A DNA stretch of 64,000 nucleotides from Sulfurimonas sp. (GTDB lineage Bacteria; Campylobacterota; Campylobacteria; Campylobacterales; Sulfurimonadaceae), in assembly GCF_028713515.1 (NCBI RefSeq), contig NZ_JAQTOD010000004.1, positions 124,001-188,000 of the forward strand. The letters run 5' to 3'. Each line of letters opens with the position of its first letter. Position 1 is the stretch's first letter. Made by a program: the position numbers and the translations under genes. Of the stretch, positions 1 through 64,000 are shown one piece after another. Below the pieces are notes generated by a model. That model had not been told where the DNA came from. It was given only the letters and a program-made list of their open reading frames with translations, and made no database searches.

Positions 1-449
1 GCTGCTTGTGATTTTCCACTATCTTCTAGGTCACATAACACAACAACTTTATCATAATAAAGCCCTTCTATCGCAGCATATGGGCCAAAGTTCTCAGTTC
101 CAGTCATGGGATGTGCTGCTACGAAATTTTTTCTTATAAGCGGTGGCACAGAGGCAATTATCTTCTCTTTTGTGCTGCCTAAATCTATGATGGTTGTATC
201 CTCTGAGACACTTGTTAGGTTTTTTAGTGCCTCAACAACACCATCAACTGGAACGGCGAGAAAAATTACATCATACTCTTTGATTTCACTAAATTCTACT
301 ATTTTATCAACTAAGCCGAGCTTGATTGCATCTTCTTGATGTGTCTTGTTGTGATCATTTCCAACAATATTTTTAATAAAATCTAATTTTTTTAGACTAA
401 GGGCAAGTGACCCACCCATTAGTCCAAGCCCAACTATTGCGATATTCAT
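1..449 (-). CDS. tyrA: Prephenate dehydrogenase TyrA (N-terminal part, cut by window edge)
   Basis: This is the first ~149 residues of an NAD(P)-dependent prephenate dehydrogenase, which converts prephenate to 4-hydroxyphenylpyruvate in tyrosine synthesis. Reading the minus strand from an ATG at 449 gives a Rossmann start with GLGLMGGSLA at residues 7-16, followed by FLAVPVDG and, near residue 115, the family motif AAHPMTGTENFGP. The reading frame stays open to base 1, so the C-terminal half lies outside the window. It is divergently transcribed from bamA, with about 100 bp between the starts. Identification is by motif recognition; a related arogenate dehydrogenase cannot be excluded. Confidence 0.88.
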   Translation of the reverse strand, partial: MNIAIVGLGLMGGSLALSLKKLDFIKNIVGNDHNKTHQEDAIKLGLVDKIVEFSEIKEYDVIFLAVPVDGVVEALKNLTSVSEDTTIIDLGSTKEKIIASVPPLIRKNFVAAHPMTGTENFGPYAAIEGLYYDKVVVLCDLEDSGKSQA

Positions 450-549
450 ATCTGTTCTCTACTTTAATTTTTAAAATTAGAGTGATTTTACTATAGATTA
501 ACCCCATAAAAGGTAAAATTATCACTTATTTTACACTTATGGAAAACTA

Positions 550-2805
550 ATGAGATTTTTTTTAGCAATGCTCTTCACACTACTAACAACAAGCGCTTTT
601 TCACACACAATTAAATCTATAAAATATGATGGCATGGTGAATATGTCAGAGTCAGTCGCACTAAGAATGCTAAAGTTTGATGTCAATGATAATATCAGCG
701 ATGAGATGATAGATGCGTCCATAAGAGCATACTATGCCCAAGGTTACTTTGATGACATTTGGGTAGAGCTCAAAGATGAGCAGCTGATATATCACTTTAA
801 AGAGAAGCTCCATATCTCAAAGATAGAGTTAAAAGGATGGAAAGAGAGTGATACTGAAGTTAAAGATAGTGTAATCCAGATAAAGGTCGGTGCTTTATAT
901 GATGAGAAGAAGCTAGAAGCTGCAAAAAAAAGGATAATAGACGCTATCAACCAAGAGGGTAAAATAGATAGCGTTGTTGAGATACAAAAAGAATTTCTCG
1001 ATAATGGAAGCATTAAGGTTACTTTTGTTGTAAATGAAGGCAGAGAGATAGTGATAGAGAGTTTAAAATTTAGTGGATTATCTGGGCTTAAAAGTAGCGC
1101 GTTTAATGATGTTGTTGCAAATAAAGAGCATCAATTTATGGGTTGGCTCTGGGGACGAAATGATGGGAAAATGAAAGTTGCTGATTTGGCATATGATCAT
1201 CTTAGGATTCGTGATATTTATATGCAGCATGGTTATTTGGATATAGATGTAAAGGAGCCTTTTGTAAATGTTAACTTTGATAGTTATCTAGCTGATATGA
1301 GTTATCAGTTAGAAGAGGGTGATGTGTATACTATAAGTGCAATCACGATTGAGCAGGAAAAACATGTTATTGATGATGCGATTATAAGAGAAGAGATAAA
1401 AATGATGGTTGGCAAACCATTTAATGTTCAGACATTTAGAGAAGATTCACAGAGGATAAAAACTCTTATTGCAGATCTTAGTTACGCATTTGTTCAGGTT
1501 GTTCCGGATCTTAAAAAGAACAAAGAGAAGCAGACGGTAGAAGTAGTTGTAAAAATTATGCCAGGAAACAAAGTAAAAATAAGAGATGTTATAATCTCTG
1601 GAAACAACAGAACACTTGATAGAATCATCAGAAGAGAGCTTTTTCTAGGGCCTGGAGATATGTATTCGTTAACTGACTTAACAGATTCAAGAAGCGCTCT
1701 TGGACGACTTGGTTTTTTTGATGGGAATACCATTGAAGAAAAAAGAGTTGACAATGAGTCTATGGATCTAATCGTTAAGGTTAAAGAAGCTCCAACGGGA
1801 AATATACAGATTGGCGGTGGATATGGAAGTTATGGTGGACTCTTAGTTAGTCTTGCTGTGAATGATAGAAATGTTTGGGGTTCAGGGATAAATGTAGGAG
1901 TTAAGGCTGAGAAATCAAGTAAAACTAAAAGTTACTCATTTGATATCTCAAATCCAAGATTAAATGATACTGACTTTAGTGGTAACTTCTCTATTTTCAC
2001 ATCAGATTTTACATATAATGATTATAGTGTACTCTCGGATGGAGTAGGACTTGGAGTTGGACATAGATTTACGAGATATATAAGTGGATATTTGGGATAT
2101 GGATTTTCACAAAATAGCTATAAATACGACGAAAACTCAACTATAACAAGCACAAATCAACTGCAAGATTATACAAAAAGTGCCGTAACTGTTAGTATGA
2201 ATTTTGATAATACGGATGATTTTTATCTCCCTAGAAAAGGATTTACTTTTAATCAGAGTTTTGAAAAAGCAGGCGTTGGAGCAGATGCTGATTATCTAAA
2301 GAGCAGAACGACATTTGGAGCTTTTAAGGGGCTTGATGAGTATATAGGCGCCGATATTATCGCTAGATACAAAGCAAGGCTTAGCTATGCAAAAGAGATG
2401 GGCTTTTTACCACTCTCCGAGAGATTTTATATGGGTGGTATAAAAAGTGTTAGAGGTTATGAATCATACTCTCTGTCGCCGACAGTAAAAGATGTTAATG
2501 CAACCGATGGAATAAGAAGAGTTGGTGGAGAGTTAACCGCTTCAAATAGCTTTGAGCTAAGTTTTCCATTGGTTCCAAAGGCAAAGATGCGTATAGTTAC
2601 ATTTCTTGATTATGGCTATATAGGATCATCATCAGATACATACAAAGATCTTGATACAAATAGTATAGTTCGCGGCGGATATGGTGCTGGATTAGAGTGG
2701 TTCTCTCCGGTTGGACCAATCCAGCTTATGTTTGCAAGGCCTTTAGGTCAAAAAGAGGGCGACAAAACTGCAGTATTTGAGTTTACTATGGGGCAGAGAT
2801 TTTAA
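550..2805 (+). CDS. bamA: Outer membrane protein assembly factor BamA (Omp85/YaeT)
   Basis: BamA is the central pore of the beta-barrel assembly machine and inserts outer membrane proteins. The 751-residue product starts with a signal peptide (about residues 1-18, ending ...TSAFS). Next comes a long region with the alternating pattern of POTRA domains (about 20-405), then a 16-strand-type barrel rich in GGxGSYG and aromatic/Gly motifs. The diagnostic VRGY motif of barrel loop 6 is near residue 633. The protein ends in a strand with terminal Phe (FTMGQRF), the usual beta-signal. Length and architecture are normal for the family. GGAAAA just before the ATG serves as a weak Shine-Dalgarno site. 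Confidence 0.95.
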   Translation: MRFFLAMLFTLLTTSAFSHTIKSIKYDGMVNMSESVALRMLKFDVNDNISDEMIDASIRAYYAQGYFDDIWVELKDEQLIYHFKEKLHISKIELKGWKESDTEVKDSVIQIKVGALYDEKKLEAAKKRIIDAINQEGKIDSVVEIQKEFLDNGSIKVTFVVNEGREIVIESLKFSGLSGLKSSAFNDVVANKEHQFMGWLWGRNDGKMKVADLAYDHLRIRDIYMQHGYLDIDVKEPFVNVNFDSYLADMSYQLEEGDVYTISAITIEQEKHVIDDAIIREEIKMMVGKPFNVQTFREDSQRIKTLIADLSYAFVQVVPDLKKNKEKQTVEVVVKIMPGNKVKIRDVIISGNNRTLDRIIRRELFLGPGDMYSLTDLTDSRSALGRLGFFDGNTIEEKRVDNESMDLIVKVKEAPTGNIQIGGGYGSYGGLLVSLAVNDRNVWGSGINVGVKAEKSSKTKSYSFDISNPRLNDTDFSGNFSIFTSDFTYNDYSVLSDGVGLGVGHRFTRYISGYLGYGFSQNSYKYDENSTITSTNQLQDYTKSAVTVSMNFDNTDDFYLPRKGFTFNQSFEKAGVGADADYLKSRTTFGAFKGLDEYIGADIIARYKARLSYAKEMGFLPLSERFYMGGIKSVRGYESYSLSPTVKDVNATDGIRRVGGELTASNSFELSFPLVPKAKMRIVTFLDYGYIGSSSDTYKDLDTNSIVRGGYGAGLEWFSPVGPIQLMFARPLGQKEGDKTAVFEFTMGQRF

Positions 2806-2849
2806 AGAATCTTCAGCTCTCTTGCAGTCCTAAATTAACTTCCGCAAAA

Positions 2850-4313
2850 TTATAAAAATTTTATAGAAAAATATTCTTGCTCATAAAGAGCTTTTACGCC
2901 ATCTCTAGCTAAATACATTGATTTTTTTGATGTAACTAGCAACTTTCTATTAGAAAAAGATAGTTCAAAGTCTATATTACGAGGTCTATGAGCAAGAAGT
3001 GCTATGCTTAGTGATAGTATATAGTTAAGTGTATTTAGTGTTTTTACATCTGGCAAAAGAGGTTTAAATTCATTGATATGTGATGATGATGGAAGTTTTC
3101 GTTTTGCATACTTCACAAGCGTTGAGATTAGTGTAATTTGTTTATGAGTAAATCCAAATTCCAATGTGTCTTGAATAAGGTTATATCCATGTTTGCTACT
3201 AGAGTAAAAATGAATAGTGCTACCACAGAAAAGTAGTTTTGCAGCAGTTGAGAGTTCATATCTATATTTTTTATCAATACCAAGTTCGCAGTGTGTTATA
3301 TCAAATATCTCTTTAGCAACTTTTGCTAATTGGTTTGAGTGGTTAAGATTTTCTGTATGTAGATCTAGAATATTTCTGAGTGAAACATTATAATTTCTTG
3401 GAAATCTATCATTTGAGTTTCTGAGTAGATCACAGAGATATACCCCCTCTCTAACTCCAACACCACTAGTAACTAGCTCTTTGATTTTAAATCTTTTTAA
3501 AACTCTTAAAAGTATCAGTGCACCTGGTTTAATGATGTCAAATCTACTCTCTTTGATTCCTAATTTTTTTAGGTTACCATTATTGGAGTCTAATATTTTA
3601 TAAAGAATAGATGAGAAATCATCATAAGCTGGTTCGTACGCATGAAGTTTATCAAGTGGATAGCCACTGTTTTTAAGTATTGCATTTGCAATTGCTCTGA
3701 ATGTCCCACCAATTCCTATCATTGTAGAGGGATTTAGGGCATCTAGTTTGTCTAGCTCAGAGTCTATATATATATTTGCGCTCTCTATCTCATTGGAGTC
3801 AAAAAACAGCTCTTTTAGTCTTACTGTTCCAAGGTCTAATGAGATTGTTGATGAGATATCTTGCTTATTAATAATGGCGAATTCAGTAGAGCCACCACCA
3901 ATATCAATACTTATGGCGTTATTTTGTTCAGGGAGTAGATTTGCACATGCAATAGCACCAAGATAAGCCTCTCTTTGTCCATTTATAACTTTTATATTTA
4001 TACCAAGTGAGTTTCTAATTTTATTGATGAAAACTGCTTTGTTTGGAGCATCTCTTAGAGCAGAAGTTGCAACGCATAGAACTTTTCTAGCTTTAAATGA
4101 GTCAATAATTGTTGTAAAATCTGCTAGAGCATCATAAGCTCTTTGCATTGCAGGTTCTTGAAGATTACCACCATTTTTATAGGCGTTTTGCGATAATCTA
4201 ACGCCACTTTTTGCTTCGTGAAGTATATGAAAAGAAAAACGAGAGCTCTTCTCATAAACAACCATTCTTACAGAGTTAGAGCCTATATCTATTACGGCTA
4301 CTCGTTTTGCCAA
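2850..4313 (-). CDS. ppx: Ppx/GppA-family exopolyphosphatase / guanosine pentaphosphatase
   Basis: The 487-residue protein belongs to the ASKHA-fold phosphatases that remove terminal phosphates from polyphosphate or from pppGpp. N-terminal phosphate-binding motif VAVIDIGSNSVRM is at residues 5-17, ATSALRDA at 82-89, and the second nucleotide/phosphate loop IDIGGGSTEF at 136-145. The C-terminal ~170 residues form an all-helical HD-like extension typical of long GppA/Ppx forms. It follows the ferredoxin gene by 2 bp, so the two are co-transcribed. Sequence alone does not separate polyphosphate from pppGpp specificity; in Campylobacterota such proteins have been reported with both roles. Confidence 0.9.
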   Translation of the reverse strand: MAKRVAVIDIGSNSVRMVVYEKSSRFSFHILHEAKSGVRLSQNAYKNGGNLQEPAMQRAYDALADFTTIIDSFKARKVLCVATSALRDAPNKAVFINKIRNSLGINIKVINGQREAYLGAIACANLLPEQNNAISIDIGGGSTEFAIINKQDISSTISLDLGTVRLKELFFDSNEIESANIYIDSELDKLDALNPSTMIGIGGTFRAIANAILKNSGYPLDKLHAYEPAYDDFSSILYKILDSNNGNLKKLGIKESRFDIIKPGALILLRVLKRFKIKELVTSGVGVREGVYLCDLLRNSNDRFPRNYNVSLRNILDLHTENLNHSNQLAKVAKEIFDITHCELGIDKKYRYELSTAAKLLFCGSTIHFYSSSKHGYNLIQDTLEFGFTHKQITLISTLVKYAKRKLPSSSHINEFKPLLPDVKTLNTLNYILSLSIALLAHRPRNIDFELSFSNRKLLVTSKKSMYLARDGVKALYEQEYFSIKFL

Positions 4314-4315
4314 TT

Positions 4316-4567
4316 TTAATCTTCTTCTTGAATAGTCTTATATTTTAATTGAAGTTCGGCAATTGATTCAACATTATCTTTATCTGGCACTATACAATCA
4401 ACAGGACAAACAGATATGCAGGCCGGTTCATCATAAACACTAACGCACTCAGTACAGCGATCTGGATCTATAAAATATATTGGATCACCCTCTTCAATTG
4501 CCATTGTAGGACACTCTTCACGACAAGCGTCACACGCTATACATTCATCATTTATAATCAAAGCCAT
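4316..4567 (-). CDS. 2[4Fe-4S] ferredoxin (Allochromatium-type)
   Basis: A small 83-residue electron carrier. Cluster one is the classic C-x2-C-x2-C-x3-C-P (C9, C12, C15, C19). The second motif is C38-x2-C41-x8-C50-x3-C54-P, whose eight-residue insertion is the signature of Alvin-type ferredoxins with very negative, unequal potentials. A ninth Cys (C58) is also typical. It lies just upstream of the ppx/gppA gene in one transcription unit. It probably serves low-potential reactions such as those of oxidoreductases or radical SAM enzymes; the partner cannot be told from here. Confidence 0.92.
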   Translation of the reverse strand: MALIINDECIACDACREECPTMAIEEGDPIYFIDPDRCTECVSVYDEPACISVCPVDCIVPDKDNVESIAELQLKYKTIQEED

Positions 4568-4654
4568 TAAAAAACCTTATAATTTATTATGCCAAGCAGA
4601 GCTTCACATTGGGGTGCCGATTTATATCGAAATAAAGCTTTATTATTTTTGAAA

Positions 4655-4674
4655 TTATAGATTATATCAAGAGG
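4655..4674 (-). promoter_or_regulatory. Putative promoter of the ferredoxin-ppx operon
   Basis: On the minus strand the sequence TATAATCTATAAT gives two overlapping perfect or near-perfect -10 boxes about 90 bases upstream of the ferredoxin ATG. No clear -35 box is seen, as is usual for sigma-70 promoters of Campylobacterota. Between it and the gene lies the palindrome AATAAAGCTTTATT (4631-4644). The start site is inferred, not mapped. Confidence 0.4.
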
Positions 4675-4704
4675 AGGCCACTATTACTATGTTGCTTTGG
4701 ATAA

Positions 4705-6015
4705 TTAACTAGATTTAGTAGCTGTTGGTAAGATACATGATAGTTTTGAATTTAAGTTTAGTGAAGCGACTACGCCACTCACACCATCTGTTCTATTTTT
4801 TATACTCATATTTGCCCCAAGTGCATCTGCTGCACTTTTTGCTAAAAATAGACCAAGTCCAACTCCTGGCTTATTTCCTTGTCTCTTAAATGGAGCAAAA
4901 AAGTCAACACTCTCATCAATTCCACACCCCTCATCAATAACTTCAATAAGCAGACCATAGCTATTTTGTGAACTTCTGAGTATTACAGTTTTATTCTGAG
5001 GTGTAAATTTAAGAGCATTCTGTAGAAAATTTTGTACTATTTGATTTAAGAGTCCAACTTGAAGTATTGCCATAAATCCACTCGGCTCAAAGCTTATATC
5101 TAGAGTTTTGCCTTCGCTCTCGGCAAGAAGCTTGAAATCATTTGCTTTTTTGCTCAGTACAGCAATAACATCTACTTCGGTAGGTTTTTCAAGCTGAGCT
5201 CCCTCTTGTCTGCCAATATTTAGAATATTTGAGACAACAATATTCATCTCGTCAATAGTTTTGTTTGTAATATTTAGTGCCTCTATATACTCTTCAGCAG
5301 AGCGTTTTTTTATGAGAGTTACTTGATTTTTCAGTTTTATAACAGCAAGGGGAGTTTTTAGTTCATGAGCCGTTCCAATAAAAAGCTCTTTTTGATACTT
5401 AACAAAATTTTGAATTCTGGCAATAAGATGGTTTATAGTCTCTCCAAGAGGTTCAAACTCTTCTGGTAACTCCTCGATAATTATTGGATTCATAAGATGT
5501 TCATTCATGTTTGAGAGTTTTCTACTGAGCGTTTTAACCGGAGAGACTAGCATTTTTGATAGGCCTATCGCGTAAATTATAACGAGAAGAAATCCTGCAA
5601 TATTTATAATAAAGATATAGTGACGAATTTTGTTAAGCAACAGCTTGGAAATTGTTATCTCTTTTGTTATTTTCAGATAACTAAATTCATTTAAATCAAA
5701 CGGATAGACAATTGTAAGGTATGTTTTTTGGTCTTTGCTGCTCTCATAAAAGTCATCGCTCTGTTTAATCCTTTTAAGATGAACAACTTCTACACTAACC
5801 CCAAGATATATATCTGGAGATATTGCATCTTGCCCATAGAGAGACTCATTGTTTGCGATATTTTCTGCATAAGATAGTAGTTCTTCATGCTTCTCTTCTA
5901 ATATGGAGCGCTCTATATAAAAATATAAAAGTGAGGAGAATATAAATATTAATGAAGCAGATGCAAAGATAAGTTGAATTAGAAAACTTCGTCTGATACT
6001 TCTTCTTGAGAGCAT
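4705..6015 (-). CDS. Sensor histidine kinase (membrane, HAMP-type linker), next to cosR
   Basis: The 436-residue kinase has an N-terminal membrane segment (about 10-33), a ~100-residue periplasmic sensor region, and a second membrane segment (133-155). A HAMP-like linker and the phosphoacceptor H217 in GTAHELKTPLAV follow. The ATPase part shows the N box (QNFLQNALKF), G1 (DEGCGID) and G2 (GVGLGLFLAKS). The ligand is unknown. It lies 103 bp downstream of the CosR-like regulator on the same strand. A hairpin (6075-6095) and its own TATAAT box (6044-6049, minus) in the gap suggest partly independent expression. Pairing with the regulator is inferred from position. Confidence 0.9.
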   Translation of the reverse strand: MLSRRSIRRSFLIQLIFASASLIFIFSSLLYFYIERSILEEKHEELLSYAENIANNESLYGQDAISPDIYLGVSVEVVHLKRIKQSDDFYESSKDQKTYLTIVYPFDLNEFSYLKITKEITISKLLLNKIRHYIFIINIAGFLLVIIYAIGLSKMLVSPVKTLSRKLSNMNEHLMNPIIIEELPEEFEPLGETINHLIARIQNFVKYQKELFIGTAHELKTPLAVIKLKNQVTLIKKRSAEEYIEALNITNKTIDEMNIVVSNILNIGRQEGAQLEKPTEVDVIAVLSKKANDFKLLAESEGKTLDISFEPSGFMAILQVGLLNQIVQNFLQNALKFTPQNKTVILRSSQNSYGLLIEVIDEGCGIDESVDFFAPFKRQGNKPGVGLGLFLAKSAADALGANMSIKNRTDGVSGVVASLNLNSKLSCILPTATKSS

Positions 6016-6043
6016 TTATACAACCATTTTTATAGATGGCTGT

Positions 6044-6049
6044 ATTATA
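6044..6049 (-). promoter_or_regulatory. Perfect -10 box (TATAAT) upstream of the histidine kinase gene
   Basis: A minus-strand TATAAT sits 29-34 bases upstream of the kinase ATG (6013-6015), after the hairpin that follows cosR. It could give the kinase its own promoter. No good -35 box is visible. Confidence 0.35.
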
Positions 6050-6074
6050 GCTAAGATTTTTATTTTTTAATATT

Positions 6075-6095
6075 GCTCCAAATAGATTTTGGAGC
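6075..6095. other. Perfect 8-bp hairpin between cosR and the kinase gene
   Basis: GCTCCAAA-TAGAT-TTTGGAGC forms an 8-bp stem with a 5-base loop. In the minus-strand transcript it is followed by A-rich rather than U-rich sequence, so it is not a standard intrinsic terminator. It may attenuate read-through or protect the 3' end of the cosR message. Confidence 0.5.
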
Positions 6096-6118
6096 TTATA
6101 AGTGGGTATTTTTGAGGA

Positions 6119-6793
6119 TTAATTAATTTCTTTAGGGAAGCAAAAACGGTAACCACGACGGCGAACAGTCTCTATTGTAGTAATTCCTAGTGGTTTGTCC
6201 ATTTTTTGTCTTATCTGGTTGATTGCAACTTCAATAACATTTGGAGTAACTAGTTCTGGCTCTTCCCAGATTGCATCAAGAAGTTGTTCTTTAGAAACAA
6301 TTTGATCGCGGTGTCTAGCTAGGTGAGTAAGAACCTCAAAAGGCTTACCTTTTAACTCTATATCTTGCTCTTTGTATGTAATTTTTTCCTCTTCAGGATT
6401 GATGATTAAGTCATCAATTACAATAATGTTACTTCCGCCAAAACGAAGACGAGCCTCGATTCTAGCTAGAAGAACATTAAAATCGAAAGGTTTTCTTATA
6501 TAGTCATCCGCACCACTCTTTAGTGCTTCAATTTCACTCTCATTATCGTCTCTTGCAGATAAAACAACTACAACAGTTTTTGGAGTCTTGGATTTAATAT
6601 CACCAATTATATCGATACTATTTCCATCTGGAAGCATCCAATCCATTAAAACTAAGTCGTAATTTCTGATATCTAAGTAGTACTCTCCATCTTTTAGAGT
6701 CTCTACTACATCACTTTGGTAGCCATATTCTTTAAGCCCCTCAGCAAGCATTTTGTTTAATGTAACTTCATCTTCTATAATAAGAATGCGCAT
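6119..6793 (-). CDS. cosR: CosR/HsrA-like OmpR-family response regulator
   Basis: A 224-residue regulator with a receiver domain (1-~115) and a C-terminal winged helix (~125-220). It closely resembles, from memory, the essential Campylobacter regulator CosR and Helicobacter HsrA (HP1043): the stretches NYDLVLMDWMLPDG, LTHLARHRDQIVSKEQ and TVRRRGYRFCFPK are characteristic. Those regulators act as orphan repressors/activators of oxidative stress and core genes and have atypical receivers. Here the acidic pocket (E7, D8), phosphoacceptor D51 and Lys of YIRKPFDF are all present, so phosphorylation is possible. A histidine kinase gene follows on the same strand. The essential role is inferred from relatives. 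Confidence 0.9.
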   Translation of the reverse strand: MRILIIEDEVTLNKMLAEGLKEYGYQSDVVETLKDGEYYLDIRNYDLVLMDWMLPDGNSIDIIGDIKSKTPKTVVVVLSARDDNESEIEALKSGADDYIRKPFDFNVLLARIEARLRFGGSNIIVIDDLIINPEEEKITYKEQDIELKGKPFEVLTHLARHRDQIVSKEQLLDAIWEEPELVTPNVIEVAINQIRQKMDKPLGITTIETVRRRGYRFCFPKEIN

Positions 6794-6894
6794 TGATTGT
6801 GTCCTATAAGTGAATATTTTGGCGGAATCATATCATAATTTTAGGTTAATTTAAAGTAAGTTTCAATTTTTTTTAATAAATCTTTAACATAGGA

Positions 6895-7224
6895 TTAAGA
6901 ATTAGAACTGTATTTATTGCTCACACTAACAAGACAATCTGCTAAAATGGAGGGTTTTGTGATTTTTAGATCTATTTTTTTTATTGACTTAAATCTCTCT
7001 CTTAATTTTTTGTTTATACTATTAAGTGCATCTTCTATTAGCAGAAATTTGCTCTCAATCATCTCTGTTTTTATGAGATCAACAATCTCCACATAGTTTA
7101 AAAATTTCTTTTTATATTTGTAGTCAATGATTGCAGTTACTATAACGGCTTGAGGTGCAGTTCTTTCGAAGTCTAAAATCCCAATAATTGTTTGAAATTT
7201 TAGCTCTTCAATATGTATAGTCAT
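6895..7224 (-). CDS. folB: Dihydroneopterin aldolase FolB
   Basis: The 109-residue protein matches the FolB/tunnelling-fold family that splits 7,8-dihydroneopterin to 6-hydroxymethyl-dihydropterin in folate synthesis. The N-terminal motif IIGILDFERTAPQAV (13-27) is the usual G(V/I)xxxERxxxQ signature, and length is slightly short but normal. Its ATG overlaps the stop codon of plsY in a TGATG arrangement, which implies translational coupling. The weak C-terminal conservation leaves some uncertainty about substrate. Confidence 0.82.
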   Translation of the reverse strand: MTIHIEELKFQTIIGILDFERTAPQAVIVTAIIDYKYKKKFLNYVEIVDLIKTEMIESKFLLIEDALNSINKKLRERFKSIKKIDLKITKPSILADCLVSVSNKYSSNS

Positions 7225-7838
7225 CAGACAACTTTTGCTTCTTCGCCTTGAAATAGACGGATAAGGTTTGGTATATGTTTATAAAAAATGATAAAAGCGA
7301 TGATGAGCAGAGGAGCGTGAGCCATCTCTGGATGGATAAAATAACTAGCAACAACAAGTGCGAGCAGAGCCGTTAGTGAAGAGAGTGAAGATACTTTTAT
7401 GACTTTTGCGCCAACTGCCCAAACTACTAGTGCTATAAGTGTCTCAATTGGTAGCATAAACATGACAACGCCCATTCCAGTAGCAACGCCTTTTCCACCT
7501 TCAAAATTTAGATAAACAGAGAAGCAGTGACCAATCACGGCAATTACCGCTATGCCCCAAAGTGTAGCTTCGCTAACGCCCATAAAATAAGCAACTATCA
7601 TAACGACTACGCCTTTGATGGCATCTAAAAATAGAGTCGCAATTCCAAGTTTCTTTGCAAGTGATGGGTCCGTCTCTTTTACAACTCTGAGCACATTTGT
7701 CGCACCAATGCTCTTTGAGCCACTCTTTAGGATGTCTAAACCTGCGAATTTTTTAGCTAAAAACAGACCAAAAGGAATCCCTCCAACTAAATAAGCTGCT
7801 ATAAAAAATTGTATATTTGTGTTAAATAAAAAATCCAT
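7224..7838 (-). CDS. plsY: Acyl-phosphate:glycerol-3-phosphate acyltransferase PlsY
   Basis: PlsY makes lysophosphatidic acid from acyl-phosphate and glycerol-3-phosphate, the first step of phospholipid synthesis. The 204-residue membrane protein has five hydrophobic segments. The family motifs are all present: GSKSIGATNVLR (acyl/phosphate loop), HCFSVYLNFEGGKGVATG (glycerol-phosphate site), and a C-terminal KHIPNLIRLFQGEE tail. It is translationally coupled to folB downstream and divergent from nadA. Confidence 0.95.
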   Translation of the reverse strand: MDFLFNTNIQFFIAAYLVGGIPFGLFLAKKFAGLDILKSGSKSIGATNVLRVVKETDPSLAKKLGIATLFLDAIKGVVVMIVAYFMGVSEATLWGIAVIAVIGHCFSVYLNFEGGKGVATGMGVVMFMLPIETLIALVVWAVGAKVIKVSSLSSLTALLALVVASYFIHPEMAHAPLLIIAFIIFYKHIPNLIRLFQGEEAKVV

Positions 7839-7934
7839 ATATTCTCCTGTTAAAATCTGCGCAATTCTACTAAATATATATTAATAGTTGTATAAATGAC
7901 ACTTTGAATTTGGTATAAAATTAACTCTATTTGG

Positions 7935-7940
7935 TATAAT
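7935..7940 (+). promoter_or_regulatory. Promoter -10 box for nadA-nadC
   Basis: A perfect TATAAT lies about 30 bases before the preferred nadA start. Transcription would begin near 7947, leaving only about 10 bases before the upstream ATG at 7957 but a normal leader for the TTG at 7969. Confidence 0.45.
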
Positions 7941-7968
7941 TGCCACATTATAATAAATGAGGTTTCTT

Positions 7969-8967
7969 TTGCAGCTTACAAACGAAGAGTTAAAAATTAA
8001 AATTAATGAGTATAAGAAAAAGTTAGATGTAGCCGTTGTTGCACATTTTTATCAAAGAGATGAAGTCTTTGAAATGGCAGATATTACTGGTGATTCGCTT
8101 GAATTAGCAATCAGAACAATAGATAGTAAGGCAAAATTTGTTGTTTTTTGTGGAGTTGGTTTTATGGGACAGAGTGTAAAGGTTCTCTCTCCACATAAAA
8201 GAGTTGTTATGCCAAAGGCTGCATGCTGCGCGATGGCTAGTATGATTGACGGTATGCAATTTGATGTATCTGTTAAAGCACTAAATGATAGTGGCATATC
8301 AAATGAAAATATTTTACCAATTACCTATATAAATTCCAATGCAGAAGTAAAAGCAAAAGTTGGAATGATGGGCGGTATGGTTTGCACAAGTTCAAACGCT
8401 AAAAAAATCATAACAACTGCGCTTAAAGAGGGAAAAAAGATTCTTTTTGTTCCAGATAGATGTTTGGGTCAAAATATTGCAAACCAGATGGGACTCAAAT
8501 CGGCTGTTCTTGGAGATGGTACAAATATAGCCGATGCTGATATTATCTGTTTTAACGGTTTTTGTTCTGTTCACCAGCTTTTCTCAGTGGATGATATAAA
8601 GTTTTACCGCAAAAAATATCCAGGTATTTTGATAGCTGTTCATCCGGAGTGTGATCCTGCCATCTGTGACGCATCTGATTTTGTTGGTTCAACATCTCAG
8701 CTTATAAAGTATATAACGGAGTTGCCAGAAGACCAAAAAGTAGCCGTTGGAACAGAGTTTAACATGGTAAATCGCCTTCGTGCTAAAAATACCTATGTAC
8801 TCTCTTCAACAAAACCAGAGTGTCCTACTATGAATGAGACAACACTAAGAGATGTTTACGATATTTTAAAGTCGATAGATGAGGGTGAGCCACTCAATGA
8901 AATACTAGTTGATGAAAATACTCAAAAATGGGCAAAAATTGCGCTAGATAGAATGTTGGCGTTATGA
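7969..8967 (+). CDS. nadA: Quinolinate synthase NadA
   Basis: NadA condenses iminoaspartate with dihydroxyacetone phosphate to quinolinate using a [4Fe-4S] cluster. Family motifs visible include VAHFYQRDEVFEMAD near the N-terminus, CGVGFMGQSVK, VHPECDPAICD and SSTKPECPTMNE. Cys residues in the central MVCTSS segment and these motifs supply cluster ligands. I prefer the TTG at 7969, because GAGG (7959-7962) lies six bases before it. An in-frame ATG at 7957 has no ribosome site and adds only four residues. nadC follows with a 4-bp overlap. Confidence 0.94.
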   Translation: MQLTNEELKIKINEYKKKLDVAVVAHFYQRDEVFEMADITGDSLELAIRTIDSKAKFVVFCGVGFMGQSVKVLSPHKRVVMPKAACCAMASMIDGMQFDVSVKALNDSGISNENILPITYINSNAEVKAKVGMMGGMVCTSSNAKKIITTALKEGKKILFVPDRCLGQNIANQMGLKSAVLGDGTNIADADIICFNGFCSVHQLFSVDDIKFYRKKYPGILIAVHPECDPAICDASDFVGSTSQLIKYITELPEDQKVAVGTEFNMVNRLRAKNTYVLSSTKPECPTMNETTLRDVYDILKSIDEGEPLNEILVDENTQKWAKIALDRMLAL

Positions 8968-9779
8968 TAGAAGAGTTTGTAAAAGAGAGCCTCTCTCAAG
9001 ATGTGGGACGAGGTGATTTATACGCTTTGGTTGAGCCAAGTGTTTATTCAACTGCTAAGATAATTGCTAAAAGTAGTGGCATTGTCGCTGGTGTAAGATA
9101 TATAGAGGTTTTAGCAAAACTAGAAAACTTTGAAATTATATGGAATAAAAAAGATTCGCAGGAGTTTGTTGAAGGAGATATTTTAGCGACTTTAAGCGGA
9201 GCTTCGCATGTTCTTTTAAAGATAGAGAGAACACTACTAAATATGCTCCTTCATGCAAGCTCAATTGCGACTCTGACTAAAAAGTATGTAGATATTGTAG
9301 AGCCTTATGATGTTAAACTTTTAGACACAAGAAAAACAAGACCGCTTCTTAGAGTTTTTGAAAAGTACGCGTCAAGATGTGGCGGTGCAGTAAATCATAG
9401 GATGGGTTTAGATGACTCACTTATGATAAAAGATACGCATCTAAAAACCATAAAAAACCTCAAAAACTACATAGAAAGAGCAAGAAAAGTTATACCATTT
9501 ACATCAAAGATAGAGGTAGAAGTGGAGAGTTTTGAGATGGCAAAAGAGGCTCTTTTGGGTGGAGCTGATATTGTTATGTGTGATAATATGACGCCAGAAA
9601 AGATTGTTGAAATTGTCAAATATAGAGATGAAAATTTCCCTCACATACTACTAGAGGCAAGTGGAAATATATCGCTTGAAACAATTGAGTCTTATGCAAA
9701 AACTGGCGTCGATGCAATAAGTAGCGGTTCAATGATACATCAAGCTAACTGGATTGATATCTCTATGAAGATCGATTGA
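8964..9779 (+). CDS. nadC: Nicotinate-nucleotide diphosphorylase (carboxylating) NadC
   Basis: The 271-residue enzyme transfers phosphoribose to quinolinate with decarboxylation, giving nicotinate mononucleotide for NAD synthesis. Signature DTRKTRPLLRVFEKYA, followed by GGAVNHRMGLDDSLMIKDTH and a C-terminal LEASGNISLETIESYAKTG, match NadC throughout. ATGA overlap with nadA shows they are one operon. Length is typical. Confidence 0.96.
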   Translation: MIEEFVKESLSQDVGRGDLYALVEPSVYSTAKIIAKSSGIVAGVRYIEVLAKLENFEIIWNKKDSQEFVEGDILATLSGASHVLLKIERTLLNMLLHASSIATLTKKYVDIVEPYDVKLLDTRKTRPLLRVFEKYASRCGGAVNHRMGLDDSLMIKDTHLKTIKNLKNYIERARKVIPFTSKIEVEVESFEMAKEALLGGADIVMCDNMTPEKIVEIVKYRDENFPHILLEASGNISLETIESYAKTGVDAISSGSMIHQANWIDISMKID

Positions 9780-9807
9780 TTTTTATGTTTTCTTCTAGGA
9801 GAGATTA

Positions 9808-10860
9808 ATGGCAGATGATGCTGAAAAAACAGAAGAACCCAGTGAAAAAAAGATAGAAGATGCCAGAGAGGAGGGGAATGTTCCCAAATCTCAGGATGCT
9901 TCGGGGGTTATTGCTCTTTTTGTTGCTCTTTTAGCCTTTTTGATGCTTTTTCCATTTATGAGAGAGCATACCATCCTTCTTACAAAATACTATTTTTCAC
10001 TTATTGGAACAGATATAGATAGGGCTTTGGTGATTGATATAGCTATTGTCACCGTACGAGAGTTTCTCTTGATTGTTATGCCTTTAGCTGTTGCTGTTGC
10101 TGTTGCTGGAGTCTTTGCGGCTATTGCTCAATTTGGGTTTTTGTTCACAACGAAGGCGATTATGCCAGATCTTAATAAGCTTGATCCAATTAAAGGGATA
10201 AAAAATCTTTTTTCTGTTAAGAAGGCTATAGAAAGTATAAAGATAACTTTCAAATCTTTTACAACGCTCGGTGTTGGCTTTATGCTTTTTTTTATGTTTA
10301 TTATGGAACTCCCAACTGTTGCTCTTTTTGGGCTTGATGATCAGCTTGATTGGCTTGAGAAAAAAATGCTAATTATTGCATTTGTTATGCTGTTGATAAT
10401 TTTTGTTTTTGCGGTTATTGATGTAATAATTGTTAGAAAGCAGTATTTTGACGGGCTGAAGATGAGTAAGCAAGAGATTAAAGATGAGATGAAAAATATG
10501 GATGGAGATCCTCACATCAAGGCAAAAATCCGGCAAATCCAGATGCAAGCTTCAAAAAAAAGAATGATGGCGGCAGTTCCAACTGCTGATGTTGTTATTA
10601 CAAATCCAACTCACTATGCTGTAGCCATAAAGTATGATGAAGAGAGGGCACATGCACCGATTGTGGTTGCAAAAGGTATGGATAACATCGCTCAACAGAT
10701 AAAGAAAGTTGCCAGAGAAAATGGAGTGCATGTTGTCCAAAATCCACCGCTTGCAAGGAGTTTGTATGCCCAAGTTGAGTTAGATAGACCAATACCAAAC
10801 GAACTATTTGCGGCAGTAGCAGAAGTGTTAGCTTATGTTTATAAGATGAATAAAAAATAG
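9808..10860 (+). CDS. flhB: Flagellar export apparatus protein FlhB
   Basis: FlhB controls substrate switching in flagellar type III secretion. The 350-residue protein begins with the family's EKTEEPSEKKIEDAREEGNVPKS segment and has four membrane helices between about 30 and 215. The cytoplasmic domain carries the self-cleaving NPTH site at about residue 265 (ITNPTHYAVAIKY). A good ribosome site (AGGAGA) precedes the ATG. It stands alone, away from other flagellar genes in this window, as is usual in Campylobacterota. Confidence 0.96.
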   Translation: MADDAEKTEEPSEKKIEDAREEGNVPKSQDASGVIALFVALLAFLMLFPFMREHTILLTKYYFSLIGTDIDRALVIDIAIVTVREFLLIVMPLAVAVAVAGVFAAIAQFGFLFTTKAIMPDLNKLDPIKGIKNLFSVKKAIESIKITFKSFTTLGVGFMLFFMFIMELPTVALFGLDDQLDWLEKKMLIIAFVMLLIIFVFAVIDVIIVRKQYFDGLKMSKQEIKDEMKNMDGDPHIKAKIRQIQMQASKKRMMAAVPTADVVITNPTHYAVAIKYDEERAHAPIVVAKGMDNIAQQIKKVARENGVHVVQNPPLARSLYAQVELDRPIPNELFAAVAEVLAYVYKMNKK

Positions 10861-10886
10861 TATATAATCACAAAAAAAGATACAAT

Positions 10887-11840
10887 TTGAATGAAATAGT
10901 AAATAAAATAGAAAATGCAAAACATATTGTGGTGATATCACATATTGCTCCAGATGCAGATTCTATCTCTTCTGCAAGCGCTATGTATACATTTATTTTA
11001 CAAAAACATAAGAAAGTTTCATGGTTTTGCAAGAGTAAAAATATAGATAGAAGATTCTCATTTATTCCTTGGATAGAAAATATCAGAGACAGCTTTCCAG
11101 CTTCAGCAGATTTAGCGATTTCTTTGGATTGTGGTGATAAAAATAGACTTGGTTTTGAGCCTCATTGCGAGTTAATAAATATTGATCATCACGAGAGTAA
11201 TACCAATTTTGCAACACTAAATCTGGTTGATAAGAGTGCGATTAGCACAACGGAAGTTTTGTTTAATTTTTTTAAACAAAATGAGATTAAGATAAACAAA
11301 AAAATGGCAACTTCTTTGTATGCTGGGCTTTTGGATGATTCTGATGGTTTTTTGCACGAGAGCGTTGATGGTACGACTTTTGCTGTGGCTTTAGAGTTAA
11401 TAGCCAGCGGAGCCGAACTAAAAACTTGCAACAAGCAGATTATGAAAAATAGTTCGCTATCTGCTCTAAGATTAAAAGGTTTAATGTTTAGAGAGATGAG
11501 TCTAGAGTTTGATGCAAGGGTTGCTGTTTTTTGTGTAAGCAAGGAAGATATTACCTCTTGCAAAGCAGAGCTAAGGGATTGCGAGGGCGCCTTAGAGGAG
11601 TCTTTACATCTTCATTATGTAGAGATTGCACTACTTGTAAGAGAAAATAGTGACTCTACTCTCAAATGCTCTATTCGCTCGTGTTCGTCTTTTGATTCAT
11701 TAAAAATAGCGCAAATATTTGATGGTGGCGGGCATAAAAGTAGGGCTGGGTTTAGTTTGGGCTCTGAATTTACAATTGAGCAGGCAAAAGAGAAAATTTT
11801 AAATTTAATTAAGAAGGATATTCAGTTTGAGAAAAGATAA
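10887..11840 (+). CDS. DHH/DHHA1-family phosphoesterase (NrnA-like)
   Basis: The 317-residue protein has all DHH-family motifs: SHIAPDADSISSA (motif I), SLDCGDKNRL (II), IDHHESNTNF (III, the DHH itself), and a C-terminal DHHA1 glycine motif GGGHKSRAGF. Relatives degrade nanoRNAs, pAp or cyclic dinucleotides using Mn2+. The specific substrate here is unknown. It begins at a TTG, since no in-frame ATG or GTG lies nearby. Its 3' end overlaps the M23 peptidase gene by 14 bp, an arrangement I recall from Campylobacter. Confidence 0.85.
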   Translation: MNEIVNKIENAKHIVVISHIAPDADSISSASAMYTFILQKHKKVSWFCKSKNIDRRFSFIPWIENIRDSFPASADLAISLDCGDKNRLGFEPHCELINIDHHESNTNFATLNLVDKSAISTTEVLFNFFKQNEIKINKKMATSLYAGLLDDSDGFLHESVDGTTFAVALELIASGAELKTCNKQIMKNSSLSALRLKGLMFREMSLEFDARVAVFCVSKEDITSCKAELRDCEGALEESLHLHYVEIALLVRENSDSTLKCSIRSCSSFDSLKIAQIFDGGGHKSRAGFSLGSEFTIEQAKEKILNLIKKDIQFEKR

Positions 11841-13194
11841 AAATATATCATCAATAGGTTTTATAATTTTGCTTGTGGTGCTAATTAGTGCGGTTGTTTA
11901 TGTTTATACATCCTCAATGTTTGAAAGAGAAGCACCTAAAGTAGCTATGACGAATAATGGCTATTGGAACTTAAGAGAACCATTGGAAATCTCTATTGAT
12001 GATGTTAGCGGAATGAAGTCTTACAGAGTTGTTTTAAGAACTACCAATGACGATATAGAGCTATTTCACGAACAATTTTTAGCCCCACAAAAATCTATAA
12101 AAATAAAAGTTGTAGCACCAAAGAGCGCATATTCTCTTGGAAACAAAGATGTTAAAATCATAGTAGAAGCAGTTGATGTAAGTAAATGGAATTTTTTTAA
12201 TGGAAACAGAGCTACGGTCGAGTATGCTCTTAGGGTAGACAAAAGCAGACCAGAGCTACTAAATATAACGAATTCATACAAAATTAACAGAGGCGGTTCC
12301 GCTCTTGTTATTTTTAAAGCAAAAGATGAAAACTTAAAAAATATGTATATTGAAATAAGCTCTGGGAAAAAATTTATACCGCAACCGTTTTATAAAGATG
12401 GATACTATATCTCTTTGATTGCTTGGCCTATCACCGATGAGCACTTTAGAGCAACTATTGTAGTTGAAGATCATGCAAAAAACATCTCAAAAGTCCAAGT
12501 TCCATTGTATGTAGTAGATAAAGCGTATGATTTGTCAAATATAAAGTTGGAAGATAATTTTTTAAAGGGCAAGATTCTTGAACTTGCAGAGCAGTTTGAT
12601 GAAACCCAAGGTGTAACTGATTCGATTGAGCAATTTAAACTGATAAATGAAACAGTAAGAGCGAAAAATGAGAAATTGATTCATACAATAACATCAAAAG
12701 TCTCAAACAAAATGATAAGTGACTTTAAAGTAGAGCCAATGTATCCACTTAAAAATGGAGCAGTAGTAGCAAAATATGGAGATCATAGAAAATATTATTA
12801 CAATGATGTGTTTGTAAGTGAAGCATATCATATGGGACTTGATTTAGCCAGTAATGCTTTTGCTGACATAAAGACGCAAAATGGTGGAGAGATTGTTTTT
12901 TCTGATAATAATGGATTGTATGGAAATATGCCAATTGTTGATCATGGCTTAGGTTTATATACTCTTTATGGCCACTGCTCAAGCGTGAAGGTAAAAATTG
13001 GAGATAGTGTTAAGTATGATGATGTTTTAGCAATCACAGGTAAAAGCGGATATGCTATGGGTGATCATCTACATTTTGGTGTTCTTGTTCAAGGAATCGA
13101 GGTTCGTCCTGCTGAGTGGATGGATGAGTCTTGGATGAAATTAAATCTTTATGATGTTATAAAAAATGCAAAAGAGATGATAGATAGTAAGTAA
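11827..13194 (+). CDS. Membrane-anchored M23 (LytM) peptidoglycan endopeptidase
   Basis: A 455-residue murein hydrolase candidate. One membrane segment (about 10-27) anchors a periplasmic region. The LytM domain occupies roughly 320-435, with zinc ligands in YHMGLDLAS (H, D) and the HLHFG motif (catalytic/zinc HxH). Relatives in Helicobacter and Campylobacter (Csd1-3 type) trim cross-links and affect cell shape; assignment to one of them is not possible here. A TTG start at 11827, inside the previous gene, is the only good start. Confidence 0.88.
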   Translation: MRKDKNISSIGFIILLVVLISAVVYVYTSSMFEREAPKVAMTNNGYWNLREPLEISIDDVSGMKSYRVVLRTTNDDIELFHEQFLAPQKSIKIKVVAPKSAYSLGNKDVKIIVEAVDVSKWNFFNGNRATVEYALRVDKSRPELLNITNSYKINRGGSALVIFKAKDENLKNMYIEISSGKKFIPQPFYKDGYYISLIAWPITDEHFRATIVVEDHAKNISKVQVPLYVVDKAYDLSNIKLEDNFLKGKILELAEQFDETQGVTDSIEQFKLINETVRAKNEKLIHTITSKVSNKMISDFKVEPMYPLKNGAVVAKYGDHRKYYYNDVFVSEAYHMGLDLASNAFADIKTQNGGEIVFSDNNGLYGNMPIVDHGLGLYTLYGHCSSVKVKIGDSVKYDDVLAITGKSGYAMGDHLHFGVLVQGIEVRPAEWMDESWMKLNLYDVIKNAKEMIDSK

Positions 13195-13348
13195 TTTATG
13201 TTATTTCAAGCCTCACAATTCTCGAAAAACTCGTTTTTTGTAGCTTTAGTGGGATGGAAGGGACGAGGAGTCCCTCCCACTAAGACGGACTTGTTTGTTT
13301 TAGTGCGTAACATCAGTGTGTAGAAAATTTTATCAATAGGGAGAGATT
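13195..13348. other. lpxC upstream region with a long imperfect hairpin
   Basis: This gap holds TAGTGGGA (13247-13254), a 5-base bulge, GGGAC (13260-13264), a short loop, and then GTCCC (13270-13274) and TCCCACTA (13275-13282). This gives a 13-bp stem interrupted on one side. It is much more GC-rich than its surroundings and has no U tract, so it is not a clear terminator. The lpxC ribosome site AGGGAGAG (13338-13345) lies beyond it. The TTTAGTGGG start is shared with a hairpin before napG (45721-45757). Confidence 0.55.
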
Positions 13349-14233
13349 GTGTATCAAACAACTATAAAAAAACCAGTAGAACTTGTCGGTATAGGTCTTC
13401 ATAAAGGTTCTGCTGTTAAGTTGAGACTTGAGCCGTTAGAGTCAAACAGTGGAATTATATTTTATCGTAGTGATGTTGATGTCTCAATTCCTCTTCTTCC
13501 TTCAAATGTAGTTGATACAAGGATGGCTACAGTTATAGGTAAAGATGGTTTTGTAATCTCCACTATTGAACATATGCTCTCGGCAATTTATGCTTATGGA
13601 ATTGACAACATAAGGGTAATTGTGGATGCAGATGAAGTTCCTGTAATGGATGGAAGTAGTGCAAGTTTTTGTATGCTCCTCGATGAAGCTGGCATAGCTG
13701 AGTTAGAAGTTCCAAAAAAAATTATGATAATTAAAAAAGAGGTAATGGTAGAAGACGGTGATAAGTATGTAAAATTATCTCCATCACCAGATTTGAAATA
13801 TGATTTTACGATTAAATTTGCTCATCCCGTTATTCAAACCCAAGACTTCGTTTTGCACTTTACTAAACAGGGCTACAAAGATGAGATTGCAAGAGCAAGA
13901 ACTTTTGGTTTCTTGCATGAAGTGCAGTATCTTCGCTCCAAAGGTTTGGCCCTTGGTGGTTCGCTGGAAAACGCTATCGTTTTGGATGATAAAAAAGTTT
14001 TAAATCCAGAAGGATTAAGATTTGGCAATGAGTTTGTAAGACATAAAATTCTTGACGCAATAGGTGATATGTCTCTGATTGGTATGAATTTTGTCGGAAA
14101 TTATGAGGCTATGGCTGGAAGTCATCACTTAAATCATAGACTGACTTTAGAGCTATTAAAAAATCCACAAAACTACGAAGTGATAGAGCTTGTTGGAGAA
14201 AAAACAAAAGAGTTAGAAAAAGCGTATGCCTAA
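13349..14233 (+). CDS. lpxC: UDP-3-O-acyl-N-acetylglucosamine deacetylase LpxC
   Basis: LpxC is the zinc enzyme for the committed step of lipid A synthesis. The 294-residue protein has the N-terminal catalytic/zinc motif STIEHMLSAIYAYGIDN (E74, H75), MDGSSASF, and the zinc motif HKILDAIGDMSL. A C-terminal AGSHHLNHRLTLELL carries the general acid His. It starts at GTG 13349, eight bases after AGGGAGAG. The end overlaps the next gene by 8 bp. Confidence 0.96.
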   Translation: MYQTTIKKPVELVGIGLHKGSAVKLRLEPLESNSGIIFYRSDVDVSIPLLPSNVVDTRMATVIGKDGFVISTIEHMLSAIYAYGIDNIRVIVDADEVPVMDGSSASFCMLLDEAGIAELEVPKKIMIIKKEVMVEDGDKYVKLSPSPDLKYDFTIKFAHPVIQTQDFVLHFTKQGYKDEIARARTFGFLHEVQYLRSKGLALGGSLENAIVLDDKKVLNPEGLRFGNEFVRHKILDAIGDMSLIGMNFVGNYEAMAGSHHLNHRLTLELLKNPQNYEVIELVGEKTKELEKAYA

Positions 14234-14687
14234 GAGCGTTGATCTACTTTTTATTGCTCTATCTTCGCCAATAATGGTTGGTGTTTATGAGAAGCAAAAG
14301 CTAATAGAAACAGTTGTCTCCGAGGAGAAAAGCTCAGAAATTTTACCAAAAATATATAAAGAACTTTCACAAAAATATAATATTGAAAAACTTTTTTATG
14401 CAAATGGACCAGGTAGTTTTATGTCCATAAAAATTGCATATATATTTTTGAAATCAATAAGTGTTTTAAAAAAGATACCACTCTTTGCGGCGGATGCATT
14501 TTATTTTAATCAAAACCAGCCAATAAAAGCCATTGGAAAGTTATGTTTTGTTAAAATTTCATCAGAAATTAAAACTCAGAAATTTGAGATAGCGTCCGAA
14601 GCCATATTTAAGCTTCCAGAACTACTTGAGTATGATGAGTATAGCACAATAAGCGCGCCTCTCTACTGTATTGGCGCTGTTGGATAG
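14226..14687 (+). CDS. TsaB/YeaZ-like short protein
   Basis: A 153-residue protein resembling the N-terminal part of TsaB, the partner of TsaD in tRNA t6A synthesis. The ASKHA-like motif [19 protein letters not shown] (58-76) corresponds to the GPGSFTGLRIG motif of TsaB, but the Thr-Gly-Leu-Arg core has become Met-Ser-Ile-Lys. The usual C-terminal half is missing (TsaB is normally about 220 residues). The place between lpxC and thrB is occupied by a small uncharacterised gene in Helicobacter and Campylobacter too. It may be the functional TsaB of this lineage or a diverged paralogue. Confidence 0.6.
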
Positions 14688-14694
14688 GAAGAAA

Positions 14695-15576
14695 GTGATA
14701 ATAAGTGTACCAGCAACTAGTGCAAATCTAGGCCCAGGATTTGACTCTTTAGGTTTAGCGGTTGATTTACGAAATAGAGTTGAGTTTCATCCATCAAAAT
14801 TTTTTAGTGTAGGTATAAAAGGTGAGGGTGAAAATAATCCAAACTTAAGAGGCAATAATCTTTTTGTTAGTATATTTAACGAGCACTACAACCGTCTGAC
14901 TAAAAAAAGTCAAAATTTTAAATTTACATTTTACAATGAAATTCCGATGTCAAGAGGGCTTGGAAGCTCTTCTGCTGTTATAGTTAGTGCTATAGCATCG
15001 GCGCACGAAGCAGCGGAAATAAAAGTATCCAAGCGAAGAATACTAAATCATGCGCTGGTTTATGAACCTCATCCAGACAATATCACTCCTGCGGTAATGG
15101 GTGGATTTAATGTTGCAACTGTCGAGAAAGGTAAAGTGTTTTCACAAAAAAAACACCTTCCAGACTATATAAAAGCTGTAGTTGTTATCCCAAATAAACC
15201 AATCAGTACAGCAAAAGCAAGGCTTCTGCTTCCAAAATCATACTCTAAAGAGAATGCAATCTATAATCTCTCACACACAGCGCTAAGCGTTGCTGCTTTT
15301 TATAATGAGGATTGGGAGATTTTAAAACTGGCTTCTCAAGATAGATTTCATCAAAAACTAAGAATGAAAACATTGCCAGAGCTTTTTAATGTCCAAAAGA
15401 TAGCTTATGAGAGTGGAGCGCTTATGAGTACGCTCTCGGGCAGTGGCTCAACATTTTTCTCTATGGTTTATGATAAAGATGCCGAACTTGTTGCAAGTAA
15501 ACTCAGTCAAAAATTTCCAGAATTTGCAGTAAAAATTTTAAATTTTGATAATGATGGACTTGTTATAGAGAAGTGA
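14695..15576 (+). CDS. thrB: Homoserine kinase ThrB (GHMP family)
   Basis: ThrB phosphorylates homoserine on the way to threonine. GHMP motif 1 ([16 protein letters not shown]) is at the N-terminus, the ATP loop [16 protein letters not shown] lies near residue 83, and motif 3 ([12 protein letters not shown]) is near the C-terminus. I place the start at GTG 14695: AGGA (14686-14689) is five bases upstream, and the protein then begins [15 protein letters not shown] as in relatives. A TTG at 14671, in frame within the preceding gene, would add eight residues. Confidence 0.94.
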
Positions 15577-15617
15577 GTTAAAGAACTCTCTATAAAATCA
15601 AGGAACTTTTAGATACA

Positions 15618-15881
15618 ATGGCGAAAAAATTTAATCTACCTCTTAGAATGTGTATCTCATGCAGAAAAAGAGACACACAAAACAATCTCTTAAGACTTCA
15701 ATGCGTAAGCACACAAATTAGTCTTTTTAGCGGAGTTGGAAGAAGTTTTTATATATGCAAAATTTGTCTTGAAGATGATAAAAAAACTTTAAAAGCACTT
15801 ATGCGTCAATGTAAAAGTGGAGATAAAGACAAATTTTCGAACATATTAAAGGAGATCATCGCTGATGATAGAAAAAGTTAG
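15618..15881 (+). CDS. ylxR: YlxR-family (DUF448) RNA-binding protein
   Basis: An 87-residue basic protein with the family signature [20 protein letters not shown] at 7-26 and a second CxxC (ICKICLEDD). YlxR proteins bind RNA and sit in the nusA-infB region of most bacteria. Here it lies directly before infB, with which it overlaps by 17 bp. Function is only loosely known; a link with RNase P has been reported in other bacteria. Confidence 0.88.
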
Positions 15882-18462
15882 AGTTCATGAAATTGCAAAA
15901 GAGTTAGGAATAGCTTCAAAAGATGTTGTTAAAAAAGCTTCAGATATGGGTCTTGAAGTAAAATCAGCAAATAGTTCAGTGACAATGCAAGAAGCAGAAA
16001 AATTGATGAATTATATAATGAACGGCGATGTTGCAGAAGCCCCAGAACCAATCAAGAATGCGCCTAATGTAGCAAAAAGTGATAGCTCTAAAGAAGAACA
16101 TATAGAGATAAAAGCAGAGATAAAAACCACAGCAGATACTCCAAAGAACCAAAAGAAGCATATTGAAGCAGAGGAAAAAATAGCTTCAGCTGAAGCAATA
16201 AAGCAAGAAGATGTAGTGAAGAAAGATATTGTGCCAGAAACAGCAGTAGATATGCTATCTGATAAAACACCACTAATAAAAAAATCTGGATTAAAAATTG
16301 TAAAAAAAGCAAAACCACAATTTGAAGAAAATATTGTCTCGCCTGCAAAACAAGTCGCAATTTCATCTTATGGAAAAATGAGTATTGAAGCACTTGAAGA
16401 ATTAGCAAACAAAAAGAAATCAAAACAAGTAGTTGGCGGTATTGTTAAAAAACAATCAAGTGGTACTAAAATTGATATTTTTGGTGACTCAATGAGTGAG
16501 TTGTCAATGGATATGGATGATCAAGTTGTGCTTCTTGATTTAAACCACACAGATATGCCAGTGATAGAGCCAGAGCAACCAAGAAAACCAAAAGAGGCTA
16601 AACCAATTGGTAGAAATGGTAACAAAAAAGCTGCTCCAAGAGGCAGAAAAGTTTCTCGTGATAAAAGAAAAAAATATGATAAAAATAGACCGGATGATTT
16701 GGTTGTAACTCATGTTGAAATTCCAGAAGATATTCGTGTTTATGAGTTCGCAGAGGCGATAAATAAGCCAATAATGGATGTTATAAAAGTTCTTTTTAGT
16801 CTTGGGTTGATGATGACAAAAAATGACTTTTTGGGAAGTGATGAGATTGAGATTTTATCTGAAGAGTTTGATGTTGAAGTGACAATTATAGATCCAAAAG
16901 ATGCGTTTAACTATGAAGATGCAGAATCTTCAGAGGATGAAGATGAAAACGAAGTTGAGAGACCTCCTGTTATTACAATTATGGGGCATGTTGACCATGG
17001 TAAAACTTCACTTCTGGATGCTATTAGAAAAGCAAAAGTAACTGCTAGCGAAGCTGGTGGAATCACTCAGCATATTGGTGCATACACGATAGAGCAACAT
17101 GGAAAAGCGATAACATTTATAGATACTCCAGGTCACGCAGCGTTTTCAAATATGCGTCAAAGAGGTAGTGATATAACTGATATCATCGTTATTGTTGTAG
17201 CTGCTGATGATGGTGTTAAGCCACAAACAGAAGAAGTTATAAAAATTGCTAAAGAGTCAGGTGTTCCAGTAATAGTTGCGCTTAACAAGATGGACAAAGA
17301 GAGTGCTAATCCAGACTTTGTAAAAGGTCAGATGGCAGAGAGAGGCATTAGCCCGATTGACTGGGGTGGGGATGTAGAGTTTGTTCATGTATCTGCAAAG
17401 ACAGGTATGGGAATCGATGATCTTCTTGAAAATATCCTACTTACTGCTGATGTATTGGAGCTTAAGGCAAATCCAGATGCAATGGCAAAAGCTGCTGTTG
17501 TTGAGTCATCTCTTGAAAAAGGGCGTGGTCCTGTTGCAACTGTGATCGTTCAAAATGGTACGCTTAAAGTTGGAGATTATGTTGTTTGTGGCGCAGCTTT
17601 TGGTCGTGTTAAAGCGCTAATTGATGAAAACAAAAAGCAGATTAACAATATTGGACCAAGCCATACAGCGGTTGTTACTGGATTGAACATCGTTCCAAAC
17701 TCTGGTGAAATTATGATGGCTATGAATAGTGATAGAGAAGCTAGAGAATATGCTATGAAACGACATGAGTATGACAGACATAAAGAGCTTTCTCATAGTA
17801 CAAAATCTACTCTAGAAGATATGAGCAGTATGATTGCTGAGGGTAAATTAAAATCTCTCAAAGTTGTTCTTAAAACGGATGTTCATGGTTCGCTTGAGGC
17901 TATAAAAAATGCGCTTAGCGAGCTTAGAAATGATGAAGTAAAAATCACTATCATCTCTTCTGGTGTTGGTGGTATTACGGAAAATGATGTGGATCTTGTT
18001 TCAAATAGTGAAAACTGTGTACTTCTTGGATTTAATGTTCGCCCAACAGGTAGTGTTAAAGCACTTGCAAAACAGAGAAATGTTGAGATAAGAACATACT
18101 CAATTATTTATCAACTACTTGATGATATGACTGCGATGTTAACTGGAATGATGACTGTTAAGTTTAACGAAATTAACACAGGTCAAGCCGAAGTTAGAAA
18201 TACATTTAAAGCGCCAAAAGGTATGGTTGCCGGATGTGTTGTTGTTGAAGGTAAGTTGATTCGTGGTGGACTTGTTCGTGTTATTAGAAATGGTGTCGTA
18301 ATTCATGAAGGTGAACTAACTTCACTAAAACGCTTCAAAGACGATGTTGAAGAGATCGGTAACGGCTATGAGTGTGGTGTTATGATTAAAGGTTACGATG
18401 ATGTTATCGTTGGAGATGTTATCGAAACATTCAAAAAAGTTGAACAAAAAGTTTCTCTGTGA
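15865..18462 (+). CDS. infB: Translation initiation factor IF-2
   Basis: IF-2 is the GTPase that brings initiator tRNA to the ribosome. The 865-residue protein starts with an IF2_N helix ([20 protein letters not shown]), then a Lys/Glu/Ala-rich linker (about 50-280) of low complexity. The G domain has G1 GHVDHGKTS (about 374), G3 DTPGHAAF (about 419) and G4 NKMD (about 473). The C-terminal beta-barrel domains are complete. It is part of the ylxR-infB-rbfA-rimP operon, with short overlaps on both sides. Confidence 0.98.
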
Positions 18463-18815
18463 ACGAAGCAGAAATTAGAAGAAAACGAACAGAGTCTGTT
18501 CTTCTGGAGTTGATTCCAGAAGCGCTTGGCAGTTTAAATGATAAGCGATTGCATCAGATTAATGTAATTGAAGTTAAATGTTCTCGCGGTAGAAGCGATG
18601 TGAAAATCTACTTAGACCCATCTTCATATAGTGATAAAGAAAAAAGAGAGTTTTTATCGCTGATAAGCAAAGCTCGTCCAATTATAGAAACATACTGCAT
18701 GAGAGATCAGGGTTGGTTTCGCTCCCCAAAATTAACATTTGAATTTGATGAACAACTAAAAAAATCTCAAGATATTGAAGAGCTTTTTAAAAAAATTGCC
18801 AAGGATGCCAAATGA
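18459..18815 (+). CDS. rbfA: Ribosome-binding factor A
   Basis: The 118-residue KH-like protein assists late maturation of the 30S subunit. It starts at GTG 18459, overlapping the infB stop by 4 bp, and overlaps rimP by 4 bp. The sequence [16 protein letters not shown] near the N-terminus and the gene order identify it. Length is normal. Confidence 0.9.
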
Positions 18816-19267
18816 GTTTAGAAAAAGATATAGATTCGTTAGTAAAATCAATAGACCTAGAGCTTTATGATATCTCTTTGGTTGGTGATGGTGAAGATAC
18901 AATTTACCGTATAAGTATCGTGTCTGGCGAAATAGAAAATGGAAAAAGAAAGGGCGTTAGTCTTGACAAATGTGCTGAGTTATCACATCTTATTTCTCCG
19001 CTTTTAGATGTTACACCACCAGTTTCTGGAGATTATAGACTAGAGGTCGGTAGCCCTGGAATTGAAAGAAAACTAACTTCTCTAAAGCAATTTGCACTCT
19101 CAGTGGGCGAAAAAGTAGCACTTAATCTAAGAGAAAAAGATAAAGAGAAAATCAAAGGCAAGCTTATAAAGGTTGAAGAGTCTAAAATCTTTTTAGATGT
19201 TGATGGCAAAGAGATCTTTCTGGACTTTGGTGAAATTGCAAAAGCTAAAACATATTTTGAATGGTAA
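18812..19267 (+). CDS. rimP: Ribosome maturation factor RimP
   Basis: RimP (151 residues) acts in 30S maturation. It shows the N-terminal ferredoxin-like domain with LYDISLVGDG and the diagnostic YRLEVGSPGIERKLTS motif, followed by an SH3-like C-terminal domain ending FGEIAKAKTYFEW. It overlaps ribD by 7 bp. Confidence 0.94.
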   Translation: MSLEKDIDSLVKSIDLELYDISLVGDGEDTIYRISIVSGEIENGKRKGVSLDKCAELSHLISPLLDVTPPVSGDYRLEVGSPGIERKLTSLKQFALSVGEKVALNLREKDKEKIKGKLIKVEESKIFLDVDGKEIFLDFGEIAKAKTYFEW

Positions 19268-20268
19268 TAGATAGTAACTTTTATATGAGCCTTGCCCTAA
19301 AAGAGGCTTGGAAATATCAAGGTTTAACATATCCAAATCCCGCAGTCGGGTGTACTATCGTTGGAAAAAACGGTGAAATTTTAGCAGTAGAGGCTCACAA
19401 AAAAGCAGGATTTTCTCATGCTGAAGTTGAAGCACTTAAATCCGCTTACTTTAAACTAACAGATGACTCTAAAATCTTAGAGTTTAATCTCTCCTTGGAA
19501 ATTCATAACTATCTTTTACAAAATCACAATAACTGCTTTGCAGGTATCTCCATATATACAACACTTGAACCATGTTCTCATTTTGGAAAAACTCCATCGT
19601 GCGCAACTCTAATCTCTACTTTAGGCATTAAAAAAGTATATATCGGTTCAAAAGATTTTAACGAGGTTGCCTCTGGTGGAAGCGAAGCTCTCTTGAAATG
19701 TGGCGTGGATGTGAAAGAGGGCATTATACAAAAAGAGAGTGATGCTCTACTTGAGCCATTTTTTGCATGGAACAAAGAAAGGTTTGTTTTTTTTAAATGG
19801 GCTCAAAGATTAAACGGCACAACTGATTGCGGAATTATCAGCTCCAAAGAGTCAAGAGTAAATCTTCATGCAATGAGAGATGTTTGTGATTTGCTAGTGA
19901 TCGGCGGCAATACGGTTCGCACAGACAGACCAACGCTAGATGCCAGACTTGCTGATGGCAAAGCACCTGACATTCTTATTATTTCAAGAGAAAAAGAGTT
20001 TGATAGAAGTATCCCGCTTTTTGCCATAGCAGGCAGAGAGGTTTATATAGAGGATAATTTTTCAAGATTAAAAAACTACAAAAATATAATGATTGAGGGA
20101 AGTTCAAAGATGTTTGAGCTAACTAAGGCTTTTACGGATTTTTATCTATGTTACATGGCACCATCCTTTGGCGGAAAAAATGCAATAGAAGCAATGGACG
20201 CAAAATTTGATATTTTAAATCTACAAAAAGAAGATGAAGATATAATCATGTGGATGAAAAGGAAATAA
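19261..20268 (+). CDS. ribD: Bifunctional riboflavin biosynthesis deaminase/reductase RibD
   Basis: RibD deaminates and reduces the pyrimidine intermediate of riboflavin synthesis. The deaminase domain has YPNPAVGCTIV, the zinc/catalytic HAE (53-55) and PCSHFGKTPSC (104-114). Between the two halves of the zinc site is a ~30-residue insertion (66-95) not present in the Escherichia coli form. The reductase half runs from about 160 and is somewhat short (total 335 versus about 365). It follows rimP with overlap and precedes ubiE/menG. Confidence 0.92.
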   Translation: MVIDSNFYMSLALKEAWKYQGLTYPNPAVGCTIVGKNGEILAVEAHKKAGFSHAEVEALKSAYFKLTDDSKILEFNLSLEIHNYLLQNHNNCFAGISIYTTLEPCSHFGKTPSCATLISTLGIKKVYIGSKDFNEVASGGSEALLKCGVDVKEGIIQKESDALLEPFFAWNKERFVFFKWAQRLNGTTDCGIISSKESRVNLHAMRDVCDLLVIGGNTVRTDRPTLDARLADGKAPDILIISREKEFDRSIPLFAIAGREVYIEDNFSRLKNYKNIMIEGSSKMFELTKAFTDFYLCYMAPSFGGKNAIEAMDAKFDILNLQKEDEDIIMWMKRK

Positions 20269-20273
20269 TTTTT

Positions 20274-20996
20274 ATGCAGCAAAATAACCAAAAACAAGAA
20301 AAAATTGTATCAATGTTTGATGATATAGCCCCAACATACGATACGGCAAATCGTGTCATGAGTATGGGTGTAGACAAGAGTTGGAGACGCAAAGCTTGTG
20401 ACTTAGCCTATAAGTTTTACGCAAAAGATTCGCTCGATAAAATAGTAGATGTAGCATGCGGAACTGGTGATATGATGGATTTTTGGAGAAGTAGAGCGGA
20501 AGTTAATGGCATTGCTGTTGGCGAGATTGTGGGAGTTGACCCATCTGTCGGTATGGTCGGCGTAGCTAAAGAGAAATACCCAAAATTTAACTACCATATA
20601 GCAAAAGCAACGGAAATTCCACTTAAAAATGAGAGCGCAGATATTTTAAGCATAACCTACGGAATCAGAAATGTCGTAGAGAGAGAGGCTGCTTTGTTGG
20701 AGTTCAACAGAGTTTTAAAACAGAGCGGTTTGGTAGTTATTTTAGAATTTATGAAAAATGAAAATCCATCAACGCTTGGAAAAGTTCGAGATTTTTATAT
20801 GAACAAAATCCTGCCAAAAATCGGTGGTTTTATCTCTAAAAACATTGAGGCATACGAGTATCTGCCAAACTCAATAGAAGATTTCTCAACAGTTGACAAC
20901 ATGAAAAAAGAGCTAGAAGCCGCAGGATTTGAGATGCTTTACGCAAAAAGTTTTTCAATGGACATCTCCACACTTCTGATTGCTAGAAAGAAATAA
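20274..20996 (+). CDS. ubiE: Demethylmenaquinone methyltransferase (UbiE/MenG)
   Basis: A SAM-dependent methyltransferase that makes menaquinone, the quinone used by Campylobacterota. Motifs: FDDIAPTYDTANRVMSMGVD, SAM loop VDVACGTGDMMDF, and YGIRNVVEREAALLEFNRVLK. The C-terminal SMDISTLLIARKK is typical. I use ATG 20274, preceded by AAGGAAAT, rather than GTG 20250 inside ribD. It is the last core gene before the accessory island. Confidence 0.94.
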   Translation: MQQNNQKQEKIVSMFDDIAPTYDTANRVMSMGVDKSWRRKACDLAYKFYAKDSLDKIVDVACGTGDMMDFWRSRAEVNGIAVGEIVGVDPSVGMVGVAKEKYPKFNYHIAKATEIPLKNESADILSITYGIRNVVEREAALLEFNRVLKQSGLVVILEFMKNENPSTLGKVRDFYMNKILPKIGGFISKNIEAYEYLPNSIEDFSTVDNMKKELEAAGFEMLYAKSFSMDISTLLIARKK

Positions 20997-21241
20997 TCCG
21001 CAAAATTAAATAGCAACACATTAAATACCGTTTAATTCAATTGGATTTTAGGGGTGTTTATGGGTTACAACGAAACAAACACAAAAGCTAAAAACAAAAT
21101 CATTATCAATCAAAAAAAATAGAAACAAATCAAAGTTATGTAAAGAAAATAGCAAAATTTTTACATATGGCGTGTGATATGTTAAAAAAAGAGCTAAAAT
21201 TTGACATACCTAATGGTTGAAGATAAAGAGGAGATTTGTGT
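20997..21241 (+). other. Island left edge with short gene relics
   Basis: This AT-rich gap holds a 20-codon ORF (21060-21122, MGYNETNTKAK...) and an open frame at 21092-21220. The second ends SYVKKIAKFLHMACDM... and LKFDIPNG before a TGA. Its amino acid composition looks like protein, yet it has no start codon near its beginning. I do not recognise it. It may be the remnant of a gene lost during island turnover. Confidence 0.3.
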
Positions 21242-22276
21242 ATGAGTGAAATATTACAACAGCAAAACAATAATTTTTATCAAGATATCAAATCCATCTT
21301 ACAACTTGCGAGAGATAATGCCTATAAGTCTGTAAATTCTATCATGGTCGAGGCTTATTGGAATATTGGCAAGAAGATAGTTGAAGAGGAACAAAATGGT
21401 AATGATAGAGCCGAGTATGGCACTTATCTTATTAAAGAGCTTTCATCAAGACTTACTGTTGAATTTGGAAAAGGATTTAGTAAAAGAAATTTACACAGTA
21501 TGCAAAAATTTTATTTATTTTTTCCAAATCTGCAGACAGTGTCTGCACAATTGAGTTGGAGTCATTATGTTTTACTTTTAAGAGTTGAAAATGATAAATC
21601 AAGATTTTGGTATATGGAAGAATCAATCGCTTCAAACTGGAGTGTAAGAGCCTTGGAGCGACAGATAAACAGCTTGTATTATGAAAGACTTCTATCAAGC
21701 AAAGAAAAACAGCCCGTCATAGAAGAAGCCAAAGAAAATACAAAAAATCTCCAACTCACACCAAAAGACATCATCAAAGATCCCTATGTGTTAGAATTTT
21801 TAAATCTCAAAGATAATAAATCATTTAGAGAAAATGACCTTGAGTGTGCATTGCTAGAAAAAATACAAGAATTTTTACTAGAGCTTGGACGAGGTTTTGC
21901 ATTTGTGGCACGACAAAAGCGAATCAAAACACAGACAAGTGATTTTTATATAGACTTAGTTTTTTACAACTATCTTTTAAAATGTTTCGTGCTCATAGAC
22001 CTCAAAATCGGCAAACTCACCCATCAAGATATAGGGCAAATAGATATGTATGTAAATATGTACGATGATTTGGAAAAAGATACAAGTGATAACCCAACCA
22101 TCGGGATAATCCTCTGCACAGACAAAGATGAAACAGTTGTAAGATACTCCCACATAAACGATAGAGATAATCTTTTTGTATCAAAATATCAGATGGTTTT
22201 ACCAACAGAAGAGGAACTTATACGAGAGGTTGAGGGGGATGTTTTGGAGATTGGGATGATGAGGAGTGAAAAATGA
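21242..22276 (+). CDS. DUF1016 / YhcG-type PD-(D/E)XK nuclease-family protein
   Basis: The N-terminal ~150 residues (EAYWNIGKKIVEEEQNG, GKGFSKRNLHSMQKFY, SWSHYVLLLRV) are the DUF1016 N domain, probably DNA binding. The C-terminal half is a PD-(D/E)XK nuclease-like fold: LGRGFAFVARQKR, then DFYIDLVFYN and FVLIDLKIGKLTHQD, giving the D...D-x-K core. Relatives occur in mobile islands, often next to restriction or toxin-antitoxin genes; their function is not settled. ATG 21242 follows GAGGAG by eight bases. The stop overlaps the relic KilA-N ORF (ATGA). Confidence 0.88.
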   Translation: MSEILQQQNNNFYQDIKSILQLARDNAYKSVNSIMVEAYWNIGKKIVEEEQNGNDRAEYGTYLIKELSSRLTVEFGKGFSKRNLHSMQKFYLFFPNLQTVSAQLSWSHYVLLLRVENDKSRFWYMEESIASNWSVRALERQINSLYYERLLSSKEKQPVIEEAKENTKNLQLTPKDIIKDPYVLEFLNLKDNKSFRENDLECALLEKIQEFLLELGRGFAFVARQKRIKTQTSDFYIDLVFYNYLLKCFVLIDLKIGKLTHQDIGQIDMYVNMYDDLEKDTSDNPTIGIILCTDKDETVVRYSHINDRDNLFVSKYQMVLPTEEELIREVEGDVLEIGMMRSEK

Positions 22277-22422
22277 GTAAGAATACTTGGGAGAAAATCC
22301 ACAATCTAGATTTTAAACCCGTCGAATTCGATGGGTTTTTAAAAAGCCAAAGAGTAGAAGAACTTAATAAAATCGCTATTAGTTAAATGAGAATTTTGAG
22401 TGCTAGGGATGAGGAGATATAA
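22273..22422 (+). pseudogene. Decayed KilA-N-domain gene (internal deletion plus nonsense codon)
   Basis: The 37-codon ORF reads KNTWEKIHNLDFKPVEFDGFL..., closely matching, from memory, the WEQLNNPxFxxVEFDGF core of bacterial KilA-N proteins. It then jumps to RVEELNKIAIS, which resembles their C-terminus. The same frame continues after a TAA (22384-22386) with MRILSARDEEI to a second TAA at 22422. Families usually have Q at that stop, so CAA to TAA is likely. A full gene would be about 800 bp; most of the middle is gone. It overlaps the preceding nuclease gene by ATGA, implying it was once co-translated. Confidence 0.6.
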
Positions 22423-22424
22423 AG

Positions 22425-23525
22425 ATGAATAATATAGTTTTAATTAAAGAAGAGTTTAATAAAAACTTTACCAAATATGCTTGGATTTCTAATAATTTTA
22501 TTGATAATAGCCATTTATTAAAAGCGATAGATATTTTTCAAAAAGAAAACGATATAAGCAAAGTGGACGAATATTTATCTAGTCAATATTCTAGAGTATC
22601 AATAGAAAAATTTATTTCAAATATCAAAGTATTTGAAAAAATGAAAACATTAGAAAATTTGCCTGAAATTGGGACATTGTTTTATAAATATTATGTTGAT
22701 AGACTGCCTCTTATTCAAGTTTCAAAAAAAGAGTATTTAAAAAAGAATTATATATGTTGTATTCCTATTTTATTGTCCATAATTGATGGAATTGTAAATG
22801 ATATAGATAAAGCAACAGGCTTCTTTAGCGAACAAATTGATTTAGTAATTGCTGATTCTATAGTTGGAAATGAACAAGGATTGAAAATTGTAAAAGAGGA
22901 AATGTATAAAGGGCGTTCCAATACAAATAAAGAGAGAATTACAATTCCATATAGAAATGGAATACTTCATGGAAGAGATTTAAATTACGGAAATAAAATT
23001 GTAGCTTCTAAATGTTGGAGTGTTTTATTTGCTTTATTGGAATGGGCAAGAGACAATAATAGCACTAAATTTGATATGGAAGAAAAAAGTGAAATTACGC
23101 AAAATGATTTAGATAATGAAGTAAGTAAAAATCCAAAAGAAGTAATAGAATCTATATTAAGTTATTTAATTAATGGAAATAAATATCATAAATTGATTTA
23201 CTATGATAAAACACCTAGCAAGCTCGATACTAATAAAAAAAGAATGGGAGCGATAAAAAAATATTTTGAAAATGACTTTCAGAATATTAAAATATCAAAT
23301 TTTAATATTTTAAATGAATTTGAAATGAAAGAAAATATTGTTAGTTTTGAAATTGAAATAAAATATACTAATCATGAAGATACTTTTTTAAAAAATTTAA
23401 ATTTCTTATTTGAATATTTAGATATTGACAATCAATTTGTTGAATTAAATCAAAATGGTAGTTGGAAGACAGATTTTGCATGTACATTTCCTAGTTTGCC
23501 ATTTAATGCAAAAAAGTTAGGATAA
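22425..23525 (+). CDS. Unrecognised protein with HEPN-like RN-x3-HG motif
   Basis: A 366-residue, very AT-rich gene whose family I do not recognise. Residues about 100-215 are predicted largely helical. They contain IPYRNGILHGRDLNYGNK, an R-x4-H motif preceded by a polar helix and followed by a helix-rich segment (KCWSVLFALLEWA). This is the arrangement of HEPN-domain RNases and related toxins. The C-terminal part is Lys/Asn-rich with a mixed strand pattern. It lies in a toxin/defence-like island, starts 2 bp after the KilA-N relic, and ends 6 bp before rhuM. An RNase role is a hypothesis only. Confidence 0.75.
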   Translation: MNNIVLIKEEFNKNFTKYAWISNNFIDNSHLLKAIDIFQKENDISKVDEYLSSQYSRVSIEKFISNIKVFEKMKTLENLPEIGTLFYKYYVDRLPLIQVSKKEYLKKNYICCIPILLSIIDGIVNDIDKATGFFSEQIDLVIADSIVGNEQGLKIVKEEMYKGRSNTNKERITIPYRNGILHGRDLNYGNKIVASKCWSVLFALLEWARDNNSTKFDMEEKSEITQNDLDNEVSKNPKEVIESILSYLINGNKYHKLIYYDKTPSKLDTNKKRMGAIKKYFENDFQNIKISNFNILNEFEMKENIVSFEIEIKYTNHEDTFLKNLNFLFEYLDIDNQFVELNQNGSWKTDFACTFPSLPFNAKKLG

Positions 23526-23531
23526 ACCAAA

Positions 23532-24536
23532 ATGATCCAAAACAAAAATAGCCAAATTCTTATCTATCAAACAGAAGACGGCAAAACAAAGATAGAAACA
23601 AAGCTTCAAGATGAAACGGTGTGGCTTACTCAAACTCAACTTTGTGAACTTTTTCAGAAATCAAAATCAACGATAAGCGAACACATAAAAAATATTTTTG
23701 AAGAGGGTGAGTTGATTGAAGATTCAGTTGTTCGGAAATTCCGAACAACTGCTCAGGATGGTAAAAACTACAACACCAACTTCTACAACCTTGATGTCAT
23801 CATCTCCGTAGGCTACAGAGTAAAATCACTCCAAGGTACAAAGTTTCGTCAATGGGCTACACAAAGGCTCAAGGAGTACATTGTAAAAGGTTTTACGATG
23901 AATGATGAGTTGCTTAAAAATGGTGGCAAGAGCAATTATTTTGAAGAGTTGCTCTCTCGCATACGAGATATACGAAGTAGTGAGAAAATCTTTTGGGCAA
24001 AGGTGCTTGATATTTATGCTACAAGTATAGACTATGACCCAAAAGATGTACAAAGTACGGAGTTTTTTCAAGCAGTTCAAAATAAGATGCATTGGGCGGT
24101 TCATGGTAATACGGCAGCTGAGGTTATCTACAAAAGAGCAGATAGCACGAAAGTAAATATGGGACTTACTCATTTTCAAGGTGCAAAACCAACTAAACAT
24201 GAGAGCGAAATCGCTAAAAACTATCTTGATGAAAAAGAGCTAGAGATGCTCAACCGTATGGTAACTGCATATATAGAAATAGCAGAAATCCAAGCAATGA
24301 ATCAAACGCCCATGTATATGAAAGATTGGATAGCCAGACTTGATGATTTTTTAAAAATGACAGGTAAAAACATACTTGATAATGCTGGAACAATAAGCCA
24401 TAAAATGGCTATAGAAAAAGCAAACCTAGAATATGAAACATACAAAGAACAAACAAAAGATGAACTCTCAAAAGCTGAAAAAAATTTTATTGAGTATATT
24501 GATGAGACCGCAAAATTATTAAAGAATAGCAAATGA
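23532..24536 (+). CDS. RhuM-family protein
   Basis: The 334-residue protein matches the RhuM family, named after a Salmonella pathogenicity-island gene. Visible are DETVWLTQTQLCELFQKSKSTISEHIKNIFEEGEL (a helix-turn-helix-like start), RKFRTTAQDGKNYNTNFYNLDVIISVGYRV and FRQWATQRLKEYIVKGF. These segments recall the phage antirepressor Bro/KilA style. Biochemical function is unknown. The stop overlaps the fic start by 4 bp (ATGA), so the two are translationally coupled and likely act together. Confidence 0.88.
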   Translation: MIQNKNSQILIYQTEDGKTKIETKLQDETVWLTQTQLCELFQKSKSTISEHIKNIFEEGELIEDSVVRKFRTTAQDGKNYNTNFYNLDVIISVGYRVKSLQGTKFRQWATQRLKEYIVKGFTMNDELLKNGGKSNYFEELLSRIRDIRSSEKIFWAKVLDIYATSIDYDPKDVQSTEFFQAVQNKMHWAVHGNTAAEVIYKRADSTKVNMGLTHFQGAKPTKHESEIAKNYLDEKELEMLNRMVTAYIEIAEIQAMNQTPMYMKDWIARLDDFLKMTGKNILDNAGTISHKMAIEKANLEYETYKEQTKDELSKAEKNFIEYIDETAKLLKNSK

Positions 24537-25585
24537 ATAACTTACCTCTAACCCAAACCATCGAAACACCAAAAGTCCTAAAAAAAGCCATTTCGGCAAA
24601 TAGGGCTTTGGCAAATTTAAACGGTGTTGCTCGTATCATTCCAAATAGCGCAATACTTATAAACTCTTTGGTACTTCAAGAGGCAAAAGATAGCTCTGAG
24701 ATAGAAAACATTATCACCACTCATGATGAGTTGTATCGTGCCACTCTTGACATTGAAAGTGTGACAAATGAAGCTAAAGAGGTGCAAAACTACAAAGAAG
24801 CACTCTTAAAAGGGTTTGCACTTGTTAAAGAAAACAGACTTTTACTCAAAAAACATATCATAGAGATTCAAGGTGTTTTAGAAAAAAATGATGCAGGTGT
24901 GAGAAAACAAGCAGGAACAAATCTCAAAAATGCACAAACTGGTGAAGTGATTTACATTCCGCCACAAGATTATGAAACCATCCAAGAGCTTCTCACAAAT
25001 CTTGAAAATTATATCAATGAGCCAAACGACATCGACCCGCTTATAAATATGGCGATTATCCATCATCAGTTTGAGTCTATCCATCCATTTTATGATGGCA
25101 ATGGGCGAACAGGCAGGATTATAAATATTTTGTATTTGATACTCAACGAGTTACTTGATATTCCTGTGCTTTATCTTAGCCGTTATATTATCACTCATAA
25201 AGCTGACTACTACAGACTGCTTCAAGAGGTGCGAACAGAGGATAAATGGGAAGAGTGGATTTTGTATATGCTTGAGGCAGTTGAGCAAACATCGCTCGAA
25301 ACTATCGAGCCTATCAATAATATCAGTGATTTGATGATAAAAACACAAGATAAAATATCACAAGATTTGCCAAAAATTTATAGTAAAGATTTGGTAGAGA
25401 TACTTTTTATGCACCCCTATACGAAGATAGAATTTTTAGTTGATAGGCTAAATATTACAAGAAAAACAGCTTCAAAGTATTTAAATGAACTTGAAAATAT
25501 AGGTATATTAGAAAATATACAAATCAAAAATAGTAAATTTTTTATAAATATTGAATTGTTTAATTTATTACGAAAAGGCATATAG
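24533..25585 (+). CDS. Fic-domain AMPylase-type protein with N-terminal inhibitory motif
   Basis: Fic enzymes transfer AMP or other phosphate groups to target proteins. The canonical active site HPFYDGNGRTGR is present near residue 184. Near residue 54 the segment SSEIEN fits the (S/T)xxxE(G/N) inhibitory helix of self-inhibited Fic proteins. The N-terminal Fic_N-like part and a C-terminal winged helix (about 295-345, LDRLNITRKTASKYLNELENIG) complete the common 350-residue Fic architecture. Coupled to rhuM. Target unknown; it may be a toxin, a regulator or a defence effector. Confidence 0.92.
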   Translation: MNNLPLTQTIETPKVLKKAISANRALANLNGVARIIPNSAILINSLVLQEAKDSSEIENIITTHDELYRATLDIESVTNEAKEVQNYKEALLKGFALVKENRLLLKKHIIEIQGVLEKNDAGVRKQAGTNLKNAQTGEVIYIPPQDYETIQELLTNLENYINEPNDIDPLINMAIIHHQFESIHPFYDGNGRTGRIINILYLILNELLDIPVLYLSRYIITHKADYYRLLQEVRTEDKWEEWILYMLEAVEQTSLETIEPINNISDLMIKTQDKISQDLPKIYSKDLVEILFMHPYTKIEFLVDRLNITRKTASKYLNELENIGILENIQIKNSKFFINIELFNLLRKGI

Positions 25586-25743
25586 GTAAAATTTGTGAAA
25601 ATTTACCCATGCCTTATTGGCTATGAGTAAAAAATTAAAAAATTTACCCATTGCTTAAAATCTATGTTAAAAAAACAGTAAAATTTACACACAGCGAAAA
25701 GGAAACAAAACTTGAAATCAAAAACAGACCAAAAGGAGATTTT
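25586..25743. repeat. Island right edge with hairpin and degenerate 41-bp repeats
   Basis: Directly after the fic stop is an imperfect hairpin (25585-25607, GGTAAA arms with one A-A mismatch). Then ATTTACCCAT recurs at 25601 and 25642, with ATTTACACAC at 25683, exactly 41 bp apart each time. The first two units also share a TATG about 22 bases in. An open frame runs through into xseA, but its composition and the strong internal xseA start suggest it is not translated. Confidence 0.5.
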
Positions 25744-26994
25744 TTGCATATATTAACAGTCTCAAGCCTAAACGAGCAGATAAAGTCTCTTTTGGAAGAG
25801 AGTTTTAGTCGGGTTTTGGTTGAGGGGGAGCTTTCTCGTGTGACTTTTCATAATAGTGGACATATTTACTTTACGCTCAAGGATGAGAATTCTACTATAA
25901 AGGCTGTGATTTTTAAAGCAAATGCTACAAAGTTGAAGTTTCAGTTGCAGGAGGGTTTGAAAGTTGTACTCGATGGGGCTGTAACTCTTTATAAGCCTCG
26001 CGGGGAGTACCAGATGAACTGTTTTACGATTCAGCCATCCGGTTACGGTGCTTTGGCTTTGGCTTATGAGCAGTTGAAAAACAGACTCTCAAATCAAGGC
26101 TATTTTGATCTCTCAAGAAAAAAAGAGCTTCCGAAATTTCCAAAAAAGATAGCATTAATTACATCTGCTACTGGTGCGGCTTTGCAAGATATGCTTCGCG
26201 TTGCAAATGGCAGATACAGAGCTTTGGAGATTGATATTTACGATGTTTTAGTTCAGGGTGATAGCGCAGCTCCTTCCATCGTAAAAGCTATAAATTTAGC
26301 CGATGCGAAAGGGTATGATGTTATCGTGGTGGGTCGAGGTGGGGGCAGTATTGAGGATTTGTGGGCGTTTAATGAAGAGATAGTCGCAGATGCAATCTTT
26401 AGAGCAAGAACTCCTATGGTCTCGGCGGTTGGACATGAGATTGACTGGGTTATTAGTGATTTTGTGGCAGATTTGCGTGCTCCGACTCCAAGTGCCGCCA
26501 TGCAGATGATATTGCCAGACTCTAATGAGCTGCTTCAATATATGGACTCACTCTCTTCTAGTATGTCACAGAGAGTTTCGCAAAAGGTTTACAACTCAAA
26601 ACAGGAACTTGCCCATCTTTTGAGCTCATATTCGCAACACTCTATTGAGAAAAAGATTGTACACAAGATTCAAGAAGTAAAACAACAAAAAGAGCTTTTT
26701 AGCCAGACAATAGCTTTTAAAATAGAAAATTTCTCTAAAAATATTGAACAGATTAAAATAAGATTTCCAAATATAATAGAGAGTAAAATAAATATTGCTC
26801 AGAATCAAGTAACATATCTTTTAAAAATGTTAGAATCCAATCATCCAAAACTAAAGAGCAAAAAAGGTTTTGCGCAGATTTCGCTAGAATCGGTAGTTGT
26901 TGATATATCGGAGTTGAAAATAGATGATATTTTTGAGCTCCAAAGTGATAAGATAAAAGTAAGTGCAAAAGTGCTTAATAAAATAGATATATAG
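25744..26994 (+). CDS. xseA: Exodeoxyribonuclease VII large subunit
   Basis: XseA is the large subunit of the single-strand-specific exonuclease VII. An N-terminal OB fold (LTVSSLNEQIKSLLEESF, VEGELSRVTFHNSGHIYFTLKD) is followed by the catalytic domain (ITSATGAALQDMLRVA, VVGRGGGSIEDLWAFNEE, SAVGHEIDWVISDFVADLRAPTPSAA) and a coiled-coil C-terminus. I place the start at TTG 25744, because AGGAG (25734-25738) is five bases upstream and homologues begin at ILTVSSLN. An open frame to 25651 would add 31 atypical residues. The subunit is 416 residues, slightly short. The small subunit gene is not visible here. Confidence 0.94.
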   Translation: MHILTVSSLNEQIKSLLEESFSRVLVEGELSRVTFHNSGHIYFTLKDENSTIKAVIFKANATKLKFQLQEGLKVVLDGAVTLYKPRGEYQMNCFTIQPSGYGALALAYEQLKNRLSNQGYFDLSRKKELPKFPKKIALITSATGAALQDMLRVANGRYRALEIDIYDVLVQGDSAAPSIVKAINLADAKGYDVIVVGRGGGSIEDLWAFNEEIVADAIFRARTPMVSAVGHEIDWVISDFVADLRAPTPSAAMQMILPDSNELLQYMDSLSSSMSQRVSQKVYNSKQELAHLLSSYSQHSIEKKIVHKIQEVKQQKELFSQTIAFKIENFSKNIEQIKIRFPNIIESKINIAQNQVTYLLKMLESNHPKLKSKKGFAQISLESVVVDISELKIDDIFELQSDKIKVSAKVLNKIDI

Positions 26995-27002
26995 GAGTTG
27001 TT

Positions 27003-27605
27003 ATGAATTACCCAAGTTTTTTTGATAGTATAGAGACTATAAAAGTTGTTGACCCTTTGTCAAATGTTTTAGGTGCATTTGAGGGCGGAGTTTATGAGTT
27101 TAATTTTTTAGATGCAGTAAAATCAGCAGGACATAGCTGTCCAACTCTTGCCGGTGCTTATCTCGTGACTTTAGAGGGACTGAAGGCTCTCTATCCTAAC
27201 TCATTAGCGGTTAGAGGAGAGATAAAAGCTGAGTTTAGAGAGCCAATGGAAGAGGGCGTTACAGGCGTTATAAGCAATGTTGTCTCACAAATAACAGGTG
27301 CGACGGAGAAGAGTGGTTTTAAGGGTTTAGCTGGAAATTTTGCAAGACACTCTTTGATGAGTTTTAATGCCAACATAAACTCTTCGATAAGATTTATAAG
27401 AGTTGACAACGGCAAGAGTATTGATGTGTATTATGACCCATCATCTGTTGGTGGAAGCCCAAAAATGCAACAATTGATGCAAAAAATAATGGGTGGAGTA
27501 GCTTCTGCACAAGAAGCAAAAGAGTTTGGCGAGCTATGGCAAGATAGAGTTAAGAGAATTTTTGAAAATAAATCTAGCGTTATAAGAGTAGTAGAGGTTA
27601 AATAA
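27003..27605 (+). CDS. FmdE-like conserved protein
   Basis: A 200-residue protein that contains GHSCPTLAGAYLVTLEGLKALYP (about 43-65), resembling the GHxCPG metal-site motif of FmdE-domain proteins. FmdE was first seen as subunit E of formylmethanofuran dehydrogenase. Only this motif is recognisable; no CxxC zinc finger follows, so it is a stand-alone FmdE-like domain. Function in non-methanogens is unknown. It follows xseA by 8 bp and is closed by a clear terminator. Confidence 0.65.
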   Translation: MNYPSFFDSIETIKVVDPLSNVLGAFEGGVYEFNFLDAVKSAGHSCPTLAGAYLVTLEGLKALYPNSLAVRGEIKAEFREPMEEGVTGVISNVVSQITGATEKSGFKGLAGNFARHSLMSFNANINSSIRFIRVDNGKSIDVYYDPSSVGGSPKMQQLMQKIMGGVASAQEAKEFGELWQDRVKRIFENKSSVIRVVEVK

Positions 27606-27618
27606 TAACTGTCAAATG

Positions 27619-27642
27619 AAATAGACTTTTTAAGTCTATTTT
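27619..27642 (+). terminator. Rho-independent terminator after the FmdE-like gene
   Basis: A 10-bp stem (AAATAGACTT / AAGTCTATTT) with a 3-base loop is followed by T and an A/T-rich tract. It ends the xseA-fmdE unit. The remaining ~200 bp up to pitA is AT-rich and probably carries the pitA promoter; I see no clear boxes in it. Confidence 0.6.
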
Positions 27643-27851
27643 AAAAAAATCACCATTTTAAAACCCCAATAAAAATTAAAAGATACCTGAATAATTTTTT
27701 CTATAATCATCATCAAGTTTTTATTTTAGAAAAATCAATATTTGCTTGGTATTTATTTGATAAAATTACAGCGTTAAATTAAATTGCTAATTTATCTGGA
27801 TTTACCATTAACTAGCAATTCTACTAAATATTAAAATATCAGGATGATTAT

Positions 27852-29327
27852 ATGTCAGTACTTTGGGAAGCGTTAAATAATGTTAATGCTATTACAATTG
27901 GTTTATTACTTTTATCGCTAGGCATTGCTCTCTTTTATGAGATGATTAATGGTTTTCATGATACAGCAAATGCAGTTGCTATGATTATTTATACAAACTC
28001 AATGAAGGCAGAACACTCTGTAATTATGTCTGGTATTATGAATTTCTTTGGTGTTATGATGGGCGGTATTGGTGTCGCTTATGTTATTGTACACTTGTTA
28101 CCTCTTGATATTATGGTTGCATCAAATCAAAGTGCAACGCTAGTTATGATCTATTCATTACTGATTTCTGCAGTAATATGGAATTTTGGTACTTGGTTTT
28201 TTGGCTTGCCAGTTTCCAGCTCACACTCGCTTATAGGGTCTATTATTGGAGTAAGTGCTACATTTGGTGTTATGCATGGTTTTGACTTGTCACAAAGCGT
28301 AAACTGGAAAGTTGTCTATGGCATATTGACTGTATTGGCTCTTTCTCCTATTTTAGGCTTTGGTTTTGCATTTTTTATCATGAAGGGAACTAGAAAATTT
28401 ATTCATAATCCAAAATTTTTTAAAACACCAGATAGCGAAACAAAAAGAAAGCGCCCTAATTTTTGGATGCGCATTGGAATCATTGCAACGGGTGCCGGTG
28501 TCAGTTTTGCTCATGGTTCAAATGATGGACAAAAAGGGATTGGTCTTATTATGATTATTCTTATCGGAATATTGCCTATGTATTATGCACTCAATATGGA
28601 ATCTCATGAATATAAAATCAAGCAAACCAGAGATAGTGCTGCAAATTTAGCAAAATTTTATGCAGAGAATGATGGGGCTTTAACCAAACTTGTGGATGAT
28701 AAACATCTTATCAGCGCGCTTAAAATAAAAAATACAATTTCGGAGTGTGATGTAAATCAAGTATACAACACAACCTCTCTGATTGCCACCAAGCTTAATG
28801 GTATAAAATCATATTCGGAACTTTCACCACAAGATAGATGGAGCATACATACAGCTATTTTATGTTCAGATAATTTTTTTGGTCAAGTGGAAAAAATAGC
28901 CGATAAAGATAAATCTGACTATATCTCAGGTCAACGAAAAAACTTGATAACCGCAACCGAATATGTGCCATACTGGGTAATTATGGCTGTCGCTTTTGCA
29001 ATTAGTATTGGAACTATGATTGGTTATAAGAGAATCGTTATTACAATCGGTGAAAAAATTGGATCTCAGCCAATCAACTATATGCAGGGCACAGTCTCAC
29101 AAGCAATGTCAATGGTGACTATTTTACTGGCAAACTTTGCTCATGCTCCCGTCAGCACAACACATATCGTCTCCAGTTCCGTTGCTGGATCAATGGTTGC
29201 GGAGCCTGAAGGTGGTGTGCAAAAAGGTATGGTTAAAATTATTTTGCTGTCATGGCTCTTTACCCTGCCAGTAACAGCAGTGCTTGGTTCTCTGATTTAT
29301 ATCTGTCTTAATTTTGTAATGTATTAA
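27852..29327 (+). CDS. pitA: PiT-family inorganic phosphate transporter
   Basis: A 491-residue low-affinity phosphate symporter. The duplicated PiT signature appears as FYEMINGFHDTANAVAMIIYT in the first half and ANFAHAPVSTTHIVSSSVAG in the second. Between them is a hydrophilic stretch (about 255-370) like that of enterobacterial PitA. There are about ten membrane segments. The gene stands alone between terminator-like sequence and greA. Confidence 0.93.
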   Translation: MSVLWEALNNVNAITIGLLLLSLGIALFYEMINGFHDTANAVAMIIYTNSMKAEHSVIMSGIMNFFGVMMGGIGVAYVIVHLLPLDIMVASNQSATLVMIYSLLISAVIWNFGTWFFGLPVSSSHSLIGSIIGVSATFGVMHGFDLSQSVNWKVVYGILTVLALSPILGFGFAFFIMKGTRKFIHNPKFFKTPDSETKRKRPNFWMRIGIIATGAGVSFAHGSNDGQKGIGLIMIILIGILPMYYALNMESHEYKIKQTRDSAANLAKFYAENDGALTKLVDDKHLISALKIKNTISECDVNQVYNTTSLIATKLNGIKSYSELSPQDRWSIHTAILCSDNFFGQVEKIADKDKSDYISGQRKNLITATEYVPYWVIMAVAFAISIGTMIGYKRIVITIGEKIGSQPINYMQGTVSQAMSMVTILLANFAHAPVSTTHIVSSSVAGSMVAEPEGGVQKGMVKIILLSWLFTLPVTAVLGSLIYICLNFVMY

Positions 29328-29489
29328 AGAATATCTCTTGTAAGTAGTTATAAGTCGGTTGCTTAAAGCTTTGTGTTGATAAAAACAGAAAAAAAAGATA
29401 AAATCTTAAAAACAAAGGATTCTATTTTTTGTGTCAGTTTTATTGATATTTATTAAAGAATTTGCGTAGATTAATACAAGAGAATATTT

Positions 29490-29987
29490 ATGGAAAGAGT
29501 TGAGCCGATGACGCTGTTTGGGTATGAAAAACTCCAAGCAGAGGTTAAAAATTTAAAAGAAGTTAAGCGACCTAGAGTTGTAAAAGATATAGAAGAAGCA
29601 CTAGAGCACGGGGATCTAAAAGAGAATGCTGAATATCATGCAGCAAAAGAGAACCAAAGGATTATCGACTCTAGGTTGGCTGAACTTGCTACATTTTTGG
29701 GGTGTGCTAAAATAGTTGATCCCTCAGAACTTGACCATGTAAAGGTTAGCTTTGGCTCGACAATCATAATGACTGATGTGAAAACAGATGAAGTTTTTAG
29801 TTATACGATAGTTGGCGGAAGTGAAAGCAATCCTGATAAGGGGCTTATATCTTTTGGTTCACCTTTAGCCAAGCAACTACTAGGCAAAGAAGAAGGTGAT
29901 GAAGTTGTTATCGCTCTTCCAAATAGTAAAAAAACATTTGAAATAGATGAAGTCAAATATCAGGAGATAGTTTTTGAGTGCGATTAA
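29490..29987 (+). CDS. greA: Transcription elongation factor GreA
   Basis: GreA stimulates transcript cleavage by stalled RNA polymerase. The N-terminal coiled coil carries the DLKENAEYHAAKENQ motif (about 47-61) that reaches into the secondary channel. The C-terminal domain ends FEIDEVKYQEI. Length 165 is normal. It overlaps argC by 14 bp. Confidence 0.96.
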   Translation: MERVEPMTLFGYEKLQAEVKNLKEVKRPRVVKDIEEALEHGDLKENAEYHAAKENQRIIDSRLAELATFLGCAKIVDPSELDHVKVSFGSTIIMTDVKTDEVFSYTIVGGSESNPDKGLISFGSPLAKQLLGKEEGDEVVIALPNSKKTFEIDEVKYQEIVFECD

Positions 29988-30978
29988 TGTTGGGATAATT
30001 GGAGCGAGCGGTTATACGGGACTAGAATTAATAAAAATAATTATTAAGCATCCAAAGTTTAATCTTGCTTATCTCTCAAACTCCGAGGGTGGATCAACTC
30101 TTGGTGAGTTACATCCATCTCTGAGTGGCGTTTATGAGTGTGATGTTGTAAAAACTGATGTGGATGAGTTGGCGAAAAAATGTGAGCTGGTATTTTTAGC
30201 GGTGCCTCATCAAACTGCTATGGCTTATGTAGAGCAACTTATGGAAAAAAGTCTTAAGGTTGTCGACCTTTCGGCTGACTATAGGCTGCCACAAGGGATT
30301 TATGAGGATTTTTACTGTCCACATGCAGATGCGCAAAATCTCTCGCATGCAGTTTATGGGCTTCCTGAGCTTTTCCGCAGTGAGTTAAAAAGTGCAAAAC
30401 TTATAGCAAATCCTGGCTGTTTTCCAACTTCTGCAATTTTGGGTGTTTTACCTTTTATGGGTAAAAGAGTTGATGGTAGCCCGATTATTGTTGATGCAAA
30501 AACCGGCGTTAGTGGAGCTGGAAAAAAACTTAGCGACAATACTCACTTTGTAAATGTTAATGATAATCTTTTCGCATACAATCCACTAACTCACAGACAC
30601 GCGCCAGAGATAGCACAAAAGCTCGGTGTGAATTTTGATGAGGTTAATTTTGTTCCGCATCTAGTACCCATAACTCGTGGTATGATAAGCTCGATTTACA
30701 TACAAATTGAGGGAGATTTTGACGCTTTTACTGTTTTGAGTGAGTTTTACAAAGATGAAAAATTTGTAAGAGTGCGTAAAAATCCAGTTGATATGAAGAG
30801 CGTGGCGGGAACTAATTTTTGTGATATTTTTGTAAAGAGAAATAAAAATGTACTCTTTATCTCAAGCGCAATTGACAATCTTATGAGAGGCGCCTCTTCT
30901 GCTGCTGTTGTAAATGCAAACCTGATGATGGGACTTAGCGAAGATTTAGGGATTCCAGATATAGCTTATGTCCCATAA
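29974..30978 (+). CDS. argC: N-acetyl-gamma-glutamyl-phosphate reductase ArgC
   Basis: ArgC catalyses the third step of arginine synthesis. The Rossmann start GIIGASGYTGLELIKII and active site NPGCFPTSAIL (Cys149) are clear, with the later HRHAPEIAQKLG and PHLVPITRGM motifs. It starts at TTG 29974 with AGGAGA (29962-29967) seven bases upstream, inside the end of greA. Length is typical. Confidence 0.96.
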   Translation: MSAINVGIIGASGYTGLELIKIIIKHPKFNLAYLSNSEGGSTLGELHPSLSGVYECDVVKTDVDELAKKCELVFLAVPHQTAMAYVEQLMEKSLKVVDLSADYRLPQGIYEDFYCPHADAQNLSHAVYGLPELFRSELKSAKLIANPGCFPTSAILGVLPFMGKRVDGSPIIVDAKTGVSGAGKKLSDNTHFVNVNDNLFAYNPLTHRHAPEIAQKLGVNFDEVNFVPHLVPITRGMISSIYIQIEGDFDAFTVLSEFYKDEKFVRVRKNPVDMKSVAGTNFCDIFVKRNKNVLFISSAIDNLMRGASSAAVVNANLMMGLSEDLGIPDIAYVP

Positions 30979-31705
30979 TATAGAGATAAAAGAGGGCGCA
31001 TTTATAGTTGCAGATGTGCACTATTCGCAAAGACGGCCAGAGTTTTTGGAATTCTTAAAAGAGATTCATTCAAAAAAACTTCAGCCCTCTCAGCTAATCC
31101 TTATGGGCGATATCTTTGATGCGCTCTTTGGTGGAGTCTCTTATACGAAAAAAGCAAATCATGAAGCCATAAAACTCCTAAATGAAATATCTTTAAATAT
31201 AGAAATTATATATTTGGAAGGAAACCATGATTTTAGACTTAAAAATATATTTAAAAATGTAAAAGTTTTTACCATCTCAAAACAACCACTTGAAGTTAAT
31301 TATAAAAACAAAAAAGTTCTTTTAGCTCATGGTGATATAGAGAGTCCGCTGGGATATAGAATTTACACTTGGGTTATTAGAAATCCTGTCGTGCTATTTA
31401 TTCTCTCGTTTATAGATTGGATGTTTGGACACTTAATTTTAAAAAAGTTAAATAGTTATCTTAATAAAAAAGAGGATTGTAGAGAATTTTTGAATTTAGA
31501 AGAGTTTATGATGAAAAGATTGGTAGATAAATATAGCTGCGACTACTTTATAGAGGGACATTTTCATCAAAATAAAACAATAAAATTTAAAAAGTTTAAC
31601 TATACAAATTTAGCTGCTTTTGCTTGCAATCAAAGATACTTTATTGTAAAATCATCGCAAGAACTAGAGCTAATAGAAGTGATTTTTTCTCAAAAAGGGG
31701 TTTAG
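30968..31705 (+). CDS. Calcineurin-type metallophosphoesterase, LpxH-like
   Basis: The 245-residue protein has all five metallophosphoesterase motifs: ADVHYS (D-x-H), GDIFD, GNHD, AHGD and GHFH. The overall layout, including a helical insertion around residues 130-165, resembles UDP-2,3-diacylglucosamine diphosphatase LpxH of lipid A synthesis. LpxH is the most likely role in a bacterium that has lpxC, but other phosphoesterases share the fold. It overlaps argC by 11 bp. Confidence 0.75.
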   Translation: MSHNIEIKEGAFIVADVHYSQRRPEFLEFLKEIHSKKLQPSQLILMGDIFDALFGGVSYTKKANHEAIKLLNEISLNIEIIYLEGNHDFRLKNIFKNVKVFTISKQPLEVNYKNKKVLLAHGDIESPLGYRIYTWVIRNPVVLFILSFIDWMFGHLILKKLNSYLNKKEDCREFLNLEEFMMKRLVDKYSCDYFIEGHFHQNKTIKFKKFNYTNLAAFACNQRYFIVKSSQELELIEVIFSQKGV

Positions 31706-31708
31706 TAT

Positions 31709-32650
31709 ATGGATGTAGATAGTTCACTGAAAATTGGCTCAAACGAGATGGAACTTGTTGATTTTCGTATTTTTAAACAAGAAGATGATGGGATATATGA
31801 GGGTATTTACGGCATAAATGTCTCAAAAGTTCATGAAATTATAAAATATCCAGTTCTTACTGAACTGCCTGGAACCCCAGATTTTATAGAGGGTATTTTT
31901 GATTTAAGAGATGTTGTTATCCCTGTTGTAAGTTTGGCAAAATGGATGGGCATAAAAGAGCCAGAGAGCGTAAAAAATGATTTAAGAATTATTATTGCAG
32001 AGTTCAACAATGTTCTTATAGGTTTTGTAGTCCATGAAGCAAGAAGGATAAGAAGAATCAACTGGGGAGATATTGAACCAGTATCTTATATGAACAGCAA
32101 TGGTGCGGCAGATGGAAGTAAAATAACCGGAATAACTAGAATCGAGGGGGATAGCGTTCTTCTTATTTTAGATCTAGAGAGCGTTGTCCAAGATCTTGGA
32201 CTTTATGAACCAGACACGCAAAGCGCTCCTGCTTTAATAGATGAGCTTAGTGGACTGGCTCTTGTGCTAGATGATAGTTCGACTGCTAGAAGAATTGTAA
32301 AAGAAGCTCTTGTGAAAATGGGATTTGAAGTTATAGAAGCAATGGATGGCAAAGAGGGATTGGAAAAGCTAGAAGAGCTGTATAGCGTGTATGGTAAAGA
32401 GATAACAAATAAATTAAAAATAATTATATCGGATGTTGAAATGCCAAGAATGGACGGTTTTCACTTCTCATCAAATGTTAAAGAGGACGCTAGGTTTAAA
32501 AGTATCCCAATTATATTTAACTCCTCAATAAGTGATCATTTTAGTGAAAACAGAGGGTTAGATGCTGGTGGCGAGGCGTATATGGTTAAGTTTCAGGCGA
32601 GTATATTTTACGATGAAGTGTCACGAGTAGTTCGTGCACATATGAAATAG
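31709..32650 (+). CDS. cheV: Chemotaxis coupling protein CheV (CheW-REC)
   Basis: CheV couples receptors to CheA and has its own receiver. Residues ~15-165 form a CheW domain (YGINVSKVHEIIKYP, LPGTPDFIEGIFDLRDVVIPVV). Residues ~185-313 form a receiver with phosphoacceptor Asp in IISDVEMPRMDGF and SISDH in place of the usual T/S-K loop. It is the first gene of cheV-cheA-cheW, the same order as in Campylobacter. Confidence 0.95.
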   Translation: MDVDSSLKIGSNEMELVDFRIFKQEDDGIYEGIYGINVSKVHEIIKYPVLTELPGTPDFIEGIFDLRDVVIPVVSLAKWMGIKEPESVKNDLRIIIAEFNNVLIGFVVHEARRIRRINWGDIEPVSYMNSNGAADGSKITGITRIEGDSVLLILDLESVVQDLGLYEPDTQSAPALIDELSGLALVLDDSSTARRIVKEALVKMGFEVIEAMDGKEGLEKLEELYSVYGKEITNKLKIIISDVEMPRMDGFHFSSNVKEDARFKSIPIIFNSSISDHFSENRGLDAGGEAYMVKFQASIFYDEVSRVVRAHMK

Positions 32651-32660
32651 GAGTATAAAA

Positions 32661-35057
32661 ATGGATGAATTTCAGGAAATATTACAAGACTTTTTAGTTG
32701 AATCTTTCGAGCTAATAGAGCAGCTAGATCAGGATTTAGTAGAGCTAGAAAGTAGACCAGAAGATTTAGAGCTATTAAATGGAATTTTTCGTGTAGCACA
32801 CACAGTTAAGGGAGCTTCTTCATTTTTAAATTTTGATATTTTAACCCATCTGACTCATCATATGGAGGATGTTTTAAATAAGGCTAGACATGGAGAGTTG
32901 CTAATCACGCCATCAATTATGGATGTAATCTTGGAGTCGATTGACCTTATGAAGGCACTCTTGCATATTATCCGTGATACTAGTGCGGATGCTGGAATAG
33001 ATGTCTCGGAGTGTGTCAAAAAACTAGATAAAGTAAGTTCTGGAGAGATTGCTGATGAGCCTGTTCAAGCACAAGTTCATGTAAAAGAGGTGGTAGAGGT
33101 TATAGCTCCTTCAAAAGAGCCAGAGTCAGAACTCGACTACGAAAATATGGATGATAATGATATTGAGGCAGAGATAGAGAGACTTCTAAAAAACAGACAA
33201 GCAGAAGATAAAGCAAAAAGGGACTCAAAGATTGCAGCTGGTGAGAGTGTTGTCTCACTTGACTCAGATGAAGATAATGAAGAGTCTGGCGACTTCCATG
33301 TACCAGTAGTTGTGGCACCAGTACATGTCCCACCAGTACAAACTACACCAACTCCAAGAGTCTCAAGGGCGGACGATGAGAGTATGAAAGCAGCAGCTCC
33401 AGCTAAAAAAGAGGCAGTTGTAGACCAAACAATCCGTGTTGATGTTCGAAGGCTTGACCACTTAATGAATCTGATTGGTGAGCTGGTTCTTGCTAAAAAT
33501 CGTTTAATAAAAATAAATGATGATGTTGAAGAGAGATATGAGGGTGAAGAGTTTTTAGAAGAGCTTAATCAGGTAGTTTCCATTGTTTCTCTTGTTACAA
33601 CCGACTTGCAGATTGCGGTTATGAAAACAAGAATGTTGCCAATCGGTAAAGTGTTTAACAAATTTCCAAGAATGATTAGAGATTTAAGTCGTGAACTTAA
33701 TAAAAAAATAGAGCTAGAGATCTACGGTGAGGATACTGAGCTTGACAAATCAATCGTTGAAGAGATTGGAGATCCTCTTGTTCATATTATCAGAAATTCA
33801 TGTGACCATGGTATCGAGATTCCATCGATTCGTCTTGAGCAGGGTAAGCCTGAGACAGGAACTATAAAGTTAAAAGCTTATAATGAAGGTAACCAGATTG
33901 TTATCCAGATAGATGATGACGGAAAAGGTCTTGATACTGATATGCTAAAAAATAAGTCTTTAGAGAAGGGTCTTATAACAGAAAAAGAGGCCGATCAGAT
34001 GAGCGAAAAAGAGGCGTTCGCGCTCATCTTTAAGCCAGGTTTTTCGACGGCTGCGGCAGTTACAAATGTCTCTGGTCGTGGTGTTGGTATGGATGTTGTA
34101 AAAACTAATATTGAAAAAGTAAAAGGGATTATAGATATAGATAGTGAGCTTGGTGTTGGAACATCAATGAAGCTAAAGATTCCACTAACTCTTGCAATTA
34201 TTCAAGCGTTGTTGGTTGGCGTTCAAGAGGAGCATTATGCTATTCCACTTGCGTCAGTCCTTGAGACAGTCAGAATCTCTAAAGATGAAATTTATACAGT
34301 TGAGGGTCGCTCTGTTATGAGACTCCGCCATGATGTTTTATCTTTAGTTCATATCGGTGATATTTTTGAAGTTGAGAGAATCCTAGATTCGAGCGAGCAC
34401 GCCTATGTTGTTGTTCTTGGTCTTGGAACAAACAAACTAGGCCTTATAGTTGATACTCTTGTTGGACAAGAAGAGATAGTTATAAAATCACTGGGTGACT
34501 TTTTACAAGGCATCGAAGGCGTGGCTGGAGCTACTATCCGTGGTGATGGAGGGGTTACTCTTATTGTTGATGTACTTGCACTTATGGACATAGCAAAACA
34601 TGTAAAAACAAAAGCAATACCGGAGGGTTCTTCAGCTTCTGCTCAGACATCATTAGAAAAAAGCAAAGCTAGTGATTATAAGGTTATGATAGTTGATGAC
34701 TCTAAGACAGACAGAACCATTATGAGAAAAGCGTTAGAACCACTTGGAATCACACTTATTGAAGCTGGTGATGGGCAAGAAGCATTAAACATTTTAAAAC
34801 AGGGTGACCATAATTTTGATGCGATGTTGGTTGATATAGAGATGCCTAGAATGGACGGCTATACACTTGCCACTGAGATTAAAAAATACAATCGTTACAA
34901 AAACCTACCTCTTATCGCCGTCACATCTCGTACGGGTAAATCAGATAGGATGCGCGGAGTTGAATCAGGTATGGTTGAGTATATAACTAAGCCATACTCT
35001 GCTGATTATCTCTCAAGTGTTGTCCAAAGAAATATTAATTTTAAGTCGGAGTTTTAA
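32661..35057 (+). CDS. cheA: Chemotaxis kinase CheA with C-terminal receiver (CheAY)
   Basis: Domain order in the 798-residue kinase: P1 Hpt domain with phospho-His47 (VAHTVKGASSF); acidic linker (about 150-240); P3 dimerisation helix (RLDHLMNLIGELVLAKNRL); P4 ATPase (EEIGDPLVHIIRNSCDHG, GRGVGMDVVK); P5 CheW-like regulatory domain; and a receiver (about 675-798) with the Asp in LVDIEMPRMDGY. There is no obvious CheY-binding P2. The added receiver is characteristic of Campylobacterota, where it may act as a phosphate sink. Confidence 0.97.
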   Translation: MDEFQEILQDFLVESFELIEQLDQDLVELESRPEDLELLNGIFRVAHTVKGASSFLNFDILTHLTHHMEDVLNKARHGELLITPSIMDVILESIDLMKALLHIIRDTSADAGIDVSECVKKLDKVSSGEIADEPVQAQVHVKEVVEVIAPSKEPESELDYENMDDNDIEAEIERLLKNRQAEDKAKRDSKIAAGESVVSLDSDEDNEESGDFHVPVVVAPVHVPPVQTTPTPRVSRADDESMKAAAPAKKEAVVDQTIRVDVRRLDHLMNLIGELVLAKNRLIKINDDVEERYEGEEFLEELNQVVSIVSLVTTDLQIAVMKTRMLPIGKVFNKFPRMIRDLSRELNKKIELEIYGEDTELDKSIVEEIGDPLVHIIRNSCDHGIEIPSIRLEQGKPETGTIKLKAYNEGNQIVIQIDDDGKGLDTDMLKNKSLEKGLITEKEADQMSEKEAFALIFKPGFSTAAAVTNVSGRGVGMDVVKTNIEKVKGIIDIDSELGVGTSMKLKIPLTLAIIQALLVGVQEEHYAIPLASVLETVRISKDEIYTVEGRSVMRLRHDVLSLVHIGDIFEVERILDSSEHAYVVVLGLGTNKLGLIVDTLVGQEEIVIKSLGDFLQGIEGVAGATIRGDGGVTLIVDVLALMDIAKHVKTKAIPEGSSASAQTSLEKSKASDYKVMIVDDSKTDRTIMRKALEPLGITLIEAGDGQEALNILKQGDHNFDAMLVDIEMPRMDGYTLATEIKKYNRYKNLPLIAVTSRTGKSDRMRGVESGMVEYITKPYSADYLSSVVQRNINFKSEF

Positions 35058-35058
35058 A

Positions 35059-35553
35059 ATGAGCGATAAATTAAAACAGATTATCAACAAACAACAAGAG
35101 GCACAAAACAACTCTTTGATTAAAGCCGAGGAAGTTGTTCAGCTGGTTGGATTTATTATAGGGGATGAAGAGTACGCGGTGCCTATCTTGTCGATTCAAG
35201 AGATTATAAAACCTTTTCCTTGGACAAGAGTTCCTCAGGTTCCAAAACATGTAGTTGGTGTTTTTAATATGCGCGGAGCCGTTATACCACTTATAGATCT
35301 TCGTCTTAAATTTGGCATAAGCGCTAAGAAACAGAGTGACGAAACTAGATTTATTGTAATGAGAGATGGTGATGAGGTCGCTGGATTTATTATCGACAGA
35401 TTGACTATGGCAATCAGAATAAAGAAGAGTAATATTGGGCCAGCACCAGAGAGTATGCATGGAGAAGATACCATGATAGATGGCGTTGGTAAGCAAGAGG
35501 ATAGGTTGATATCTATACTAAAAGTTAAAAAACTTCTTGCGAGAGATTTTTAA
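35059..35553 (+). CDS. cheW: Chemotaxis adaptor CheW
   Basis: A single-domain CheW of 164 residues links receptors to CheA. Motifs are VQLVGFIIGDEEYAVPILSIQEIIKP and RVPQVPKHVVGVFNMRGAVIPLIDLR. I start it at ATG 35059, directly after the cheA stop and seven bases after GGAG. An upstream in-frame start at 35017 lies within cheA. Confidence 0.95.
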   Translation: MSDKLKQIINKQQEAQNNSLIKAEEVVQLVGFIIGDEEYAVPILSIQEIIKPFPWTRVPQVPKHVVGVFNMRGAVIPLIDLRLKFGISAKKQSDETRFIVMRDGDEVAGFIIDRLTMAIRIKKSNIGPAPESMHGEDTMIDGVGKQEDRLISILKVKKLLARDF

Positions 35554-35564
35554 TACCATCAAAT

Positions 35565-36683
35565 ATGAGTGATTCCTCACTAGATATTAAAATTATACAA
35601 AATAGACTCTCCCTGATATTCAAAGGAGAGCTCACTCTTTTAAATATAGCAGACTACAGCAAGCAAGTAGATGTAATCTCACTTAATCAACAGCAGAGCG
35701 TTTACATAGATTTCAGAGAACTTAACTTTTTAGATAGTGCTGGGGCTGTTTTTATACGCAGTTTTATGAAAAAACTAAGTTCTAGGAGTATTGCGGTGGA
35801 AACTCTGTGTCAAAATCGAGATATTTTGGCAATGTTGGAGCTTGTGAGCTCTCAAGAGAATTCATCAATCACCACAAATAAAAACAAAATTACTTTGTTG
35901 GAAAAAATAGGTAAAGTAACACTAAACAACTATTATGGTTTTATCTCTTTTATGCATTTTATTGGGGAGCTTTTTGTAAATAAGTTTCACTATCTTCTTA
36001 CTCCAAAAAATATCAGATACAAAGAGATAGCCTTTGAAATCAATGAGAGTGGCGTAAAAGCATTTTGGATTGTATCACTTACCAGTTTTCTTATAGGATT
36101 GGTTTTAGCTTATCAATCTGCTTACCAGTTAAAAATTTATGGTGCAAATATATTCATTGTAGATATGCTTGGCCTATCTATTCTTAGAGAGTTGGCTCCT
36201 GTAATAACTGCTATAGTTGTAGCAGGTAGAAGCGGCTCTGCTTTTACAGCACAAATTGGGGCTATGAAAATCACTCAAGAACTTGATGCTATGAGAACTA
36301 TGGGTTTTAATCCATATAGATTTTTGGTTGTTCCTCGCATTTTAGCTTTAATGATTTCGTTACCAATACTAATTTTTGTAGCAGATATGATGGCACTGCT
36401 TGGTGGCATGATTATTGCAAATATAGATTTGGGAATATCCACTGATCTTTTTTTAGATAGATTCAGTAGCGTAATAGCTGTAAAACATTTTTTTATAGGA
36501 ATTATTAAAGGTCCATTTTTTGCATTTTTGATAGCTTCTATTGGAATATACAGAGGGTTAATGGTTAAGGATGATACTCAAAGCTTAGGGTTTAACACAA
36601 CAAAGAGTGTTGTTGAAGCGATTTTTGCTGTTATTGTTTGTGATGCAATTTTCTCAATAGCATTTACAAGTTTGAAGATATAA
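35565..36683 (+). CDS. mlaE: MlaE-type lipid transport permease fused to a STAS domain
   Basis: The 372-residue protein starts with a STAS domain (about 1-105; YIDFRELNFLDSAGAVFIRSF), corresponding to the separate MlaB protein of enterobacteria. An MlaE permease of about five membrane segments follows (AFTAQIGAMKITQELDAMRTMGFNP, residues ~225-250). The system moves phospholipids between inner and outer membranes to keep outer membrane asymmetry. It shares a 1-base overlap with the ATPase gene. Confidence 0.92.
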   Translation: MSDSSLDIKIIQNRLSLIFKGELTLLNIADYSKQVDVISLNQQQSVYIDFRELNFLDSAGAVFIRSFMKKLSSRSIAVETLCQNRDILAMLELVSSQENSSITTNKNKITLLEKIGKVTLNNYYGFISFMHFIGELFVNKFHYLLTPKNIRYKEIAFEINESGVKAFWIVSLTSFLIGLVLAYQSAYQLKIYGANIFIVDMLGLSILRELAPVITAIVVAGRSGSAFTAQIGAMKITQELDAMRTMGFNPYRFLVVPRILALMISLPILIFVADMMALLGGMIIANIDLGISTDLFLDRFSSVIAVKHFFIGIIKGPFFAFLIASIGIYRGLMVKDDTQSLGFNTTKSVVEAIFAVIVCDAIFSIAFTSLKI

Positions 36684-37426
36684 TGAAAAATATTATAAAA
36701 GTTAGAGACCTAAAGACACTTTTTGGGGATAAGATGATTCATGATGGTCTGAATCTAACCGTAAAAGAGGGTGAGATTTATGGACTCCTAGGTCCTAGCG
36801 GATGTGGCAAGACAACACTCCTTAGGGAGATGGTAATGTTGCAAAAAAGCCTTAGTGGCAGCATAGAAGTTTTGGGGTATGAGTTAAATAGTATAAGATA
36901 CGCCGAAGCACAGGAACTTAGAAAGAAATTTGGAGTTCTATTTCAATTTGGAGCTCTTTTTTCATCTCTGACGATAAGAGAAAATATCGCTTTACCATTG
37001 GTAGAATTTACTAATTTATCTAGAGGAATGATAGGGGAGATTGTTGATTTTAAGATAAATATAGTTGGTCTCGAAGTTGGTGACGCAGATCTTTACCCAT
37101 CGCAAATAAGTGGAGGTATGAAGAAAAAAGCAGCACTAGCTCGCTCTCTTGCAATGGATCCAAAACTTCTATTTTTAGACGAGCCAACAAGCGGACTAGA
37201 TCCAATATCCGCGAGAGAGTTTGACTCCCTTATCCTAAAACTAAGAGATCTGCTTGGATTAACTATTATGATGGTTTCTCATGATTTAACATCCATGTAT
37301 GATACGCTTGATTCGGTTGCAATAATTGATAATAAAAAGATAATATATGAGGGAACTTTGAATAACGCAATAAAAATAGATAATGAGTTTATAAGAACTT
37401 TTTTTAGAAAAGGTGAATCAATATGA
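36683..37426 (+). CDS. mlaF: MlaF-type ABC transporter ATPase
   Basis: The 247-residue ATPase powers the Mla complex. Walker A GPSGCGKTT, Q-loop FQFGALFSSL, signature SGGMKKKAALARS, Walker B LLFLDEPTSGLDP and the switch His in MMVSHDL are intact. The MKKKAALAR signature is typical of the MlaF/MkI subfamily. It lies between permease and MlaD genes. Confidence 0.95.
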   Translation: MKNIIKVRDLKTLFGDKMIHDGLNLTVKEGEIYGLLGPSGCGKTTLLREMVMLQKSLSGSIEVLGYELNSIRYAEAQELRKKFGVLFQFGALFSSLTIRENIALPLVEFTNLSRGMIGEIVDFKINIVGLEVGDADLYPSQISGGMKKKAALARSLAMDPKLLFLDEPTSGLDPISAREFDSLILKLRDLLGLTIMMVSHDLTSMYDTLDSVAIIDNKKIIYEGTLNNAIKIDNEFIRTFFRKGESI

Positions 37427-38388
37427 ACAACAAAGTGAATTATGGTTTGGTTGGATTTTTGGTACTTATTGGCATATCGCTGATGTTAGGCTTTGGATAT
37501 TGGCTTCTTAAGCCTGCTAAAGAGGCTGAAGTACAAAAATACAGCATATACTTCAGTGAGTCAATATTGGGGTTAAACATAGATGCTCCAGTAAAATATA
37601 GAGGGATTAGTGTTGGAAAAGTTGTGAAACTGAGCATAAATGAAAAAAATGCTGAGCAGGTTGAGGTTTTGGTTGAAGTGCTAAAGAGTGCTCCTATAAA
37701 CTCCTTAACGTTAGCACAACTAACCTCTCAGGGGATAACTGGACTTAGTTATGTAAACTTGATAGTTGAAAAAGGCATAGACGCAAAGGCTTTGGAGACA
37801 AAAAATGACGAGAAATACCCAGTTATAAAGTCTGTCCCATCGCTTCTTGTAAAGCTAGAGAGTACATTTAGTGAAGTTGCTATAAATTTAGCAAAGACAC
37901 TAGAGAAGACACAAGAACTTCTTGGTAAAGAGAACCAACATGACATATCTCAACTGCTAAAAAATAGTGTTGTTCTTGTTGATAAAATGAATAGAGTTCT
38001 TGATGATAAAACAATAGATGATTTTCATAAAACAATGCAAACGCTAGATAGCACGACAAAACAGATAGAAATTATGGTACCAAAAGTTACAAAACTAGTT
38101 GAGAAAAGTGGTAAGTGGGAAGATGATATCGCAGTTACATTTAGCTCTATTATGAAGAGCTATCTTGGCATTAAAGCCACTATGGATAACTTTAGGGATT
38201 CGCTAGATAGAGGTGATTTTAATATGAAAGATATAAGCAATAATATTTTTCCTACCATGAACTCTACGATGATAGAGATGCAAGAGCTTATGATAAGAAT
38301 GAATGAGGCTATAGAGAAGTATGAGCGAAATCCACGCGATATGTTGTTTAAGCAAGAGAGAGTAAAAAAAGCACCAGGAGAAAACTGA
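37423..38388 (+). CDS. mlaD: MlaD/MCE-domain substrate-binding protein
   Basis: A 321-residue periplasmic protein anchored by one N-terminal helix (about 7-28). The MCE domain (about 38-120; SILGLNIDAPVKYRGISVGKVVKL) binds lipid as a hexamer in relatives. The long helical C-terminus (150-300) would extend across the periplasm. It overlaps mlaF by 4 bp. Confidence 0.93.
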   Translation: MNNKVNYGLVGFLVLIGISLMLGFGYWLLKPAKEAEVQKYSIYFSESILGLNIDAPVKYRGISVGKVVKLSINEKNAEQVEVLVEVLKSAPINSLTLAQLTSQGITGLSYVNLIVEKGIDAKALETKNDEKYPVIKSVPSLLVKLESTFSEVAINLAKTLEKTQELLGKENQHDISQLLKNSVVLVDKMNRVLDDKTIDDFHKTMQTLDSTTKQIEIMVPKVTKLVEKSGKWEDDIAVTFSSIMKSYLGIKATMDNFRDSLDRGDFNMKDISNNIFPTMNSTMIEMQELMIRMNEAIEKYERNPRDMLFKQERVKKAPGEN

Positions 38389-38389
38389 T

Positions 38390-38986
38390 ATGAAACAAAT
38401 TTTAATTGCTATAAGTCTGCTATTTTTGTCTGGATGCACAATGACGAAGCCATACATTACTGAGTATAAAATCTCAACGAAAGAGGTACAGATCAAACAT
38501 GATGTCGGCGGATGCAGAGATAAAACTATGAAAATTGCGCAAGCGTTTAGCGAAAAATCTCTTATGTCTTCGATGATGGATTACACGCAATCGGGTAATA
38601 AAGTTTTCTCATATACAGAGTCACAGTGGCAAGAGACACCAAATCACGCTATTACCGCTTATATGTATAATGAAATTAAAGAGAGTGCCATTTTCAAGAG
38701 CGTTTTGAATTCAAGATCTGTTAGTAAAAGTGATATGATTTTGGAGATAACTATAGAAGAGTTTATGCAACACTACTCTTTTGATATGAAAGAGTTATAT
38801 TCGAGTGTTGTTGTATCATTGGCGGTTGTTGATGCAAAAACAAATAGTATAGTAGCTACAAAGACATTTAAATCAAAAGTAGATTCAAAAAAATTAAATG
38901 CAGACGGTGGAGTAGAAGCACTTAGCTCTGCCTTAGCAGATATATCAGAGAAAAGCATTGAGTGGCTTAGTGGTGTTTGCAAATGA
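38390..38986 (+). CDS. ABC-type transport auxiliary lipoprotein (Mla-associated)
   Basis: A 198-residue lipoprotein with a signal peptide ending in lipobox LFLSGC (Cys16). It resembles the auxiliary component (DUF330/ABC_trans_aux type) found with MCE transport operons, probably linking the system to the outer membrane. It follows mlaD by 1 bp. The stop overlaps pepP (ATGA). Family match is approximate and rests on position and fold pattern. Confidence 0.75.
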   Translation: MKQILIAISLLFLSGCTMTKPYITEYKISTKEVQIKHDVGGCRDKTMKIAQAFSEKSLMSSMMDYTQSGNKVFSYTESQWQETPNHAITAYMYNEIKESAIFKSVLNSRSVSKSDMILEITIEEFMQHYSFDMKELYSSVVVSLAVVDAKTNSIVATKTFKSKVDSKKLNADGGVEALSSALADISEKSIEWLSGVCK

Positions 38987-40269
38987 TAATAGAGAGCGAA
39001 TATAAAAAACGAAGAGATACTTTAGCAAAAGACTTTTTAAAAAACTCAGTTGTGGTTATATTTAGCTCTGAGCCTGCAACTCGTTCTCATGACACACACC
39101 ATCCATATAGACAAGATAGTAATTTTTACTACCTAAGCGGTTTTAAAGAGGACAACTCTGCACTTATGTTTATAAAAACAAAAAATAGCCTAAAAACAGC
39201 CCTTTTTGTGCATAAAAAAGATAAAACGCTAGAACTATGGAACGGAAAAAGATTGGGTGTTAAAAAGGCAAAAAAAAGGTTTCTTGTAGATGAAGTTTAT
39301 GAAATAGATAAGTTTAATGATGTCTTTAAGACCTCAATCAAAGGTAAAAAAAACATCTATTTTGAGATAAACTCAAAGAAAAGCGCTACAGAGAAGATTT
39401 TAAAAAGCACAAAGATATTTAAAGAAAAATTTGACATCATCCCACATGTACAAAAAATGAGACTTATAAAATCAGCTTCCGAGATAGAGCTTATGAGAGA
39501 GTCAATTTCAATCACAGCAAAAGCGCATCATACGGCTATGAGCATGAATAAAGAGGGTAAATATGAGTATCAACTTCAAGCAGAGATAGAGTATGAGTTT
39601 AGACACAATGCGGCCTATAGTGACGCATATACCTCAATAGTTGCATCTGGAAACAATGCAAATACTCTTCACTATATAGAAAATAGCAAACTTTTAGTTG
39701 ATGGAGAGCTTATCCTAATAGACGCAGGGTGTGAGCATAACTACTATGCAAGTGATATAACAAGAACAATTCCAGTAAATGGCAGATTTAGTGAGTCTCA
39801 AAAAGAGCTATATAGCTTGGTTTTGGATACTCAACTAAAAGTTATCAGTATGATAAAGCCATCTATTATGCGAAGCGAACTTCAAAAAGTAGCAGAGGAG
39901 TTGTTAACTGAAGGGATGATAAAGCTTGGTATTTTAAAAGGTAGCGCAATAAAGGCTATAAAAGAAAAAAAGCATAAAAAGTATTATCCACATGGAATAG
40001 GGCATTGGATAGGGATAGATGTACACGACCCAGCACCATATAAAGATGAGAAAGATAGAGAGATACCGCTTTGTGAGGGTATGGTTTTAACCATTGAACC
40101 GGGATTGTATATTGACAAGAACGATAAAAGTGCTCCTGAAAGATTTAGAGGGGTGGGCATTAGAATAGAAGATGATATTTTAGTAACAAAAGATGGATAT
40201 GAAAATTTATCTGCTTCTATTGCCAAGACTATAGAGGAGATAGAAGCAGAAAGTTTTCACAAAAAATAA
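38983..40269 (+). CDS. pepP: Xaa-Pro aminopeptidase (PepP-type, M24B)
   Basis: The enzyme removes N-terminal residues before proline. The N-terminal AMP_N domain (about 1-120) contains THHPYRQDSNFYYLSGF. The M24 domain has the metal ligands in DAGCEHNYYASDITRTIP, the HGIGHWIGIDVHD His, EPGLYI and GVGIRIEDDI. I use ATG 38983, which overlaps the lipoprotein stop; a TTG at 38977 is less likely. The C-terminus ends in a weak inverted repeat (40274-40292) before the convergent nap cluster. Confidence 0.93.
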   Translation: MIIESEYKKRRDTLAKDFLKNSVVVIFSSEPATRSHDTHHPYRQDSNFYYLSGFKEDNSALMFIKTKNSLKTALFVHKKDKTLELWNGKRLGVKKAKKRFLVDEVYEIDKFNDVFKTSIKGKKNIYFEINSKKSATEKILKSTKIFKEKFDIIPHVQKMRLIKSASEIELMRESISITAKAHHTAMSMNKEGKYEYQLQAEIEYEFRHNAAYSDAYTSIVASGNNANTLHYIENSKLLVDGELILIDAGCEHNYYASDITRTIPVNGRFSESQKELYSLVLDTQLKVISMIKPSIMRSELQKVAEELLTEGMIKLGILKGSAIKAIKEKKHKKYYPHGIGHWIGIDVHDPAPYKDEKDREIPLCEGMVLTIEPGLYIDKNDKSAPERFRGVGIRIEDDILVTKDGYENLSASIAKTIEEIEAESFHKK

Positions 40270-40349
40270 CAAATTAGATCAAATTAATCTAAATTTATTA
40301 TCTTAATCTATATAGCAATAAAGTCTATACTTGTATAAATTTTTTTATG

Positions 40350-40775
40350 TTAGTTATAGCTATAGCTCCAGCCAGTTAGGCTTTTTACTTTTGCTTCATC
40401 AAAAGCATCAGAATCTGCTAAAAAATCCATAACCAACATTGGAATATTTGGGATAACCATCATATCATCTTCTTTTACTAGTAGGAGTGGCATTGGATTG
40501 TTTTTTGAGTCTATAGAGAATCCGACAGGCATTATTTGGCTCATTATTTCAATAGGGTTTCTTATCTTATTTTCATTTAAGAATTTATCAAAAATAGCCT
40601 TTTGTATATCTTTGGGTATATCATCAGATGTATTTAAAAAAAATGTAAAGTGAATCGGCGCTTCTTTGAAATAATCAGGTGATGGAGCTGCCATGATTAT
40701 GTACTCAACACCATTTAGATGCTCTTGTATCTCATCTATGGTTAAGTATCTTGCTGAAGTGGATGTTTTTTGCAT
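40350..40775 (-). CDS. Unrecognised protein at the 3' end of the nap cluster
   Basis: A 141-residue soluble protein without signal peptide or Cys. The middle holds PIHFTFFLNTSDDIPKDIQ and PVGFSIDSKNNPMPLLLVKEDDMMVIP. I do not recognise the family. It follows the 96-residue gene by 5 bp on the same strand and so is probably transcribed with napD. It may assist cytoplasmic maturation or be an unrelated passenger. A counter-frame ORF is a shadow. Confidence 0.75.
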   Translation of the reverse strand: MQKTSTSARYLTIDEIQEHLNGVEYIIMAAPSPDYFKEAPIHFTFFLNTSDDIPKDIQKAIFDKFLNENKIRNPIEIMSQIMPVGFSIDSKNNPMPLLLVKEDDMMVIPNIPMLVMDFLADSDAFDEAKVKSLTGWSYSYN

Positions 40776-40780
40776 AAAAA

Positions 40781-41071
40781 TTATCCCTTTATTAGTGGCT
40801 CGCCACTCTCTTCTTCTAGCTCTCTTTGGAGTTTTGACATCTCAAATCTTATGGTATCCATAACGAACGGAGGGACATTGTCTGCTTTACTCCATCTTAC
40901 TTCATTTATTACGCCATCATACTTTATGCCTAGTTCTTCAATTTTTGTTGAGTACTCAGATAAGTCCTTACATATCTCAACGGCATCATCACTAATATCT
41001 TTTAGCTCTATAAACCAATCTTCATAGCTTCCGTCTACCATTTTTATAGTTGATTCAAAAACTCCGCTCAT
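40781..41071 (-). CDS. Small unrecognised protein after napD
   Basis: A 96-residue acidic protein (many Glu/Asp, segments IELKDISDDAVEICKDLSEYSTKIEELG and MSKLQRELEEESGEP). It has no membrane segment or signal. It begins 2 bp after napD and precedes the 141-residue gene, so the three look like one unit. I do not recognise it. A chaperone-like or regulatory role would be a guess. Confidence 0.75.
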   Translation of the reverse strand: MSGVFESTIKMVDGSYEDWFIELKDISDDAVEICKDLSEYSTKIEELGIKYDGVINEVRWSKADNVPPFVMDTIRFEMSKLQRELEEESGEPLIKG

Positions 41072-41073
41072 TG

Positions 41074-41463
41074 TTATCTCTCTGTTTTATCAAATTTTTT
41101 TGTAAATGTTGAGAGATCATCTTTTTTCTTTAAATCTCCGTTGTATTGTATGTTTCTAATATCAATATCATCATCATTTAGCATTCTTGGAACGGCGTCG
41201 CCATTGGCAATAACTTCCATATGAGCGTTTAGCTCATCTTCGCTGTACGCCATCTGCATATCAGCAGCTATAACATGAGAAATCCCCTCGATGACTCTAA
41301 GTTTCTCTAGCTCTTCTGAGACGCTCTCGCCTTCAATAGTTACGATGATTCTACCTTTGGCATCGTGAAGATGATAGTCGCACACCTCACAATCTTTAAG
41401 ATTTTGCACAACTTCATCTAAAAATTTTGGTAGTGTTTGAACCACTATGCTTGATATATTCAT
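41074..41463 (-). CDS. napD: NapA maturation chaperone NapD with C-terminal extension
   Basis: NapD binds the Tat signal peptide of NapA. The N-terminal ~85 residues show the NapD fold (ISSIVVQTLP, VCDYHLHDAKGRIIVTIEGES, GISHVIAADMQMAYSED). About 45 further residues (86-129; polar, ending KKFDKTER) exceed the enterobacterial length of about 90. It lies downstream of the PAS gene in the nap cluster. Confidence 0.88.
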   Translation of the reverse strand: MNISSIVVQTLPKFLDEVVQNLKDCEVCDYHLHDAKGRIIVTIEGESVSEELEKLRVIEGISHVIAADMQMAYSEDELNAHMEVIANGDAVPRMLNDDDIDIRNIQYNGDLKKKDDLSTFTKKFDKTER

Positions 41464-41501
41464 TTTTTCCTCTTTGTTGCAAATTTAATTTTTTGTTGAA
41501 T

Positions 41502-41945
41502 CTATTCGTATGAAACTATTCTTGTTTTTTCACCATTTTGATGGCGTATGCTATCGTAAAGTTTCTGATGTTCTAATTTTTCACTATAGCTAATTGGGGT
41601 TCTAAGTGATATGTATTCCACTAACTCACCATCCTTATAAACCCCAGAAATTATTGCTTTTACCCAATAAAAACCTCCGTCTTTTCTGATATTTTTAACA
41701 ACACCGCTCCACTGTTCTTTGTTTTTAATCTTTCCCCACAACTCTTTAAAAATACTCTTTGGCATATCTGGGTGTCTGACGATATTATGATGTTTTCCTA
41801 AAAGCTCTTCTGGTGCATATCCGCTGATTTGAGAAAATATCTCATTTACATATGTAATGTTTCCCTCAAGATCGGTTCTGGAGATGATGATTTCACCTTG
41901 AGGCACTTCTGTTTCAACTAAAAATTCACTTTTGCTATAGTCCAT
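41502..41945 (-). CDS. Single PAS-domain protein within the nap cluster
   Basis: The 147-residue protein is almost entirely one PAS domain of Aer/PAS_3-PAS_9 type: ISRTDLEGNITYVNEIFSQISGY, HNIVRHPDMPKSIFKELW, KDGGFYWVKAIIS. No output domain (kinase, MCP, DNA binding) is attached. It could bind flavin or haem and pass a redox or energy signal, for example to CheA or NapD partners. It sits between napL and napD, an unusual place. Confidence 0.88.
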   Translation of the reverse strand: MDYSKSEFLVETEVPQGEIIISRTDLEGNITYVNEIFSQISGYAPEELLGKHHNIVRHPDMPKSIFKELWGKIKNKEQWSGVVKNIRKDGGFYWVKAIISGVYKDGELVEYISLRTPISYSEKLEHQKLYDSIRHQNGEKTRIVSYE

Positions 41946-41958
41946 CTTATGCTCCTTT

Positions 41959-42909
41959 TTATTTTATTTTATAAAGATTTACTATCTTATTATTACTTGA
42001 GGTTAAAAACTCTTTTTCGCTAATAAATATAATATTTGATATTGTAGTATTGTTTCCGCCAAATATTCCGATTTGCATCTTTGTTGCTGTATTAAAAATA
42101 GCCACATTGTTATTTTCGTCACACGAATAACCAGCTAAGTGCCCTTTTGGTGATAATCCTACGCTATAAACTAAAAACTGAGACTCTAGGCTATATGCAG
42201 AGTTTGGTATCTGTGTGTATATGCCTATTTTTCTATCTTGTCCCGCTGTTATTACTAAACCATTTTTATAATCAATTTGAAAAATATTATCTAAGTTTTG
42301 CCCACCTAAAGTTTTTATCTTTTTTCCATTTTTTGTATCATAAATATGAATGTCACCACCCTCATCAGCAACAACCGTTTGTGTTCCAGTTTCATTTAGG
42401 CGAAAGTCTGAAAATCTACCACCACTAACTTGAACACGGTAGTTTTGCTTGGCCTTGGCTATATCATAAGAGATAAGCTCGTTACTAAGAAGTGCTAGTA
42501 ATATAGTGTTTTGATCTAAATATTTTGCCTTAATGATACTTAATTTTTTTCTAGAATCAATTATTGTATTTTTTTGACTATTTTTATAGATATTGACCCT
42601 ACTAAATCCTTTTTCATCTTGAGAGAGAACCATGATGTCATCACCGATTTTATCTACAGAAAAAACTTTTGAATCAACGATGTCACCTTTAAAATCTTTA
42701 ATTTTATCAACTTTTATCTTTTTGACTATTTTTTTTGTTTTATAATCAAATATATCAACAACTCCAGTATCTGTTGCGGCATATACTCTATTGTCTTTGT
42801 ATATTAGATCAATTACGCCACCACTTGCTATGAAGCTTGACATTGGCTTATTTGTATTTTGAGAAAAAAGTGAAGTTATAAGAACCAATAGAAGCAAAAT
42901 TTTATTCAT
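41959..42909 (-). CDS. napL: NapL-like periplasmic beta-propeller protein
   Basis: A 316-residue exported protein (signal peptide ending LITSLFSQ) made of repeated WD40-like blades (VYAATDTGVVDIFDYKTKK, VVADEGGDIHIYDTKNGKK, VITAGQDRKIGIYTQ). This corresponds to NapL of Wolinella and relatives, a nap-cluster gene of unclear function. It overlaps napF by 8 bp. Confidence 0.85.
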   Translation of the reverse strand: MNKILLLLVLITSLFSQNTNKPMSSFIASGGVIDLIYKDNRVYAATDTGVVDIFDYKTKKIVKKIKVDKIKDFKGDIVDSKVFSVDKIGDDIMVLSQDEKGFSRVNIYKNSQKNTIIDSRKKLSIIKAKYLDQNTILLALLSNELISYDIAKAKQNYRVQVSGGRFSDFRLNETGTQTVVADEGGDIHIYDTKNGKKIKTLGGQNLDNIFQIDYKNGLVITAGQDRKIGIYTQIPNSAYSLESQFLVYSVGLSPKGHLAGYSCDENNNVAIFNTATKMQIGIFGGNNTTISNIIFISEKEFLTSSNNKIVNLYKIK

Positions 42910-43393
42910 GAGCCAGTACCTTTATCTCTATTGCGTCTGTTGGACACCTACCTATACAAAAACCACAAGAAGTGCATTTGTCATTTATCTCAGGCTTAAA
43001 CATCGCCTTAAAATCTATGGCATTATCTAAGCAGGGATCTTTGCATGAGAAACACATAGTCTGGTTCCAACTAAGACATTTTGTTTTGTTGATTGTAATT
43101 CTAGAATTTATAACTCTTTTATTCTCAAGTTTTAAAACACCATATTCACAAGCATTGGCGCACTCGTCGCAATAGGTACAACCACCATTTAAAAAACTTA
43201 AATAGGGAGTTTTATCACTTGCTATTTTAATGATATCTTCTTCACAAACAGTGGCACATTTAGCGTCGCACTTGCTACACTCATTGAGAAAAAGAGATTC
43301 ATCGCTGTTGTATGGTGGTCTGAGTAGATTTTCTTGCTTTGTCTTGCCAATAATTTTAAAGGCAAGAGAGCTAAATAGCTCTCTTCTTTGCAT
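42902..43393 (-). CDS. napF: NapF-type ferredoxin
   Basis: A 163-residue cytoplasmic iron-sulfur protein with four clusters' worth of Cys: CSKCDAKCATVC, CTYCDECANACEYG, a degenerate CLSWNQTMCFSCKDPC, and CTSCGFCIGRCP. NapF proteins help mature NapA. The N-terminus begins with QRRELFSSLAFK, reminiscent of a vestigial twin-Arg region. It overlaps napB by 1 base. Confidence 0.93.
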   Translation of the reverse strand: MQRRELFSSLAFKIIGKTKQENLLRPPYNSDESLFLNECSKCDAKCATVCEEDIIKIASDKTPYLSFLNGGCTYCDECANACEYGVLKLENKRVINSRITINKTKCLSWNQTMCFSCKDPCLDNAIDFKAMFKPEINDKCTSCGFCIGRCPTDAIEIKVLAHE

Positions 43394-44100
43394 TAGTGAT
43401 GTTCACTTCCGCCGCCAGCAGCAGAGTTTTTGTTTGCTATATCTTTTTCTGTTATAAAGCTATCTCCACCGATTACCGTATCTAGTGAATCTGTTAGAGT
43501 TGAGCCTTTCCAGTTAGATCTTGAAGCACCATCTTTTGATGTATACACAGCTTCAAATGTATTCTCTACAACTAAGTTACCTTGAGATTGTGGAGCATGA
43601 CACTGAGTACAGTTAAATCTTGCATTTTGAAGCTCTTCACCTTTTTTGATTGAAACTTCATTTTTGTAGTTGTTTACTGGAATAAACACTTCCCCATCTT
43701 TAAGTTCAGCTCTTGGTCTAAAATCTGTAAAGTGTGACACAGGAATTGGTGTAGCACCAACGCTATCAGCTACTTCAGGTAAGTGACAACTCACACATCT
43801 GTTGTCGTTACTTTTGATGGGTAGCATACCAATCGTATCGTGAGGAATCATAGGAGGTGCATCTTGAAATGCTCTTCTGATTTTTGTACTTGTTGTAGCT
43901 TGAGCTGTTCCATATTCAGTTTTTACAGCTATTGTGCTATCTTCTGTGTATATGTCAGTCTTTCTTAAACCCAAAGACTCTTCGGTTACAGTTTTTGTAG
44001 CTACATTTGCCTCTGATGATTTAAGTCCATCAGTGCCACAGCCAACCATTAGTAGCGCCCCAGCAACTAAACTAATCGTTATTTTATTTATTGCTCTCAT
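43393..44100 (-). CDS. napB: Diheme cytochrome c NapB
   Basis: NapB feeds electrons to NapA. Two haem sites are clear: C102-x2-C105-H106 (RCVSCHLP) and C164-x2-C167-H168 (NCTQCHAP). The signal peptide ends MVGC at residue 21, a plausible lipobox, so this NapB may be a lipoprotein rather than soluble; enterobacterial NapB is soluble. The gene overlaps napH by 17 bp. Confidence 0.94.
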   Translation of the reverse strand: MRAINKITISLVAGALLMVGCGTDGLKSSEANVATKTVTEESLGLRKTDIYTEDSTIAVKTEYGTAQATTSTKIRRAFQDAPPMIPHDTIGMLPIKSNDNRCVSCHLPEVADSVGATPIPVSHFTDFRPRAELKDGEVFIPVNNYKNEVSIKKGEELQNARFNCTQCHAPQSQGNLVVENTFEAVYTSKDGASRSNWKGSTLTDSLDTVIGGDSFITEKDIANKNSAAGGGSEHH

Positions 44101-44929
44101 TTTTTTCTCCCGTTTTTTTATTTTTTGCTAGACCTCGTATTGAAAAACCAAGAGCGTCATCATCACAAACCTCTATACATCTAGCACAATTTGTGCATTC
44201 GCCAGAGAGAACAGGAATGCTCTCCTTGCCAATCATATATAGAACTTGTTGTTCAGGACAAACTACTTTGCATTTCATACATAAAGTACAATTCTCTTCG
44301 TTATGATGTACTCGTATTAAACTTAACTTTCCAACTATAGAATAAAAGCCACCAAGTGGGCATATATGTCCACACCACCCATTTTTTAAAACAAATAGGT
44401 CTAAAAGAAAAATGATGAGCATCGCTGCCCATCCAAAACCCAAACCAAACACAATACCTCTATGAAGCATAGAGATTGGTGATATAAATTCAAAAGCAGT
44501 GATACCCATAGCGAACGATAGTACCAAGCTTAGCGCTAAAACCCAATATCTCATGTTTCTTGATGCTGGTTGTTTTTTTGAGATCGCATCAACTCCCAGT
44601 TTTCTTCTAAGGAGTGCTGCTGCGTCCGTAACTATATTTATAGGACAAACCCAACTACAAAAAGAGCGACCACCAATCAAAAGGTAAAATAGAGTGACAA
44701 TAAAAGCGCCCACAAGCAAGTCAGTTGCCAAAATGGCTCCCGCTGCTACCATTTGTAAAAGAGCATAAGGATCACTTAGTGGAACAATGCCCAAAAATAG
44801 TGATGAGCTAAGATTACCCATCAGAAGAGTCCAACCCCAAGCATTTGCTCCAAAGTATAAAAACAGAACTCCAAACTGAGTTGTTCTTCTTAAAATAAGG
44901 TATCGGTAGCTATTCCATAACTTCGTCAT
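44084..44929 (-). CDS. napH: NapH quinol-oxidising membrane iron-sulfur protein
   Basis: The 281-residue protein has four membrane segments plus FCSWVCPIN and WCGHICPLGG motifs on the cytoplasmic side. Two C-terminal [4Fe-4S] motifs follow (CTLCMKCKVVCPE, CTNCARCIEVCD). With NapG it oxidises menaquinol in organisms, such as this one, that lack napC in the cluster. It touches napG (shared base 44929). Confidence 0.94.
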   Translation of the reverse strand: MTKLWNSYRYLILRRTTQFGVLFLYFGANAWGWTLLMGNLSSSLFLGIVPLSDPYALLQMVAAGAILATDLLVGAFIVTLFYLLIGGRSFCSWVCPINIVTDAAALLRRKLGVDAISKKQPASRNMRYWVLALSLVLSFAMGITAFEFISPISMLHRGIVFGLGFGWAAMLIIFLLDLFVLKNGWCGHICPLGGFYSIVGKLSLIRVHHNEENCTLCMKCKVVCPEQQVLYMIGKESIPVLSGECTNCARCIEVCDDDALGFSIRGLAKNKKTGEKNESNK

Positions 44930-45720
44930 TAGTATAAATCCCCCGAACCACTATTTAAAGAGTCAACAGCACTCTTCTCGCTAATCTTAGTTTCTGACTT
45001 TATCTCTTTAGCATCTTCGAGACGCTTCTCATCATTTTTATCCCAACCCTTGATGTAGTGACTGCCAACTCTACCCATTGCAACTTCATTTGGAAGTACA
45101 AAGATAGCAGGTTTTTCAGTTACACAAGCTTTTTCACAAAGTCCACAACCGATACAAGCATCTGCATGAACAACTGGTGTTAAAAACGCATGTTTACCAG
45201 TTCTTTCGTTTCTATTATACTCTATAGTTATTGCTTTTCCTAAAATCGGACAAGCTCTATAGCAGGCATCACACTGAATTCCCCAAAACGCTATACAGCT
45301 CTCTTTATCAACAATTGCAAGACCCATGTCTGCTTTATAGATATCAAGAACTCCATTTGTTGTAACACTAGATTCACTTAATGCCCCAGTAGGACATACT
45401 GGAACACATGGAATATCTGGACACATATAACAAGGTATATCTCTAGGAATAAAATATGGAGTTCCTAGAGGTTTGTGATCACCTGGTTTGGCAAGCAATA
45501 GTGTATTGTAAGGACAAGCTTCAACACAAAGCCCGCATTTAATACATGTTTTTAAAAAATTACTCTCTTTTATGGCCCCTGGCGGACGAAGGATAAGCCC
45601 AGACGCTGTAACTTCACTTACATACGCACTCCAAACAAAACCTCCAAGTGCTGTTATTCCAGCACCTCTTGCCATATTTAAGATAAATTTTCTTCTATCA
45701 CTTGTTGCTTTATTTTCCAT
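44929..45720 (-). CDS. napG: NapG periplasmic ferredoxin-type protein
   Basis: NapG carries electrons from NapH to NapB. A Tat signal (SDRRKFILN at about 7-15) leads to four [4Fe-4S] motifs (CIKCGLCVEACP, CYMCPDIPCVPVCP, CDACYRACP, CIGCGLCEKACV). I use ATG 45720; an in-frame GTG at 45741 would add seven residues but lies in a hairpin and lacks a ribosome site. No good Shine-Dalgarno precedes ATG either, so the upstream hairpin may influence translation. Confidence 0.93.
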   Translation of the reverse strand: MENKATSDRRKFILNMARGAGITALGGFVWSAYVSEVTASGLILRPPGAIKESNFLKTCIKCGLCVEACPYNTLLLAKPGDHKPLGTPYFIPRDIPCYMCPDIPCVPVCPTGALSESSVTTNGVLDIYKADMGLAIVDKESCIAFWGIQCDACYRACPILGKAITIEYNRNERTGKHAFLTPVVHADACIGCGLCEKACVTEKPAIFVLPNEVAMGRVGSHYIKGWDKNDEKRLEDAKEIKSETKISEKSAVDSLNSGSGDLY

Positions 45721-45757
45721 TTTAGTGGGTGCGCTTCGCACTAGGCAAAGCCACTTA
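45721..45757 (-). other. Nested hairpin between napA and napG
   Basis: In the 54-bp spacer GTGCG-CTT-CGCAC forms a tight inner stem, flanked by AGTGG and CCACT that pair as an outer stem. There is no U tract, so it is unlikely to terminate. It directly precedes the napG ATG. It could set relative amounts of napA and the downstream genes by protecting processed napA message or by controlling napG translation. A TTTAGTGGG start is shared with the lpxC-upstream hairpin. Confidence 0.55.
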
Positions 45758-45774
45758 TCCTTTATTTATAGTTG

Positions 45775-48597
45775 TTATGCTTTGTAAATTTTTACAGCAC
45801 ATTTTTTAAAGTCTGTCTGTTTTGACATTGGACAAGTTGCATCTAAACAAACTTTGTTGATAAATACATTTTCGTCAAACCAAGGAACAAACACTAAGCC
45901 TCTTGGAGGTCTGTTTCTACCACGAGTCTCAACTCTAGCTTTAACTTTACCACGGCGAGATTCAACCCAGCATAAACCACCCTGTTTAAGATCTTTTTTC
46001 TTAGCATCTTCGGGGTGCATATAACACAATGCTTCAGGTACTGCACGGAAAAGTTCAGGCACACGCATAGTCATAGTTCCTGAGTGCCAGTGCTCTAAAA
46101 CACGACCAGTACATAACCATGTATCGTAGTGTGCATCTGGCATTTCTGGTGGATCCATGTATGGACGAGCAAAGATTTTAGCTTTATTTTCAAGTGATTT
46201 TTCTTTAGTATCTTTGTCTACGCCATGTAAATTACCGCTTTTTAGTGATTTAGCGATTTTTCCATAGAATGCGTGAGTATCATTTGTACCTTTAGCTGCT
46301 TTTGCTGCATATGGGTCATACTTAGTATTAAATCTCCAAGAAGTCTCTTTTCCATCAACAACAGGCCACTTAAGACCACGAACTTTATGGTACATATCAA
46401 ATGGTGCAAGGTCATGACCATGTCCGCGAGTAAATGACGCGTACTCTTCAAAAAGATATTTTTGAATAAAGAAACCATACCCTTTAAATACTTTTCCATC
46501 ACTTCCAATAACATTTCTGCTATCACCGCTAGCTTCAGTATTGTCATATCCTCTTTGGATAGGGTCATTTTGATCAACTTTATAAGATTTAGCAATTTTG
46601 TTAGCAAATAGAATCTCAAACATTGTAGTGTTTTCGTTATAGCCCATAGCTTTTGCTTTTTCAATCATACTTGGAAGAGCGTCTTTTCTTGGACCAGATG
46701 GTGCATATCCGCCCCATACATCTTTAACCGTAAATCTTTTTGAAAGCTCAACCCACTGCCATGAATCACTCATAGCATCTCCAACTGGAAGAACTTGTTG
46801 TCTCCAATGTTGTGTGCGGCGCTCAGCATTTCCATAAGCTCCCCATTTCTCATAAATCATGGCAGAAGGTAAGATAAGGTCAGAAACTTTAGCTGATATA
46901 CCAGGATATCCATCAGAAGTAACGATAAAGTTATCCATCTCTCTAGCTGCTTTAATCCAGTGATGAGCACTTGCAGAATCTTGATAAGGATTACAAACAT
47001 TTACCCATGCAAATTTGATTAATCCATCTTCAATATCACGGTGAATTTTCATAATATGTTGAACACCTACAGGATTGATTGTTCCTTCTGGAACCATCCA
47101 TTTGTTCTCAGTAGTTTTTCTATGTGCAGGATTTTCTATCATCATGTCGGCTGGAAGTCTATGAGTAAATGTACCAACTTCACGAGCAGTACCGCAAGCT
47201 GATGGTTGACCAGTTAGAGAAAATGCTCCAGAACCAGGAACAGCTTGTTTATTAAGCATAAAGTGAACATTATAAGAGAGTGTGTTTACCCATGAACCGC
47301 GTGTATGTTGGTTCATACCCATTGTCCAGAAAGATACAACTTTTCTACCTTTTTCAATGTAGAGGTTAGCTAATGTTTGAAGTTTTACTTTGAAATCTTC
47401 CATACTTTCATCAGGGTTACCTTTTACAATAGCTGCTGTATACTCAAGAGTGTATGGCTCTAATGATTTTTTATAATCTTCAAAAGAGATTTCCCAGTGA
47501 CCAAGTGTTCCAGGAATATTTGTCATTGTATCGCCAGCTTTGTAACCATATGGCTCTAATGCAGGACCCTCTTTTTTAGAAACTACTTTCTTCATCTCTT
47601 TGCTGACAGTTTCCATCTCAAGAGCTGTGTATTTTCCATCTTTTACTGATTTTTCATCACTTCTTCTCATTCCATAGCCAATATTTACGGGACCAGCTGC
47701 GAAAATCATATGTTTTTTAACAAAATTCCAATCAATGATTTTCTCTGCATCATCTCTCATTACAATCTCTCTTGCAATGTAGTTCCATAAAGCCCCGTCA
47801 GTGTTTGGCGAGAAGATAATCTCAATATCAGCTAAATCAGAAGTTCTGTGAGTATAAGTTTGGATAGATATAACTTTTACTCTATCTGGCTTAGATAGTT
47901 TTCTGTCAGTTACACGAGTCCATAAAATAGGGTGCATCTCTGCCATATTTGAACCCCAAGATACGATTGTGTCGGTTAGTTCAATATCATCGTAGCAACC
48001 AGAAGGCTCATCAACACCAAAAGTCTGGTAAAAACCAACAACGGCAGATGCCATACAATGTCTTGCATTTGGATCAAAAGCGTTTGAACGGAATCCAGCT
48101 TTCATCATCTTTTGTGCTGCATAACCTTCCATGATAGTGTATTGCCCAGAAGCAAAAACTCCAACAGCCTCAGGTCCGCCATGTTTTAGTGCTTTTTTGA
48201 TGTTAACTTCCATCTCATCAAAAGCTCTGCTCCAAGAAACAGGAGTAAACTTACCTTTTTTGTCAAATTTGCCATCAGCGCCAACTCTAAGTAGTGGTTG
48301 AGTCAATCTATCTGCACCGTACATAATCTTAGCATTAAAGTAACCCTTAATACAGTTAAGACCACGGTTTACTGGTGCTGCAGGGTCTCCCTTAACAGCA
48401 ACAATTTTACCATTTTTTGTTGCCATCATAATTCCACAACCTGTACCACAGAAACGACAAGCTGCCTTATCCCATCTCCAATCTCCTTCAGCTTTAGCTG
48501 CTGCTGCTTCAAGCTCAGCTGGTACGCTCATACCGATAGCTGCCGCTGCAGATGCTGCTGCTGAACTTTTAAGAAATTCTCTTCTTGAAAGTGACAT
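45775..48597 (-). CDS. napA: Periplasmic nitrate reductase catalytic subunit NapA
   Basis: NapA reduces nitrate to nitrite with a bis-MGD molybdenum cofactor. A Tat signal ([10 protein letters not shown], residues 3-12) precedes [4Fe-4S] ligands C47, C50, C54, C82. The Mo ligand Cys181 lies in [10 protein letters not shown]. The C-terminal molydopterin-binding domain is intact ([21 protein letters not shown]). Length 940 fits the larger Campylobacterota form (about 830 in enterobacteria). It is the first gene of the cluster, with AGGAG just before the ATG, downstream of a long AT-rich region. Confidence 0.98.
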
Positions 48598-49334
48598 TTT
48601 TTCTCCTAGTTGATAATTTTAAAATAGAATTAAAAATTAAATCTATTTCATTTTTTTTATTAATGTGTCCATTAACGGCTAAATATTATCACTTTAAGCT
48701 TTAAATTTCTTTAGTAAACATTAGTTTTTAAAGTTAAGTTATACTTTATTTTAAAAAATTGTAGATATAAGTAACACTTAGAATTTTCATCATTGTTTGG
48801 TATGGTTACTCAGTTTTTATTTATAAACCGTAATTATCATTCCTTGCATAAATATTTGTAATTATGATGATTACAAATAAATTTTATTCTCTTATATAGT
48901 ATTTTATAATTTATTAAATACGATAAAATATTATATGTAAAACCATTTAAAATGGCTATTTAAGGCGAATTTATTATAAATATTTTTTTATTATTATTAT
49001 CTTTTTTGTATCTGTTATTTTAGGTTGAATACATAATTTTTTAATTCAATCCGATTGCTAATAATCTATTTTCTAAAATAAAATAATTTTATAAAATTTG
49101 TACTACTAAAAATAAGAATTTATTTTAGTAAAATATTAAGTTTTACTTGATTTTTTATATGGTTTATGTATCTTTCTTTGGTGTGAAATGGCTAAAAATA
49201 GCCTTTAACTTAATTATAGCTTTGTCTGTATCTTTGTAAAAGATTCTAAAAAATCAGACAAACAAATATCTATAAAAACATCTATCATCACAAAATAGTT
49301 TGTATAATTAGTTTAAAAATAGAGAGTTAAATAA
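48598..49334. other. Long AT-rich intergenic region between napA and a DMT transporter
   Basis: This 737-bp region has no convincing ORF. It should carry the divergent promoters of nap (minus) and the transporter (plus; TATAAT at 49303-49308). Structures seen: the 27-bp palindrome TATTTGTAAT-N7-ATTACAAATA (48853-48879), CCATTT-A-AAATGG (48943-48955), and GGCTA-AAAA-TAGCC (49190-49203). I see no obvious FNR/CRP box (TTGAT-N4-ATCAA). Whether the palindromes bind regulators is unknown. Confidence 0.6.
48853..48879. promoter_or_regulatory. Operator-like 10-bp-arm palindrome in the nap upstream region
   Basis: TATTTGTAAT and ATTACAAATA are perfect inverted repeats separated by TATGATG. Size and symmetry suit a dimeric helix-turn-helix regulator site. 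It lies about 260 bp upstream of napA and 460 bp upstream of the DMT gene, rather distant for either core promoter. Confidence 0.4.
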
Positions 49335-50222
49335 ATGAACAACAGAGAAAATCAAATGCGTTATTTTATACTTATGATAGTTGCTATGCTTTTTTGGGGA
49401 ACTTCATGGACGGCTGGAAAAGTTGCAGCGGCGCATTCTCATGCTGAAGTTGCGGCTTTTTGGCGGTATGGCATCTCATTTATGGCTCTTTTGCCTGTTG
49501 TTTGGTATCTTAAAACTCCACTTAAATCAGATAAAATAGGGTATATTTATATGCTTATCGCTGGGCTTTTGACCTCGCTTTTTAACTATCTCTTTTTTGC
49601 AGGACTGGCTCACGGTGCAGCTGGATATGGTGGAACTATGGTTACCTCTCTCGCGCCAATATTTACATATTTGATGTCTATTACCATTTTAGGCACTAAA
49701 GTGACAAGCAGACAAGTTATAGCGCTTTTTATTGGTGTTTTTGGAGCGCTGATTTTGCTACGCATACCATTTGAAGGTTTTGCATTTTTAAATGTAGAGA
49801 GCTCATACTTTTTAGGATGCGCTGCTGTTTGGGCACTAGTTACTATCTTTTCTCAAAAGGCCTCATCCCGAACAAATCCTATGTTTTACTCGCTTGTAGT
49901 TTTTGGCATAACAGGCTTTACAAATATGATATTCGCACTCCCATACCATCCATTTGATTTTGGCTCTTATGACGCTATTTTTTGGGAAAATATCACCTTT
50001 ATAGGCGTAATCCCAGGGGCTTTTGCCACCACGCTTTACTTTATCTCAGCCGCAAAGATAGGAGCACACAAAACGGGCGTTTTTATGTTTATAGTTCCCA
50101 TCGGCGCTATCGCTTCAAGTTGGTTTGTTTACGGTGAAAACCTAGCGGTCTCAACGCTTATAGGGTGTCTACTTGCCTTTGTAGCGGTTGTACTTTTTAA
50201 TATGAAGAAGAGTAAAAAGTAA
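49335..50222 (+). CDS. EamA-family DMT-superfamily transporter
   Basis: The 295-residue protein has ten membrane segments in two EamA repeats (LFWGTSWTAGKVAAAHSHAE in the first; GVIPGAFATTLYFISAAKIG in the second). Members export metabolites, amino acids or drugs; the substrate cannot be told. The gene stands alone, with a TATAAT box 30 bp upstream (49303-49308). The sequence after it decays into relics. Confidence 0.9.
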   Translation: MNNRENQMRYFILMIVAMLFWGTSWTAGKVAAAHSHAEVAAFWRYGISFMALLPVVWYLKTPLKSDKIGYIYMLIAGLLTSLFNYLFFAGLAHGAAGYGGTMVTSLAPIFTYLMSITILGTKVTSRQVIALFIGVFGALILLRIPFEGFAFLNVESSYFLGCAAVWALVTIFSQKASSRTNPMFYSLVVFGITGFTNMIFALPYHPFDFGSYDAIFWENITFIGVIPGAFATTLYFISAAKIGAHKTGVFMFIVPIGAIASSWFVYGENLAVSTLIGCLLAFVAVVLFNMKKSKK

Positions 50223-50413
50223 GTAAAATTCAAATATCTTCTATTGTTCTTAATATCTTGAATGAAAATGTGTACGAAATCAACAAACATATAAATAACA
50301 TTTTACTCTCTCTTTGGCATAGTAAAGTATGTCGATTTGTCATATTTTTAAATAAATTTTAATTTTATTGATATGGTGTTAAAAAGCAAAAAATTGCTTC
50401 CACAAAATATGAG
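50223..50413 (+). other. Noncoding scar before gene relics
   Basis: No ORF or promoter is convincing here. A hairpin AAGCAA-AAAA-TTGCTT (50384-50399) lies just before the first relic. Confidence 0.35.
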
Positions 50414-50530
50414 ATGCTCATGGAAAAAAATTTGCAAAATAGAGAATTTATAGACTTTGTAAAAAATATTAAACAGAAGATATATGGTGCAAAATCAAAA
50501 GCGATACTCTTGGCAAACAGGATGATTTAA
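50414..50530 (+). pseudogene. N-terminal relic of a DUF1016/YhcG-type gene
   Basis: A 38-codon frame reads NLQNREFIDFVKNIKQKIY and AKSKAILLANRMI before TAA. It resembles the N-terminal helix of DUF1016 proteins (…FI..IKQKI..A...ALLAVNREMI.LYW), stopping just where that motif continues. It is not a close copy of the intact gene at 21242. The rest of the gene is missing and replaced by a transporter fragment. Confidence 0.4.
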
Positions 50531-51038
50531 ATATCACTAGATTATGAGAAAAAATCACTAAGTGGTGATCAAAAAAAGATACTTTCGCTCATTGGCGGAG
50601 TTATCACACTTCTTTTGCTAAACGCTCCACTTGACTCTTTTTGGAGTGGACTTGGGCTAAACGAGAGTGTTATTTTACTAATTGCTGGGCTTTTGCTTTT
50701 TGCTCCACCTTTTTTCTATCCTTGATTGGATGGAGGATAAAGGCAAGGTTCCTTTTAGAGTTATGTTCCTTTTTGGTGCAGGATTTTCAATTGTCGCTGC
50801 TTTTAGCTCGAGTGGTTTAGCAAATGAAGTGACTTCTTATCTTCTGGCTTTAACTAACCTACCTGCTATATTTGTCTTTATCTCTATCGCAATTCTTGTG
50901 ACTTTTACAACCGAGATAACTTCAAATACTGCTCTAATCTTTGTGATGCTCCCAATCATCTATGCTCTCTCAATTCAAGCCAACATGGATACAGAGCTGT
51001 TTTTTGTAGTGATAATTGCTAAATTTTTTTGGAGATAG
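50531..51038 (+). pseudogene. Frameshifted fragment of an SLC13/DASS anion:sodium symporter
   Basis: From 50531 the frame reads YEKKSLSGDQKKILSLIGG, then NESVILLIAGLLLFAPPFF to a TGA at 50723. A shift of one frame near 50710 restores ILDWMEDKGKVPFRVMFLFGAGFSIVAAFSSSGLANEV and TFTTEITSNTALIFVMLP, typical of the second half of SLC13-type carriers. The sequence ends at a stop after AKFFWR, before the last conserved helices. With both ends missing and a frameshift it is not functional. Confidence 0.65.
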
Positions 51039-51095
51039 TTTTTTAAAATTATCCCATAAACTTTTTAGATAAAATTTCATAAAAAAGGATGAAAA

Positions 51096-51386
51096 ATGAT
51101 TGTTCATATAGTTATGTTTAAGTTTCGTGATGAAAACAAAAATGCAAATCTTGCCAAAGTAACAAAAAAATTAAATGCTTTAGTCGCTCTTATCCCAGAG
51201 CTTAAAAAAATGGAGGTTGGTCTTAATTTTACTAACTCAGATAGAGCGTTTGATCTCTCTATTTACTCAACTTTTGAGACCGAATCAGATATGCAAACTT
51301 ACGCTATTCATCCAGAGCATTTAAAAGTGGTAGAGCTTGTAAAAGCAGTGACGCTTGAGTCAAAAATAGTGGATTATATTTTATAA
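51096..51386 (+). CDS. Dabb-domain (stress-responsive alpha/beta barrel) protein
   Basis: The 96-residue protein matches the Dabb family: MIVHIVMFKFRDENK at the start and DLSIYSTFETESDMQTYAIHPEHLKVVELV in the second half. These form dimeric ferredoxin-like barrels of unknown role. A good ribosome site (AAAAAGGATG...) precedes the ATG. It converges with the histidine kinase gene 4 bp away. Confidence 0.9.
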   Translation: MIVHIVMFKFRDENKNANLAKVTKKLNALVALIPELKKMEVGLNFTNSDRAFDLSIYSTFETESDMQTYAIHPEHLKVVELVKAVTLESKIVDYIL

Positions 51387-51390
51387 AAAC

Positions 51391-52584
51391 TCAAACTAGA
51401 CGCAGACAAAATATATTTTCTCCCTCTTCATGAGAATAGAGTAGTGAGAAGTTGTGTTTAGCAACTATCTTCTCTACTATGCTAAGACCTAGCCCAAACC
51501 CATCCCTTTGAGATAGCTCTTGCGTGAAGGGTTTTAGATAGTAATCGAGCTCTTTTGATAACTTTTTCCCTCTGTTGATAACGCAAATCTTCTTGGTTGA
51601 AATTTTAATAGCTATAGGCAGTACAGTTGCATATTTTAGTGCATTATCTATAAGGTTTTTGAGTGCGACCGAGAGATAGTGCAAGTCCGCTTCTATCTTA
51701 AAATCATCCTCTATTTCAATGGTTATGCTTGATTCATCGTTTATGTAGAGTTTACTTAGTGCTTCTGTTACCAAAGTCTCTGCGCTAAATATTGAGAGAT
51801 TTAGTTTTGTGGAGTTTAACTTCTCTAGCTCCAAGAGCTCATTTGTTAAAACCTCTAAATCTAAAAATATCTTTTGAAGAAGTTCTTTTTGGGATACATT
51901 TTCTACTTTTTGGATAACGAACTTCCCCTTTGCTATTGGTGTTCTAAGTTCATGACCTATGTCTCTTAAGAGTTCTTCCCTGCTTTTTAAAAGTTCTCCC
52001 AAAGAGGTTGCCATTGAGTTTAGGGCATCTGAGAGCATTTGCATCTCGTCATTTGACTTTACCTCTATTTTATTATTGAAGTCTCCGTTAGAGAGATTCT
52101 TAATTCCTTTTGTGATTTTTTTAAGTGGAGCGAGCAGTTTTAAAAGATATAAAAAGATAAGCAAAAGGACAAAAGTATCTAAAAAAATAAGGATATTAAG
52201 TATCAACTTGTCGTTAATATTCTCCTCATTCGGTGTTTTTAGGTTGTAACTCTCATCAAGAAAATTTATCTCTATGATAAACTCATCTTCAAAAGACCCC
52301 TTTTTTATAGAGATAAAGCCAAAAGTGTGTTTTTCAAAGTAGAGAACTTCTCTCTTGCTTTCATCATCTTTATCAACTCTTACAAGATCGTATTTTTTGA
52401 TGAGCTCTTCAACTCTATCGTTGTTGTCAATATTTTGAAATATCTCATTAGCAATTTTTAGGTATTTTTCTTTTATAAGCTCATCCACTCTTTTGGAGTT
52501 AATGTTATCTATCCAAAATCCTATAACACTCATAAGGATAAAGCTTGTTAAAAAAAGTATTGATATTTTTCTGAGGATTGACAT
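51391..52584 (-). CDS. Sensor histidine kinase of the SHP/DHC cytochrome cluster
   Basis: The 397-residue kinase has membrane segments at about 7-24 and 128-150 around a ~100-residue sensor region, then a HAMP domain (LLAPLKKITKGIKNLSNGDFNNKIE). Phospho-His211 lies in DIGHELRTPIAKG, followed by an N box (NLIDNALKYA) and a short ATPase domain (GFGLGLSIVEKIVAKH). It begins 1 bp after its regulator. What it senses is unknown; cluster context suggests a redox, NO or oxygen-related or envelope signal. Confidence 0.92.
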   Translation of the reverse strand: MSILRKISILFLTSFILMSVIGFWIDNINSKRVDELIKEKYLKIANEIFQNIDNNDRVEELIKKYDLVRVDKDDESKREVLYFEKHTFGFISIKKGSFEDEFIIEINFLDESYNLKTPNEENINDKLILNILIFLDTFVLLLIFLYLLKLLAPLKKITKGIKNLSNGDFNNKIEVKSNDEMQMLSDALNSMATSLGELLKSREELLRDIGHELRTPIAKGKFVIQKVENVSQKELLQKIFLDLEVLTNELLELEKLNSTKLNLSIFSAETLVTEALSKLYINDESSITIEIEDDFKIEADLHYLSVALKNLIDNALKYATVLPIAIKISTKKICVINRGKKLSKELDYYLKPFTQELSQRDGFGLGLSIVEKIVAKHNFSLLYSHEEGENIFCLRLV

Positions 52585-52585
52585 G

Positions 52586-53251
52586 CTAGCTCACAAACTT
52601 ATAACCGATGCCCCATACGGACTTGATGAACAGAGGCTCTTTTGAATCATCACCTATCTTGTTTCTTATGTTGCTTATGTGTGTATCGACTGTTCTGTTT
52701 TTTGTGTTTTCATCCAGTGAAGTCGCGTTTATGATCTGCTCTCGTGAGGATATTTTGTTTATGTTTTCTACTAAAAAGAGAAATATCTCAAACTCTATTT
52801 TTGTAAAATCAATCGCGTAGCCATCCAAAAGAACCTCTCTGTTTGCTTTATCTATCAGAAACTCTCCAGCTCGTATCTTCGCATCTTGCGGCTTTTTGAG
52901 AATATGCTCTATCCGTAAAACAAGCTCTCGTGGCTCATAAGGTTTTGCCAAGTAGTCATCCGCTCCAAGATCAAAACCGTGTATTTTGTTTCCTATGTCT
53001 CCTCTTGCTGAAGAGATTATTATGGGGATACTGCTTATGTTTTTTATCTTCTTTAAAACATCAAAACCGTCCATGTCAGGGAGCATTAGGTCCAGTATGA
53101 CGATAGAGTAAGAGCCATTTTTCTCAAGCTCTTCTATGGCATCTTTGGGGTGAGCAAATGCGTTACATATAAAGCCAAACTCTTTTAAATACTCTCCTAT
53201 AAGTTCTTGCATCTGCAAGTCATCCTCGATAAGTAAAACTTTTTTATTCAA
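52586..53251 (-). CDS. OmpR-family response regulator of the SHP/DHC cluster
   Basis: A 221-residue regulator with a receiver (E9/D10/D11 pocket, phospho-Asp54 in VILDLMLPDMDG, Lys in YLAKPYEPRELVLRI) and a winged-helix DNA-binding domain (KISSREQIINAT, VDTHISNIRNKIGDD, VWGIGYKFV). It overlaps the Spy-like gene by 8 bp and precedes its kinase. A direct-repeat site upstream of shp (55731-55749) is a plausible target. Confidence 0.95.
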   Translation of the reverse strand: MNKKVLLIEDDLQMQELIGEYLKEFGFICNAFAHPKDAIEELEKNGSYSIVILDLMLPDMDGFDVLKKIKNISSIPIIISSARGDIGNKIHGFDLGADDYLAKPYEPRELVLRIEHILKKPQDAKIRAGEFLIDKANREVLLDGYAIDFTKIEFEIFLFLVENINKISSREQIINATSLDENTKNRTVDTHISNIRNKIGDDSKEPLFIKSVWGIGYKFVS

Positions 53252-53660
53252 CTCTCCACTCCCGTAAATAGTATGAAAAACTCTCTCTTTGCGATGGTGA
53301 TAAGATAGAGTGAATTCTTTTTAAGGTCTTAACTTCAAGAGTCGTAGCATCTTTTTGTATCTCTTTTACAATCTCTTCATACTTCTCTTTACTAAATTCA
53401 TCTTCTCTCATTAGCTCTTGGAGTTTTTTTTCTCTTTTTTCTCTTTTTTTATTAAATTTTTCATAATCTTTCTTATACTCTAGAAGTATCTCTCTCATCT
53501 CTTTATATTGATTTTTGCCAAGGCTTAAGTATTCAAGATTTTTGTAAATGTGGTGTTTTTTCTCTTCATTCTCGTGTTTATAATTACCATCTCCATAAAG
53601 AGAAAATGATAAAAATAGACTACATAAAAGCGTTAATATCTTTAATTTTATCATTTTCAA
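53244..53660 (-). CDS. Spy/CpxP-like periplasmic protein
   Basis: The 138-residue protein has a signal peptide (about 1-21, ending SLYG) and a highly charged, helical body (Lys/Glu-rich, 50-110). It carries an LTxxQ-like motif, LSPSQRESF, near the C-terminus, as in Spy/CpxP and related metal-sensing proteins. Such proteins often modulate an adjacent two-component sensor. It overlaps the cytochrome gene by 41 bp and the regulator by 8 bp. Confidence 0.75.
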   Translation of the reverse strand: MKMIKLKILTLLCSLFLSFSLYGDGNYKHENEEKKHHIYKNLEYLSLGKNQYKEMREILLEYKKDYEKFNKKREKREKKLQELMREDEFSKEKYEEIVKEIQKDATTLEVKTLKRIHSILSPSQRESFSYYLREWRVE

Positions 53661-54735
53661 TCAATCCTTTTTCTATATCACTATGACACGCTTTGCAGTT
53701 TGCTTTGCTCTTCACATCTTTATGTGCAAAAACTTTTTTTGGTATATCTTTATGCTTTTTTTTCCAAAAATCACTCTGAGTTATTGCTATTATATCTTTA
53801 TTTTTTATCGAATCTAAAACCTTGACGCTTACTTTTTGTGTTGAGGTCTCAGCGCTATTTCGTACCAAAAAGTCTAAAATATCTCTGTTATCTTTCTCGC
53901 TAAGTGAAGCATCATCTCCAAAATGATTCTCCAAACCACCCATCATAGTTACCCATGAAGTAGCTGGTAGCGTGTGTGGTGGATAGATGATATGGCAAGA
54001 TGCACACTCTTTGACAAACAGTGGATTTAGCTTTTTATAATCAACGCTCATGTGTTTTGATGCAACAAGCGGATTGTTTTTTATGCTTATGTTAAAAATA
54101 AAAAAGACAACAAACAGAGCCAAAAATATTAGAGCAAAAAGTTTTTGAGCGATATTTAGCTTGATACTGTAATCCTCGCTCGTTACTTTAATACCGTTAA
54201 ATATTGAACTTAGCGTTTTATGCGCTGGGTGAAGTACTCTATCGCTAAAAATGCCGAGCAGATGCACTGCGATAAGGGCAAGTAAGAGATTACTAAAGAA
54301 CTCATGTATGTCTTTAAAGAGCTCCATTTTTTTGAAAAAAGTGCTATTTAGTGATGAGAGCAAACCTTTTCCCTCTTCAACACCAAGAGTTAAGATGCCT
54401 GTAAGTATGGTTAGAAAAACCACTATAAAAATCCCTATCATCACATAGGAGGCGATAGGGTTGTGCCCAATGTATTTCTGCTTAGAGCTAAAGATGTTTA
54501 ACGCAAACTCTTTCGCATCTCTAAATGCGAGTGGAAAATCTTTAAATCTTGAGTATTTTGGACCAATGTAGCCCCAAAAAAATCTAAACACAAGTAGAAT
54601 CAAAACTCCATAACCAATAAGCGCATGATAGTTTAGCAACTTGCCATCATCAGTTAAAAAAGCTAAAAGTATCAACCCCACAAAGAGCCAATGAAAGAGT
54701 CTTGAGGGAAGCGACCAGATGTAAGAGTTAAACAT
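53620..54735 (-). CDS. Cytochrome b561 fused to a C-terminal diheme cytochrome c (DHC) domain
   Basis: Residues ~1-210 form a cytochrome b561-type membrane domain (WSLPSRLFHWLFVGLILLAF; His in HALIGYGVLILLVFRFFWGYIGP; DIHEFFSNLLLALIAVHLLGIF). A further helix follows, then a periplasmic DHC domain with haems in ECASCHIIY and NCKACHSD. That domain is clearly paralogous to the separate DHC gene upstream. I use ATG 54735, preceded by AAGGAGAG; an in-frame GTG/TTG upstream (54759) is less likely. It would pass electrons from quinol or periplasmic donors through haem b to haem c. Confidence 0.9.
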   Translation of the reverse strand: MFNSYIWSLPSRLFHWLFVGLILLAFLTDDGKLLNYHALIGYGVLILLVFRFFWGYIGPKYSRFKDFPLAFRDAKEFALNIFSSKQKYIGHNPIASYVMIGIFIVVFLTILTGILTLGVEEGKGLLSSLNSTFFKKMELFKDIHEFFSNLLLALIAVHLLGIFSDRVLHPAHKTLSSIFNGIKVTSEDYSIKLNIAQKLFALIFLALFVVFFIFNISIKNNPLVASKHMSVDYKKLNPLFVKECASCHIIYPPHTLPATSWVTMMGGLENHFGDDASLSEKDNRDILDFLVRNSAETSTQKVSVKVLDSIKNKDIIAITQSDFWKKKHKDIPKKVFAHKDVKSKANCKACHSDIEKGLIENDKIKDINAFM

Positions 54736-54746
54736 TTTCTCTCCTT

Positions 54747-55253
54747 TTAATCTTTCCATTTGCCATAGTTAGGGATTAAAACATCACTCTCGCCATATAT
54801 CCATTTTTGGGCAGTAGTATGACACGCTGTGCAGTTAAATATACCTTTAACCTCTTTTTGTGTAATCAAACTTGCCTTTATATCTCTATGCTTTTTAATG
54901 ATATATGGAGTTTTTGATATAGACTCAGGGATCTCCCCTGCTCTTAAGCTGTCCACAATCTTAGCACTCCTTTTGTAGTTCATAAATTTCTCAGCACTAT
55001 TGTTGTTCAAGTAGCGCGAAATAGAGAGATAATCCTCTTCTTCCAAACTAGCATCTGAGCCAAAATGGTTGCTAAGATTTAACATCATCTTGTTCCAGGC
55101 TTTTGAGGGCAGAAGCCCTGGCTGATATGCAAAATGACAAGAACCACACTCTTTTTTGTAGAGCTCATTTGTTACCGGAGCAACATCGCTTTTGTTAAAA
55201 CTAGATGCAAAAACTGCACTTGTTAGTGCTACTGTTAAAATTAATGACTTCAT
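54747..55253 (-). CDS. Diheme cytochrome c DHC
   Basis: A 168-residue exported protein (signal ~1-17, SAVFAS). Haem c sites are C36-x2-C39-H40 and C141-x2-C144-H145. The stretch LPSKAWNKMMLNLSNHFGSDASLEEEDY is characteristic of the DHC family (diheme cytochromes that donate electrons to SHP). It lies 9 bp after shp on the same strand. Confidence 0.92.
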   Translation of the reverse strand: MKSLILTVALTSAVFASSFNKSDVAPVTNELYKKECGSCHFAYQPGLLPSKAWNKMMLNLSNHFGSDASLEEEDYLSISRYLNNNSAEKFMNYKRSAKIVDSLRAGEIPESISKTPYIIKKHRDIKASLITQKEVKGIFNCTACHTTAQKWIYGESDVLIPNYGKWKD

Positions 55254-55262
55254 TTTAGCTCC

Positions 55263-55664
55263 TTATTTGTTAATGATGTAAGTTACTACATCACCTTTTT
55301 CTAGGGTTGTTCCCTCACGGTTATAAACATCGTTGAAGTTTCTTCTTATCCACTTCTCGATTGTCTTGATGTCACTAAATCTCTTTGGGTTTGCTTTTGG
55401 TGAGAGCGGTTCAATCTCTTTTGTGGTAAAGTAGTTCTTACTTACTTTATTTAAATCATTCCCATGACAAGATGTACACGAAATCTCCTTGCCTTTTTTT
55501 CCTATATGTTTTGAAGTAAAAACAGACTCTCCTCTTTTTGTATCAAACCCACTGAACTTAGGATTTTCAGATTTGGCTTGTTTTGCAAGAGTGAGCAGAT
55601 ACTCATCCGCAACCGATGCAAACGAGATACTAAAGAGTGAAAGTATGGTGATTATAAGTTTCAT
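55263..55664 (-). CDS. shp: SHP-type monoheme cytochrome c (DUF1924)
   Basis: The 133-residue protein has a signal peptide (about 1-17) and one haem site C63-x2-C66-H67 (SCTSCHGND). The context and pattern (GFDTKRGESVFTSKH, SPKANPKRFSD, IEKWIRRNFNDVYNRE) match DUF1924, the sphaeroides haem protein family. In Rhodobacter, SHP has an Asn as sixth haem ligand that is displaced by O2 or NO; the Asn-rich RRNFNDVYN segment is a candidate here. It is the first gene of the cytochrome cluster. Confidence 0.88.
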   Translation of the reverse strand: MKLIITILSLFSISFASVADEYLLTLAKQAKSENPKFSGFDTKRGESVFTSKHIGKKGKEISCTSCHGNDLNKVSKNYFTTKEIEPLSPKANPKRFSDIKTIEKWIRRNFNDVYNREGTTLEKGDVVTYIINK

Positions 55665-55902
55665 TTTTCTTCCTTTTGTTGTTATATGTTGAAAGTATAA
55701 AATGATTGTGTCAAATGTTTATGTGTACTCTCTTGACAGTTTCTTGACATTTAGAGAGTTACGAAGAGATGGCAACTTTTGGATTGTTAAATATTGTGAT
55801 TTGCTAATGGGGATAAGGAGTAAAAAATACTCATCATACATAACATTAGATTAGTATTAGATAGTTTCACATATGGTAGTTTGGACTCCAGTTTAGTGCT
55901 AG
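55665..55902 (-). promoter_or_regulatory. shp upstream region with 11-bp-period direct repeat
   Basis: The octamer TCTTGACA occurs at 55731-55738 and 55742-55749, exactly 11 bp apart; a related TGTCAA lies at 55709-55714. Such one-turn direct repeats suit OmpR-family regulators, and the cluster encodes one. Between the repeats and the shp ATG the minus strand has TTGACA at 55709-55714 but no ideal -10 box. Farther up there is only a short GAGTA-AAAAA-TACTC hairpin (about 55818-55832). Confidence 0.45.
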
Positions 55903-56160
55903 CTTGATTTTCTCAGACGACAATCTCTCAACGATGTCTTATTTAAAGCGTTAAATTACGGGAATGAGCAGAGTAAAACGCTTAGTAAGTTTTTAACTTC
56001 TATTATTATTGCACTATCTATTGAGTCGTTAATGGCTGTTTTCAAGATTGTTCTTGATGACTATAACAAGTTAATAAATGCTTTTTATCTAGTGCTTGGA
56101 GTAACGCTTGTGATAGTAGGAACTGGTGTGTACAATATGCTTTCTCGTAGGAGTGAGTAG
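55903..56160 (+). pseudogene. N-terminally truncated membrane protein
   Basis: An open frame without ATG/GTG/TTG near its start reads RRQSLNDVLFKALNYGNEQS, then KFLTSIIIALSIESLMAVFKIVL and NAFYLVLGVTLVIVGTGVYNMLSRRS to TAG. Two membrane helices are clear. It resembles, from memory, small membrane proteins called general glycosylation pathway proteins in Sulfurimonas. The beginning is missing (stop at 55900-55902), so it is probably a relic, unless an unusual start is used. Confidence 0.5.
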
Positions 56161-56303
56161 TTTTAGTTTGGTTCATTTTATGAAGAGATAGAGTTAAAAT
56201 AGAGCCCGTAAAAAAGGTGAAACAGTAAAGTTTTTACCTTTTTTATATGGCATAAAATTTGCTTATATCTTATACTTTAGTATGATTTAGTAAAAGGAAA
56301 TGT

Positions 56304-57539
56304 TTGTATTTTTTAGAGGCGCTAAAGCTCAGAAGCAAGCTTTTTTTTATTTTAATTATTATCACCATCGGTTTAATTATGGTTGGAATTATGGGTGCCA
56401 TCAATATAAACTCTATGAAAAAAAATCTTGATTCACTATATTTTGGCTCTCTTTTGCCGGTAATAGAACTTAACGGTATCGTCGAGGCATATCATGGCAA
56501 TATGTACAACACAGTGTATAAGGCAAAAAATGGTGATATCAGCCAAAGTGATGCAGAGTTTGAGATAAAAAGTGCAATTGTAAAAGCAAATGAAGAGTGG
56601 AAATCTTATGAATCTCACTTTAAAAGATATGAAGAGGTTGGGTATGTTGAGTATACGGCTTCGGAGATAAAAAATACAAATGAGTATTTGGAAAAAATGC
56701 TAAAAGCAATTTCTGATGGACATAATATACAAAATTTATCGATTGATAATTTTGAGAAAACAGTAGAGCATATCCACCAAGTAGTAGATAAACTAATCTC
56801 TTATGAGATTGAAATTGCAAAATATGAGCGGAAAAAATTTTTGCAGATGTATGACTCTATGATGATTAAAGTTGGTTCCATACTAATCATTATTATTCTT
56901 GGTATTGTGGTTATCTCATTTTATGTATTTAAGAGTATTCAAAAAGATCAAACTATGCTTGAGATCGCAACAAAAAAGTTAAAAAATGCTAATAAAAGAT
57001 TGGAAAATGCTTCGTATACGGACTCGCTAACCGGACTCTATAATAGGCGTTATTTTAATCTTGTTTATGAGCGGGAGCTAAGAAGAGCCAAGAGAAGTAA
57101 CTCCTTTATCACTTTTATGATGTTAGATATTGATTATTTTAAACAGTACAATGATACTTATGGACATATAGAGGGAGACAATGCGCTAAAGAGTGTTGCG
57201 AAAACCCTAAAGAGTGTTCTAAAGAGACCGAGTGATTTTGTTTTTAGGCTTGGTGGAGAGGAGTTTGGTATCTTGATGGCTGAAACTTGTGAACTAAACA
57301 GTATAAAGCTAGCGCAAGCAATTTGTGATAGTGTGAGAATGAGTGCAATAAAACATGAGGGCTCAAAGGTCAATGAGTTTATGACTATATCTGTTGGTGT
57401 TGCTTGTTGCATTGCGGATGAAGCTCTCAATGAAGAGGTTTTAATAACAAAGGCGGATGAGATGTTATACAGAGCAAAAGAGAGCGGAAGAGATAGATAT
57501 GAGATTACTTCTGATATTAGCGAGGCAACTACGCTTTGA
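56304..57539 (+). CDS. Membrane diguanylate cyclase with four-helix-bundle sensor
   Basis: The protein makes cyclic di-GMP. Two membrane segments (about 12-34 and 187-210) flank a ~150-residue helical periplasmic domain like the 4HB sensor of chemoreceptors. The C-terminal GGDEF domain has RLGGEEFGIL (active site GGEEF, ~317) and, eight residues before, the RPSD product-inhibition site. It starts at TTG 56304, with AAAGGAAA upstream. An ATG at 56300 is out of frame. Confidence 0.93.
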   Translation: MYFLEALKLRSKLFFILIIITIGLIMVGIMGAININSMKKNLDSLYFGSLLPVIELNGIVEAYHGNMYNTVYKAKNGDISQSDAEFEIKSAIVKANEEWKSYESHFKRYEEVGYVEYTASEIKNTNEYLEKMLKAISDGHNIQNLSIDNFEKTVEHIHQVVDKLISYEIEIAKYERKKFLQMYDSMMIKVGSILIIIILGIVVISFYVFKSIQKDQTMLEIATKKLKNANKRLENASYTDSLTGLYNRRYFNLVYERELRRAKRSNSFITFMMLDIDYFKQYNDTYGHIEGDNALKSVAKTLKSVLKRPSDFVFRLGGEEFGILMAETCELNSIKLAQAICDSVRMSAIKHEGSKVNEFMTISVGVACCIADEALNEEVLITKADEMLYRAKESGRDRYEITSDISEATTL

Positions 57540-57576
57540 TTAGTATATTAAAATTTATGGGATATAAAAAAAGATT

Positions 57577-58317
57577 ATGATAAAAAAAAGCTTCTACTTC
57601 TGTTTGACCATTGCTCTTTTTATGAGCGGATGTTCAACAACTACATACTCGCAAAGAAAGATTCAGGCTCCGCTGGATGGAGAGTGGAAATCGACTTCTT
57701 CAAAGGCGATACTAAACTTTAAAGATGATAAATTAAGCGGTAATGATGGGTGTAACCACTTTTCTGGAAGCTATGAAAGTAGCGCAGATGAGTTAAGAAT
57801 AGATAAAAATTTAGTCTCTACGATGATGAACTGCGAAGAAGATATTATGGAAAAAGCTAATATTTTTAGAAGAAATTTAGTAGAAGCAAGACGATACACA
57901 AACGATGGAAAAATTTTAAAGTTTCTTAAAAATGATGGATCAGTTCTTGGTGAGTTTAAGAGTGTTTCAGTCTCTTTTGATGGCGGAAAATACATAGTTC
58001 AAACTCTTAGTGATGGAAAAAAAGCTACAGTAGCCCTAAAGCATGGAATTTCGGTTTTTTTAGAACTTAAACAAAATAGCAAGATGAGTGGTTTTACAGG
58101 GTGCAATCGCTTCAGTTGTGACTATCTTTTAAAGGATGACGATATAGTTATCTTCAACTTAGCAACAACTAGAAAAATGTGCCCTCTTGACAACATGAAG
58201 ACAGAAAAAACTTTTATTGAGGTTATGAAAAATGGAGCAAAAATTTCTCATAAAAACGAGAGATGGGAACTTCGCGATGCTTCAGATATTTTGTTGATGG
58301 AGATGATAAAAGAGTAG
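57577..58317 (+). CDS. META-domain lipoprotein (HslJ-like, two domains)
   Basis: A 246-residue lipoprotein with lipobox FMSGC (Cys19). Two META domains follow: the first with GNDGCNHFSGSYES (about 55-70), the second with GFTGCNRFSCDYL (about 170-183). HslJ-type META proteins are linked to stress or antibiotic tolerance in other bacteria, without known activity. It stands alone after the cyclase gene. Confidence 0.85.
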   Translation: MIKKSFYFCLTIALFMSGCSTTTYSQRKIQAPLDGEWKSTSSKAILNFKDDKLSGNDGCNHFSGSYESSADELRIDKNLVSTMMNCEEDIMEKANIFRRNLVEARRYTNDGKILKFLKNDGSVLGEFKSVSVSFDGGKYIVQTLSDGKKATVALKHGISVFLELKQNSKMSGFTGCNRFSCDYLLKDDDIVIFNLATTRKMCPLDNMKTEKTFIEVMKNGAKISHKNERWELRDASDILLMEMIKE

Positions 58318-58503
58318 CTTTATCTAAGTCTTTTTTATAGTTCTAATATCATTTTTTTTGTTAAGTTGTTTTTTGGAGGTGCATATCTATTTTGCTAGTT
58401 TAATATAATATTTATATTTATTCTGGGTGTATAATAGTATAAAAATTTACATTAGGCTAGAGAGTTTAAATTTATGTAATGATACAAAATTTGGAGGTGC
58501 AAA
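58318..58503 (+). promoter_or_regulatory. copA operon promoter region with partial duplication of the copA 5' end
   Basis: A TATAAT (58430-58435) gives a likely promoter, with the ribosome site TTTGGAGGTGCA (58490-58501) just before the ATG. The same 12 bases also occur at 58372-58383, directly followed by TATCTATTTTGCT (58384-58396), which is identical to 58579-58591 inside copA. No MerR/CueR-type dyad is evident. Confidence 0.5.
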
Positions 58504-60822
58504 ATGTTCAAAGATATTGTCTGTGGCATGGAAGTTTCTGACTCTACGCCCTATAAAAGTGATTTTGAAGGGAAGCGTTATCTATTTTGCTCCGAACATT
58601 GTAGGCAAAAATTTACCGAGCATCTTGAAACTTATTTTCATTTAGAGTCTCCAAACCAAGGCTGTTCTGGTGGATTGTGCGTGGGGCAATCTACATCACA
58701 TAAGCATGATGTGCCAACTACCAACTATACCTGCCACATGCACCCCGAAGTTATCCAAGATCATCCCGGTGTCTGTCCTAAATGTGGTATGTCACTGGAA
58801 CCAATGAATCCCAATATTGCAGTTGAAGAACATAGTGAACAAGACTCCATCAATAGACGATTTTGGATTAGTGGTGTCCTTGTAATCCCTTTGTTTATTA
58901 TTGCAATGATAGGTGATATGGGATTTTTACCTTTTCCTATGAAGATGCTCCAGTGGGTCGAATTTTTTCTTGCTACTCCTATTGTTTTGTGGGGAGGATG
59001 GCCATTTTTTGTGCGAGGATGGCAATCGTTTAGGACATTCAATCTGAATATGTTTACTCTTATTGCCATCGGGGTAGCAACATCGTATGTGTATAGTATT
59101 GTTGCACTGCTGTTTCCCCATATTTTCCCTCCGCTTATGCAGACACACGAGGGATTGGTACATATCTATTTTGAAGCATCTGCTGTTATTACGGTGTTGG
59201 TTTTGTTGGGTCAGGTGCTTGAACTTAACGCACGCAGTAAAACAAATAGTGCAATCAAGACGCTATTGAATCTTTCACCCAAGCAAGCACACCGCATTGA
59301 TGAAAAAGGAGATGAGGAGAACATTAATCTTGATGAAATTCATATAGGAGATCGTCTGCGAATTAAACCAGGAGAAAAAATTCCTGTAGATGGTGTCGTG
59401 CTAGAAGGGCAGAGCAATGTGGATGAGTCGATGATTACCGGAGAACCAATCGCGGTTCCTAAAGGATTAGGCGACCTGCTGATTGGTGCAACTTTAAATA
59501 AAAACGGTACTCTTGTTATGCGTGCAGATAAGGTTGGAAGTGATACGATGCTCTCGCAGATTGTAGCGATGGTGTCGTATGCACAGCGTTCCCGTGCGCC
59601 TATACAGAAGCTAGCTGATATAGTGTCAGGCTATTTTGTCCCAGCGGTCGTTGTCTCAGCACTGTTGGCGTTTGCGGGCTGGTGGATTTGGGGTCCGCAA
59701 CCGCAATTGGGGTATGCCATTGTTGCTATGGTTGCCGTGCTAATTATTGCCTGTCCTTGCGCCTTGGGTCTGGCTACTCCGATTTCGATTATGGTTGGAA
59801 CCGGGCGCGCGGCATTGATGGGTATTTTAATTAAAGATGCGCGAACTCTAGAGATGATGGAGAAAGTAACAACGCTAGTGCTTGATAAAACAGGAACACT
59901 AACACAGGGCAAACCGGAAGTAACTCGACTTATTCCCTTGGATGGATTTGAACTAAATGAGATTTTACGCTACGGAGCGAGTCTGGAAAAAGCGAGTGAA
60001 CATCCGTTGGCTGAAGCAGTAGTGGAATATGCACATAGAAGCGGAGTGGTGTTTGTTGAGGTAAAAGACTTTAATGCCATCACAGGACAAGGGATTGTCG
60101 GTGAGATTGAAAACAGGCGTATAAGTGTGGGAAGCGATACATTTATTGAGAGCCTTGGTATTTCCACAAAAGCTATTTTGAGTGAAGCTGATAATATGCG
60201 GAGAGATGGAAAAACGGTCATTTTTATGGCTATAGACTCGACTCTTAGTGCAATATTTGGGATTGAAGACCCAATTAAGGAGAGCTCTAGTAAAGCGGTT
60301 CAGCTACTAAAATCAGAAGGGATTCGTGTTGTTATGCTTAGTGGAGATAACGAATTTACTGCAAACGCCGTTGCTAGACAAATAGATATTGGCGAAGTTC
60401 ATGCTAATGTCATGCCTCAGGATAAAGTCTCAATTATTAAAAATCTGCAAAAAAATGGCGAAGTTGTTGCTATGGCAGGAGATGGAATCAATGACGCTCC
60501 AGCACTGGCATCTGCTGATATTGGTATTGCTATGGGAACGGGAACAGATGTAGCTATTGAGAGCGCGGGAGTTACCCTTATTAAAGGGGACTTGATGGGA
60601 ATATTAAAAGTAAGAAAGTTAAGTCGCGCAACAATGAAGAATATTAGACAGAATCTATTTTTTGCTTTTGTTTATAATAGCGTTGGAATTCCAATTGCAG
60701 CGGGAGTGCTATACCCATTTTTTGGAATCCTATTCTCGCCGATGATTGCAGCTTTAGCGATGAGTTTTAGCTCAGTGTCTGTGATTGCCAATGCATTGCG
60801 TTTACGCAATTGTAAACTTTAG
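58504..60822 (+). CDS. copA: Copper-transporting P1B-type ATPase with YHS and metal-binding domains
   Basis: A 772-residue heavy-metal exporter. The N-terminus has a YHS domain (about 1-46; [23 protein letters not shown]) and an HMBD segment ([26 protein letters not shown], ~75-101) instead of ferredoxin-like HMA repeats. Catalytic motifs: TGEP (~316), CPC membrane motif (~417), phosphorylation DKTGT (~461), and hinge [10 protein letters not shown]. It resembles CopA/CopB-type pumps of copper-resistance operons. Base composition and codon choice are more GC-rich than the flanks, suggesting acquisition. Confidence 0.93.
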
Positions 60823-60862
60823 TTTGTACTGATATTATATTTGTTACTGTTAGGATGAAAAA

Positions 60863-61075
60863 ATGAAACTTTTAAACATAATAATAACAGGATGGGCAGT
60901 TTTACTAAATGCTACAGAAAATTCTCCTCAATCATTAGGTGCAACGGATGGAAAAAGCGTTTATTTACCGATTGCTAAGCCGATTAATCTGCATGAAGAA
61001 GCAGATGTTCAAAAAGCTGATCAAAACAGAAGTGGACATGGGAGTGCAAAATGGTTGCAAAAACAGTCTCGTTAA
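60863..61075 (+). CDS. Small exported protein of the copper operon
   Basis: A 70-residue protein with a signal peptide (about 1-16, ending LLNAT). The mature part is polar and without Cys (QSLGATDGKSVYLPIAKPIN, QNRSGHGSAKWLQKQSR). I do not recognise it. It overlaps the outer membrane gene by 25 bp and lies between copA and that gene, so it probably acts in the periplasm with the efflux proteins. Confidence 0.7.
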   Translation: MKLLNIIITGWAVLLNATENSPQSLGATDGKSVYLPIAKPINLHEEADVQKADQNRSGHGSAKWLQKQSR

Positions 61076-62400
61076 TCGGCTTACTTCTTTTGAGTGGGTG
61101 TTCTACAATCTCTCAGCAAGAAATATTTGATCAGGTAAAGCACTCGAGTTCATCACACGGCGCAAAAGAGTTGCAGTGGATTAAATCGCCAGAAGATGCC
61201 TCTAAAGTAGAAGAGAGCGTTTGGAGGCTACTTGAGAAACCTTTGCAAATGGATGATGCCGTACGGATTGCTCTTATTAATAATCGCGCATTACAGCAGA
61301 GTTATGCACAAATTGGTATTTCACAGAGTGATTTGGTTCAAGCAGGACTTGTGAATAATCCGCTTTTAGGATACAGTGTAGGGCGTAGCAATGGGGTTAC
61401 CAAATCGACTATTAGTCTTGATATTGCATTTCTAGATATGCTATGGATACCGTTACGAAGGGAACTAGGCAAGATTGCACTAGAAGAGATACAAGCTAGT
61501 ATAGGCAATGAGGTGCTAGAGGTAGTTAGAGATACTAAAAAAGCATATATAGAACTCGTTGCTATTGAGAAGAAAATGCTCTATTATAAAGATATTTTAG
61601 TATCACATGAGGCTTCTCTTCAGCTTGTAACACGACAATATACAGCAGGTAATATCACAAAACGAAACCTTCTAAAAATTCAGAATTCGTATCAGCATGC
61701 CCGTGTTGAGTCAATAGAGATAGCAAAGAAATATGCCATGGCACGAGAGTCACTAAACCGTATATGTGGACTTTATGGTGGGCAAACTAATTACACGCTC
61801 GATAGTAGTTTAAAACCGATAGAGTCTCCACCAAACTTATCAAAAGGTCTAGAAAAGATAGCAATTGCTAGTCGACTAGATATGAGAGCGGCTATTGCTG
61901 CCGTAGATTATGCCGCTAAAGAGGCAGGTTATACTAAGAATACCCGTTTATTAAGCGAGCTGGAGTTATCAATAGAGAGTGAAAAAAATAGTAATGAGGA
62001 TCGTCTTAACAGCTTTGGAATTAAAATTCCGATTCCAATTTTCGACTTTGGGCAAGCTCGTGTCAGTAAAGCAGAAGCGCTCTACAATCAAAATGTTCAT
62101 CATTTGTATGAGAAGGCGGTTGTTATTCGTTCGGAGGTGCGTGAAAAATATGCGCTTTTGCTTCATGCTCATACTATAGTTCATGAATATGATGATGTAA
62201 TTGTAAAAATAAATCAACAGATTTTAGAAGAGACGCAGCTATATTATAATGGGATGCTTGATGGTATTTATGAGTTGCTTGAGGATAAACGGCATCTTGT
62301 TGATGCCAAGATTGAAGCCGTTGAAGCATATAGTGAGTTTTGGAAGGCTCAGGCTGACTTAGAGTACGCAGTAGGAGGAAACTATAATGAAGCACGATAG
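61051..62400 (+). CDS. TolC-family outer membrane efflux lipoprotein
   Basis: The 449-residue protein has lipobox LLLLSGC (Cys17) and the repeated coiled-coil/barrel pattern of outer membrane factors (DDAVRIALINNRALQQSYAQIG, SDLVQAGLVNNPLLGYSVG, FGIKIPIPIFDFGQARVSKAEAL). Such proteins form the exit duct of tripartite pumps, here likely for copper. No RND or adaptor gene is visible. Starts at ATG 61051 and overlaps the oxidase gene by 14 bp. Confidence 0.9.
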   Translation: MVAKTVSLIGLLLLSGCSTISQQEIFDQVKHSSSSHGAKELQWIKSPEDASKVEESVWRLLEKPLQMDDAVRIALINNRALQQSYAQIGISQSDLVQAGLVNNPLLGYSVGRSNGVTKSTISLDIAFLDMLWIPLRRELGKIALEEIQASIGNEVLEVVRDTKKAYIELVAIEKKMLYYKDILVSHEASLQLVTRQYTAGNITKRNLLKIQNSYQHARVESIEIAKKYAMARESLNRICGLYGGQTNYTLDSSLKPIESPPNLSKGLEKIAIASRLDMRAAIAAVDYAAKEAGYTKNTRLLSELELSIESEKNSNEDRLNSFGIKIPIPIFDFGQARVSKAEALYNQNVHHLYEKAVVIRSEVREKYALLLHAHTIVHEYDDVIVKINQQILEETQLYYNGMLDGIYELLEDKRHLVDAKIEAVEAYSEFWKAQADLEYAVGGNYNEAR

Positions 62401-63724
62401 ACGCGATTTTTTAGGATTAGGTGCGGTACTGCTTGCTTCAAGCGCATTGGCAAAAACCTCTCAAGCACAAGAACATAATCATGATTTTCATACTAATGGA
62501 GTGAAACGACAGCTTACATTGGTAAAAAACCCAAAACGAGTCCTTTCTCCTTCCACAGTCATTACTCCACGAAAGGGAAAAAAATATAATCCAGTTGTTA
62601 CGCTTAATGGTTGGACATTGCCATATGAGATGAAAGATGGAGCAAAAGAATTCCATCTTATTGCAGAGCCTGTAGTGCGGGAGTTTGCTCCTGGCATGGT
62701 AGTTAATTGCTGGGGATACAACGGTACTTCTCCGGGACCTACAATTGAAGCAGTGGAGGGTGATTTTGTACGGATTATTGTTACTAATCATCTCCCAGAA
62801 CATACAACAATCCACTGGCATGGACTTATTATTCCAAATGGAATGGATGGAGTAGGTGGTTTGACCCAGCCACAGATTGCACCAGGAGAGAGTTTTGTGT
62901 ATGAGTTTGTCTTGCGTCAAAGTGGGACATTTATGTATCATCCACACGCTGATGAGATGGTGCAGATGGCAATGGGTTCTATGGGGATGTTTATTGTTCA
63001 CCCCAAAAATGCATCCGAGCATAAAGTTGATCGAGACTTTTGTTTTTTACTCGCTAGTTATGATGTAGCACCGGGAACATACACTCCAAATCCTTCAACT
63101 ATGACGGAGTTTAATATTTGGAGTTTTAACAGTCGTGTCTTCCCTGGAATTGATTCAATGAATGTTCGTGTCGGAGATAGGGTTCGAATCCGCGTGGGAA
63201 ATCTTACTATGACAAACCATCCAATTCATATGCACGGACATCCATTTGAGGTTACCTGTACAGATGGAGGATGGGTTCAAAAGAGTGCAAGATGGCCAGA
63301 GGTAACTATTGATATCGGTGTGGGACAGATGCGTGCTATTGAATTTGTGGCAACAGAGGAAGGCGATTGGTCTTTTCATTGCCATAAATCACACCATACC
63401 ATGGGTGCTATGGGACACAGCATTCCTAATATGATTGGTGTAAAACAAGATGATTTAAGTGAAAAAATTGGTAATTTAATGCCAGATTATATGTATATGC
63501 CGATGGGTAAAAATGGGATGGCAGAGATGCAGGATATGGCAGAGATGGGGATGGCGCTACCTGAAAATACATTGCCAATGATGATGGGACAGGGACCATT
63601 TGGTCCTATTGAAATGGGAGGTATGTTTACTCTTGTAAAAGTACGACGAAATAAGCCCAAGGATGACTATAGTGATTCGGGATGGTATCATCACCCCCAT
63701 AATAGTGTTGCTCGAAAAGTATAA
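62387..63724 (+). CDS. Multicopper oxidase, copper-resistance type (CueO/laccase-like)
   Basis: The 445-residue enzyme has a Tat signal (HDRRDFLGLG) and the four copper-binding motif groups: IHWHG, YHPHADE, HPIHMHGHPFE, and the T1/T2-T3 motif FHCHKSHHTMGAMGHS. A Met-rich stretch (about 365-425, MPMGKNGMAEMQDMAEMGM...) resembles the methionine-rich insert of Cu(I) oxidases. It would oxidise Cu(I) to the less toxic Cu(II) in the periplasm. Overlaps the outer membrane gene by 14 bp. Confidence 0.92.
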   Translation: MKHDRRDFLGLGAVLLASSALAKTSQAQEHNHDFHTNGVKRQLTLVKNPKRVLSPSTVITPRKGKKYNPVVTLNGWTLPYEMKDGAKEFHLIAEPVVREFAPGMVVNCWGYNGTSPGPTIEAVEGDFVRIIVTNHLPEHTTIHWHGLIIPNGMDGVGGLTQPQIAPGESFVYEFVLRQSGTFMYHPHADEMVQMAMGSMGMFIVHPKNASEHKVDRDFCFLLASYDVAPGTYTPNPSTMTEFNIWSFNSRVFPGIDSMNVRVGDRVRIRVGNLTMTNHPIHMHGHPFEVTCTDGGWVQKSARWPEVTIDIGVGQMRAIEFVATEEGDWSFHCHKSHHTMGAMGHSIPNMIGVKQDDLSEKIGNLMPDYMYMPMGKNGMAEMQDMAEMGMALPENTLPMMMGQGPFGPIEMGGMFTLVKVRRNKPKDDYSDSGWYHHPHNSVARKV

Positions 63725-63762
63725 AAAGGGTTCTTTGTGATATGACTACAAGCTAAACGAGG

Positions 63763-64000
63763 CTATATGTGACTGGTTGAGTTTAGTATAAACCTATCCT
63801 TATAACTACATTTTTTACAAAGTTCTTCGACAGCCTTTGCTTCTTTAAATCCATTTACTATGTTTTGAGATCTACTAGAGTTTAGAATCTCTTTTAGTGA
63901 TGATGTGTGAAGATTTCCGAGATTTATAATCCCGTCGCCATCAAGGCAGCAAGGCACAACTCTGCCATCCGCTAAGATGCCAATATGCGATTTTAGTCCA
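63763..64000 (-). CDS. Radical SAM/SPASM-domain protein (C-terminal end, cut by window edge)
   Basis: The minus-strand frame open to the window end reads GLKSHIGILADGRVVPCCLDGDGIINLGNL, LKEILNSSRSQNIVNGF and ELCKKCSYKDRF before a TAG at 63763. CCLDGDG...GNL and CxxC are typical of the SPASM auxiliary-cluster domain at the C-terminus of radical SAM enzymes. The catalytic N-terminal part is outside the window. Substrate unknown. Confidence 0.75.
   Translation of the reverse strand, partial: GLKSHIGILADGRVVPCCLDGDGIINLGNLHTSSLKEILNSSRSQNIVNGFKEAKAVEELCKKCSYKDRFILNSTSHI

Follow-up and report, generated by a model that had tools for sequence, protein, structure and literature searches.

The most interesting result of this analysis is a putative recoding site in the nearest homologues of a cytochrome gene of the window, the window being the whole 64,000-nucleotide stretch of DNA that was analysed. 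The gene codes for a cytochrome b561 fused to a dihaem cytochrome c (DHC) and forms part of an operon for SHP (sphaeroides haem protein). In 28 of 50 Arcobacteraceae loci, whose b561-DHC genes are the nearest to that of the window, the full protein is very probably obtained only via a programmed +1 frameshift at UAU-CCC-(U/A)CC, 5 nt below a hairpin and with a lone wobble-reading tRNA-Pro (UGG).

The operon occupies positions 51391-55664 on the minus strand. It consists of six genes in one direction, close-packed with short gaps or overlaps, in the order SHP, soluble DHC (sDHC), b561-DHC fusion, Spy-like protein, regulator and kinase. The features are the following:

55263..55664, minus strand: SHP, 133 aa, with a signal peptide and one CxxCH (PF09086, 3e-35; PDB 1dw0, 1e-18)
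54747..55253, minus strand: sDHC, 168 aa, with a signal peptide (PF09626, 8e-37; PDB 3u99, 6e-26)
53620..54759, minus strand: fusion of cytochrome b561 with a membrane-tethered DHC, or CytB/mDHC chimera (PF01292 and PF09626)
53980..53985, minus strand: TAT CCA, counterpart of the Arcobacteraceae +1 slip site TAT CCC (sequence and codon comparison)
53244..53654, minus strand: Spy/CpxP-like helical protein of the periplasm, 136 aa, with its start ATG at 53654 and a signal peptide (weak LTXXQ/CpxP matches; predicted fold)
52586..53251, minus strand: OmpR/PhoB-type response regulator (PF00072 and PF00486)
51391..52584, minus strand: sensor histidine kinase of the ArsS family, comprising a small alpha/beta domain in the periplasm, HAMP, HisKA and HATPase (NF038389; predicted structure)
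55731..55749, minus strand: direct repeat TGTCAAGAAAC-TGTCAAGA, putative regulator binding site (19/19 box match)

The b561-DHC gene was found to be split by exactly one extra base in 28 of the 50 Arcobacteraceae loci, at a constant position directly past the first haem motif (GAG TGT NNN NNN TGY CAY ACT CTN TAT CCC WCC). The shifted genes came from 28 genomes of eight genera, many of them single-contig, and the named carriers include Aliarcobacter cryaerophilus gv. crypticus LMG 9065, Malaciobacter halophilus DSM 18005 and Poseidonibacter lekithochrous A1R12. A one-base forward step after CCC gave an intact protein of 360-382 aa in 28 of 28 cases, and dN/dS was 0.28 past the shift versus 0.27 ahead of it. 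That these genes are pseudogenes or assembly errors instead of recoded genes, as a frame broken by the extra base in all 28 might suggest, is highly improbable in view of the identical position of the base across the eight genera, the protein intact past the shift with its similar dN/dS, the invariant slip codons and a 15-mer, ACTCTNTATCCCWCC, which was present in one copy in each of the 28 shifted genomes and in none of the other 76 Arcobacteraceae (104 genomes).

In the shifted genomes CCC represents 8% of the proline codons and UCC 3% of the serine codons, and the CCC of the site is invariant. Among 406 genes 19 CCC-TCC pairs and 11 CCC-ACC pairs were counted; the slip sites number 19 and 9, respectively. 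When codon bias beyond the amino-acid need was evaluated over 164 conserved codons, the maximum was located at the slip site with CCC at the top; next came the rare codons CTG and TCG, and GAG and ACT were invariant. The hairpin GAGUGUG...CAYACUC ends 5 nt ahead of CCC and was more stable than synonymous controls in all 28 genes, with a mean z of -3.2 compared to -1.8 for the unshifted Arcobacteraceae genes. The 21-base form of the site matched only shifted genes in a phylum-wide sample. No slip site was found in other genes or families, and it was confined to the 28 Arcobacteraceae genomes.

In one complete shifted genome the sole tRNA-Pro was UGG, and neither Ser(GGA) nor Thr(GGU) was present among the tRNAs found; CCC in the P site and UCC or ACC in the A site would thus all be read by wobble. 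The tRNA-Pro(UGG) of E. coli is shift-prone at CCC (PMC4519876), and a hairpin upstream, by the E site, promotes +1 frameshifting on 70S ribosomes, where it replaces the internal Shine-Dalgarno duplex (PMC6321510). The Arcobacteraceae site shares with prfB (release factor 2) a +1 slip of the P-site tRNA right after UAU and an upstream duplex adjoining the E site. It differs from prfB in the slip codon, CCC, in an A site that holds the sense codons UCC or ACC and not a stop, and in the use of an mRNA hairpin in place of an internal Shine-Dalgarno sequence. The invariant UAU ahead of the slip codon is the E-site codon of prfB as well. Judged by sequence, no hallmark of programmed +1 ribosomal frameshifting is missing from the shifted genes, from which we infer that frameshifting itself takes place.

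Other candidate explanations were considered and rejected. Transcriptional slippage is unlikely, the run being just CCC. A suppressor tRNA-Pro(UGG) with an expanded loop was discarded, since the anticodon-loop stretch is normal and does not differ between shifted and unshifted genomes. An intact second copy that would mask a dead gene was absent in 12 of 14 shifted genomes, the other two each encoding a paralogue of some 383 aa at another locus. Isolated frame breaks in single genomes (the b561 gene of locus L054 and the sDHC gene of L128) were also observed and were not treated as meaningful.

On the tree, a minimum of 7 to 10 changes between the shifted and the unshifted state is needed, which means either a single origin followed by repeated loss, or repeated origin. 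The copy in the window reads TAT CCA CCA; it is unshifted and the shift is unnecessary. A literature search combining Arcobacter, programmed frameshift and cytochrome gave no earlier record, and Arcobacter is mentioned neither in the GeneTack survey nor in the accessible text of a 2016 recoding review. To our knowledge, hardly any chromosomal gene of bacteria besides prfB has been documented to undergo conserved +1 recoding.

Regarding the operon of the window itself, SHP corresponds to DUF1924 (PF09086), with 120.8 bits versus a Pfam cut-off of 22.5. The fused gene shows PF01292 (7e-25) and PF09626 (1e-33) in a single open frame (ORF of 379 aa), and its ATG at 54735, preceded by AAAGGAG, is likely a better start than 54759. 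Two CxxCH motifs together with PF09626 were found in both DHC copies, soluble and fused. The regulator displays Response_reg and Trans_reg_C domains, that is, a receiver and a winged helix, and the kinase HAMP and HATPase_c (all Pfam), the latter protein scoring above the NCBIfam cut-off for the ArsS family (NF038389, 275.8 vs 250 bits). Among solved structures, SHP matched 1dw0/1e8e and DHC 3u99/2fw5. With these Pfam, NCBIfam and structure matches the identities given in an earlier note to SHP, DHC, b561-DHC and the kinase-regulator pair were borne out, as was the fusion of b561 to a second, paralogous DHC; its further proposals, that a CpxP/Spy-like protein is encoded and that the pair belongs to the unit, also hold, the former by a predicted fold accompanied by weak sequence matches, the latter by a conserved box before shp that tracks the pair. 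On the flanks, a decayed piece of a citrate/sulfate-transporter gene lies near 50.5-51.0 kb, and the C-terminal remnant of a membrane protein of approximately 300 aa lies at 55.96-56.16 kb.

Operons of this kind have been described before: Meyer 2010 (PMC2909971) reports Campylobacterota SHP operons that have a CytB/DHC fusion and a kinase of a distinct type. The earlier note had cited Rhodobacter and Shewanella as the known cases and had presented the fusion as special to this DNA. Both statements were too narrow, as the part of that paper available names four Campylobacterota as well as R. sphaeroides and Rhodoferax as carriers of CytB/mDHC fusions, and assigns C. fetus and A. butzleri a kinase type of their own (SK3); Sulfurimonas is absent from the fusion carriers named there. 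According to the same text, the R. sphaeroides operon (CytB/mDHC-SHP-sDHC) encodes the same three proteins as the window, including the fusion, in another gene order, without regulatory genes and with a C89-C97 disulfide in SHP. The C. fetus and A. butzleri operons resemble that of the window more fully, with the fusion, regulatory genes within the operon and no disulfide, whereas a Spy-like gene and a regulator box are not mentioned for them in the accessible text. The six-gene operon of Shewanella oneidensis likewise combines SHP, DHC and CytB with a kinase, a regulator and one additional small ORF (Orf1), but there the kinase is of a different class (SK1) and the species is unlisted among those with the CytB/DHC fusion in the portion available.

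SHP was detected in 86 of 397 Campylobacterota genomes, representing 26 of 68 genera. The neighbourhoods of 88 loci, and then of 30 further loci from Arcobacteraceae (118 in total), were surveyed. The order SHP-sDHC-b561/mDHC was near universal among them, and the full order including Spy-like gene, regulator and kinase was common to Sulfurimonadaceae, Arcobacteraceae, Sulfurospirillum, Sulfurovum and others. The arrangement is not due to chance, as the majority of the 88 Campylobacterota loci share this gene order. Downstream of the cytochromes the Spy-regulator-kinase genes were found in most lineages, and nothing comparable in most Campylobacter- or Helicobacter-type lineages. About 19 operons of the latter type retain the cytochromes and have no regulatory genes, so regulation is separable from the cytochromes.

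A direct repeat, TGTMAAGAAANTGTMAAGA, with a period of 11 bp, was located upstream of shp. Such a period is usual for sites of the OmpR family. With a threshold of at least 16 of 19 positions (shuffled sequence gave a mean of 12.3 of 19), the box was present in 84 of the 92 operons that carry the kinase-regulator pair, compared to 0 of 24 operons devoid of the pair. The box of the window agrees at 19 of 19 positions (55731-55749), lies 66 bp ahead of the shp start codon and is the sole copy in the 2.0-Mb genome when up to one mismatch is allowed; no further targets of the regulator were found in this genome at that tolerance. The box is a candidate binding site of the regulator and a newly recognised putative regulatory site of this operon. 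Since it is unique in the genome, the simplest reading is that the pair looks like a dedicated, self-contained circuit. The kinase, which may be of the SK3 type, was 39-64% identical, with a mean of 60%, to its counterparts in Arcobacteraceae SHP operons. The sequence of the window contains no feature pointing to O2 or NO sensing by the kinase, and the predicted structure of the kinase reveals no more than a small alpha/beta domain in the periplasm and gave no clue to a ligand.

The Spy-like protein scored below the Pfam cut-offs (LTXXQ, 20.2 vs 24.3; Metal_resist also under), and against the CpxP/Spy families of NCBIfam it reached E values of 1e-7 to 1e-6, the score for the CpxP family being 32 versus a cut-off of 148. 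Among the best 19 PDB matches of its predicted structure (mean pLDDT 88), almost all belong to Spy, CnrX, CpxP or ZraP, though every single match is weak (Foldseek E 0.12 or worse, TM about 0.5, probability 0.99 for Spy). The label "Spy-like" is weak by sequence, and the predicted fold supports it. In common with Spy, CpxP, CnrX and ZraP the protein has a predicted helical fold, LTxxQ-like motifs and a gene beside a two-component pair, but it falls below the family cut-offs and sits within a cytochrome operon. The mature N-terminus is rich in His, Asp, Glu and Lys. The gene was found in 88 of 92 operons with the pair and in 1 of 26 without it; over the 118 loci, both were present in 88, neither in 25, the pair alone in 4 and the Spy-like gene alone in 1, a locus that stops at a contig edge. 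In four genomes the pair is kept and the Spy-like gene is cleanly absent, which indicates that the protein is a partner and not a core or essential element of signalling.

In the SHP of the window the distal W and N align with W84 and N88 of R. sphaeroides, the Asn being the sixth ligand. The Trp84 position was conserved in 118 of 118 and Asn88 in 117 of 118 Campylobacterota SHPs. The C89-C97 disulfide, which most SHPs possess, is absent, with F and G at these positions, and the other SHPs of the 118-sequence alignment are essentially all alike. In the accessible part of Meyer 2010 (PMC2909971), SHPs without the disulfide are described for C. fetus, A. butzleri and W. succinogenes and members without the cysteine pair are taken in, and the disulfide was consequently not counted here as SHP-defining. 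The same source reports that in cytochrome c'', a homologue of SHP, reduction of the disulfide stops ligand release. Ligand switching or release may differ in the Campylobacterota SHPs, which lack this bond.

The operon, of the Arcobacteraceae lineage, probably passes quinol electrons through its cytochromes to an O2- or NO-binding SHP under the control of a dedicated kinase-regulator pair. Electrons from quinol would enter the b561 part and flow through the tethered DHC domain and the soluble DHC to SHP, whose reduced haem would let go of Asn and take O2 or NO, with a periplasmic NO-dioxygenase, oxygenase or ligand-scavenging activity as the outcome. The kinase and regulator would act via the direct repeat before shp to control this one operon. 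The Spy-like protein may pair with the kinase in the periplasm, in the way that CpxP and CnrX do with their own sensors, or it may be an envelope chaperone co-produced with the cytochromes. The available text of Meyer 2010 treats SHP, DHC and membrane CytB as a single electron pathway, reports for R. sphaeroides electron transfer from DHC to SHP, O2 binding by SHP and NO dioxygenase activity, and calls SHP the "only known" O2-binding c-type haem protein (PMC2909971). Sensing or consumption of O2 or NO by the unit, suggested in the earlier note, is plausible and fits these family activities.

The chain could instead serve mainly as an electron outlet, as an auxiliary oxidase or in peroxide or nitrite handling, with ligand binding by SHP being incidental. 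A quinol-linked b561 that feeds c-type haems is a common respiratory design, and the function of SHP was assigned only tentatively in the consulted text of Meyer 2010 (PMC2909971). This is nevertheless unlikely, as the invariance of the distal Trp and Asn across Campylobacterota is what selected ligand chemistry predicts. About equally doubtful is an envelope- or metal-stress module, in which the Spy/CnrX/ZraP-like protein and the kinase would detect metals or misfolded protein, with the cytochromes acting as stress effectors. The Spy-like fold has metal-binding relatives (CnrX, ZraP), its N-terminus is rich in His, Asp and Glu, and some SHP operons have CzcD or further metal-transport genes in their vicinity according to the accessible text of PMC2909971; against this, the ORFs adjoining the operon of the window include no metal transport gene, and the box stands before shp only, so that no stress regulon is seen. 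Somewhat less likely again, SHP itself may be the receptor, its ligand-bound form or redox state being relayed by the Spy-like protein to the kinase, as the position of the pair and the Spy-like gene inside the SHP operon and of the box before shp would allow; SHP operons that lack the pair are, however, frequent and account for 26 of the 118 loci, a few of which are truncated by a contig end. Electron delivery to an O2- or NO-binding SHP is thus kept as the preferred reading.

The origin of the operon was also evaluated. The closest named relatives were Sulfurimonas assemblies, one of them labelled S. crateris, with 91% identity across the DHC domain. In the tree of the fusion protein, the window and two congeners were nested in the Arcobacteraceae clade (100/100 support). 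The other five proteins had a higher mean identity to Arcobacteraceae than to other Sulfurimonas, the kinase being the clearest case (60% vs 39%) and sDHC the least clear (57% vs 56%). As the sequence of the operon groups with Arcobacteraceae though the host is a Sulfurimonas, the whole operon was probably acquired by horizontal transfer from the Arcobacteraceae lineage.

A regulator with one target and a clear candidate site makes the inducing signal, and hence the role of SHP, directly testable. The frameshift in the relatives would have wider importance. If it is real, the +1-read protein in the membranes of shifted species would carry the peptide across CHTLYPPNLLPK, and the site would be a second conserved bacterial +1 recoding site besides prfB. 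The whole site would have been kept by some lineages and lost or never gained by others, that of the window included, thereby offering many natural on/off pairs among sister species.

A conserved +1 frame break was found in the gene for the cytochrome b561-dihaem cytochrome c (b561-DHC) fusion in 28 Arcobacteraceae genomes. It falls at TAT CCC WCC, 3' of the first haem motif, and is preceded by a hairpin; the sequence downstream is intact and under selection. Judged from the sequence, it is probably a programmed +1 frameshift. The shifted operon loci are L041, L048-L050, L053, L064, L071, L074, L077, L084, L085, L089, L093, L147, L148, L151-L153, L155, L157, L160-L163, L165, L167, L169 and L170.

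Frame breaks confined to a single genome were also observed, in the b561 of locus L054 (genome G055) and the sDHC of L128 (G004). Their sisters do not carry these breaks, which are probably errors or pseudogenes. In L128 and L176 (G450), the SHP operon is carried on an 11,129-base contig. This contig recurs, identical in length and title pattern, in one Arcobacter assembly and one Sulfurimonas assembly from a single project (L270, L273), likely reflecting cross-contamination between bins.

The Spy-like gene was cleanly lost, with kinase and regulator kept, in two Campylobacter-type operons (L105, L122) and two of Arcobacteraceae (L156, L159).

Three features flank the window operon:
50520-51038, plus strand, decayed citrate/sulfate-symporter gene (CitMHS fragment, frames broken)
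55960-56160, plus strand, membrane-protein remnant (C-terminal 66 aa), upstream of the operon
56304-57539, plus strand, diguanylate cyclase carrying a periplasmic 4HB_MCP sensor domain

The cyclase adjoins the operon on the opposite strand. The CitMHS fragment follows shortly downstream of both the operon and a small Dabb gene. The 66-aa remnant derives from a conserved Sulfurimonas membrane protein of about 300 aa in congeners. This remnant, together with the decayed gene on the other flank, suggests that the operon is located in a degraded, possibly transferred stretch.
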